DNA of 64,000 bases from Paramacrobiotus metropolitanus (Eukaryota > Tardigrada > Eutardigrada > Parachela > Macrobiotidae): contig NW_026570260.1 in the NCBI RefSeq assembly GCF_019649055.1, forward strand, positions 558,001 through 622,000, written 5' to 3'. Positions within the stretch are counted from its first letter, which is position 1. Every line of letters begins with the position of its first letter. Under the pieces are notes generated by a model. It saw only the letters and a program-made list of their open reading frames with translations. It did no database searches and was not told the origin of the DNA. Positions 1-64,000 of this stretch are shown here, piece after piece. The position numbers were made by a program, and so were the translations under genes.

Positions 1-70
1 AATGCAGATCAGCGACACAATGATGTAATCAGAACCTAATGCACACATCAGTTATTGAACGCCTGGGTGG

Positions 71-1801
71 TTATCGCACCTCGCTGAAAACATAATAACC
101 GTGACCGCAAGCCGAGTCATCTTTCCCGCTTGCCCTAGTCCCTACTTGGTGCTTACCGCCAATCTTGAGGTAATCGAAATCTTGGTGGTTAGTTGAAGAG
201 GGCAGGAAGTTCTGCAGTTTGATGCCGGTCTTGCAGGCGGCATGCATTTTGTCGATGCAGAACTTATAGCGCGACAGGACCGGAAAGGGCTCCGGAAAAT
301 ACGGATTGGAGATAACTTGATGGTGCCGCGGCGGAAAGGTCGTCTGACACGGAAGAAGTGGTTTGGTGTCTACAAGATTTATAAACTCGTACTTAAATCA
401 AATTAAACAAAATTTTTGTCAGAGATTAAATTATTTTTATTGGCAAGAGATGTTTATTTGTCGTACTCAGTCGTAGCTTTCTTGAAAACGACTTACTGTG
501 GCGATCGGCAACACCGCTGGCATCGATTTCACAGACGATACCATTCCCATAAAAACCTTCCATGCACTTACACAGGAATCCTCCCGGCATATTCTCGCAC
601 AAGGCCAACGGTGAGCACTCCCCGTTGCTCTCCTTACACTCGTCAATATCCAGGCATACTAGGCTCTTAGGATCCACCCGGAAACCGGGACTGCACCTGT
701 ACGCGCACTGCACATTTGCATTTACATATTCAATTCAAATTATTTATTTCAACACCATCAAAAATACAATTGTGACCTTTACCGGCAAACGAACGAACCC
801 GGCGTGTTAGTGCATTCGGAATTAATTCCGCAAGCCCGCACCCCCATTTGCACGCACTCATCCACATCCGCACAGCTGCCGCTTCCGGAATTCCACTCGA
901 AGCCCTCAGCGCATGTCCCCTCTTTATGAGGCAGGAGCGCCTTCGGGTTGATGGGCGCAACGGTGCCCTCGGGACTTTCCGAAGAAGATGGCCGCGTCAG
1001 ACTCTGGGTCATGGTGAAGCGAGCCAGTTTAATTACCGGAAACCGCTTGGTATGGCCGTTGATATAGTTGGCCGACCTCTTAGCCAGGTTCAGTGTCCTT
1101 CCGGGTTTCGGAAGGAACGCCGGGCCTCGGACGGCGGGCTGGAAGGGGTCGTCGAAGGTGATGTTAAGATCGTGGTACTTAGGATCACTGATAACTAGAC
1201 CTCCACGACCGAAGAGGTCGCTCTGGTGGAATACCCGAACGTTCGGCCAAGTGGGGATGCTGGGGAAGATCTTCTCTAGCTGCTTCTGTTTCCGACTGGA
1301 CGTTGGTGCCGGGAGGACGTAGACACTGGGACTGTCGGCGTTCTGCAGGAGCGCCATGTTCGGTGGGGGACCCTCGGAGGTCGTCCCAGATTGAAGTGTG
1401 GAAGTGTAGGTCGGCGGGGTGGAGCCTAATGGGTCCGGGAGGATGAGGTCAGCATCGGTTGGAAGTGTCGTGTTCCGGAGCTCTAGCTGGACTTCTTGGA
1501 GACCAGAGGCTTCTCTGACGTGGGAGAGGATGCGGGTGAGAAGGTCGTTAGGGGCTGTGGATGCAATGACAGCGAATGATGTCAGTGTGTTGTTTTATAG
1601 GATAATCGGCGCATTGTTTGGCGCTTGCAGAGTGTGAAGCTTATATCATGTTAGCTAATCGATATGCCTCGCCGCTTCTCCCTGCTTGCTCAGACGCTTA
1701 CCGATCGTGGCTGGTTGTGCGGTCGTAGTGGTCAGTGGAACGTGTACAACGTGTGGTTGGACAGCTGCAAGTGTGGTGATAACAAAATCAATAACATGCA
1801 T
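71..1801 (-). CDS. Secreted calcium-binding EGF-domain protein, 4 exons, 456 aa
   Basis: Exons on the minus strand are 1801-1702, 1554-783, 696-497 and 369-71. Phases 1, 2, 1 match across all junctions and give 456 codons plus TAA. The start is followed by a hydrophobic stretch (IDFVITTLAAV) that fits a signal peptide. Residues about 35-260 are Thr/Pro/Ser-rich with no domain I know. Two calcium-binding EGF modules follow at about 262-305 (starts DVDEC) and 306-346 (starts DIDEC), each with six Cys and the NTPGSF or NMPGGF signature; the exon 2/3 junction falls inside the first. The last 100 residues contain four Cys (YKFCID, HAACK, SACGHGYY and one near the exon start) and match no family I recognise. 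An extracellular matrix or adhesion role is likely from the EGF modules. The gene is complete except for its 3' UTR, which runs off the window. Confidence 0.8.
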
Positions 1802-2091
1802 TGTAACTTTACGGGACTAACGCTGCGGCAGGAAATTACTCCCATAATGCTGTAAAATAAGTCACGACTAATAATTAAGTAATTAATTTCTACTGGCTTG
1901 AATATACTAGAGACTGATACGCACCCCTTTAAAAATGAAAATCGATGTAATAATTAACTATACAGAAACATGGAGGATAAGCATTATCGACAAGCCAAGA
2001 TGACCATGACGCAATGTTTACAAAGGCCACGCAAACAAATAATCAGCTGCGAGTACCGAGTAGTACATAAAATTTTTCCCTATTAATTTCA

Positions 2092-3135
2092 TTATTTTAT
2101 TATGGATACACTTGGTGCGACTGTCTTCTTACCGGAAAGCGCGATGCCGGCGGCAATGCAACCGCTGACGCTGACCAGTCCGAAGGCCAAGACGATATAC
2201 AGGCCGTAGTGGGCACGCAGATGGCCCAAACAGCGCTGGGCCCCGTCGCCGCTGAGGTCATAATCCGCCCCGTTTAACCTCGCCGCGATCACCGTGCTAA
2301 TCCCTTCGGCACACGAGCCCTTCTGTCAATAAACAACCATCATCACCATTCACCAGCCCCTTCAGCACTGAATAATTTATTTGACTGTCATAACAGCGCT
2401 GTACAGCAATATGCTATCGTCACAGAAAACTCACAAAACGAAATAAACATGCTTTGTACTGTGCGGTATAGAATTCACAATGACTAATTTGATAATAGAG
2501 TACAACTGCACAAGCCCTTTAAATCAGCAAATTTTTCATTTTATAATCACTTTTATCACTATTCAATAACTCATCATATACAATTTCTTATGTAACGTTA
2601 TATTACGCGTATTTAAAGTATTCACAAATTCAGAATCAAACGGAAAAACGAAAAAAAAAACGTATAGCAAATGCGTTAACTATTAAAGAAAGTATTTTTA
2701 CTACCTTGTAGTACCTACCTAAAATACCTAGAGTAATAGTCATTAGAAATTCTGCAAATCGCAATCACGATTTTAATCCAACTAAAAGTATCGGAATATT
2801 ACTAAATTAAAAACGTTATTCTGTACGCAATAACTTACATAGTTAAAGAGGTGTCCATGCGTGGTCTTGTGAAGGACGAAATCTGCCGTGGACGGAATGG
2901 AATGCGCCGACGAAGAGTCAGGCGAGTTGGGCTCTTCGTGGCAGCTGCTGATCCTCACGCGTCGGGAATGGGAGGCAGCAGCCGTCGGCGGTGGCGGGCT
3001 GTCAACGAAGCGGCAGCTAAAAGCCTCGTGGCGCCCAGCTTCTATTCCCAACTGGGTGCTCTCACTGCCTGGGACTGCTTCGGCAAAGGAAAAGTTGGGC
3101 TCCAAACTGGACGTCTTCCGGTACGAGGTCCGCAT
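2092..3135 (-). CDS. Hypothetical single-pass membrane protein, 2 exons, 175 aa
   Basis: Exon 1 is 3135-2839 and exon 2 is 2322-2092, joined in phase 0 across a 516-nt AT-rich intron with a good donor (gtaagt) and a CAG acceptor. The start sits in a good context (GCGCCATGC). Residues 1-99 are Ser/Pro-rich and polar and look cytoplasmic. Exon 2 begins KGSCAEGIS and carries one strong hydrophobic segment (GLYIVLAFGLVSVSGCIAAG), then a short Lys-containing tail. The Cys-containing loop followed by a membrane helix recalls the last part of a tetraspanin, but the other three helices are absent, so I do not assign that family. The intron choice is the weakest point; the two exons could belong to different transcripts. 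Confidence 0.45.
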
Positions 3136-4333
3136 GGCGCCGGCTCAGCCCTGGAGCGGCATCATCATCGTATATTGCACAAACAAAAATACAGCCTGGC
3201 TGCTGATTAATCCAACGGCAGTGGCGTGGCTGCTGGCTGTACAGTCAGATGATGCCGGTTGATTAAGTAAGATGATGCGACGGTGCAGTACATCAAGTGG
3301 TGACAGTGGGGCGGTGGCAGATGACCGCTTTGTGCAGCCACTCGGCCGGTTTATGGAAGGCGTGTGGCGCAACGCATGCCGGCATGCGTTACGCCATTCA
3401 GTGCTTGAATGCCCGCACTCGCTGCCTTTGTGGCGACAGGAAGAAGCAACCACCGATCGTACTCCACCACCTTCCAACCTACCGGAAGCCCAACGGTGAC
3501 GTCTATATACCCCACTCGTATCCATTTCTTGCACGTTCCTTCGGACTGCAGCTGCAGGCTCGCACTGCGACGGTTTAAACGATAAAATGCTGTTGACCAC
3601 ACAATGCCGTGCTATTTAACAGGCTTAACTGAAATCCATGCATGCAACCGGTGCGTCGCTTAATACAAAATAATATTAATACATGTGATAAATAATCCTG
3701 CTCCGGGTGGCTAATTAATCTTTTAGCACTGCCGTTTATACTTAGCACCAGTTCGACGGTGGAGGCAAGAGTTGCACGAGCAGCTACTGCACCCGACCCG
3801 CATTGTGTAGCCGTGCATGGCCAGAAAATAAATCCAAAAATAATGGAACTATCCCGTCACGACAACAAGTGACACAATTCAATCATCTAGCAAATCCGCC
3901 AACTTCCGTTCTGTCTTAAGGAGTAGGAAAATCGTGATTATGAAATCGCATAAGTAGGTGCGTTTCTTTAATTTAAGGAATGCTGAAGAGTGGTTGCGTC
4001 GTTCTCAGCACGTTGAAATCTTGAGAACATTTTTACGCTCACCGCAGTAGTATGACTGTGTGAGCCATGTCGCCACCTTCCATGGAGGGCGCTTACGCGC
4101 AGTAAGGCGCCTGTTGAGCACGCGATTCCTTGGCAACATATTCGCACGTTCTCCATCTGGGTGATCACAAAGTGGGCGCAGCCGTGGAAAAATCCCTGTT
4201 TTAAATTCTACGTACTTACTTTTTTACTACCAGGCTGAAACCGTCACTGCAGTTTGCGTTGACGCTTTGTGGTATTACATTCTAAATTTGAAGTGTCGTA
4301 GTTCGTCCGCGTACAGCGTCAAAGTTCGCCATA
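3136..4333. other. Intergenic region with no confident gene
   Basis: This spacer lies between two divergent genes. Positions 3145-3600 are fairly GC-rich and open in several frames on both strands, but codon content is poor, no splice partner fits and no family is recognisable. It is probably 5' UTR or promoter sequence. It holds the 30-nt palindrome listed separately. Positions 3600-4333 are AT-rich and show nothing else. Confidence 0.5.
3366..3395. repeat. 30-nt near-perfect palindrome
   Basis: Two 15-nt arms (left arm GGCGCAACGCATGCC) meet with no spacer and differ at one position. It lies in the GC-rich stretch upstream of the single-pass membrane protein gene. Confidence 0.8.
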
Positions 4334-5277
4334 ATGGCCGATAAAGGAAAGACCCCGGAGGACAAGACCAAGTTGGATCCCGCTACGGGTACGCAACAGA
4401 TTCACTGCCTTTGGTATTTAAGATTTTGGTCGAACCTTCAACAAGTAGCATCCTCTTTTTAAACGCGTGGGCGCTCATTTTTAAAAACATTGAAAGCTTG
4501 TTTTTAGAGGATAAATTCTCCCGGTGATAAGTTACCGATATGTGACCTTTAAATAAATTTATTACAGTAAATTTATGTTGTTTTTAAAACATTTTACTTT
4601 TACAACGGCAGCTTTTAAAATGCAGTAAACTAGTAAAGGTATCATAATTAGTAAAAAATAATTTTTTTGTAAGTCATTATTGTATTATTAATTGTTTAAT
4701 CGTAAATCATAACGTGCAAGTTGCAAAAGCAAAATTCAGAAGACTCAAGAATTGCGGTGAAATGAACGTGCCCACTTGGATATTTTTTTCCTTATACGAT
4801 TTTGACCGCCGTATAGAAAAAAATCTAGAAAGCTGTAGGTACTAAGTATGTGACCCTAAGCGCATTTGTTTCTGACATGTAGCTGCGAAACCGGGAGATC
4901 CAGCGGCAGCCAAATCGGCGGAGACGGCGGGCGGGGCGCCGGTTAAGCCGACCCTCAGCGTCAATCCACCGGACGCAAAACCCAAACAGACCCTGTCCAC
5001 GCAGGGCAAAGATCCAGCGGCGAAGCCCACCCTCAGTGTACCGCCTAAGGATCCGGCCGCTGCTAAATCCAACGAGAACGCCCCCGGCCAGAAACCCAGC
5101 CTTAACCCGCCTCCTAAGGCCGACGACAAAAAACCAGCGGACGCTGCGGCAAAAGACGCCCCTAAAGACGCTCCTAAACCTGCCCCGAAGGACGAGAAGA
5201 AGGAGGAAGGAGAAAAGAAGGAGAAAAAAGAAAAAGACGAAGGAGAAAAGAAGGAGAGAAAAGAAAAAAAGAAGTAG
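4334..5277 (+). CDS. Lys/Ala/Pro/Glu-rich intrinsically disordered protein, 2 exons, 149 aa
   Basis: Exon 1 (4334-4388, MADKGKTPEDKTKLDPAT) joins exon 2 (4883-5277) in phase 1 and gives exactly 150 codons with the stop. The protein has no Cys, Trp or long hydrophobic run, and is made almost entirely of Lys, Ala, Pro, Asp and Glu. A unit resembling KPTLSVxPPxAK occurs three times (KPTLSVNPPDAK, KPTLSVPPKDPAAAK, KPSLNPPPKADDK). The last 35 residues are an alternating Lys/Glu block ending in KKK. It should be unfolded in solution. It has no signal peptide, so it is cytosolic or nuclear. It resembles LEA-like or chromatin-binding disordered proteins in composition only; I cannot name a family. 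The 3' UTR contains the hairpin at 5340-5450. Confidence 0.75.
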
Positions 5278-5339
5278 TGCCATTCTCCTGATGCACAGTA
5301 TCTGTAATAGAGTGTCATATTGCAGTACATACATACCCT

Positions 5340-5450
5340 GTCGTGATCTGTAGTCTAGTTTACCAAAATAACTTAATAACAATAAATGTATGTTAACATA
5401 CATATTATTGTTATTAACTTATTTTGGTAAACTAGACTACAGATCACGAC
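5340..5450. repeat. Long hairpin (inverted repeat) in the 3' UTR
   Basis: Arms 5340-5384 and 5406-5450 are complementary over 45 nt with one mismatch; the spacer is 21 nt. It begins 62 nt after the stop codon of the disordered-protein gene. The polyadenylation-type hexamer AATAAA (5381-5386) sits at the loop edge, so a transcript would fold into a stable stem just at its likely 3' end. It could also be a small fold-back transposon. Confidence 0.85.
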
Positions 5451-5466
5451 AACAACAATAATTACT

Positions 5467-5557
5467 ATGTTAATAACAATAATTCTGTTAATAACGTTAA
5501 TAAAATTAATTGTTAACTGTTAACAACAATAATTAATATGTTAATAACAATAATTCT
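5467..5557. repeat. Direct repeat of 20 nt
   Basis: The 20-mer ATGTTAATAACAATAATTCT occurs exactly at 5467-5486 and 5538-5557. A shorter inverted version (ATTATTGTTATTAAC) lies at 5404-5418 in the right arm of the adjacent hairpin, so the AT-rich block looks built from one unit. Confidence 0.7.
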
Positions 5558-7512
5558 ACACTATTCAAACATCTATGAAGAGACTGAAGCTAGTCATGCG
5601 AAATGGTTTGAGCGTCAGAAAACTATATACGTAATTTACATTTGAAGCAACTGGAGCAAGGAGCTGCAATGCGATACAAATTATAACCAATGCATAGTCG
5701 TGTAAGTATAGGCACTACTCTACTTTATAATTAGGCAGTAATGTAAAGGTCCCTAATGTACGTAATGATGTTGATTATTAAGTAGCAAAAAATTTTAGGA
5801 TTGACGTTATCGTAACGTATTAAAGTGACGTTAAAAGCAGAATGCCGGAAATAGTCCGAAAAGAAAAATTAGAGGTACAAAGTTTAGATTAATATTGTCA
5901 TACCGTATTCTACGAGTGCGCGATTTCTCGTCGGTGCAGTGGAGCCTGCAAAATTACTGCACTCGACATTGATTCGGTGGTGCCGAAGATGTCGACTGAC
6001 TGCAGTTGCAGTTGTTCGAGTAGCGCCCAAAAAAAGCAAGAAAGAAGCCCCAGTTCACAACTTGAGAGTGTGATCAAAGGGGCTTTTTGTGCGACTGAAG
6101 CAACATTTGCCGGTTGGGTAGCGGCAACGCGTCTCCAAGCGCACCGGAAGACACACCTGATGCTGTACGCCGATTATAGGCAAATTAGCTGCGGTCAGCC
6201 ACGGATCCGTTTCGACCCGGGTGAATATTACACGCGATACATTAACAAATCTGCCACGGTAAGTATCTGATATTTAAATTCGTTTATATAATAAACTATC
6301 TGTATACCGGAAATTATAAGTGTTGTAATTCTACAGAATGGTACACCTACTTACGTTTGCTGATAAATGTACGGTAGAAACAACTTCGAATTTTTATTGC
6401 TGTATTACCGTAGTGTCAGATTTGGGTAATATGCATAAGTTTTTCTATATAATGACAAAATTCATTATATGTAGTTTCACTTTTCTACTTCGTAAAAAAT
6501 TAAATAGTAAGTAAATACAAATAAACATTCAGTTTTCAGCAATTCGAAAAAATTTAAGATAATCAGATCAGTTTAATTATGAAAACCCCAATTGTGGAGG
6601 AAGCTGTAAAGTCGTCTGTTTCACTGGTTGTAAAGAACGCATGCTGTTAGTTTTATAAGTATGTATGAACAATGTGCGAAGGGTCCAATAAAAGCCGCTG
6701 CAAACACAAAGCAGACACGTCCGATCGACGATGAGAATTAGCGGCATTGATTACGCGTTGCCGGTCATAATCACAACATTTAGCCAAAAAGAAAAGACAG
6801 CACATCATAATAAAAAATGGTTGAAAATACTAGTGAATCAACCGGCGGTTTTTGCTCCAGTTTTGACGACGGCTGCGCTAATGAAGCCGCCGTCGGAGTG
6901 CTGTTAGTTGTGCAAAGCTGACAGCTGAGTTGATACAGTGGTATTAGTACTCTATAGTTACACAAAAACCGCCCGTATACCGGCAATTATTGCCGCCCCT
7001 TCGAACGCTAACACGCATTGTGGGTACGCCGCATCGGCAGATTCATATATGCAACGGCTGCCACCAACACCGCTGTTTATTGTTAATAATAATAAATGCC
7101 GGTTGCTGATGATGTTCTTGCCCAGCCCCGCCGTCGTCGCGCAGCACTGTGTGGGAACAATTAGGCAATTAAAAACGTGGACCGATGATACAGATTTCGT
7201 TTTCCACCGGCTGGAAATGATTAATTACTGCATTATGCCGGTCGACGCGTAGTCGCTCTTGTGGCTCTCGCGCGCGTTTTATTTGTTTGTGTGATGTACC
7301 TGCACTTCTATGCTCAGCTGCGATTTTCATGTTACGTGAATTATGTGCAATGTCGGTGATTGATCGCTCTATTAGTCTTCACGCGGATGATACATTAATT
7401 ATTCCGTATTATGCCATCTTCCCCTTTAATTATTAATATTGGTTGTACTGATACACGCACGTCTGAGCAGTCAGTGGATGCGTGTGGATTATTCCGCCGG
7501 CGTTCGACCGGC

Positions 7513-10500
7513 ATGGATTATAAGATGATTACTCTGGCGCTGATTGCTTCTCAGCTGTTCTTCTGCCTGGGAACACATGCTCAACAAGCCAGACTCAGTA
7601 CGTGTTGCTCCAGCGGACTTTAAATAATGGAATTATTCCTGATAACAACGAAACCTTTGCGCATAATAATCTGTATTTTAAGGCAATTAAACTATGTAAA
7701 TCGAAAACAAATGTTATGCATAATTTCTTCTGGCGTGCTAAACTATGTCCGCAACTTTTTATTTATAACATCACGACGAATTGAGCTGCAGTAAAAAACA
7801 GTAACTGTAAGTAAAATTTATTTTACTGTAGTTATAGCGGCAAATTGCCGACAATAAATGTTTAAGAACTTATTTTCCGTAATTCAGTTTGTATTGGGTA
7901 AATAACGTAAGAAGGAGATTGTGTAGGATATTCTTATCCTTTTTTTACTGTGTCGCGGACTTTTTGAATGTTAGGAATCAATGAAACGGTTCCATCCCGT
8001 TATAATGCCCAGGAAGGTGAAATGAGCATACGTATACCGTACTGTACTTCTTCTTAATGACTGGCAGCAGCAATTAACAGGTGAACGGCGCTGTGATCGC
8101 ACTTTAAACATGATCTAATTCCGGTGATATTGCCCTTGTTACCTTACTGACACCAGAATTAACGCTTTACCAATAAATTATTCACTGCGGCTCGCTCGAC
8201 CTTTGCCAGCTGTCCGGTACCGTACCCATAATCTGTAATTGCGGTTAAAACTTAAAAGTACTTCTATAGTATTGCTCACACTCTCACGCATATAGGCGCG
8301 AGTACATTCAAGAATAAATTAATTAAACTAATTATAGATTCAATGTGTTTTTCTTAGTGATGTCTGTCTGCATTCTTACTGAGTAAACTAATATTGTTAA
8401 AAAGTAACAGTTCATAATATAAATAGAACTTGTTCGAATAAAGCCAAAGGCACCACTGCACAAGTAAACTAGATTTATTGAACAAGAGATTTATTGAATT
8501 ATTAGAGTTCTGTGAATATAAGCAATTAAACTTCAAAAATTCTGATAATATAATTTATTGCACTTTACAGTTTTGATAATATCTATGTATATACAGTACA
8601 GATAGTTTCAGACATATCACAGTACATGCATGTACATACCCTGCAAACCGCCATAACGATTTCGTACAGTAACTAAAGACTAAAGTTTTACATCGTATAT
8701 GCCTTTTATTTTGATTATATTTGTAAGGTTTTAATCTAAACGATTATGCAGTTTGATGATTGTCTAGAGCCTACATTCTCCGTGGTTGCAGTTTCCTCCT
8801 GCAAGAGCAGCCTGGGCCGTGGTCGCTGCACCTCGTCAGAGTCGGCATGTGACGCCCTGGGCGGGGTCACCTCCGACCAGGAGTCCTTCCCGACGCTACC
8901 GCGGCCGCGAGCCTTTTGCGAGCGCGGCGAAGTGTGCTGTGTGCTGCTTCCGCTACCCTTGGACGACCACTGCATGACCTGCGGCCAGCCGGGCAGTGAC
9001 CCCGTCGGGGCAGTTACGGCGGCTGGATCGCTGGCGGCCGATGAGGACATGCCGCGCCGCATCTTGCCCAACTTCGAAGCGGTGTCCTGGGGACTGTGGC
9101 GACCGCGACAGTTCCAGCCGGAAATGGACGCTTTCCGCTACAAGCGCGGAGTGGGCCCGCTGGATGGGGAGGAGGCGCTGCCGGTGTCCAGAATCAGCGC
9201 GCTGAACCGATGGTGTTGGCAGGTACGCTTATATCGGATGACTGTATGACAGTGAAGTTTGAGCCAGTCCCATTTCTCAGCAAAAGCGTTCCTGATTTTA
9301 TGAATTTTTGTAACACTTTTGAGTGCTTTATAGTTTACCCTTTGTTTATGAAATAATTCATGCCATGACTTACTGTATTTTGTAGCCGACTTTAATTCAC
9401 CTGCTAATTTATTTTTTACTACATATATAAAATTTAAGAAACCTGATATAGATCTAGAGTAGCGGTTTTGCATTTTCGGGCAATGCTTCATTTTTTGTAA
9501 CATTTGTCCTGAGCACGTAGTGACCCGTAACTTTTTGTGAAGTTTTTTTCGGAATTTCTCCTTTGACAAAATCAGCGGGTTATAGACTCGTTATGGTAAT
9601 TACAGAAAAATCCTAAATGCGCTCACAGTAATTAAGCGCGTCCGTAGACGTGCATGACCGTAATTTGGACGAAATTGCCGTTTGCGCCACTTGGGATTAA
9701 GCCTTAATTCGATAATGGCAAAATGGAGTAATTTGTGTAAATGTCAGTTAATTTACACCTGTACAATGGGACTAGAGTCTAGAAGCCCTTAGAACAGTTC
9801 GATGTTAACGCGATTTAATACTTGCCGTACGTAGTACAACAATGCCGCATGCGCAGGTAGCACTTACGGATCGAAATGGAACAATATTCGCGAGCGGCGT
9901 TCTCGTGGACGGTCAGAATGTGGTGACCCTCGCGCGCAACGTCTACCGGTAAGCGTCGTTGCATTGATAGTAGCGCTGGCAGCGGTGTCGCCAACACGTC
10001 AAAGACTGAAAGTATTTGTTTACTCCTCATCTACTCGTATATACACACGATAATAATAATAATCGCTTAATCTGATTGATCGCACTCTAATCAAAGCCAA
10101 TCTGCGCGTCACATCAGCCGAGTAAAGCGCGCGCGAAGTTGATGGTGCCACTTGACAGCTGTGTAATGACTGCGTATTGTGCAATGCATATCCAGGAGGC
10201 AACCCGAGGATGTCACTGTTGTACTGGGCGCTTGGGATTTCGTCCGGCCGCTGGACAGCCCCAACCAAGCGGTCTGGTTCACCAATCCCAAACAGATTGT
10301 CGTCCATGATCAGTTCGATCCAATGGTATAAACAACTGCGGTACTAGGTGCTTTTACTTATCACTCGAATTTTTTAAATTGTAAACCGAATGATGCAACA
10401 ATAACTGCACATGCTGCACTTATTCAATGTTAATCCTATTCCGAAACAGTTCATCATTCATTGAAAATTTACCGATTCCAACCCGAAAATGGTGCCATTT

Positions 10501-11480
10501 GTACCTAGAACGTTATTTTGTTAAGATCTCCATATTTATACCGTACAGAGTATGTCTAAAAACTGCAGAATTCCGGACTGCAAATGTAGGTAACATAAAC
10601 TTAACTTGATATGTTTACTTATTTAATTTGTAGACATTTGCCAACGATTTAGCGGTGCTGCGCATTCCGCTGGCACCTTGCGAGCAACGCAACATCTGTC
10701 CAGTATGCATCACCGACCTCCCCGTGGATGCCAATCGCATGGGCATGCCGGAGTCCAGTGGGAAGGAACACTGCTATATCACCGGCTGGGGCGCGCCCAA
10801 TAATGCCGGTAAAGTCAATGCAATCTTCGTTTGCGCCGTGGCAAACACAGATGCCGAGCAACATCTAAATCGGCTCGCTACGCTCAGCTGTCACTCAAGC
10901 GACACGCGCCGCCACTTAACAGTGCGTAACTAATGTAGGTTTCACCAATGCCCTCCGCGAGACGCCCGTCAAACTCACTGACCGTGCACAGTGCACGCGC
11001 GCTCTCGCCGATATGGGCGTCGTCGGCTTTACCATTCCTGATAGCCACTTCTGCGCTACCGTCACCCAGCCCCGCCCCACCGACACGTCCCAGTCCGTCT
11101 GCGAGGTACGCCCCAGTTTTATTCCGTGACTTACTATACTCAGTGCAAACCTAGCTGTTTTGCAGAGTGATGCCGGTGCCCCGTTGGTGTGCCAGTCGAT
11201 GGGCGACAAGAAGTGGTACCTCCGCGGCCTGGTCAGCCTGACCACGGAACCCTGCGCACTTGAGGGTCGGCGGCCTTTTCTGTCCACGGACGTCGGCATG
11301 TTCTACCCATGGATCCGGGTACAGACCAACGCCCTGGACGCCCGCTTCACCAACTTCCCGGCCATTCCCAACCGACATCTTATTCGCAGCAACGCCGGCC
11401 TCACCCCGCGCGCTGACCAATTCCGGCCTATCGCGGTGCCCCGCAGCTTCGACACACCGGCCTTCTTACGGTTTTTGTAA
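7513..11480 (+). CDS. CLIP-domain serine protease homologue (catalytically dead), 7 exons, 464 aa
   Basis: Exons are 7513-7597, 8792-9222, 9857-9948, 10196-10325, 10634-10808, 10939-11105 and 11166-11480, all in frame. A signal peptide (LALIASQLFFCLG) is followed by a CLIP module at about 32-78 with the C-GxC-C-C-CC spacing (SCKSSLGRGRC, then FCERGEVCC). A trypsin-like domain starts near residue 173: VVLGAWDF, NDLAVLRI and CYITGWG are all typical. The catalytic His site (usually TAAHC) reads TLARN, and the Ser site (usually GDSGGP) reads SDAGAP at 361-366, while the Asp in NDLAVL is kept. It therefore cannot be a normal protease. In arthropods such CLIPA-type homologues act in haemolymph as cofactors of prophenoloxidase and immune cascades; that role is inferred here. 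The 1.2-kb first intron separates the signal peptide exon. Confidence 0.85.
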
Positions 11481-11492
11481 AAAAGAATCTGA

Positions 11493-11618
11493 TTTATTCT
11501 TGGTCCCCACCCGCCCGTGGCGACTGGTCGTCCGGCGTGGCTACTCAATCTTGCAAATTGTGATATAAATATTACATTCAAATCCGGCCTTTGAAAAACA
11601 GAAAATCAAATCAATAAA
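11493..11618. terminator. Overlapping polyadenylation signals of two convergent genes
   Basis: AATAAA for the plus-strand protease homologue lies at 11613-11618. The only nearby hexamer for the minus-strand transporter is at 11498-11493, which is 13 nt past the protease homologue's stop. If both are used, the two mRNAs overlap antisense by more than 100 nt at their 3' ends. Confidence 0.45.
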
Positions 11619-11696
11619 AACTCTATTTCACACTGTGCTATCACAATATATACATATTAAAATGTAAGATCAATAAAAAATCATTCAGGAAAACAA

Positions 11697-14211
11697 TCAC
11701 TCCTCTTCCGACTCCAACAAATTGTACCCGACATCCACGCCCCGTCGCGCCACATCCACATAGGCGAAAATGGCCAACACTGGGACCATCATGAAGGCGC
11801 CCAGGACGAAGCAGAAACCCGGCCACCATGCCGACGTGGCGGCAAACACGTTGGTGAAGATCAGAGAGCCCAACAGCGGCGTCACGGAGTGCAGGGAGGA
11901 GATGAGACTCATCACCTTTCCGATCTCATTGCGCCGCACCATCCCCGACAGCAGCGACCGAATGACGACGATGATGACCATGCGGAAGACGCCCACGGCA
12001 GATGCCGCGTAGATCTATTTACGTAATGGATTACCAGGATGCAATAGCAACAACAAACAACGGAAGAATTACCATCCAATTTGTAACGGCGATAGAATAG
12101 CCGAAGAAGGCACCGATAGCGGAGATGGTGGCCAAAATGGCCAGGACGGTGTCAGGGACGCCGAGGTATTTGCGCAGGACAATGACGGCCGCCATGAAGG
12201 TCACGCTGGAGATGGTACCTTGGATGGCGGAGTACAGAGTGTAGAATTCCACTGTCCAGTTGAATGGGCGAAATTCCAGGAACAGCTGCATGATCGAACC
12301 GTCACCTATGCAATAATTGCTTAGTGTAACTTATCACACCTGTTTTCGGGCAGAACCGTAATGCCGTATTGAACTATCGGTTTGCGAAATTCCCCGCAAC
12401 TAGTTGTGAATAATGCATACTTTTTCCTTCGTTTTCGTATTATTTAGCTGGAGTTGGTAGTCGAAGCTGCTTATAAAATTCCTGTCGTTCCCAGAATTTT
12501 GTAAATTCGCAAAGTTAAGGTGTTGACTGTTGTCGAAGCATAGCAAACACTGACAACTTACCGATCAAACACGTGCTTGACAGCAGCATACAAAACAACA
12601 CCAGTAAAATATGCTGTCTGGCATTCCCGGGTCGTTTCATGCTCAGTGTCCGCCAGTTTTCTTTGACCCGCTCCACGGAGAATAAACTGCCGCATTCAAA
12701 GCGCAGTCGGGGTTTTGCAGCTTGCGGATGCCGGTCGCGAATTACCAGGAGAATATAGAGAAAGGAAGCGGCCGTCATAGCGCAGTTAATGTAAAACGGC
12801 ACCTCCAAGCCATCGTTCTGTAACGTATACCCGCCCAGGAAGCTGCCTGCAGTGTACATTTGAACTTTAGAAATGAACGGAGAATTTGAAAAAATTAGCA
12901 GTTAGCCAGTTACCGGCGTTGCCAGCCAGGAACATGGCCCCGTCGATGATGGCAATGTTGAGGGCACGGGTGCGCTTGGTGGTGTAGTCACCGATGTAGC
13001 TGAACATGGCCATGTTGATAATGACACCACCACCTGACAACGACTGCGACCAAGAGAAGAGAAGGGAAATATACGGTAATTATCCAGTGTGAAGGATGGA
13101 AGTCTTACCGAGATAACGGGAGATATCAAGAGAAACGCAGGACTCATGGGAAAATGAGCACACAGAACAATGTAGACTTGCGCCATGAACGTTCCGAAGA
13201 ATGGCAACAACATGGGAATTTTGCGCCCATACTGATCGCTCCAGGATCCTGCGAGAAAACAAGGACTGCGTCAACGAAGCACAATGGCAACAACAAGTAC
13301 AGTAACACAAAACAACTATTTATTTCCAGTGGCGATTTTAATGAAAATAAATCAATGTAGAAAGCGAAATAACGTGGAAACGGAAGCGTTAACCAGATTA
13401 CCGATAAAGAAACAAAAAACCAGCAGCCACGTAAAAAGAGGGAAATCAAGTGGGGTTTAGGAAGTTGTCAACCTGGCTGGCACTAACCCAGTAAAATGGA
13501 GAACAGGATGGACGGGATGGTACTGATGAGAGTGTTGTACAGCTGGAAGTGCGCTGTCGCCGACCGCACATTGTCAGCCTGGTGGATGTACATCTTCTCA
13601 TCCAAATGCTGGCACACCTCCTCCGTGTAATTAAAATACTGTCCACACACCTGCCCATTCAACCACCACACTCTTACAACCGGAAATACATAACCCACAG
13701 ATATCGCGACAACGATTCCTTATAATGCCGTATTATGAACAAATTAATCGAAAACCAGTCCAACGGAAAAATTTGAATTATGCTAATTAAAAAACACAGA
13801 TTAGTAAAACTTCAATTAATATTAATAGACTCGGTTGAATATAGACCTGAATGGATATAAAATTTAACAGGTGCAGGACAAAGCACTGACCCTGATTTTC
13901 ATGAGTTCGGTGTAGGCTGGTCCGGCGATCCCGTGGGCCAGTCCAAACAAGAGCGTCAGCGGCGCCAGGCGAATGGCCGTGTAGTAAGTGGGCAGCTTGG
14001 CCGTTTCCCGCTCTTGTGCCTCTTGCGCCTTCTCCGTGGTCCCGTAATTTGCCGGGACGGGCCATTTGTCGGGCAGGTGGTCCGCTCCATCGGGAACAGA
14101 ATACTGCGAGCGCACTAACGACTCTGGAACGGCCACCACCGCGACGTCTCCAGCGCCACTCAACTCCGTCGGGATGATGGCCACGTTCAACGACGACCGG
14201 TCGTGCTCCAT
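11697..14211 (-). CDS. SLC46-type major facilitator transporter, 7 exons, 529 aa
   Basis: Exons are 14211-13891, 13650-13488, 13248-13109, 13043-12914, 12846-12562, 12305-12073 and 12014-11697; phases agree throughout and the total is 530 codons with stop. About 60 polar N-terminal residues precede the first membrane segment (RLAPLTLLFGLAHGIAG). The loop after it has two Cys in the pattern RVCGQYFNYTEEVC, typical of SLC46 proteins (proton-coupled folate transporter group). The MFS loop motif GSWSDQYGRK follows after the second helix, then alternating hydrophobic segments to a total near twelve, and an acidic C-terminus (LLESEEE). The family moves folates or other organic substrates with protons across plasma or lysosomal membranes; the substrate cannot be told from sequence. 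It is convergent with the protease homologue, 216 nt away. Confidence 0.85.
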
Positions 14212-16358
14212 CGGGCCGCGGTTTCACGAGGAATACAGTAAAACAAACGAAATAAAAGTTGTGTAACGAAAATTCTGCTGATTTCAGGGTGATAAGCAGT
14301 AAATCATCCACTTCCACCGAATCCGTCGACTAGAATGATTAGTGACTAGTAGCTGAACACACACATGCAATCACATCTCGTCGCACCAGACTTCCTTCCG
14401 AAAAGGCTCTATACGGGACATCAAAGGAAATCCAAGGTAGTATCTGCCACACACTCATAATTTCTTCCCAGTTATCCCGCTACGAAGCATGTTGGCAGCA
14501 GAATCGGGGATCGTCGTTTGCTGCTGAATATGCAGAAACCCATCGACATGCAACCCTGAGTAGCTTCTCGCATTCATCTCACTGTTCTCTCCCGGTCGTT
14601 CCCCGCTTGCCCGGTCGCGATAAACAGGCCTCGATCGGTGTCCTTATCAGGCGAATTTTATCGAGCCAACAAAACCGGGACAACAACACGCTTTATCAAG
14701 GTGGCCGTGCACAAAGGCTGCATTCCTGCCAACTTGCTAAGTCATGATCTGACATTGAAACCATCATACAGTATGGTTTCTCGATAACCACCGACAAAAT
14801 ATGTGCCTTCTAATGCCAACGAAGAAGCGATTATGCAAGGTGAAAACAGGTTTGCCAGGTACAGTATTCCGCTCCATCAGCTGATTACGACCGGAAAAGC
14901 TAACAAAAGCGTCACTCAACAACATTTCGCCACAACACTGACAAGTGCGGCGGTGGCGGGGCGTGCTGTAAGCCTGCAACAGCACACAAACGACTACTCG
15001 GGCGGTTAATAGCGAAGTACGAGATAGGTACAGTCGTACAGATACACGTAGCCACAAGTTATCAAAGCAGCGTTATTACGTATTCAACAAATAATAATAT
15101 AAAATAAATATTTGTACAAAATTTTACAATTAAGCATAAAGTTAAACACTTCAGTACTCATTCAGTGCTTAATTTTGTTCAGCAGCACATTTAAAATCAG
15201 TACATACGGCACTTTATGCATACGGACCAACCACCACCACCAGCAGCTAACTGCCTAACTCTAACGGTAAGGTCTGCGTGAAAACTTACTACAACACAGT
15301 AAATTTCGTTTATTGCGATGCCAGGCCCCAGGGCGTCCGACCTTTTGCTTGGTTTGCTTTCAGACGCATTTCGTGGGCAGAAAGGATACTGCCTGAATTA
15401 ATAATTTGAGTTAGATCGAGAAGCACTTCCAAACTGTCTCCAGATTGTCTGGTCATGAACTGCTACTATCATTAATCGCGCTCATGTGCTTTTGTTCTTT
15501 TGCGATACCACTGCCGCTTTATTAATGTTTATCTATTAAGCCGTTATCGGCACAGAAGGGCATAATATCTATATAATAATATATAATTGTATTTATGGCC
15601 CTATGTTGTGCTGCTATACATTTCCGCCGGAAGTGCGAACTGTATTAGGGTGAGACCATTTCCACTGACGGCATGGAAACGGCCAAACAGTGGAATTTGA
15701 AAACCTTGCCAGAAGCCGTGACCTTCACGGGGGAAACTTACAGATACCAAGTAACACCCATCAGCCAGGCGATCAGCGCGGTTGTTTACACAACCTCGAC
15801 GATACCGGAAGCTTGCTAAATTACAAATCAGCCGGCGTCGGAAATGCCGAATTTGTTAAACTGGAAACTCCAGTGTACAGTGCGTAGCGCTCAGCGCCGT
15901 CAGCGGTATTCAGACTTTAAAATAGTTAGAAGATAAAACAATACGCAAAATAAAACAAAGATAAAAATTACAGACAAAATCACTTCGCACCGATTAAAAC
16001 TGTATATATATAGCTAGTACATAACTTTCTCAACAGTGCATGATAAAGATGTTTCTGGAGTCCATGCACAGGAGGGCACAGGCTATAGATGATCCGGGGG
16101 CCCCCTTATAAAACCTCAAGCGTCTGGGCCGGTCTGGCCCGTGCGGACCGGTGCGCTCACCATACCTATAAAAGACCCCGGATGTCACGACATGTGCCCT
16201 TCATTTGCAGCAGCGAGGGAAGCTGATACTCGTGGTCCGTAGATGTGACCTGCGTCGATGCTCTGACGTACTGCCGCTGGTACCTATCGTGCAAAACGTA
16301 CGACGTTTCCCCGTGATCGCCGGCTGGGCTGCAGCGGAGCAGACCAAAGAGCCAGTCT
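14212..16358. other. Intergenic region
   Basis: Short ORFs at 14764-15057 (-), 14803-15009 (+) and 15690-15887 (+) have no recognisable domain, no splice partner and no start context. The first 200 nt are probably the promoter and 5' UTR of the transporter. Two TATA boxes near the right end are listed separately. Confidence 0.5.
16107..16173 (+). promoter_or_regulatory. Two TATA boxes 60 nt apart
   Basis: TATAAAA occurs at 16107-16113 and 16167-16173, each in GC-rich surroundings, which contrasts with the AT-rich spacers elsewhere. The second would place initiation near 16197-16203, about 160 nt before the small gene model at 16359. TATA boxes of this quality are not obvious in front of the other genes here. 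Confidence 0.4.
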
Positions 16359-16915
16359 ATGGAAATCTTTGGAAAACACTGCAAAGTGCAAACCAAGAAG
16401 ATGTCTTTAACTCAGTCCTCCAGCTTTCGAAAAGCTGTAAGGTTGGAGAGTGACGTAAAAAATGGTGACAAAGTCGATGAAAGCTTTTTTGAAAATTGCC
16501 CGGCTTGAGGCATTGACTATTGCGACTGTCCAGAAAGTTGCAAACGGTTTCCGGCGCGGGGGCGTCGCCCGATTCAAACAGGACAAGAAAACATGAGCAT
16601 GATTTCGGTGGTGGAGCTACGACGACTACGCTGGATTACGATCTGTATTGGTAGTTTCTTTGGAATGAAAAACGAGTACTTCTATCAGTTCTATGAGTAA
16701 AAAAAACTGCAATATTTACTTTGTATGTGCAGGACGCACTGCAGAGTACAATACGTACGTTTAAAAGTTATCTGACCACGAGGAAAGAGTTCTACCGTTC
16801 TAAGAACGACTTAAACCAGGTGGCAACTGGCAAGATAGAGAGAAAGGAAATGGAAACCAGCTCGTTTCCATTAGCCTTGGTAGTGGCATACCCAACGCTG
16901 CTGTACATTTCCTGA
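16359..16915 (+). CDS. Possible small gene, 2 exons, about 86 aa
   Basis: An ATG at 16359 opens a frame that reaches a donor (GCT|GTAAGG, exon end 16436). A phase-0 acceptor (TGTGCAG|GAC) at 16733 continues it for 60 codons to TGA at 16915. The second exon encodes a basic, helix-like stretch (TIRTFKSYLTTRKEFYRSK). Without splicing, the first frame stops after 49 codons. No family is recognisable. Support is the open frame, the two splice sites and the TATA boxes upstream. The model may be wrong or incomplete. Confidence 0.25.
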
Positions 16916-17515
16916 ACGGCGGACGCTTTCCAGTTTCATATCCGATCATGAGTTATGACGCGCTGAGTAAATAATCCTGCTCAAACTGGTTTTCCTTGCA
17001 TCTTAAATCTTTTTGGTCTTGCCCAACGTGGTTATTTAGTTTGCTTCTTGAGGTTTCGGCACAACATCTCCAACAAAGGCAATCCTTGTTGATACACGGT
17101 GTGTGGCTGCATCGGGACGGGCATTGGAAACAGTGGATGTTGTTGTTCTTCACGCACGATTTCCATATGCTGCAGTTTGCATTTGAATAGGCTCTGCTTT
17201 ACCAGTGCAACGGAGCGTGCCCGCGTGAATGGCCCATTTCGACACACATCCGTCGCCGTTGATTAGAGCGATCCGTGTTTGTCTGCCATCTACGCTTCAT
17301 TGACACTCGTTACACACTCGTTTTCCCACGTCTCCGTTGTCTTACGAACGAACGCAGCACACTCTTTAATTTTTATTCATAATTAAAATTTTTCCGAATA
17401 TTTCTGATGGATTGTTCGTCATCATGCGGATGATGCGTGGTTGAATTAATTGGCGACCAGCACCATGGAGCGCCGTCTGTGTTCGTGATTATTTTCTCCA
17501 TTTTCCTCGTGCTCC
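16916..17515. other. Intergenic region
   Basis: Only short overlapping frames are present at 16953-17247 on both strands. None has a domain or splice partner. The last 150 nt are probably promoter or 5' UTR of the following gene. Confidence 0.5.
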
Positions 17516-18788
17516 ATGGACGGGGAAGCGGGAAGTCGGAATGAGAGCGGGATGGAGCTGGATGAGAGTGAAGCGGGCACTACGAGCACTGTGCAGGATA
17601 AGGCCGAGTTGACAGCTGCGTCGCCAGCAGCTGCGCGCCGCCAGAATAATTCCTCCGATGACGCGCAACATTCACTGAGTACGGCGCACGCCAGGAAGTT
17701 TTTTATTGCCGGAGTATCATTCCAGCAGCTCCAGCTGTGGAACGGCGTGCTCATGGCCGTATCCATTTTGCTCTGTATTTTTCAGTGCACAGGTAGCTAC
17801 TACATGTACAAGTAGAGATACGCACTAACTGTTACTAATTTCCTTTAGCAACGATCAAAGGTTTTTTATTATTGATTTTTTAATAATTTTTTGGTGAATT
17901 CATCAACTTTACCTAGCGAAATTGCAATGAACTTGTACTTTTTTGTTTGCCGCCTTTTTTTACAGCTTTTTACTAATACTTCTGAAGTACTCGTACAGTA
18001 CTACATACATGCGTTTTGAGAATCAGATGATATCAGTAACTGATAATAAAAGTGATAACGTCTGTCTTAATTCTGTCACACCCAGACTATACTCGTACAG
18101 TCGTACCGGAAGTGATGTTGTTTGTGATTAGCGGCATTAGCCATTTTTTAATTTCAACCAATTTTTGTGTTAGTAAATTTAGCTAGTTAGGTAAGTCAGT
18201 TTTTATTTTAATTTTTCAGCATCTGGATTGTTACTTACTAAGCTGTCCCAGGACCCCACCTGGCCGGGCTCCCGTCTGCGCATCCTGACCATTTGGTTTC
18301 CGGAACTCCTCGGCGGCCTGGCTAATCTGTCCGTAGCGCTGTACTTGCGTCCCATCCTCGCGCAGGCCCACGCCCTTGCCGTCCGAACGGCCTCTTCCCC
18401 CTCCAGTCGTTCCTTTACCTCCTGGACGGGGGCGCGTGACGCCGTGGCCCCTTCCGTGCTGTTGTGGATGGCCGTGGTGCCGTCGCTCTTCTCCCTCGGC
18501 ATGCTGGTTCTTACCGGTCTGGCCTTTTCAGTTTCTATCCGCGTGGTGCAAGCACTGGAGGCTCTCCAGGAAGACCGGGATCATGCGTTGGCTGTGGTGC
18601 TGCTGTGTTTGTTAGGCATGATGGTAGTGTGCCGGGTGGTGGCACTGGTGTGCGGCGCTGTTCTCCCGGTGGTGGTCGGCGTGCTGGGCAGATGCGGGCG
18701 CTGGACGGGCTGGATGTACCCCTTTGCAGTGTTCCTACAGGAGGACGAGGAGGGGAACAAGGGAAAGCCACTGCTCATTGAGAAATAG
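17516..18788 (+). CDS. Multi-pass membrane protein, 2 exons, 281 aa
   Basis: Exon 1 (17516-17792) and exon 2 (18220-18788) join in phase 1 across a 427-nt intron and give 282 codons with stop. The first 60 residues are acidic, then polar and Ala/Ser-rich, without a signal peptide. Hydrophobic segments follow: one across the exon junction (GVLMAVSILLCIFQCTG), one around FPELLGGLANLSVALYL, and two strong ones (LLWMAVVPSLFSLGMLVLTG; ALAVVLLCLLGMMVVCRVVA continuing to VVVGVLG). That suggests four helices with both ends in the cytoplasm. The tail EEDEEGNKGKPLLIEK resembles an acidic di-leucine sorting signal (EGNKGKPLL), which would point to endosomes or lysosomes. I do not recognise the family. 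Confidence 0.6.
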
Positions 18789-19290
18789 AGAGTTTTTGAT
18801 TTCCTGTTTTTATAGGATAATTCTGAGCATTTGTTTTGTTGGTGACATACGGTGTTGCCAATACTGTTCTGTTGTGAACGTTGTGATCTTTTTTTTCCAA
18901 TTTGCCAATATGTTTTTTTTAACCATTTTTAACGGGGTCTCTTTTTTAAATTGGGTTTGGTGCGCTGGTTTTGGTGAAATTTTGTTGTGATTTTTGTTTT
19001 CGGGAGGTTTTTTTTGTCCTATTGCACAATGAACATAATAAATCCAGTTTTTTACACTCCTGATTTGTTAATGTCTGCAAAAATACCATAAAAATCCACG
19101 AATGAAACACATCGAACAACAATAAAACGCCCAACAAAAATAAATCCATCCTTACAAAGGACGCACCAACATTAGTCTCCATCCCTTGCACATCAATGCA
19201 CCGGTCGCTACCGCCTCCAAGGCACTTAGGTCAAAAGAAGGCCGACGTCAGGAGCACCTCCTCCCAGTCCTCGAAGGCGGCCTCCGCCAG
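18789..19290. other. Convergent 3' spacer
   Basis: This T-rich stretch lies between the multi-pass membrane gene (+) and STARD7 (-). It should hold both 3' UTRs. No ORF with support is seen. Confidence 0.5.
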
Positions 19291-22217
19291 TCAGGGCGTC
19301 GGGCGCCCCAAGGCTACTTTCACCGCCGGCGTCTCAGGCGTCAGCGCCTCACTGGGAGTGACAGGACTGACGGGCGGGACATCGGCCACGGGAGCAGGCT
19401 GCTCCGCGTCCAGGTGGGGCCGCGAGTGAGCGACCACCGAGGATGACGGGGGCGTGGCCTTTCGCTTCCGGTTGAGCATAACTCGAGCGGCTTCGTGGAG
19501 TTTGTTCATAAAATCCGGCAGACTGGATTTGGCGGCGTACTGAACGGCCATCTTGGGCAAGAAGGTCTGCGGATCGTCCAAATAGCTCAGAACGTAGTCG
19601 AAGCCATTCTAATCGCAAAGAAACCCCATAAATACAATTCATGTAAGTACATATTCGGCAATTACTGACTAATTATCATGCTCAAATTTCACAAGAATTT
19701 GCAGTAGCTGCCAAGAAGTGCAAAACGTTACAAAATCAACACATGATATTTTGTGCCCACCTCGTCGAAATTTCTATGGGGCTTGATGAGGAGCGCGGAA
19801 TAGTAGCCGCTGACACGGACGTAACTCGACGTTGGCGGACACTTCGGGTGGTCACAGGATTTGGAGATGACAAGAATGGCGTTGCGCTGCTCGTCCAACT
19901 TATGACGGCGCTGATACACGTATTCGCGTGGACTGAACGGGAACTGTCAATGGTGCACCGTTATCATCAACACACAGCAAAGAAGGTAGAATATCTTTGA
20001 TAAAAATAAATAACTGATCCAAAAATTGCAAAGTACTAACATACTTCCAAACCGAAAAAAAACCGTACAAGCTTATCATATACAGCAGATTACAGAGGCT
20101 GGTAATACTAATACTTAATGCTTATATAAATCCCATTATTACAAAGCCGGAGACTGCAACTTACAGGAAACTGCGAGACCCACTGCAGCGTCTCCGTGCC
20201 GGTCTGCTCGTCGGCGTCGATGACCTCCAGCTTGATGACCAGCTTGTCCCACTGCTTGCGGTAGTGCAGGTCCAGTTGGGTCTTGTAGAAGATGCGCGCG
20301 GGGATATCGGGCATGGTGCCCAGCGCCCGGTACTCGGCGCTGCTGCTACCAGCGGAAGGCCGGTTGTTGGCCACCGGACTGGGGGACAGGCGCTGCCACA
20401 CGTGACAACTGGGATGCTTAGCCACGCTCTCCCACTCCGACAAGTTCTCCGTTTGGTTCTCCCGCACCAGTGTGGACCACTGGCCCAGCTCCTCAAAGCA
20501 TCTGCCACCACAAATAAAATATTTGTTAAATAATTCAAATCATAAAAGTTTATTCATAAAATTTAATCATCGTCTTGGTTCGCTTTAGTAAAAACAGCAT
20601 TGGTGTTTTCTCGGTGTTGATCATAAATTCATTTACAGAACTCTCCATACCGTTAATTAAAACAAAGTTTCGCAAAACAACATAAAATTTCAGCACATTT
20701 TCATTGGAAAATGTTTGGTTCTGCAGTTCTTGAATTAAAATAACCGAACAAAGCAAGAGTAGGATTAGTCTATAGATACTTTCAGCCAATAATTATAACG
20801 AACAATTACGATTTACGACGAAATTACAACCGACTTAGTAAAAAAAATTTGGTGGATATTGCACAGTGAATTTATGTTAGATGAATCAGCGTATGAAGAC
20901 CAGCGAGACCACATTTCATGCGCTGTTAACATTTATTTAAGTATTAGTACTTTACATTTTACAGGAAACACTCGAGATATAAAGCCGAATTCCTGGTATG
21001 CGGTAGAGGGGCGGTGCCGGTGCAAACACGCTCATTGGCTATGTGAGTGGCCAAACAACAGAGAATTAAGCATAGCGCTAACAGGGCAAACTACAGGTGC
21101 GCAGTTATAAGAGAATCTGTAGTACCGAATTTTATGGTGCAAAGCGCTGGCGGCAATAAGTCACTGCAGTAACAGATTTCCACGTGACAGCTAACATTTC
21201 CTTGTAGAGCACATTTTTCTGTACATTTTGGTTATGGTCTTGGTTTTGCTAACAGATCATTAGCTGCATGAGCAGTATTTAAAGTCGCTGTTTCGAACAT
21301 GTGCTTAGCGACAGAAACAGCGACTTCCGGAAACTCGTAAGTTTTCACGAACTGCCGTCCGTACGCGGCTGCCCTGTCGCATAAGGTCAATTAAAGCACG
21401 AATCTGCCTTTGCCTTTGGAGGTTGGAACAGAATGTAGGGTGTAATTATCAGACAAATGAGAGCAAACACAGCAGTTTTCGTCTTCATGCCGCGGTTAAC
21501 GAAAATGCTCCACGAAAAAACTTCTTATAAAAAACGGCGTTTACAAGTAGAAGTTCGAGAATAAAATTAAGATAGAACAATATTAGTGTAATTGTACATG
21601 TTTACAGTACTATACACAGTACACACTTTAACTGTGTAAGCATGTGTACGCATTTACTTTTCAAGCTCGGTTTCGGTGATGACAAGGTTCCGCTTATCCA
21701 TCCCGAAGACCACGAACCCCGCAAATGCCAGCAGACTCCGCGAGACATTCCCCTGGGCCTTGTCCGCCATGCCCATCAGCATCCCACCCAGTATGCGCCG
21801 ATAGTAGCCCCCGCCGTACATGCGCAACAACTCACGAGCTCGCCGCGCTCGCTGCACCGCGTAGACTTCGCACTGGCGCACCAGCAGTCGCAGAATCTTC
21901 CCCGCCTCCTCATACAGCACTGCCGGGACGGTGAAGCCGGCCGTCAGCGGCGTCTGACAGTAGGGCCCGGTGATCTGGCCGGGGTGGGCCCCCGGACGGC
22001 AGGGTTCGCGGCGCAGACGCATGTAGCCGTGACGATTCTTGGGGAAGGGATTGCGACGGCACTTCAGACCGACGTGCCACGGCCACGGCGTCCAGCGGTA
22101 TTTGCGCCAACGGGGACTGCTGAGGGATGGGCTGGTGTGGAAGGATAGCGCGGGGGTGGAAAGGGGCGGTAGGGGGGCGCGAAGGGGCAGGAGCAGGCTG
22201 CGGAAGACGACGCTCAT
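19291..22217 (-). CDS. STARD7: StAR-related lipid transfer protein 7, 4 exons, 465 aa
   Basis: Exons are 22217-21658, 20501-20165, 19943-19761 and 19608-19291; phases 2, 0, 0 fit and give 466 codons with stop. The N-terminus is rich in Arg, Leu, Ser and Pro with few acidic residues, as expected of a mitochondrial presequence. The START domain spans about residues 190-420 and is recognisable from YRKQWDKLVIKLEVID, TGTETLQWVSQFP, EYVYQRRHKLD, SYVRVSGYYSALLIKPH and NGFDYVLSYLDDPQTFLP. STARD7 carries phosphatidylcholine to mitochondria. A helical segment follows (PDFMNKLHEAARVMLNRKRK), then a 60-residue Pro/Ser/Thr tail. Intron 1 is 1,156 nt; a hydrophobic ORF inside it (20550-20789, minus) is not spliced into the model. 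The tail after the START domain is the least certain part to name. Confidence 0.9.
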
Positions 22218-23005
22218 TCTTCGTATCTACAGCGATTTTACACGGTACGACATGAAGGCGAGCAGTGCTTAGGATTAGCACGATGAATCCGACAGGCCGC
22301 AGAGAACTACACAAACCTAGGTTAGATTGCCATCAAAAACTATTTGCGATGAAAATGAACAAAGCCAAAGGAATTTTTTTCAAAACTTAAAAGTTAACAG
22401 AATTGTTAATTGTACGAGTGCGAAGTACGCGGATGGTGACGGTTTCCATAGCTGCTCCGGTATCAAGTTCGGGCCGAAGTCGAAGGTGGACCGGTTTAGG
22501 TGACCCGCACGAATAAACCGGTGCAAGCTTACGGACTGTGGGTGGTTGTCAGTTGGTCAGTTCGGCTTGTGTGAACCCATCCGTTCGCATCTAAAAAATT
22601 AATTATTAATTAACAGTGTTTGATTTGTTTCTGTCCCTTCTGACGTTGGTCCCTTCTGACGTTGTAAAAAGCCAAAAACTCGTGCCTTAAATTTCAGAAC
22701 ACCAACAGATGGGACAGTTGCAAGGTGTCATCGAAGGCTGGAGTGTGGAAAAAATTGATTGTCAATCGAAAACTTTCGGCTCCACCGACTGTGTAAGTTT
22801 GTAACTGCAAACTGTCTTCAGTGTCTTGAAAAGTCACAACAGGTTTTGGAATAAATTAGGGGAAAGAAAAGCCTGTAAAACGTAAACCAAAATTTTACCA
22901 TTTAAATAACAAACCTGCGTTGCTGTTAGTGCACAAATCTGGAACCTACCGTAAAGTCTTGCCCTTTACATGTGTTTCCGCAAAAAATTCTGGGAAATTG
23001 TGCAC
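22218..23005. other. Intergenic region upstream of STARD7
   Basis: No supported ORF. It should contain the STARD7 promoter and the 5' flank of the tRNA gene. Confidence 0.5.
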
Positions 23006-23077
23006 GGGGACTTAGCTCAGTGGTAGAGCATTCGACTGCAGATCGAGAGGTCACCGGTTCAAACCCGGTAGTCCCCT
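23006..23077 (+). tRNA. tRNA-Cys (anticodon GCA)
   Basis: The acceptor stem GGGGACT (23006-23012) pairs with AGTCCCC (23070-23076), and the next base is T, the U73 discriminator expected in tRNA-Cys. The D arm (GCTC...GAGC), the anticodon stem TTCGA/TCGAG with loop CTGCAGA (anticodon GCA) and the T arm ACCGG-TTCAAAC-CCGGT all fold. Internal promoter boxes A (TAGCTCAGTGG) and B (GGTTCAAACCC) are intact. A run of six T begins at 23077, which would end RNA polymerase III transcription. There is no intron. Confidence 0.97.
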
Positions 23078-23959
23078 TTTTTCATCGATTTTCATCTCAC
23101 ATAAGGAAACCATGTCGAACGTAGCAGACTGGCAGCCCTCGGAACGTATGCGTTTCTTATTCTTTCAAACTGCACCGAAATCTGTTGTACGGTACCTATG
23201 TTTTTTCAGTCATGACTCATGGGTCAATTTGATATTTTGGTTCAAACAACTTATGGTTAGATGTTCGCAAAGTACTCGTGTTTTTTTATTTATTGAAAAC
23301 TGCTGAATGCTTATTAGCATTAAAATGATTACTTCCTCCTTTGAAAAAAAAATTCCCATTTCCAGATTCGCGGTATTTCGAAAGTCAAAACACACTCGGT
23401 ATGTACCACTATTAATTTTTAGCAGCTTGTGCATATTTTTTCACTACTGTACTGTAAATGCTCGGACTATATCTGAGAGTAAGATCGCCGTTGCAAATAG
23501 TGTAGGCCTTTTTCAACGCTTTTATTACTGGTAAATGTCGCGGTGCGCGATAAATATCGAATGCTAATTATTTTGTGGCTATTCCACTCCATAGTTTATA
23601 TTCCACAAAACTGTTTCATGCTCGACTTCACACTGCGGTAACTCTTTATTGACTTTATATTAGAGATTCTGCGAACTGTCAAGAATCACTGCGAATCCCC
23701 TTTTTCAGCTTTCCGATTAGAACGCAAATTTTTCACGGTGTATCGAAGCATACTGAATAAAATATCCAATAACCCAAAAAAGCTGAAACAGCAGTCAAAC
23801 ACTTGCCACAAAAATACAGGGAAACGCACAGACAAACTAAAAGAGACAAGAAATGTCGCGCATTAAAAAATAAACCCAAAGGAACGGCGGTAAAAACATC
23901 CACACGAAAGCCAGGCTGTACACTGAGCACACTCCCTTCATCACAGCGTATAACGCAGA
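23078..23959. other. Intergenic region
   Basis: AT-rich spacer. Small ORFs at 23112-23534 (both strands) lack any support. The right end should be the 3' UTR of the RBR ligase gene. Confidence 0.5.
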
Positions 23960-26900
23960 TCAGAAATTGCCCTGAACCAATCCGTCAATGTCGTTCAGGA
24001 GCTCGTCGTACTCCTGCGCATTGAGAAAGGGATGCTGACGATGCAACTGAATGCCCTGCAGATTGTGGGCCATGGGTGGTGGATTGACGGGGCGCGGCGG
24101 CGGCTGCAGTGGGGCCATCTGCTGTTGTTGCAGCTGGCGCAACATGGGCATTGGATTCAAAATAGGCTGTGCAGGCACTGGGTTCAGAATGGGTTGTGCT
24201 GGCGGCATCACGCCGCGCCCATGACCCCCGTCACGCCACACCATATCTACAGGCATGTGGCCCACAAAGACCGGCGGCATCCCCTGGTAAAAAAGCAAGA
24301 AATTATTATTAAGCTACGAGTAAAATGCCGGGAAGAAAGGAAGCCCCATCCCAATAATGATTAACGAACCACACGTGACACATCTAATATCTCTCATCAT
24401 GAAACCCTTCCGCCACATTAACAGCTTCAAGATACCATTAACCACATAAGGCCACCAATAAAATATTTACTGAACTAGGGAAGTGCATCGCTGGTTGTCT
24501 GGCAAAAAAAGGAAGCGAAGCAGGAAACAAATTAGAGAAAACTGTTTAACGCGCCTTTTTTGATTTATTTTTTACTCATACGAGTGTACATTTTACTGGT
24601 TATTTTTTGTGTACTTCAAATACAGTTTTCAAGCTATTAATGCGTGATCGATATAAGTCTTGCTTTCTTGGTCGAAAATTATGTATAATAGTACTAACAC
24701 GGTTAACAGGGTGGACAAGTCCCAGAAGACAAAACAAACCTACGGTACGGTTTCTACCTGATGGTGACGCTGAGGCATGACCGGTTGCGGCGGCATTGGC
24801 ATTCCTAAACCGACCGCGTAATGCGGCATATGCAGCGGCACCTGTGGGAGCGGCGGCGGCATACGCATGAATTCCTGTGCAGGAACCGGAGCATGCACGT
24901 GCAAATTAACTTGAGCATCAGGCGGGCGGAAAGCACGTCCCTCATCCGCGCCCGCGCGTCGTCGTGGCGGAGTAGGACCACGTCGGCGAACCGCAGCTCC
25001 ACGGCCACGAGCTAGACCGGCCAGAGCAATGGCGTGCGCACGCTGAGCACGGACGGCTGCCCGATGAGCTGCGCGTAGATTCATTGGAGGGACGGGGAAG
25101 CCCGGAGGCGCCGGGGCACGGAAAATCGGAAGCATTCCATTGGCATTAGCCGGGTTGAAGCCGTTGGGCTGTTCGTGCAGACGATTGGCGCACGGTACGG
25201 CCTGGTCGCTGAAGTGACGGTATGGGTCTTCAGGCGGCAGGACGGCCAGGCACAGCCAGCAGAAGTACGTGCGACAACCCTTGGACGTACAGATCATCTT
25301 ATTGCAGCCGGACACTTTCTGGATGGGAGTTTTACATTTCGGACACGGTTTGGAGTTCTGAGTGATCCATTCTTCCGACTCTGCGTCCTGGAAGGCGAAT
25401 TTGATGTTCTCAGCACCATACTGCTTGCGCATTTCTTCTCTACGTCGCTCGTCGGCCGCATTCCATTCGTCACGAATCTGCTTTTTTTGCTCTACATGGA
25501 GAAATCCACCGTTTATCCGAAATACTGACTCAACCATTCTGGTCTGCTTTACTATTTCTGGCAGCAAACGTGAAGTAGAAAAAAAGCAGCTCACGATTAA
25601 AAGAACTGACAAATACAAAGAATAACGAAGATCGAAATAAACCTGCCAAATAAAATCATTTCAAATTCCAAAAAGTTGCCAAAAATTCATTTAAAAAAAT
25701 AGCACAAGTTCACAGCTAGAAAAAATTATACTTCGTAATTCAAATTTAGCTTCGACTGCTTTCTCACCGTCTGTCAAACACGGCGTGCCCGGATGCGCCT
25801 TGTTCTTGCAAGTAGCACAAAAATGATAATCACAGGTCAGACACCTGAGTTCCCGCGGCGCATCCGGATGCAGCTCCATGGGCACACTGCACTCTTTGCG
25901 CGGACAACGGACCATCAGCACACTATTATCCACGAACACCTCCGTCGTCAGATCACAGTAGCGTTGGAATGTCTTATGGTCAACCAATGTGCGCAACTAA
26001 AACAACAACAAGCTAGTCAATACAAAAGCAGGCTAACTAACCTAACGGCAGCTCACCAGTGTCACATCCACTTTACTTTTGCAGTCTTTGGCTAAACAGG
26101 TCAGATCCAACACTGCATCCTGGATTTTGATTGTCAGATCCTGTGCCACACATCGGCGACAGAAATAATGCCCACATCCGGAGAAGATCAGCGCTGCCAT
26201 CACCGGGCGATGATCAAAACAGATATCGCAGTCAAACGTGCGACGAGCATCCAGCCCCGCCGCCTGGCAAGCCTCCACTTTGGCCGCATGACTGCGGAAT
26301 ACCTGCAGCATGCTGCGCGGCTCGTGAAAGACAATGTGATAAGGCTGCTTGTTGGGAACGAGGGGCGACACGTAATACAGACGACGCCGATTCATAATGG
26401 AAAGGAACTTAATCGACTTGCGTTCCAGCCAATCAATTGCTTTGAGAACGGAGAAATTATGCTTGACATAATGGCGTTGCATTTCCGCGATCAGACGTCT
26501 CATCTGAAATTCGAAAACAACAGTTTTCAGAAGGATTTCGTGATACCTATTGCAGCCAGATAATAACTGATAATTATTATTGAAACATAATTAGTGGCCA
26601 TGAATATCCGTGAAGTTTATATTCCGAATAAACCGCGCCAATGCTTAATGTTTATCGCCACCACAAACTCAAGCACGAAGTTGATCCGTGTTTGCCAGCA
26701 AGTGGAGAATCTATATCTAATACTGATAATGCATTAATTATTTCTAATAATGATAATTTCTAATATATATCATGCACTGATTTTTAATGTTTTGATCATC
26801 CTTATTTCACAAGAACTTAATAGAATTATTACTAGTAATAAGTAAATAAAGGTACATCCTTACATGGTCTTTGAGCAGCCACGAGCAGTTAAGAATGAAC

Positions 26901-27705
26901 TTGGCACTGTACACTGCGAAGCCCGCAAACTCCACGCGCAGTCGAATTGGTGGGAAGACTTTAAAGCCATGCCCATTCTCCACCTCTCCCATATCGTCCT
27001 CAAACTGTTCGACCGCGAATAAATGGAAGGAATCTTCGGGATTGTCGTGGCGGTTCAGTACGGGCATAAGGCACAGCGAGAAGGCCACGGCCACTTCCTG
27101 TCCCTCCACCGTCTTGTTGAACACCTTGAAGCCCCATCCGTTGTCTTCCTCGCCGTACTCTTCCAACAGCTGCTTCACCTGTTCGCTGCGATGCTGCAGG
27201 ATCGGCAGGGAGATGTGGGTGGAGCGGGACAGAGGAGACAGGGGGTCCTCGATCGTCAGGCTCAAGGGCGACAAATCCAGCTGGTCCTGATCGGAGGATA
27301 AGGGTCGTTTCTTGGATGGGGCGTCATCTTTCGGCGGGACTGATAAGCCCACCACGGCTTTCCGAGGCACGGATGGACCCGGAGATACTGCAAATCAGCA
27401 AAAAAACATACAGTTAAGATTCAAGAGAGTTAATTTAACGCTCCATATTAATGCGGCACTATTTACTGAAATGTAATTTAAAATTTAAATGGGTAAGAAA
27501 TGTCTAAAATACTCTTCAATTTTCTCCAGGAAGGCAAGTGAACTTCGTTTATCTTTCACTCTCATTTGTGCAGAATACAAATCTTATTAACGCAAATACC
27601 TATGATGATGGAATCGTTGTCGTCCATTGTATTTTTTGGAGCATCATCATCCGAATCGGAATCCAGAGTGATCTCGTCCACAACACGTCGATTTACAGCT
27701 GCCAT
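23960..27705 (-). CDS. RNF14-type RBR E3 ubiquitin ligase with long C-terminal extension, 6 exons, 787 aa
   Basis: Exons are 27705-27600, 27387-26864, 26503-26057, 25996-25768, 25491-24758 and 24283-23960; all phases agree. An acidic N-terminus (EITLDSDSDDD) is followed by a divergent RWD domain (about 85-260). RING1 is at about 301-355 (CDICFDHRP, CGHYFCRRC), IBR at about 375-435 (CPRKECSVP, CDYHFCATC) and RING2 at about 484-525 (CPKCKTPIQKVSGCNKMIC). The RING2 Cys in GCNKM, near 498, is the residue that carries ubiquitin in this class. DPYRHFSDQAVPCANRL after RING2 is typical of RNF14. Human RNF14 ends soon after that point; here more than 230 further residues follow, rich in Pro, Arg, Ala and Met. 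RNF14 family ligases act in ribosome-associated quality control. An alternative stop exists in intron 5 (24740), which would give a shorter form without the last exon. Confidence 0.88.
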
Positions 27706-29284
27706 TTTTCAGCACGACCCAGGTACAATAATAATATAATGCCACTTGAATTGAGAGCTACGGTGCAATCCGGGCAAACGATAAAATCGTCGAAATACTC
27801 GAAGGTCTTCGAAACCTGCAAGTAATCAAATATCTAAAATAACGTACGTCGTGCATTCTTTCCATCCACACTCGATAACAAAAACACACCCAACAAAAGC
27901 TATACAGTTTATCTTCGACTTTTAATCGGGAAGTCGTGCGAGATTGAGCGTCAACAAGCTGTGTTGATAGAACGATAAGGAGCAATCGGAATCAGCATGC
28001 ACGCAGACGCTATCAGCCCTACCGTCGCTCGACGTTCACAAATTTCATAGAAAGACATTTTCCGGTATTTGCCAGATTATTAATAATGATGGATAATCCA
28101 TGTAAATTGCAAAATCGTGTAGCAAGTACTGCGTTAATTATCGTTAGAAACGGAGGGCAACTGTATTGTCGAAAAGTGAAAAACCAACTAAGCACAGGTT
28201 AAAATAAGCGCGATCTGCAGAATTCCTGCATGCCCTCGCTAGCTTTAGATTGACTAGCTAAAACTACTGTAAGTAGCTTTAGATTGACTGCTACTGCTAC
28301 CGGGACACAGCCGGTGAGCCACGTATTGCAACGCTCCTAGGCAATAATCAGGATTCTAAACATATAAAGTAGTTTGCCAACTGTTCAAATAATCGTTTGC
28401 CCTGCAAAACTCACCTTAAAATTTACAGCAAAAAATTGTGATTGTGTGCGGAGAATGCGAGGAAAAGCGGCAAAATTAAAAGATCAACAAAATTCGACAA
28501 AAAACGGTTGTTCGAACGAACGATTCAGTTAAAAACTTAAACCGTTAAGTAAAAAATCGGTGCGTATTAACAGCCATATGAATAATCCGACAAAAAATTA
28601 CATGCCAGCGAAATATCAACTGATAAAACAGGAACTCGATCAACGAAAATTATGACAAAATCCATTTAAAAGCAAGAAATAACTGCGAAATTCGAAAAAT
28701 AAAATTACAAAAATGCAGAATTTAAAATGGGACAGTGGTGCCAGAAAGACTGACAAAGAACGCGTTTGTGCATGTACCGATTGACGGCTGTTGTTTACGT
28801 TCGGTTCACTTGTCAGCCAATCGTATCTCACCATTCGTTCAGACAGAACGCCTTGAGGTGTGACCAAAAGCGGCAACATTTTTGAGGAAAACAACAAAAA
28901 ACCCAAATAGGTAAATAAAGTAAGAAACAAGTGTGCAGGTTTTTTGAAAGGGCAAATTTTTATTTTAATCCACGAGGCCCAGTGGCATTATTATTGTGAC
29001 CCTCTTGCAGCTAATAACAGAGGAGATGGAATTAGAATTTTAAGCACAAGTTAAAAGTTATAACGTAAAGTCAGCCAACACTTTCGCGTAAATTTCACCG
29101 CTTTTAATACTATTTCTTTTATTTTTCGCAACAGAGGCCCACTCTAAAACTGACAAAATTTTAAACCGTGGCAAACAGAATGAACAGAGTAGCGAATCTG
29201 TGAATTCCAAATCCTGATATCACAAAATTATAACAATTCATGCAAGTAGAACCGTTGATGCAACCAAAAGCCGCAAACCAGAGA
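27706..29284. other. Intergenic region
   Basis: AT-rich with no supported ORF. A 15-nt direct repeat (AGCTTTAGATTGACT) lies at 28241-28255 and 28275-28289. The left part should be the promoter of the RBR ligase gene and the right end the 3' UTR of TRAPPC2. Confidence 0.5.
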
Positions 29285-30279
29285 TCACAAATTAAGAAGA
29301 TGCTTCTTGACCAACTGCTGGAATTTTTCACGGAATGCTCTGGATGTGATTTCGGAATCCAACTCGTAAAACGGATTCAGAATCATCTGCAAAGCGAAAA
29401 CCAAAGTCCGAAAACTGAACAATTCGATTAGCGGTGTTCGCAATTATTTCCCAGAGGCTATTCACGTTTTGCGCATGCTGCAATGTACGTTAGTTAAGTA
29501 CTTATCACTTCAATGAAAACATCCCCGATTTTAATGTGATAAGATTATAAGAAACAAGGGGAGTCGGACGGCAGTCAGAAAACAGAAAGCAAAAGTTTCC
29601 GAAATAAAACTATGCGAGCGTCAGCGTTTGTACCTTCATATAGATTTCGTAAACGGCATAGAAGAAGTTGCGGATAATGTCCGACTCCTCTTTGCGCAGC
29701 GCCGACTGGCTCTCTTCGCGGTTGGGATGGAGAAGGACGAACTTGACCAGACTGCAGGTGACGAAGGCCGACACGCTCCACTCGTTGAAGCGGTCGATGT
29801 TCTTGAAAAACATCTGGCTGCCTTGCGCGCTCGCTAGACTGGCGTCCACGGCGTCCAGCGCGGCATGCGCGATGAACTGGCACAGATGGCGGTAGTCCTC
29901 GCGCTGCGCAGGCAAATAAACCAAATTAATAATATTAAACAGTAAACGCCGTTCTTTCATATGAAAATGTACCACAACTATACAACGGTGTAACACTGTA
30001 ACCTCACAAAAAGGCACAGAGTGCAGACTTACGAAAACCCCAAAAAAATTTCTTATACTCGTGTTCTACATGTCCTATGGGCTATGTAACTATGTTCATT
30101 TAGAAATCACAATTTCACACATTATTCATAGCTCAGAGCTGTTTACTTTACAACCTGTTTTACGGTTTTACCGGAATTCCCATGCTGTCATCCTGTTTCA
30201 AAGCTTCGAACTCAAACAGCGGTTGATCACGATGGCCAATTATCACGAAGTACAGGCGGTTCAACTGCGAGGAACTCAT
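29285..30279 (-). CDS. TRAPPC2: Trafficking protein particle complex subunit 2 (sedlin), 3 exons, 159 aa
   Basis: Exons are 30279-30172, 29903-29634 and 29386-29285, both junctions in phase 0, giving 160 codons with stop. The longin-fold signature is clear in order: YFVIIGHRDQPLFEFE, then DYRHLCQFIAHAALD, FNEWSVSAFVT, FFYAVYEIYMK and ILNPFYELDSEITSRAF. The protein is slightly longer than the 140-aa human form, mainly in two loops (ALKQDDSMGIP and ESQSALRKEES). TRAPPC2 is a core subunit of the TRAPP complexes that act as tethers and Rab exchange factors in ER-to-Golgi traffic. The gene is divergent from kinesin heavy chain, 1.18 kb away. Confidence 0.95.
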
Positions 30280-31460
30280 TCCTTACGGTTGAACTGATAT
30301 CAGATATAAGAATAATTATTAATTTTAACGATTAAGATCGATCTATTCGATCACGAAGTATTTACGGCAACTCGTTGTAACTTGCAACATATAAAACTAA
30401 TAAAGTTGCAGAAAGTTAAAAACAGGAACTTCGATCTGTAATTTATAATTAAGCGTTCAGTAATCCACAGACCGCATCAGTGGAGTGGTAGCAGCGAATC
30501 GAGGGACGAGTAGATTAACGATTATCATTTATTTCACTTAATTATTTCAAATTTCAAACCAATTTAAATTTCAAATCAGTGCTGAGTACTCAAAAGGTAC
30601 AGCGAATCATCCGATAGACTGGATAGACTGAGAGCGATACAGATCATACCGTGACACGTAATTATGTAAGTACTGTAAGTACAAAACTATAGTACAGTAT
30701 ACATTCCATCATTAATTGCGCCTACCGTTTTATAAATGAGAACTTCAGAATTTAAAAAGATCAGGATTCAAAAATAAAATTTAAACAAAAATTCAATCGT
30801 AAGTAATCGGTAAGATCTGAAGTCCAGCTGTACCAATAACAATGTGTTGTACAGTACAGTCACCAACTTGTTTTGGTTTGCGTTTGCAAATTTGGAATTT
30901 TGGATTCATTTAAAACGCTAAAATAGTGCGCCCGCGATATGTCTCTGTCTGCGCAGTACTTCGAATTACATAGTGGACAGAGACAAACCTGCAGTGGTAC
31001 GATTGATTGAACAATCACGCCATCTATCGCAGTCTGCCAATCTGCGGCATACCCGCCCTCCCTCATGTGTATCTATCGAACGTGCGCTGCAGTGCTGCTG
31101 CTTGGCCCAACGCTGAATCCTGATAGACTATTTTCGCTGTTTTGACGGTTTGTGTGATTGACGTTGTTGAACTTCGGAGCAGGACCCCGTTTCACTTCTT
31201 TACTGATAAAAGTTGGACAGCTTACGTCGCGGTTTTCAGCAGGATCTGCGTAGGGAAGAATCTCCCACCCCGCCATACCTTTTCACTCCCTGGATATGCG
31301 CAGGACGTGTTAGAACGCGAAGTTTGCCCAGGCGTTGGCTTTTTGCTTGAGACACTACTGTCAGCTTTCATTTTGTCAACTTTCGTGAGTGCCGCCATTC
31401 TGTGTCATATGTAATCTGGGGAGCGTAATTGCATCCGTGTTGTGACTCCCGTTGACCGTC
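30280..31460. other. Divergent promoter region of TRAPPC2 and kinesin
   Basis: No supported coding ORF. The open frame at 31142-31414 (+) lies just upstream of the kinesin start, in what is probably its 5' UTR. Words built on GTACAGTA are frequent around 30660-30860. Confidence 0.5.
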
Positions 31461-38850
<7,390 letters not shown>

Positions 38851-39394
38851 GGGCGCATCTGGGGGTGGGAGGGGCGGTCATGTTGATCTGATCACGCAAA
38901 GTTGGCTTTATTTATGGCAGGCTATTATTTTGTCCGTTTATGGTTCCTCGAAACCCATCTTGTCTATCTTAGCAGATGGTGCTTTTTTCTACACGCTTTT
39001 TAAATTTTATCTGTATTCATGTCAGACCGTTTCTTGTCTGTTGAGCGTCATCCGCGTTTTCTTATTGGATGCGTCTTTGTTTACTATTGGTATATTAGTT
39101 TTCCGGGATGTCATCGGTGAGATGATGGCGCGCTGGTTGTTTTTCGCTGTGATAGTGATGTTTTCATCAGCGGGCAGTAAAGTGGATTTTAACACCAATA
39201 CGTTTCTGAGTGTGACAACTGACAAGAAAACAACAAAAACAACCCAAAAACAATATATTAATATGCCATAAAATGAATTAAAATTCGCTATACACAAAAA
39301 TCACAACCTAAGACGATAAAAAATTATATATAATTATCGAAAATAAAAATAAAATTAACTACGGTTAAAAAGGAAGCCCGTATCCGACTGAAAC
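38851..39394. other. Convergent 3' spacer
   Basis: It lies between kinesin (+) and family member A (-) and should hold both 3' UTRs. An ORF at 38930-39271 (+) encodes hydrophobic stretches but starts within the kinesin 3' UTR and has no other support. Confidence 0.5.
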
Positions 39395-42075
39395 TTATAA
39401 AATTGTACATCCTTCCCCACTATCCGTCCGTCGTGTGTAATCCTGTAACTGCATATCTTCCACCGTTGCTCGTTCCGGTACAATCCCATCGGTGTAAATC
39501 CGGTACAGATACACAAAGCGTTCATCGTCCCGCTTCGTGGAGCTACTGTTGCTTGAACGCGTCTGATGCGTGTCGTTCCAGGTATGCATGGCATCGAAGC
39601 CGTACACGGACTCACCGCCGCCGGCGATGCGCATTACCAGCGTCTCCGCCGAGACGACCCGTGCCCCGGCCGCTTTAACCCAAACATCTACCCGCTGACG
39701 GCACGAATCCTGTGATTCAAAAGCCCCGTCCTCACAACATCCCGGCTCCACACTCATTCCGGGAACAACGAGTTTACTGCCCAACTGGATGGTCGAACGG
39801 GAGATGGGCCCGTCGGCCGGATTCTCCACAATGTAGCCCACACGCAGATACCTAAACAGCATCAACTATCGACGAAACCCGCTTCTTTAACAGTTGATTT
39901 CTATCCTACCGAAGATAATTGAGGTGCTTTTTGTTCTCGTGATACGTCATATCCTTGGTATCGATGCCTTTGTTGTAGCTCCAACGGAACATTACAGTCT
40001 GAACGTTAACCGGCCGGTAATTGGGCGGCACCGACAGCAGCCACTGTCGGACACGCTGCATCACCGTCGGGAAGGTCTCCATGCGAGGATTGGAAAAAGC
40101 GCCGCCTTGATCCAACATGGCTGGCACAAAATCAGCCAAACCCACTTCCGCGTGCTGAACCGGGCCCATAATGTAAAAGATGCGGATGAGATTGACGAAA
40201 GTCTCGCGCGCCGACCCCCGCTCCGTCCAGATGGTGCGATCCGGATCCAGCCCTGCACAAAAATAGCAATTAATATAGTTGCCAAGAATTCCTCCGGTGT
40301 CAATTTTGCAATGGAAACACAGTATATGAACAAGGCAGTTAGTTACCGCTGCTGCCCCATTTGATAGGTTGTGTCTCGACCGTGATGACTCGGCCTTGGA
40401 AGGGAATGCTGTTGATGCGGTGCACTACGCCGTCCAGCCGCTCCACCTGGTCGCCGCGGATTTCCGGAAGAACGTTCCGGTAGCCGATCTGCTCAACGAC
40501 CGGCGGGCCAGACGCAGGAGGGCGGAGCTGCGCCCAGAGCCTCAGGCCTCGAATGTAACGATTGTTGGCTTCACCTGTCAAAAGAAACTGACGCTGCTCA
40601 GCATTCATGCCTTGTTGCAAACAACTGTCTGACCCTTTTCGACATTTAGCTATAGAAAAAGATTCAGGCTGAAATATGCAGGCAACGATATCTGCTGTTT
40701 TCACTTTGTTCTGTTGTAGTCACAAATCTCAGGATCGTACTTACATGACTGCATTAAATTCCTTGCAACTGCAGAAGAAACGTAGTCGTATTGTTAGTTT
40801 GCCCTGCTTTTGTTAACCTTTTGCAAGCTAATTATAAAACGATACTTTCTGGAAGTGATCTGTCCAAAAATCGATGAGATATAAAAAGTTAATGGCATAG
40901 TACTGTAATTAAAAGATAGACCTCAAAGTTAATGAAAATGTTGATCCTGTCATCATTCCTGTGTGCTTTTGTGCAGGTGTGTACCATTTGAAGAAACATC
41001 CCATTTTTATCTTTTGTACCTTTTTGCTGCGAGTAATATTTAACAAAAGCACCGATGGTGCATCCTCTGCGTGCTGTGCGAGATGACATCACCTCCTCCA
41101 CCAAACAGCAGTGAAGCCGGCTCTATTCAAGTCCCGCTGACGTCATACTGTTCGCCAATCAGCGACTGGTCACAGCTCTCAACGCTATCAATATCTGACG
41201 TCAGAGCGATCACTGATCTCCATACAATCGAACGTTCTGAACTTCTAATCTATCTACCTTTATTAATATTACTACTTTTTTAATTTTTGAAATTACTTTT
41301 CGAAATACTTGTGCGGTTTTGTACCTAACATTCGTCATAACGGATAACATACAGTACTGTTTATTGTTCAATACAATATTTACTGCAAGTTAATCAAACA
41401 GCTATGTACATGTACTAGTTGCTACCGTGCTACATACTGAAAATTACGACATTAATTTAGACAAAAAGGGTAAAAATACAGTATATATATATATGTACAG
41501 TATATATATTTATCTCCATCACAAATGAAAACTACAGAAGTTTGCTACAAACTGGCATCAAAATAAAATGTGCTGTACTCGTGATGCAGTGTGCGTTACG
41601 AGCCGGAACGATGGGATAAATTCTTGCTAAACGATGAAAAATCAGTACTTATTCCTATCAGTCTCGCTGCATTCTACGAGTTCCCCGCTGCATTCTACGA
41701 GTAGTCTAGAGACTCTAGACTCAAACTTTGCAGCTGACACAGTCATAAGTATTCTACCATACCGTATGCCGTGAAGACGGATCCCACCGTGTCGATGTTG
41801 CGTCCGCGGTCGAAGGCCCGAAACTCCACGCTCTCGCATGTGCTGACGGTCCAGTGGGGGTTTTGGCGAAGGAAGGCGTTGGCGCGATCCACGAGCAGGC
41901 TGAAGGACTCGTACTCGGGACGGTTGGAAGGGCCGTCTTCGGCCGTCATGCGCGGCAGAAAATCCATCGCTTGCAGACCGATGCCCGTCAACGGCTTCGC
42001 CGGCCCCGATCCTGATGCTTCCCCGTAGTCTGGTGGGGCGTCGGAATACGCGGGAGGAGCACGAGCATGCATCAT
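39395..42075 (-). CDS. Tandem-family member A, PPxY protein of unknown function, 4 exons, 446 aa
   Basis: Exons are 42075-41763, 40574-40347, 40252-39910 and 39851-39395, with junction phases 1, 1, 2. The N-terminus is Pro/Tyr-rich with two PPxY motifs (PPAY, PPDY), followed by the family blocks GLQAMDFLPRM, STCESVEF, NNRYIRGLRLW, VITVETQPIKWGS, DPDRTIWTER, ETFPTVMQRVRQWLLSVPP, VNVQTVMFRW, YHENKKHLNYLR, SRSTIQLGSKL, GGGESVYGFDAMHTWND and RIYTDGIVPE. There is no signal peptide or membrane segment, so it is probably cytosolic. I do not recognise the fold or family. PPxY motifs usually bind WW domains, such as those of Nedd4-type ligases. Intron 1 (1,188 nt) is much longer than in B to E and holds no supported gene. 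It is divergent from B. Confidence 0.8.
41479..41510. repeat. TA-rich simple repeat in intron 1 of member A
   Basis: Two runs of alternating TA are separated by a GTACAG word. It is a short microsatellite within the long first intron. Confidence 0.6.
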
Positions 42076-42766
42076 CCTTACGGGCTTTGGTCAAACCGTC
42101 AAAAGTGTTCAGACAGGTAGATATGTGATCCTTATCGCGTGGATGCCCCTATGCTCGCTTTGGATGTTGGTTGAACTTGGTTCTATACGATGCAGAAAAA
42201 AATTGCAACAATTCCGGTGCAACTGATGATTCAAATGCTCCTCAGACTACGAGGAAGTATGCATCATGGGTGCTTGGAAAAGGGAGGAAGAATGGGAGCG
42301 ATTTGCGTCAGTGCAATTTATGATTCAAATGAAATTCATGAAAATGACAACATACGTATTACGTGATAGAGTGCGCCCGCATTCTGTATAGTAACTGGCG
42401 CTTAAGAGCGGTCGCTAACGCAATAGGATTATGGAATCGGAAATCACATACGGTTAGAATTTAGATTGTTAGTAAGTTAAGTCATGAACGCGAACTTTTT
42501 GCCACTTTTATGATTTTATCCTTGGTTTTACCATTTTTTGGTAGCCATGGTTAATTTCAACCGAGCTCCCTAATAGTCTAAGTGAAGTGATCAATTCCAA
42601 TCATTTCAATATGATTTCATCTTCCTAAGGATAGGTGCGAATTTACGAGGAACAACTCTACAACCCACACTCCCCAGCGCTAATTCTCATTTCTGTCTCT
42701 GACGCGAGTTTCGATAATCTTGCGCGCTCAGCTTGTGGAGTGAACCGATCGCACATCGACGCGGCC
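42076..42766. promoter_or_regulatory. Shared divergent promoter region of members A and B
   Basis: The start codons of A and B are 691 nt apart on opposite strands, with no supported ORF between them. Both promoters must lie here. I see no clear TATA box or operator-like repeat. The frame open upstream of the B start has no ATG. Confidence 0.5.
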
Positions 42767-44609
42767 ATGTATCACTATGCCAGCGCTCCTCCTGAGTACT
42801 CCGGCGCCCCGCCAGACTACGGGGTGGCGACGGGGTCCTCCCCCGCCCCCCTGACGGCGGTTGGCCTGCAAGCGGTGGACTTCCTGCCGCGCATGACGGC
42901 GGAAGACGGGCCCTCCAACCGCCCCGAATACGAGCAGTTTGGTGTCCTGGTCGAGCGGGCCAACCGCTTCCTGCGCGACAATCCCCACTTCTCCGTCAAC
43001 ACCTGCGAGAGTGTGGAGTTTCGCGTCTACAATCGTGGATACGAAATCGACACGGTGGAGTCTGTCTTCACTGCTTACGGTACGTTGTGAGACTTGTGAG
43101 TCGAGTTTCGCTTTAACACCCCTGATTCCAATTAAATTTTTTTTAATACTGTATATATTTTGTTTTTGGAAATTGAGCTAGTTTAAGTTTTCATTGTATA
43201 AATTATTGCTGAAGTGTTAGTATCAGTTTCACTCAGCATGTACACTACTAACACCAGTGGTATGGTCATACTGATACGGTTTACAATGTCATTAGAACGT
43301 AATCTGACGCATGTAACAGACCTCCAATTGGCACTTAATTCGTATAGACGGTATAGTTGTAGCAATGCGTCCATTCAGAACCTGTGGATAACAAAGTAAA
43401 ATTAATATGAGAAATGCTGTACAGCATTGAGTTGCAGGGGAAGCGAACAACCGGTACATCCGTGGTCTGCGTCTGTGGACGCAGTACCGGCATTCGTCGA
43501 TGCCGGCGAGCGAGCCGGAGCAGATCGGCTACCTCAACTTCCTCCCAGACATTCAGAACAGTGAGCTGGTGGAGCGACTGGACCACGTGGTACAGCGCAT
43601 CAATCGAACCCCTATTAAAGGAACGATCATCACGGTGGAGACACAGCCGGTTAAATGGGGCAGCAAAGGTGAGCCGACAATGCAGCTTCGACAGTTGCAA
43701 GCTCTTGCGGACATATTCTGGTGAGTATGCAAATATTACCTTTCCATAGCATTGGACCCAGACCGCACAATCTGGACGGAGCGGGGTTCCGCCAGTGAGC
43801 GCTTCGTGAATCTCATTCGTATCTTCTACATCCGCGGTCCCGTCGAACAGTCACAAGTAGGTTTAGCGGATTTTGTGCCGCAGAAGCTGGAAGATGGCGG
43901 CACTTTTTCCAACCCACGCATGGAGACCTTTTCGACCGTGATGCAGCGTGTCCGGCAGTGGTTGCTGTCGGTTCCGCCCAACTACCGCCCTGTCAACGTT
44001 CAAACAGTAATGTTCCGTTGGAGCTACAATAAAGGCGTCGACACCAAGGATATGATGTACCACGAGAACAAGAAACACCTGAATTATCTTCGGTTGGCTA
44101 GAAATCTGCGTTAAGCTTTCACCTTCTGTTCACACATGCTGCTTTTTAGGTTTTTGCGGGTAGCATACGTTATAGAGAAACCGGACAGTGGTCCTGTGTC
44201 ACGTTCAACCATCCAGTTAGGTTCCAAACTGATTGTTCCAGAGATGGCGCAGCAACCAGGGTTTTTCGATAAGGGCACGTTTGAATCTCAGGAGTCGTGT
44301 CGTCGGCGTGTGGATCAGTGGGTAAAAGCGGCGGGGGCGCGCGTCGTCTCGGCAGAGACGCTGGTGATGCGCATCGCCGGTGGTGGAGAGTCCGTGTACG
44401 GCTTCGATGCCATGCACACCTGGAACGACACGCATCAGACGCGTTCGGGCAACAGTAGCTCCACGAAGCGGGACGATGAACGCTTTGTGTATCTGTACCG
44501 GATTTACACCGACGGGATTGTGCCGGAAACCGGTGGCATGGTCAGGGAATCGCGGTTAGAGAACTATACGACACAGACGGATAGCGGCGAAGGTTGTGCG
44601 ATTGCCTGA
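42767..44609 (+). CDS. Tandem-family member B, PPxY protein of unknown function, 4 exons, 448 aa
   Basis: Exons are 42767-43079, 43438-43668, 43750-44092 and 44150-44609; phases 1, 1, 2 as in the other members. ATG 42767 is the first Met in the frame. PPEY and PPDY motifs lie within the first 20 residues. The blocks GLQAVDFLPRM, NTCESVEF, NNRYIRGLRLW, DPDRTIWTER and FRWSYNKG are kept. From KAAGARVV to TDGIVPE in the last exon, 67 of 68 residues equal member A, and the DNA is nearly identical over 44388-44520, which is far closer than the first exons. An AATAAA signal lies at 44797-44802. No transmembrane segment is seen. Function unknown. Confidence 0.82.
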
Positions 44610-45432
44610 TATTTTCGCGTTATGTTTGAGAATCTTCGTTATTCATGCGTGCTTTCTCCAGGTTTTTTGTGGGCTTTTTTTGCTAAAATTATACAGACCA
44701 ATTGCACCCAATGACTAGCTGCGTTCTGGTTCAAAATGTTTTATTTGTAGTATATAAACGTTCCATATAATTATGTGATCCGCGCTGGCTTGTGCTAATA
44801 AAATTAATTATGTGATTATCTCAGTTTATTTGAACCGTCTGCTTAACAATTTATTACATTTTCTGGAAACTGAAGAATTTTACTGGTTTGTTACCGTAAG
44901 TAATAAAATATGCCAAAACACTTCGCTGGTGTATGGGAATTCTTCTGCGCTTTTGTATACGCTCTCGCTCTGGAATCTCGCCGAAATAATAATAATGTAG
45001 ACATCCGACAGCTGCGCCTGAACGGCCCTGGAGCCAGAAAGTTAAAAATATTAACTGCATTCAGCTTTATTGTTACCCTAGGCAGGTGCATACAGCCTAT
45101 TAAAAGTTTTGAATTCGGGACGAGGCCTTATACTGTAGTACCAGGCCTAGGCCTCCTCAGCTTGAGTATTAGTTACGTTAATTTGCTTTTCACCGCTCGG
45201 CACACAGCTGATCCAGATTCCATCATTCCACCCTACTAGATTGATACCTGCCTGAATACGTGACTCATTCATTAAGTTCGGACAAAGCATATCATCATCC
45301 TTTTTTTTCTTCCGACAACGCACAATTATCGCAATCAGTTTGGACTACAGTATAGTCAAGAAACGTTTCTCATCACCGCGAAAATTGACATTACGGAAAT
45401 TTGACATCTTTCGTGCAACCGAACATCGAGCG
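44610..45432. other. Spacer between members B and C
   Basis: It contains the B polyadenylation signal (44797-44802) and an ORF at 44910-45239 (+) with two weakly hydrophobic stretches. The ORF has no homologue among the other family spacers and no splice support, so I do not call it a gene. Confidence 0.45.
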
Positions 45433-47355
45433 ATGCAACAGTACTACCCCAGCGCTCCTCCCGATTATCCGGGCGCCCCACCGGCCTACGGGCAGGCAAC
45501 GGGATCCTTTCCCGCTTCTCTCACAGCCGTTGGTCTGCAAGCGGTGGATTTCTTGCCGCTCATGACAGCCGAAGACGGCCCATCCGACCGCCCCGAGTAC
45601 GAACGCTTCAACATCCTGGTCGAGCGGGCCAACCACTTCCTGCGCGACAATCCCCATTGCACCGTCAATACCTGCGAAAGCGTGGAGTTCAGCGTCTGCG
45701 ATGGAGGATGGGAGATCGACACGGTGCAATCAGTCTTCGTCGCTTACGGTACGGTATAAACTTCCATCCTAAGAGTTCGCTTATTCACTATATAATCCAT
45801 GACTGGTAAATGCAATGAGTAGTCTGCAGTTTGAATTACTAGTAACGATAAGGAGACCCGACGCGTTGCAGGGGACAGCAACAACCGCTACATCCGCGGT
45901 CTGCGCTTGTGGATACAGCCGCGGAGCACGTCAGCAGCAGTGAGCCAGTTCGAGCCCGATCAGATCGGCTACGTGAATTTCCTCCCCGATATTCAGCGCG
46001 ATGATGCGCCGCAACGATTGGACATCGTTCTTGAGCGCATCAACCGCACGCAGATCAAAGGGAGAATCATTACGGTGGAGACGCAGCCCATCAAATGGGG
46101 CAACAGTGGTGAGCCAACACAGATGTCGTTTCTCGTTCTAGTCCCCGTGTCTGCAATTTTGCTTATCGTTGAGTGAGCAAAAGATATTTTCGGGTTTTTA
46201 TTCTGTTATTTCATACCCGTATAGAAATCTGTTTTTCCCTAGCACTAGATCCAGATCGGACGATCTGGACGGAGCGGGGCATGGCAAGAGATCGTTTCAT
46301 TAATCTCGTCCGCATCTTCTACATCCGCGGCGCCGTGGAACACTTGCAGGTGGGCTTGGAGGATTTTGTACCGGCCGTCCTGGAGAAGGCCACCGCCTCC
46401 TCCAACCCGCGCATGGAGACCTTCCCGATGGTGATGCAGCGCGTCCAGAAGTGGTTGTTATCGGTGCCGCCTCACTTCCGACCCGTTAACGTCCAGACGG
46501 TCATGTTTCGCTGGAGCTACAACAAGGGCATCGACACCAAAGATATGACGTACCACGAGAACAAGACATTGCTCAATTATCTCCGGTTAGATGGAGAAGC
46601 CGCTGTTAATATTTTAGATTTGTAGATTTGTTAGGTTTTGTCCGTCGTCTTATAGATTTCTGCGGGTGGCGTACGTCATCGAGAACCCGGACAGCGGTCC
46701 CGTATCGCGTTCGACCATCCAGCTGGGCTCTAAACTGATGGTTCCGGAGATGATTCAACAACCGGTGTTCTTGGATCAGGAGGCTGTTGCCAAACTGCGC
46801 CAAGCCGCGCATGATGCTGCCGCGGCATCGAAAACTGCCGCCTTCGAATCGCGGAATGCTTCGATAAAATCCGGCGAGACGGATTTGATATCCTTGGAGG
46901 CTGCGTTGAAATCGCAGGAGTCCGCCTTCACGATGCAGCAGGTTGCTTTGAAAGCGCAGGAGGCTGCGTTTAGACTACAGGAGTCTGTCACACGATCGCA
47001 GAAGGGCGAGTTTGAAACGCAGGAATCATGTCGTCGGCGGCTGGATGCGTGGCTAAAGACGACCGGGGCAGGCGTCGTCTCGGTGGAGACGCTGGTGATG
47101 CGCATCGTCGGTGGCGGGGAGTCCGTGTATGGCTTTGATGCTATGCACACCTGGAACGAGATGCACTTGTCGCTCTCGGGCACTCGCAATTTAACCAAAC
47201 GCGACGATGAGCGTTTCGCGTTGATGTATCGGATTTACACCGACGAAATTGTGCCGGAACCTGGTGGTACGGTGGCGAAATCGCGGTTGGAAAACTTTAC
47301 GATCTATTCTGGTAGCGGGGAACGTGATTACGCTAAATTCTCGCACAAATCGTGA
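45433..47355 (+). CDS. Tandem-family member C with inserted heptad-repeat block, 4 exons, 531 aa
   Basis: Exons are 45433-45748, 45872-46108, 46243-46585 and 46656-47355; phases 1, 1, 2. PPDY and PPAY motifs are at the N-terminus, and all family blocks are present (for example NNRYIRGLRLW, DPDRTIWTER, VNVQTVMFRWSYNKG). It is 83 residues longer than B. The extra residues lie in exon 4, between QQPVFLDQ and ETQESCRRR. The block begins Ala-rich (AAHDAAAASKTAA) and ends in six Gln-centred heptads (46903-47028), which should form a coiled coil. The exon 3 length (343 nt) equals that of A, B and E. Two residues of the otherwise strict RIYTDGIVPE block differ little (RIYTDEIVPE). Function unknown; the coiled coil may let this member multimerise. 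Confidence 0.82.
46903..47028 (+). repeat. Six tandem 21-nt units encoding Gln heptads in member C
   Basis: Consecutive heptads read ALKSQES, AFTMQQV, ALKAQEA, AFRLQES, VTRSQKG and EFETQES, each with Gln at position 5. The single FESQES segment at the same place in A and B corresponds to the last unit, so the block looks like an expansion of that unit. Confidence 0.75.
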
Positions 47356-47832
47356 AGGATATCCGTTATCTGCATCATGCTTCGTTGACTTTCTTGCCGG
47401 TTTTTTTGGCAGCGATCTGCTAAACTATTCATTCTCTTTTTGAGATGTTTCATTGAATTTTTATTTTTTTTCCAGCGTATTTTATAATTCAGTACACTGC
47501 CTTCCGGTGAACGGTTAAAGCGGATAGTTTTTAATTGTGCTCGATAGTATTTAGAAAAAATCGAAGGAACGTATACGGTATACGTGACGTATACGTATAC
47601 TTTCTAGTAGGAATATAAATAAATCATTGATAGCCGTTGCTTTATGTGATGAAGTGTCATAAGTCATTATTGTTGATGTTATGTTGTTACGTTGTATTTT
47701 AGTACGAAGTAGAAATGCGGAATTAAACCCAGAGTAAAACTACTTCAGTATACAATGTGAGCTGAAACTACAACATGTGCAATAATTACTACATGATCCC
47801 TTAAAAAAACCTTTTGGTAGCTAGACACGTAT
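47356..47832. other. Convergent 3' spacer between members C and D
   Basis: AT-rich, with an AATAAA-like signal for C near 47617. A run of TATACGT words occurs around 47575-47600. No supported ORF is seen. Confidence 0.5.
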
Positions 47833-49840
47833 TTAGGAAATGGTGCACAAATCACCACTGTGCACTGGCGTCGCGTAGGCGTGCCGCTGGGTATCGTGAA
47901 TGATCACCGGCTGATCCGGGACGATTCCGTCCGTGTATATCCGGTACATATAGACGAAACGTTGATTGTGCGTGTGACTGTCGGAGTGCGGCAGGTGTAC
48001 GTTGTTACAAATGCGCATGGCGTCCCCATCGTTGACGGTCTCCCCGCCGCTGACCATCGGCATGAGCAGTGTCTCCACCGCCACGACACGTGCACCGGTC
48101 GCTTGCACCCATGCGTCCAACCGTTGTCGGCACGTGTCTTGTGATTCAAACGCCCCGACTCCGCAAAATCCGTGCGATGGCAGTACCCGAGGAGTGAAGA
48201 GCTGGCTGTCGAGTTGGATCATCGACCGGCTCAGGGGGCCGGTGGTGGGGTCTTCGACAATGAATGCCACGCGAAGATATCTGCAACCACAAAAACTGGC
48301 CGATAGTCTTGTGTTCAGGTTGCAGCTCAAGTCGGTAATCTTTCGTTTGTTCGCATTCCACAAACAAGTGCTTCATGGAAAAAGGGAAAAGATAAAGTTG
48401 CGTACCATGTGATTAACATACGTACCAGCTGCGAGGTTGTATGAAATTTACTATACCGAGACGCGTCAATTTATGCGTAGGTTAGGCATAAGTTTAAGTT
48501 CTTCCAGGATTATTAGGTGTATTTCACAAGGAAACGTATTTTGGAAAAAGCGTTCAAAGTACACGTTTACAGAATGTGGTGGATGGTACAATAAATTCGC
48601 TGAGGGTTGACCACTGTCCACTAAGTAGTACTTGTGTAATACCGGTATTGCTTTTGATACACTACTAACCGCATATAATTCAGATGCTGTTTATCTTCCC
48701 GGTACGTCATGGCCCACGTGTCGAATTTATTACCGCTCCCTCGGAATGCTACGGTCTGGACGTTGACGGGACGGTAATTGGGCGGCACGGACAACATCCA
48801 CTCTCGGACACGCTGCATGACGGCCGGAAAGGTCTGGGTGTGCGGGTGCGAATAATCGTCACCACTGGACGGAAGGAAGTCTTTCAGTCCCACCTGGACG
48901 CGCTGCGCGGGACCGCGGATGTAGAAGATGCGCACCAGGTTGAGGAAGCGTTCTCGCGTTCCGCTGCGCTCGGTCCAAGCAGTGCGATCGGCGTCACAAT
49001 CTAATGGTCAAGAAAAATTTATCGAGATTACCGGAACTTATACTAATCTTTATCGCCCAGGAATTAAAATCAGTTAATCACAGAAATTACAACGTCACTG
49101 ATATGGTAATACAATTCTTCACATATGTACAAATATTTGAAAACTTGCTTTCATCGAATTACCTTTGCTGCCCCATTTGACGGGTTGCGTCTCCACCGTG
49201 ATGATCGTCCCTTTGACAGGCTTGCTGTTGATGCGTTGCAGTACGCTGTCCAGTCGCTCCACCGAATCGTCGTAGTTGATTCTCGGAAGGAAGTTGAGAT
49301 AGCCGATCTGCTGGGCGCCGGTAATAGTAGTAGCAGAACACGAGCTGCGGTGCTGCATCCACAAGCGCAAACCGCGGATGTACCGGTTGTCGGAATCGCC
49401 TACGAATTACAAGACTATCTGGATTCAAAACGATACGCTTACAATAAAGTGGCATGATCTTTCAGCAATAAGAAATCATTTTCCCAATAACCATGCTTGT
49501 GGTTAGGCGCCACCCGTCATTTATTTTATCGGAACTAACCGTAGACAGTAAAAGCCGATTCCACCGCATCGATATCGTATCCCTTACTGTACACCGGAAA
49601 CTCTACACTCTCGCAGGTGTTGACCGCCCAGTGAGGATTATTGCGGAGAAACACACTGGCTCGCTCTGCGAGCACGTTGAAGGACTCGTACACCGGGCGA
49701 TTGCACGGCCCGGCCACTGCCGTCACCCGCGGCAGAAAATCCACGGCCTGTAGACCAGTGGTCGTCGGCGGCGATCGCATGACGAGCCCGTAATCCGGCG
49801 GGGCGTCCGTGTAAGGGCGGGATGCGCTAGCATGTTGCAT
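47833..49840 (-). CDS. Tandem-family member D, most divergent copy, 4 exons, 438 aa
   Basis: Exons are 49840-49540, 49399-49163, 49000-48670 and 48280-47833; phases 1, 1, 2. It keeps GLQAVDFLPR, NTCESVEF, NRYIRGLRLW, ITVETQPVKWGS, SVPPNYRPVNVQTV and RIYTDGIVP, but has only one PPxY motif (PPDY). It departs from the family consensus at several otherwise strict sites: DPDRTIWTER becomes DADRTAWTER, FRWSYNKG becomes FRGSGNKF, and GGGESVYGFDAMHTWN becomes SGGETVNDGDAMRICN. The frame is fully open, so it is not an obvious pseudogene; it may have a changed role or weaker constraint. Confidence 0.8.
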
Positions 49841-50730
49841 GAGGGGGTTGCAGTGTCTGGAAGATAATCAAGGAGCGTGGTAGGTTTACGCAATGCTGTC
49901 GAAGATAGTGATGTGCCGAAATGAATTTCCATCCCAGTGCAGCAGGGAGCAAGTGGTATTCTACAAGCGAACATAATGACTCGGATGTTGCTCATTAATG
50001 TCATGCGTCATACAATGCTGTGAAAGTGGGCCCTTCGATTGTCTGCGCTTGCGTCGACTAAATATGTTTGCAGTTTGGCATTTCCACGCAAATGATATCA
50101 TCGTATTGCAGCCACGACAGGGTCATACGGTACCGCAGTGTCTGGGTATGTCAGTGTGCCATCTATCGATCGATTTACGCGCTATGAATCTCTAAATACT
50201 GCACAGTAGCTCTAACCAGATACCAGTACAGTACATAATAAGCCATTCCCGTATCACTTCAGCATGACGCTCAGTTTAAAAGCAATGAGCAAGAAACATT
50301 CATTATTGGATGTTTCTTCATTTTACCATGTAGCACCGCTCGCAAGCGTATTTCGGGGTTACTGTAATAAATAGTCATTGACTTATCACTTAAACTAAAC
50401 AAAACATCAGCGAAATTCTATTCGATAGTAGCTAATAAAACCAAAAAGCGTTTGCGGTCACAGTATCTGTCAATAAAAAATCTAGACCATAACAACAATT
50501 AAAATCCTATTTCTTTTTCACAAAAAGGTGTAGTTTGAAGATATTACGTGCAAATAATATCTATAATAATACTGCAATTTCAAAAACGTAGACAGAAAAA
50601 TGACAGACCCAGAGGATAACGATACGACAATTTGCTGAAGCAGCGGCGACCAAAAACGGGCACCAAAACACGTTACATGCTTGCGTTAAAATCCATTCTA
50701 CAGATTTCCGTGTCACACAGACTGACCTTG
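49841..50730. other. Spacer between members D and E
   Basis: It should hold the D promoter and the E 3' UTR. No supported ORF; short frames at 49998-50195 and 50561-50746 have no features. Confidence 0.5.
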
Positions 50731-52801
50731 TTAAACAATGGGGCACCCGGCACCATTCTCCATCTCCCTCGTGTCATCCGGCTCGGTTCGTATCTCCCTA
50801 ACTTCCGCCACCATTCCGTCGGTGTAGATCCGGTAGACGTACATGAACTGTTCATCCTCCCGAACCGTCCGACTACTGGTGCGCACGTGCACCTGGTGCG
50901 TGTCGTTCCACGTGTGCATGGCATCCATACCGTACACGGCCTCGCCGCCTCCGGCCACCCGCATCACCAGCGTCTCCGCCGCAACAACCCGCGCGCCGGC
51001 TGCCTTCACCCATGCGTCTACACGCTGACGACAGGCCTCTTGTGATTCCAAGACAATCTCGTCAAAAAATCCCGTGCGCGGAACTCGCTGGGGAACGATG
51101 AGTTTGCAGCCCAGCTGAATCATCGACCGCGATATGGGACCGTCGGCGGGATCTTCGGTTAAATAGGCCACGCGAAGAAAACTGTAAATTGAAATAATTT
51201 TCAAGAATGTTTAGGTTTATAACTACGACTACTTTTATAAATGAATGATCTCTGACCGCAAATACACCAGCTGTTTTTTGCTCAGACTGTACGTCATATC
51301 CTTCGTGTCGAGCGCTTTTTTGTCGTTCCAGCGGAAACTGACCGTCTGAATGTTAATTAAGCGGTAGTTAGGTGGCACCGATAGCAGCCACTCCTTGGTC
51401 CGCTGCATGACGGCCGGAAAAGTCTCCATCCGTGGCCGCGCAGAGCCGCCCGCGCTATCCAGTCTAACCGGCACGAAATCCATCACTCCGACTTGCGCAT
51501 GCTGCACCCGTCCCCGGAGGTAAAACATGCGAATAACCTGGACGAAACGCTCGCTAGTCCATGTACCTTCCGTCCAGATAGTGCGTTCCGGGTCGAGACC
51601 TGAAAAATAAACCACCATGATTGCGGAAACGTAGCTCTGCGGACGGCAGGACCCTACCGTTACTTCCCCACTTGATAGGCAGCGTTTCCATTGTAATGAG
51701 CTGGCCTTTGATTGGATCGCTGTTGACGCGATGAAGGACGCCGTCCAGTCGCTCCACTTGGTCAGCCGCGATCTGCGGCAGGAAGTCTACGTAACCAATC
51801 TGGTCGGGTTCAGTCTGGTTGGCAGAAACAACGCGCTGCGTCCACAAGCGCAAGCCGCGGATATAACGGTTGCTGCTCTCTCCTGCAAACCGAAATCATA
51901 CGTTTTGGCCGGCCTTAATCATACATTATGGATGCATTCCAAAAATCCAAACCAACTAACGATAAGTAACAAAAATTCGAAAATAAGACGCTAAATTAAA
52001 TGAAAATTAATAATTATCTAAACTAACATAATTAATTAGCTAAACTAACATAATTGTTATACTTTTCCCCCATTTGGTGTATAAATACCAATAATAATAA
52101 AACATTACCGCGTATAAATTCTATACCTCTATACCTCAAAACTGGAGAGGAATAAATAATTCAATATGCTGCGGTACCCATCCAACAAGCATTTGCACGC
52201 ATTTAAAAGCGTTAAACATGGGGGCGTGTTGCAACGAGTACAGTATATGTCACTGTTTCCGTTACTGTTACCAATTTACCATAGACGGTGAAGAGCGACC
52301 ACTCCTTGTCCACACTACGACCCCGCTTGTGCACCCGCAGCTCCACACTCTCACATGTGTTGACGCAGCATCGCGGGTGCTGGTGTAGGAAAGTGTTGGC
52401 GCGCTCCACTAGTACACTGAACGGCTCGTATTCCGGATAGAATCGCGGAGTTGAACGGCTGCAGATAAAGCGCTAATGCCACCAGTTCTTCATATAATTC
52501 CGTACCGTATTCAAATTTTGCTGTCTGAATGAAAATTATAATTATGCAGTCTATCGAACCAAAGTTCGAAGACGGCATAATTATAGTGTATATCCAGACA
52601 GCAAAACTTTCTAACTAAAGTTAGAAAGCTCTTCGGATCTCATGCGTACCCGGAAGGACCGTCGTCCCAGTCACCCGCCAACATCCGCGGCAGGAAATCC
52701 ACCGCTTGCAGTCCCTCACCTACGAGCGGTGCGGCATTCCCGTAGACCGGCGGATCCTCGGCGTAGGGCGGTGGAGGCGCGCTGGGGCACGGCTGATCCA
52801 T
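50731..52801 (-). CDS. Tandem-family member E with an extra intron in exon 1, 5 exons, 449 aa
   Basis: Exons are 52801-52650, 52458-52280, 51882-51658, 51599-51257 and 51181-50731; phases 2, 1, 1, 2. The last three junctions match those of A to D. The first junction is unique: it splits the segment equal to GPSNRPEYE of A and B, giving GPSG from one exon and RSTPRFYPEYEPF from the next. The 191-nt intron (52649-52459) is largely made of two inverted repeats. PPPY and PPVY motifs lie in the first 20 residues. Family blocks GLQAVDFLPRM, NTCESVEL, NRYIRGLRLW, DPERTIWTE, SRSMIQLG, GMDAMHTWND and RIYTDGMV are present. Function unknown. Confidence 0.8.
52516..52606. mobile_element. MITE-like inverted repeat inside the extra intron of member E
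   Basis: Arms 52516-52551 and 52571-52606 share TTTTGCTGTCTG at the tips and TATAATTATGC further in, with a diverged stretch between. The centre forms its own hairpin (TCGAAC/GTTCGA). It codes for nothing. Target-site duplications are not clear by eye. Confidence 0.6.
52607..52628. repeat. Perfect 9-bp stem hairpin next to the MITE-like element
   Basis: CTTTCTAAC and GTTAGAAAG flank a 4-nt loop (TAAA). It abuts the larger inverted repeat and lies in the same intron. Confidence 0.75.
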
Positions 52802-53360
52802 GAGAATGATCGCTGCTCAGCCGGTACCGTTGATTTTCACGGAGTCGACTCGGGACGTTGTCACCCAACTCCAGTTATGGCGCACTTCCGGTTGCAGTTC
52901 TCAAGACAGCTTTGGGGCTATAAGCAAGACTGATGCAGAGCAGAGCAAACGCGGTCCTTAACATAATACCGCCGCGTACCGCTGGACTGCAACGGCAAGA
53001 ATACATCAGCATCAATTAAGGCGAAGTCGTACTACTCTCCCGTAATCACAATTTTTGCGCGGCGCTGACGTGCCAGTAACTGCCAAAGATTAGCGCCCTC
53101 ATCTGTGTTTCAAGGAGTTTACTTCTCTTATTCGCGGTTGACCAAATAAAATTACAATTACTTGTAAAACAATCTGAACCCCAGAAGAAGCAAACAATCA
53201 GCGTAGTGCCCCTGACAATGAGCAGGCAATGGTATCAGTTATAAGCAAGAATAAACTTTCAAAACGCTGTGCGAATAAAAGAAACTAATGATCAAACGCA
53301 TCCAGGACAGTACGTTGTTCCTCCCAAGTCCCAGCAGCAAGCAGTTCAGCGAGGCCAGCT
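52802..53360. other. Spacer between member E and ECHS1
   Basis: It should hold the E promoter and the ECHS1 3' UTR. No supported ORF. Confidence 0.5.
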
Positions 53361-55497
<2,137 letters not shown>

Positions 55498-56128
55498 GAC
55501 TGCAATCGTGTGCTGAGCAGATGGAAACGAAGAGATTTCGGGTGAAATAACAGAAAATTCAGTCCAAAGTCAAAAGGGCAATGCGGGGTAGTGGGAAGCG
55601 CCTGTCTGTTATCGAACGACAGCAGCGATGTTGCCGAACTCTGTTCAGTGTGAACTACGGAGAGCGTAAAAAGCGATCAGCTGGAAAGGCCTTTCTCTGG
55701 TTGGAACGCATTCAGAGTTCTGTCGCGTCGTCACTCGGCAAGCAAAATGCTGTATGTACGGGTGAACCCCCAGAGGCGGCTGCTTTAACAAGTCGGAAGC
55801 TGGATGACCGAGACTCTTTGCTTATCATCTTATAATCTTATTTTTATTTTTTTCAGAATCGTATTAATTTTTGTGAAATGTCATTGTGGTAAAATTTCCA
55901 GCAACAAATATGATGGTGCTTTCGATTATCAAGGCCGCATTGTTATCAGTTCGGATTGTTTTATAATAGTATCTAAAGCACTCAAGCAATTCGGTTTTCC
56001 GGTAACGCCATTCTTCCTCACTGAGCAGCCAGCAATAGCATGTCGAAAATGATCATGTCGCTCGTTTGAACCACTGCGTACCGAGAATCAGAGCTCGCAG
56101 CAGTAAAGAATCTCATCCGCTTTCCATA
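55498..56128. promoter_or_regulatory. Divergent promoter region of ECHS1 and WDR33
   Basis: Both starts face away from this 631-nt spacer, with no supported ORF between. Both promoters must lie here. No TATA box of the quality seen near 16.1 kb is evident. Confidence 0.5.
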
Positions 56129-59100
56129 ATGGCTGCACAAGTGCAACAAGGCGGTCCTTCCCAAGGGCCCCGTGGTCCCCCTCGGCCGCCCAATCCCTCC
56201 ATGATTTCTCCCACAGGAATGTTGTCCACGGGCCCCAACCCCCACTTCAACTACCCCCATGCACATGCACGACCCCCCTTCGCGGGGGCGCCGCCGCAGG
56301 ACGGGCCGTCTGGCGGTAATGAAGAGTTTTACAGCAGTGCCGCGTCGGGCTTCTACCTGCCTAAACAGGAGCTGGATGCTAAACGGCTGCGAAAGGCTAT
56401 ACATCGGCGGACGGTGGACTATTTCACGCCTGTCGTCAAGTATCTGCAGGTACATGGTGCAGTAGTAGTTGGGTGCACTACGGTCCACTTTACGACTACG
56501 CTACACATTTTTCTCTTGTGCATTTGTAAATTTCGCTATGGGATAAAATTTCTGCAATGGCTCTTTTCATGAAATATGAATTTGGAAATTAACGAGATTT
56601 GTGTTGTCGTGACAGGAGCGATCTGTGTACGTGAATCCCACCAGCTTCCGCGATCTGTTGGCTGATCCGCTCTATTATTCGGAGGTGGGTTCACTGGGTT
56701 GCAGCATGCGAAGTGTGTTCCGCAAAGGCGCTTTGATGTTAAAATGCGTGCCTTCAGATGTTGTCCTGTGTGGCCTACCCACACAACGCCTCCAACGCGA
56801 TCACCACCAAATTCATTCGCCAGGCCACCAACAAGATCAAGTGTCCTGTCTTCGTGGTGCTGGTAAGTGGCGCATGAACTGTTCTGCCATAACAAATCAA
56901 GTAGTACGCAATCAGTTCTTTTTTCATTTTGATATAAGCAAGGTTAACGCAATATATTTCGGTACGTCTAGCAAGCTGGAAGGTGATTTTGCAGTTTGCC
57001 ACTCGTCAAATTTTGTCTCGGATACCCATTGAGTCGTTTTAGCACGCGTACTTCGCAATACGTATGATTGGTTTCCTTCAGGCTGCCCTGTAATCCTGTC
57101 AGAATCTTTCCCGTTTAATTACTGTACATCATTGAAATTTTTACGAAGACGTAAATTTTTGAACAAACACCAATACTAGAAACTTCCGGTGCGTGATGTA
57201 GCTGGATTCGCCTGCTCAGCAGCGTTTTTGGGCTTTTATTGAAATTTCCCACTTTAATTTTATTATGCCCTACCGTTGGAGCATTCGTTTGGTAGAAGTA
57301 ACTCGTAGAGATAAAAGGTTCCGTGATGGCAGTGGCTTCCGCTGGACCTTATGACCGTCTACGGTCCACAGTTCAGACCAAGTCATTAATTTTACAGCAC
57401 TTATTCGTATGTATGGAAAAATGAAATTTTTATCGATGTTAAATGGCTGGACATACGTTGTGAAAACATTGATTGAGTAAAAATAAGGCAATCACATCAA
57501 CTATAAAGCCAGATAATAAGAAGTAGCGCATGTTTTGTTTGCAGTGGACACCGGAAGGACGTCGTTTAGTGACCGGATCGTCAAGCGGCGAGTTTACGTT
57601 GTGGAACGGCTTAACTTTTAACTTCGAAACCATCTTGCAGGTCAGTGCATGGTAGTGCCTAGCAGTCGTACTCCAAAAAACTGCACAGTCCACCGTAAAA
57701 TATGACACTTTATTAGTGTTCGAAGGCCGACTGACTAAAGCACGAAATTTTGTGTATTGAGTGCAATCTACTGCAAAAAAAACATTAACAAATTTAAGTT
57801 ACCGCTTTGAAAATTTAGTTGAAACATTAGTTTCACTGCTTTCGCAATGTGATATTATGGTGTCTAGTTAAAACTGTCATGTCTTTATTGAACGCAGGCG
57901 CATGACACGGCGGTGCGTTCGATGGTGTGGAGCCGCAGTGACACATGGCTGGTGACCGGCGACGCATCTGGATACATCAAGTATTGGCAGGCCAACATGA
58001 ACAACGTCAAGTCCTTCCAAGCGCACCGCGACTCCATCCGCGGCATCTCGTACGCGCATTGCTGCATTCCTGGTGGTTCTGGTGGCCGCTTTTTACTGTG
58101 TTGTGGTTTTGCAGATTCTGTCCGACGGACTTCAAATTTGCTACCGGCTCCGATGACGGCACAATACGCATCTGGGATTTTGAGAGCTGTGAGACGCTGA
58201 AGGTGTTGCGCGGCGGACATGGTGGTGAGGTGAAATGTGTGGACTGGCATCCTAAGAAGTCCCTATTGGTCACCGGCAGCCGGGATAATCAACAGCCGGT
58301 TAAACTATGGGATCCCCGCACCGCCGATGCCATCGGCACATTGTAAGTTAACTTATTCCGGTGCGATAGCAGTGTTGCATTGTAACGGCATTGTCTCGTG
58401 AATGTGTGGACGGCACTTGGCAGACATTTACGTTGGACTGTATAAAGTTGTTAACCATTACGTTTTGGTCAAGTTTTTGTAAGTGCCTGCGTTGGTTTCT
58501 GCGTGTGATTTGCCAGCTGCGTGTAGCAACATTGTGTTTATTTTACATTTTACTTTTATAGATATTTACACAAAGGCCCGGTGACGGATTTGAAATGGAA
58601 TCCCATTAATTCCAACTATCTGCTGAGCTCATCACGCGATTCATTGGTCAAGCTGTTCGATCTGCGCAGCATGCGCGATGTGCAGACGTGTCGTGGCCAT
58701 AAGCGCGAAGTGATGAGTATGTTAATTAAAAAAGCGAATTTCCTCTCCTTTAATGTCAGATTAATTTTTGAATTGTGGCAGGTGTTGGCTGGCATCCAAT
58801 CTACCAGAGCCACTTTTGCAGCGGCGGCATCGACGGTTCCCTCATGTTCTGGGCCGTAGGCACCGAGCGGGAGGTGGGCGTGGTAGAGAATGCTCATGAC
58901 GGAAGCATTTGGAGTATGAGCTGGCATCCGCAGGGCCACATACTATGTACTGGGTCCAATGACTGTTCCGTGTAAGTAGCAGTGCTGGCGTGCTTTTATG
59001 GACCCTAAGGAATATGTTCGATGCATTTATAGGAAATTCTGGACCCGTAATCGCCCGGGTGACACCATGAAGGACAAGTACAACGCCAAAGCGCGTAGTG

Positions 59101-60019
59101 ATGTCGACAATCCATTGGATATACGTGAGCCCTAGACTTCAGTGCTGTAGTGAGCTTATTTGCTTATGTGATTTTGCTGTGATTTTCAGGAGGCTTCGAA
59201 ATCGAAGAGGAAGAAGAGGAGTTCTTTGGTACGTTTCGTCTGGCTGTTTACATTTAGCCGAACATTTGGGTGCATTTTTAAATATTTTTTTTAAGCGACG
59301 GTACACCTAGATCTTTTTTGAGCTTTACGTGTTTGTTGCTCTTTATGTTTCAGTGGAATGTAGGCAGCGTGCTGTCGCGCTGCAGTTATTAGTGGTTTTC
59401 TTCAACGCTATGCTGCTACAATGTGCTGTATATGATCTGCAGTGATCGATGGCTGGAAAATCGTTTTCTTTTTGCAGACATTGCCAATTTCGACACTCAG
59501 GACATCACCGAATTTGAATCCAACGCCCCGCGACCCCCGGCTCCTACCGACCTTCCTCCTCCGCCCTTCCCTGCTATTCAACCGCAAATGCCCCCACCCT
59601 ACCGCCCTCCTCCGCCTGGCCAGTATTTTCCACCAGGTCCCTTTCCTCCTTACCAGCCACCGCCCATGGGCCCCCCGCCGCCTCACCACTTCCCGGGTGG
59701 TGGAGCCCCACCGCCCCCAGGCTGGAATCCCCCGCCGCCACAGCAACAAGGACCCCCGCCGGTGCCGCAGTGGAACTGGCGCCCTCCCGTTCCCGCCACC
59801 ACCGAAGGGGGCGCGCCACGGGGTGGACTGCTGCCGCCTCCCACGGGAGTCGCTGCCGGACCGGAAGGCGGTGGGCCAGGAGGGATGAAGCGGCCCTGGG
59901 AGGATGGAGGAGGCAGCGGCCAGCAAGAGGGAGGGTTCGACGACGGACAGTGGTCTCGAGGAGGTGGAAGAGGTGGTGGACGAGGGGGACGCGGAAGAGG
60001 TGTCTGGAGGCAGCGTTAG
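56129..60019 (+). CDS. WDR33: pre-mRNA 3'-end processing protein WDR33, 11 exons, 662 aa
   Basis: Exons: 56129-56449, 56616-56684, 56758-56862, 57545-57640, 57898-58049, 58115-58342, 58562-58716, 58782-58971, 59033-59124, 59190-59228, 59478-60019; every phase agrees. A Pro/Gly-rich N-terminus leads to [19 protein letters not shown], then seven WD40 repeats. Diagnostic stretches are [82 protein letters not shown] and [16 protein letters not shown]. In CPSF, WDR33 reads the AAUAAA signal with CPSF30. An acidic segment ([10 protein letters not shown]) and a Pro-rich tract follow, ending in RGG-type repeats ([16 protein letters not shown]). It is about half the human length because the collagen-like region is missing. 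Confidence 0.96.
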
Positions 60020-61095
60020 AAAAATTTTCGCTTTTTTATGTCTTCTCCGTTTCCTAAACAAAGATTTGAGTGTAAATGGCATGTGTGTTGTGTATAAAAT
60101 GGAAATGCGATGTATTGACCGCTGTGCAAATGCATCATTGAAAGTATTGATTGCGATTAGCAGTCGGTTGTTTTGTTCACGGAGAAGTACGTCGTTCAAT
60201 GGGGAATAAATGGCAAATCGCTGCCTGATGGGTTTTTGCGGCTTGGCCCGATTAGTTTATCGATTCGTCTACAATCTGAAGTAGCACTGGCCACTGATTA
60301 GTGCTACTACTGCTATTGGAGTACGCTTACGGTTTAATAAAATTAATTGTTAGTAACATGATGCGATTGTTTATGTAGTCGGCGACCTTTGCAAGCTAAA
60401 ATTTGTACGACGACCTGAAAGTGTTGGTTTCTCTTAATCTAAGTTTGCAGGCTAATGACTAGTACTACTGATTACTATCTGTATAAAGTGTTCACGGTAC
60501 AGTAAGTACTTCAACAACTATAGGAAGAAATTATCGTACAACACTTATTCATAATGTTAGTGTAGAGCAATAATAATAATTTTTATGAGTTTGTTGCCAC
60601 CAGAAAAACATTTAACTACTCGTACATAAGTCTTTTACGGCAGTATCTGTACTGTGCAACAACAATTCCGGGGCGATTATTATCGATTTAAAGTTTAAAT
60701 TTTTATTCAACATTCCCATCATCCATTTCATGCCAGGTTAAAACAATATGAATGCAAAACTTGGAGAGAAAACATAAGTCGTGAGCCAGCAATATTGGTA
60801 CAATCGGGCGCATCTTCGCATCTGATTGCGGCATAAATATACAATACCGGTATAATTCTAGCAAATTCAATTTCGACAGTTGCGCAACTAAAACGGACAA
60901 TTTAGTACACTTCAATCCGATGTCGGATATCCGTAGAATGTTTATTTGAAATCTAGTGCTGCTGCTGTTAAAGTTAGGCTGCGTGTTGAAGGTTAGTGCT
61001 GCAGAATGGTCATGAAAAAAGAAACAACGGAAGAAAACCAGGATATAATCAGCAAATTAAAACTAATTATATAAATTAAAGCCTAATGAATCAAG
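60020..61095. other. Convergent 3' spacer
   Basis: AATAAA for WDR33 lies near 60205. The rest is AT-rich. A 70-codon ORF at 60703-60915 (-) has no support. Confidence 0.5.
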
Positions 61096-61500
61096 TTACA
61101 GCGCCTTCTTGGCCTTACTGTCCAGCGGGCCATCCATGATCGGCACCATACGTCGCTGAACCGTTTTGCCCGCCTCCGGATCGACCACCAGAAAAGTGGG
61201 GAAGAGTGCCGGCACTAATTCCTTCCCGGCCACATAAGTCTCCCCAAAGTGGCCGTTGAGGAAGGACAATCCCTCCACCGAGCGCTTGCGCTTGCCCAGT
61301 CCGAAGCCGAAACGGCCGCGGGCCTGCAGCGCCTTCTCGTAGGCATCCGCGTTGGGCATGAAGATCATCCCGGCATCGCCGTCTTCCCGCTTCCACTTGG
61401 CTTCCACAAGGTAGCAGCCAGCCTCGTTACAGCGGATCAGCGCCTCGGCACCAACGAGAAAGGTCACCAGGAGACATGCTCCCAACATAACCGCCTGCAT
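61096..61500 (-). CDS. Small secreted protein, candidate FGL-amide neuropeptide precursor, 134 aa
   Basis: A single uninterrupted exon. The first 20 residues (MQAVMLGACLLVTFLVGAEA) form a clear signal peptide. Near residue 61 the sequence ARGRFGFGLGKRKRS contains FGL followed by Gly and four basic residues, the arrangement that yields a C-terminally amidated FGL-amide in allatostatin-A precursors. Only one copy is present, whereas allatostatin-A precursors usually carry several, so the motif may be fortuitous. There are only two Cys, in the mature N-terminus (RCNEAGC). A second dibasic site (QRR) lies near residue 116, and the end is Lys-rich (SKAKKAL). I recognise no other domain. Confidence 0.6.
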   Translation of the reverse strand: MQAVMLGACLLVTFLVGAEALIRCNEAGCYLVEAKWKREDGDAGMIFMPNADAYEKALQARGRFGFGLGKRKRSVEGLSFLNGHFGETYVAGKELVPALFPTFLVVDPEAGKTVQRRMVPIMDGPLDSKAKKAL

Positions 61501-62113
61501 TGCAAATTAATCGTGGTGACCTTGGAAAAATGTTAGGAAGAGTATGGTGGAATGGGGAAACGCTAGTGAAGCTGAGCGGGATGGGAAGCGGGATCTTATG
61601 GGACGCGCGGTTGGTAGCCTGCGGGGCCGGAGTGTAATTACAAGCGGCGCTGATGTGCAGCGATACGCTCGATCGGCTGTGATTGCTTGGACGCGGCTAA
61701 TCGATGGCATTCGATGCGTACGGACGGCCGTACAATGAGTGGCGAATAATTGTTGTTTTATGGGGAATTAAGAGGAAAAGACCAGGCGCGTTGTGTTGTG
61801 CGCTTTCACAGCTGTCCTGAATCAATGCCCGCTGTAATCACGGGGCCGGCAGAGGCCCAACCTGCGCCAGCATTGTCAGGGCGCACTGGACGGGAAAATG
61901 GCAGAGAAAGGGCAACTTTTCGCAGAGTTTATTTGACGCTGCCGTCATGCGGATGAACAATGCGCCTAATGGTGACAAACAAGTTAAACCAACGCACAAT
62001 TCACCAAGTGGATCAATTAGTTACATCAATTGTGTATAAAAATGAATGGTGTTTTTATATAGAACTGCATTTTCAGAAAGTTATAATCAAAAGTGGAATT
62101 AATTCGCCTCGTT
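61501..62113. other. Intergenic region
   Basis: It should hold the promoter of the small secreted protein and the 3' UTR of proteasome beta-5. GC content is higher at 61550-61900, but no supported ORF is seen. Confidence 0.5.
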
Positions 62114-63381
62114 TTACAGTCCACGGTCCTTGTAGAATAGATCGCTGACGTCCTGCGTTTCAATCTTTACCCATCCCGTCTCCTTGATGTGGTACACTGC
62201 CAATTAATTACCACATTTTATTCACAAGGAAAAGAAACAAGTTTACGCAATATAACCTTCGAACAATAGGAATAATCACGAATGACGTAAGTACAGTACT
62301 TATTCAAAAATATTCATCTTTTTAAAAATCAGCAATATGCATAAAATGGAAATAAGTAAACAATTAACACGAGAAGAAAACTTTTTATTTATCGCACAGA
62401 AAAGAACGAACGAAATTTCAGCGTTATGGAAGAAACAAATAAGTTAAAGAAAATAATTATGTCTAATGCAAGACACCTTACCATTAGATGCCTACCACAA
62501 CAATAATGAATCCATGGAGTAACGAAATCATAATTTAATGAAATTAATTTCTATAACTTAAAAAATAAGTACAAGAGTAAGTAATTGAAGAATCAACAAA
62601 AACCGTCGACCGAGATTCAGTAATAAGATAAAGTTAAATACAAAATAAAGTTTAAAAAATAAAAACAAAAGGATGGACATGTGCAATGATCAAATACGAA
62701 AACCAGACCAGGCGTAAATGTGAAAACGAAAAGCAGAAAATCCGACAACACATCAGCAAATTCACACTAATTCACACTATCAGAGAACGAATCTGGTATT
62801 CTTACCGCTGACATTGCCACCGCTGTAGGGATCACGCATCGTGGCGTGGTAAATGGCCCGTCGGGCCAGCTCGTAGGCCTGCGGCTCCGTCAGATCATAG
62901 CGGTACTCTGTGTCCAGGACTCCAAAGGCGTACGGCGAGCCAGACCCAATGGAGAAGCAGTTGCCGGCCACGCGCAGTCCATCGTTATCGATAACATACA
63001 ATCCCGGCCCCTGCGAAAAACACAAACACACCCTTACAATTTCACGCCGGAGTGCCGGTTGTCAAGCGTCCGCGACGTACTCGTTTGTCATATCCGGCAA
63101 TCATTGACCCCTGCAAGGCAAACATGTTTATGCTGATGGCAATGCGCACAATGAAAAAGCGGGACTCACGATGGAGATGCCGTAGCCCTTGTAGCCGTAG
63201 AGCATGTTGGAGAGCAGTTTGGACGCCGCTGACACGGTGATGCGTTCGCGATTGCGCAGCTCATACATGCGGCACTGCCGGTTGAGGACGCGCATCCAGT
63301 AGGTGCAGTCAGCGGCACCGCCGGCCATCGTGCCCAGCAGGAAGCGTGAGATGGGGATCACTTTATTCACCGTCTGCGAAC
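62114..63381 (-). CDS. PSMB5: Proteasome subunit beta type-5, 3' part only (last 175 aa)
   Basis: Exons in the window are 63381-63170, 63110-63081 (30 nt), 63010-62806 and 62196-62114; they enter in phase 1 and stay in frame to TAA. The sequence is diagnostic: [95 protein letters not shown] and YHIKETGW. Beta-5 gives the 20S proteasome its chymotrypsin-like activity. The propeptide and catalytic Thr1 are not in the window and must lie beyond 64000. [18 protein letters not shown] covers the conserved structural core. The 30-nt exon encodes [10 protein letters not shown] and is easily missed. Confidence 0.94.
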
Positions 63382-64000
63382 CTGCAAGCATACATAACAT
63401 GCTCAACTACTTTTAACCTTTACACAACACATTCTGTACAACCAAACAATGAAATAGGTAGTTATTTAATGAGCCTTTACAACATACGTGCATGTACTAC
63501 GTTGGTTCACTTTATTATATTTACAGTTTTACACTGTATGTAACGACAATTCAGCTAAACAGTGACTTGTGGGATTGTCGAGCAAGAAAAAACGCAAGAA
63601 AATCCAAAACAGGTAATTTTATCCAAGTTCTAAGACTTGTGCGAGTGCCCAAGCTGGCTTAGGTCAATTAATTTTTATCCACAAAACTGCCACAATGTTC
63701 AACTTGCGAGAAATCAGGTAAAACGTCATCCGAGAAACCGTAATATTTAAAGACAATGTTTTGAATCTCGTTTTTATTTCTGAACATTATAAAAAGAAAT
63801 TCTTACAACTGTTGGGTTTTCCTCATATCAACAATTATCTCTTAACAGGTTGACAGTAGCCGAAAAATAGAATCAAGAATAGTTTTAAAGGAAAATTTTT
63901 TATGCGGATAATATAATTCATAATCCATGTATCGGTGTTAAACTTAAGATTTTTAAATTCATCAAGGGATCGTCGACCTGAAAACCACTGGGAAAATGGA
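63382..64000. other. Intron of PSMB5 running off the window
   Basis: AT-rich, without an exon that could supply the Thr1 or VDSRATAG part of beta-5. It is taken as one long intron that reaches or passes the window end. Confidence 0.5.

Follow-up and report, generated by a model that had tools for sequence, protein, structure and literature searches.

The five genes at 39395-52801 of the window, the 64,000-nucleotide stretch of DNA that was analysed, were found to belong to an expanded family whose proteins consist of four tandem repeats of about 90 aa. Members occupy about 28 loci in the genome, hence about 23 beyond the five of this cluster, and they are probably not free cytosolic proteins, judging by predicted membrane anchors at their C-termini. 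It was tentatively proposed, as a reading that falls somewhat short of probable, that the family comprises membrane-tethered adaptors for ubiquitin-dependent sorting, which would recruit WW-domain (NEDD4-type) ubiquitin ligases.

Structure of the five-gene cluster

Genes A-E are predicted models that were read from the genome sequence (Table). All five were recovered as complete open reading frames of 438-531 aa with GT-AG introns, and the mixed orientations (- + + - -) of the original prediction hold in the models. The four homologous exons and the intron phases 1,1,2 ascribed to every gene were observed directly in A-D; gene E has five exons, and its phases agree only after the extra phase-2 intron of exon 1 is set aside. 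Exon 3 is 343 nt long in A, B, C and E, as reported before, and 331 nt in D.

Table. Features of the five-gene cluster (positions are those of the window; genes were derived from a splice model and an aligner)
Feature	Position	Strand	Size	Details
Gene A	39395..42075	-	446 aa	Exons 42075-41763, 40574-40347, 40252-39910, 39851-39395; PPAY and PPDY at N-terminus; CTIL (CaaX) at C-terminus
Gene B	42767..44609	+	448 aa	Exons 42767-43079, 43438-43668, 43750-44092, 44150-44609; PPEY and PPDY at N-terminus; CAIA (CaaX) at C-terminus
Gene C	45433..47355	+	531 aa	Exons 45433-45748, 45872-46108, 46243-46585, 46656-47355; PSAPPDY and PPAY; last residues SHKS; neither CaaX nor transmembrane tail
Gene D	47833..49840	-	438 aa	Exons 49840-49540, 49399-49163, 49000-48670, 48280-47833; PPDY; CTIS (CaaX) at C-terminus
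Gene E	50731..52801	-	449 aa	Five exons: 52801-52650, 52458-52280, 51882-51658, 51599-51257, 51181-50731; PSAPPPPY and PPVY; CPIV (CaaX) at C-terminus
Gene B repeat 1	42860..43490	+		Residues 32-122; spans intron 1
Gene B repeat 2	43518..43841	+		Residues 132-212; spans intron 2
Gene B repeat 3	43854..44183	+		Residues 217-307; spans intron 3
Gene B repeat 4	44202..44528	+		Residues 314-422; inside exon 4
Gene E extra intron	52459..52649	-	191 bp	Phase 2; within exon 1
Gene A exon 4 tract	39489..39658	-		Near-identical to gene B 44343-44512

Two boundaries were handled differently by the aligner. Exon 1 of gene E ended at 52683 by the aligner, versus 52650 as chosen in the model. In gene C, an in-frame open stretch of 225 bp (46786-47010) was spliced out by the aligner as a GT-AG intron; it may be an intron, and protein C may thus be 75 aa shorter. 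The extra intron of gene E contains an inverted repeat of 40 nt, 83% complementary, with arms at 52513-52552 and 52570-52609 and a spacer of 17 nt, and no second copy of it was found in the genome. A transposon or introner source of this intron was considered and set aside: a 126-bp query had no match in the genome beyond its own sequence and the reverse arm thereof, so no repeat family was shown.

Pairwise nucleotide identities of 63-76% among A-D place their homology far above chance, and with dN/dS values of 0.14-0.19 these four genes are under purifying selection. The exon 4 tract shared by A and B has 8 mismatches per 170 columns, when 33% of the remaining exon 4 is mismatched, and gene conversion between the inverted copies is its likely origin. 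The blocks described earlier as strictly kept proved to be overstated, since several of them vary among A-E. NNRYIRGLRLW starts as DNRY in D and as SNRY in E; D has RTAWTE in place of RTIWTE, and E has INIQTV in place of VNVQTV. The block ITVETQPxKWGS closes with KWGN in C and reads ITMETLPIKWGS in E, and RIYTDGIVPE is exact in A and B only. Ordinary genes adjoin the cluster, as had been proposed; one exon each of enoyl-CoA hydratase (PF00378) and of WD40 type is among the neighbours.

The four-repeat body

The body of the proteins is built of four homologous repeats. The six repeat-repeat profile comparisons (hhalign) gave scores of 39-73; the scores did not exceed 12.1 in 60 column shuffles of each comparison or 10.6 with reversed profiles, and 0/60 shuffles reached any real score. 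One arginine within the final segment of the repeat was invariant in all 19 aligned repeats. By eye, the repeat follows a strand-helix-strand-strand order, and a hydrophobic-moment test returned the expected class for 3/4 helices and 5/12 strands.

The family in the genome

The expansion put forward for these paralogues was borne out, the cluster being only one part of it. Over the whole four-repeat body 22 loci were modelled, and all counts given out of 22 refer to these. The loci left out were C515 (the start of the gene lies outside the cut stretch; it also ends in CTIL), C52 (partial, with an internal stop), C126_305k (exon 1 alone), C40_417k and C39 (divergent, with uncertain termini) and C94, which equals C319 at 521/522 bases of one exon and is probably its other haplotype. 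Introns of 41-51 bp in five models (C23_1108k, C23_998k, C3_950k, C319 and C4) are probably aligner artefacts. C23_998k is a single open frame if its short model intron is disregarded. With a stop in exon 3 that the model bypasses by a 49-bp intron, C23_1108k may be a pseudogene. Outside the window, several models begin at repeat 1, and their N-termini are uncertain. The most divergent member, C64, has an intron in common with the window clade (query position 181, phase 1), and hence the gene structure looks old.

Predicted membrane anchors and PPxY motifs

A cysteine at position -4 was recorded in 16/22 models, against 0.35 expected and a maximum of 3 in 2000 draws that treat related proteins as independent. 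With C64, which ends in CSVM, the CaaX total is 17/22; at a2, 16 of them have I or V and C12 has F. Three C23 members, C23_1108k among them, carry a transmembrane tail (best 19-aa hydropathy 2.75-3.03) and form one group on the tree (93/87). Neither anchor is present in gene C or in C23_1092k, and a search for an alternative tail of the latter gave no convincing anchor. As 20/22 models end in one signal or the other, the description of the family as cytosolic is probably wrong. The host genome holds three loci (C5, C45 and C18) that match the prenyltransferase beta-subunit family PF00432.

PPxY motifs occur at the N-terminus in 9/22 models and in the linker between repeats 3 and 4 in 3/22, and the two sites are not aligned with each other. 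The tally of any PPxY, 16/22, counts a homologous PPNY within repeat 3. Both sites lack the motif in 10/22, including the three transmembrane-tailed members and C64; therefore, recruitment through it cannot be a universal job of the family. P(S/T)AP overlaps or abuts PPxY in 4/22 models (genes C and E, C211_82k and C40_395k). HECT gave 61 exon-level matches in the host genome.

Database and literature searches

The genes had been called unplaceable in known families, and the searches agree with this. No usable match was obtained in Pfam with 12 whole proteins (including all five window genes) and 19 single repeats, in NCBIfam with 6 members, or among PDB sequences with the members tried, and PHROGs gave no match with 6 members. 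The weak names that came up in Pfam, NCBIfam and PDB, among them ANATO, BppU-like_C, Tox-PL-2, RecX, AMPK beta, TetR and acylphosphatase, had a best E of 0.046 and were dismissed as chance hits. A prokaryotic or viral origin was rejected, no relative having been confirmed in GTDB, IMG/VR, PHROGs or phages with the patterns and members tried. One scan of GTDB with one peptide pattern (alignment A1) gave 80 pattern matches and one of IMG/VR with two patterns (alignment A1) gave 105, of which 0 were confirmed in either; both scans were pattern-based and hence could reveal no relatives other than those in which the short patterns are conserved. The intronless C12 member alone had no tblastn match in phages. 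In titles and abstract openings of the literature on tardigrade gene families, the P. metropolitanus genome, prenylation, PPxY/CaaX proteins and GyrI/SHS2/SOUL/TEX264, the family was not found among the matches listed, which is weak evidence that it is absent from print. A new system, as first suggested, is a possibility.

Discussion

On the proposed adaptor mechanism, CaaX would lead to prenylation and retention at the cytosolic face of a membrane. The transmembrane tail that replaces CaaX in one group suggests that selection may act on membrane attachment as such. PPxY outside the repeats would bind WW-domain proteins, most plausibly HECT ubiquitin ligases of the NEDD4 family, and P(S/T)AP joined to it could perhaps recruit TSG101. 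The four-repeat body might select cargo or ligands, which is a guess and the least certain step, and the high copy number would let individual paralogues specialise in different cargo.

Other functions would fit parts of the same layout. The strand-helix-strand-strand order and the invariant arginine could indicate membrane-tethered binders of small molecules or lipids, with the repeats paired as two GyrI/SOUL-like barrels; GyrI-like proteins are a duplicated beta-alpha-beta-beta unit according to PMC5684135. We consider this unlikely, as neither Pfam (12 proteins, 19 repeats) nor PDB sequences gave a usable match and the moments fit just 5/12 strands, though 3/4 helices. The P(S/T)AP-PPxY composites and the membrane anchor would also suit ESCRT or vesicle-budding factors, in which PSAP and PPxY act as late-domain motifs of a putative membrane-bound multimer, but the composite is confined to 4/22 models and no viral relative appeared in one IMG/VR scan, PHROGs (6 members) or phages (one member); this explanation is very improbable.

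As the genome is very probably that of Paramacrobiotus metropolitanus, a desiccation-tolerant tardigrade, and the family is expanded, membrane-associated structural or protective stress (anhydrobiosis) proteins were considered, with PPxY incidental or meant for another WW partner and no link to ubiquitin. CAHS-type proteins are disordered, whereas the repeats here are strongly constrained (dN/dS as given for A-D), and such a role seems quite unlikely. Rather unlikely, too, is a widespread unnamed animal family, present as a single-copy orthologue elsewhere and amplified here: similar unnamed invertebrate proteins may exist and the gene structure, with the intron common to C64 and the window clade, looks old, but no named Pfam family was matched by the 12 whole proteins or the 19 repeats.

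The adaptor reading can be stated more fully: more than 20 tardigrade genes would encode an undescribed four-unit animal fold serving as membrane-tethered ubiquitin-ligase adaptors. From clade to clade the anchor would have changed from lipid to transmembrane and PPxY would have shifted between the N-terminus and the inter-repeat linker, with the body retained throughout and membrane attachment in most cases. In this full form it is doubtful. An anonymous gene cluster has become a family with a testable layout of repeats, membrane anchor and WW-docking motif, and the anchor swap and moving PPxY hint at what selection preserves in these functionally uncharacterised proteins. If the adaptor set is true, a sorting system for membrane proteins was expanded in tardigrades, with possible consequences for their stress biology.

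Comparison with known systems

The GyrI-like/SOUL (SHS2) proteins may resemble the family in a duplicated beta-alpha-beta-beta unit, read by eye in the family and described for GyrI-like proteins in PMC5684135. The family has four units rather than two, neither the 12 whole proteins nor the 19 single repeats had a GyrI-like/SOUL match in Pfam, PDB sequences gave none either, and the moments fit 3/4 helices and 5/12 strands.

CaaX-anchored proteins include Ras and nuclear lamins. The family shares with them Cys at -4 and, in almost every case, I or V as residue -2; it differs in that none of the 12 proteins scanned matched a GTPase or lamin profile of Pfam, and one of its groups swaps CaaX for a transmembrane tail. 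Phospholipid scramblases have a Pro-rich, PPxY-bearing N-terminus, a compact body and a C-terminal membrane anchor, and the family is alike in its Pro-rich PPxY N-terminus, compact body and predicted anchor, but with four repeats, CaaX and no Scramblase Pfam match in 12 proteins.

Ndfip1/2, LITAF and the alpha-arrestins (ARRDC) are membrane adaptors of the NEDD4 family. Unlike in these, the body consists of four tandem repeats, the usual anchor signal is CaaX, and no LITAF, Ndfip or arrestin Pfam domain was matched in the 12 whole proteins scanned. The likeness lies in PPxY placed outside the folded body together with predicted membrane attachment, and the N-terminus of LITAF holds a P(S/T)AP-PPxY stretch like that of four models of the tardigrade family.

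Gene models of the window cluster

Splice modeling recovered five paralogous genes (A–E) where the original prediction had placed a cluster. The intron phases 1,1,2 described there were found in all five genes, with all introns being GT-AG, and the exon 3 length of 343 nt was confirmed for A, B, C and E (331 nt in D). The four-exon layout held for A–D; gene E carried one intron more, of phase 2, within exon 1. A 40-nt inverted repeat, 83% complementary, was observed in this additional intron, and a genome search gave no other copy. In gene C, an open in-frame 225-bp stretch enriched in Ala, Ser, Glu and Gln was handled as an intron by the splice aligner; judged from its sequence, it could be either a coding insert or an optional intron. 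The blocks thought to be strictly kept were good signatures, but every one varied in at least one paralogue. Among 10 flanking open frames scanned with Pfam, the neighboring exons with a match included ones for enoyl-CoA hydratase, WD40 and the IBR domain.

Genes A–D are old duplicates (A–B dS about 1.0) under purifying selection, with dN/dS of 0.14–0.19. A 170-column tract of exon 4 contained 8 mismatches between A and B, when the rest of the exon showed 33% mismatches (~67% identity). Because of this near-identical tract, gene conversion between the inverted copies is probable.

Coordinates of the modeled genes and features (L, genome stretches outside the window, numbered internally)
Feature	Stretch	Position	Strand	Length	Remark
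Cluster A–E	window	39395-52801			
Gene A	window		-	446 aa	splice model
Gene B	window		+	448 aa	splice model
Gene C	window		+	531 aa	splice model
Gene D	window		-	438 aa	splice model
Gene E	window		-	449 aa	splice model
Exon 4 tract, A	window	39489-39658			
Exon 4 tract, B	window	44343-44512			
In-frame stretch, C	window	46786-47010		225 bp	
Additional intron, E	window	52459-52649			
Repeats 1–4, B		residues 32-122, 132-212, 217-307, 314-422			
C23 transmembrane-tailed paralogue	L006	3848-5500			interrupted exon 3
C23 transmembrane-tailed paralogue	L006	7371-9541			
C23 transmembrane-tailed paralogue	L007	1002-3332			
C94 member	L014				
C319 member	L015				
C39 member	L028	1104-2615			ends uncertain
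C40:417k member	L029				ends uncertain
C126-type exon 1	L030	1160-1509			isolated

Repeats and genome-wide distribution

Each modeled protein contained four homologous units of about 80–110 aa. All six repeat-repeat profile comparisons, for which as many as 21 members were aligned, scored 39–73, compared with top control scores of 12.1 for column shuffles (60 per pair) and 10.6 for reversed profiles. One Arg in the final segment was invariant across 19 of 19 aligned repeats, picked from eight members.

The genome (169.8 Mb in 533 contigs, the window being bases 558001-622000 of contig C40) was searched in six frames with B exons 2–4, the intronless member of contig C12, exons of C211_55k and the C4 member, and exon 1 of C23_1108k (named by contig and approximate position in kb). 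The family was present in many copies, at least about 28 places by our own count: genes A–E, two genes and an exon-1 fragment on C126, six places on C23, two each on C211, C3 and C40 outside the window, and one each on C515, C52, C12, C4, C64, C39, C94 and C319. The near-identical C94 and C319 copies of the same gene, with 521 of 522 bases of one exon in common, probably represent a pair of haplotypes that both remain in the assembly.

Twenty-two members were modeled across the four repeats by a purpose-written splice aligner, and C64 was completed separately; outside the window the exon ends are predicted ones, and improbable introns of 41–51 bp were present in 5 of the 22 models. C12, C3_2222k and C23_998k were single open frames. 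Intron positions differed in the C211-type members, and a phase-1 intron at position 181 was common to C64 and the window clade. The C39 and C40:417k members were very divergent. No convincing additional exons were modeled in the 5-kb stretch that contains the isolated C126-type exon 1, which is likely a gene fragment.

Membrane anchors and docking motifs

A Cys at position -4, as in the C-terminal prenylation signal CaaX, was recorded in 16 of the 22 models, against 0.35 expected by composition (a yardstick, not a probability; related sequences are not independent) and a maximum of 3 in 2000 draws. The completed C64 ended in CSVM, bringing the count to 17. In three C23 members the CaaX was replaced by a transmembrane C-terminus with a hydropathy of 2.75–3.03, compared with below 1.0 elsewhere in the same proteins. 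One of these, C23_1108k, may be a pseudogene, as modeled with a 49-bp intron bypassing a stop in exon 3; the remaining two were intact in the model. Gene C and C23_1092k had neither tail. In a midpoint-rooted tree of 23 rows (the 22 models and C515) with a long C64 branch, the transmembrane members formed one group (93/87, slightly below the program's support star) among mostly CaaX-bearing relatives, and for this reason CaaX is probably older than the transmembrane tail.

The WW-domain docking motif PPxY was located at the N-terminus in 9 of the 22 models (A–E, C126a, C126b, C211_82k and C3_950k) and in the repeat 3–4 linker in three (C23_998k, C40_395k and C319), excluding a PPNY within repeat 3 that was common by descent. 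Ten models had it at neither position, including C211_55k with a PPxY elsewhere. When the repeat-3 PPNY was included, 16 of 22 models contained a PPxY, against a mean of 1.4 and a maximum of 8 in 2000 shuffles. P(S/T)AP was found in five models, in four of which (C, E, C211_82k and C40_395k) it overlapped or abutted PPxY.

Proposed function and relation to known families

We tentatively proposed that the family may act as membrane-tethered ubiquitin-ligase adaptors. The CaaX members would be prenylated and reside on the cytosolic membrane face, WW/HECT ligases would be recruited, and cargo would be chosen by the repeats. The host genome contained three loci matching PF00432 and, at exon level, 61 HECT matches, and so has enzymes and ligases of the type that the proposal requires. 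The same protein layout is also compatible with GyrI/SOUL-like ligand binders; however, that reading was not supported by a hydrophobic-moment test, in which the fit extended to three of four helices and to no more than 5 of 12 strands.

The genes, which the original prediction could place in no known family, had no usable match in searches with some members each. Pfam gave no usable match for 19 single repeats and 12 whole proteins, namely 11 of the 22 models (A–E, C12, C3_2222k, C23_998k, C64, C211_82k and C23_1112k) and the raw C39 frame. Neither did NCBIfam and PHROGs profiles for six members, nor PDB sequences for B, C64 and two profiles, one built from six members and one from the repeats; no match to the family was obtained in GTDB, IMG/VR or phages. 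Similar unnamed proteins may be present among invertebrates.
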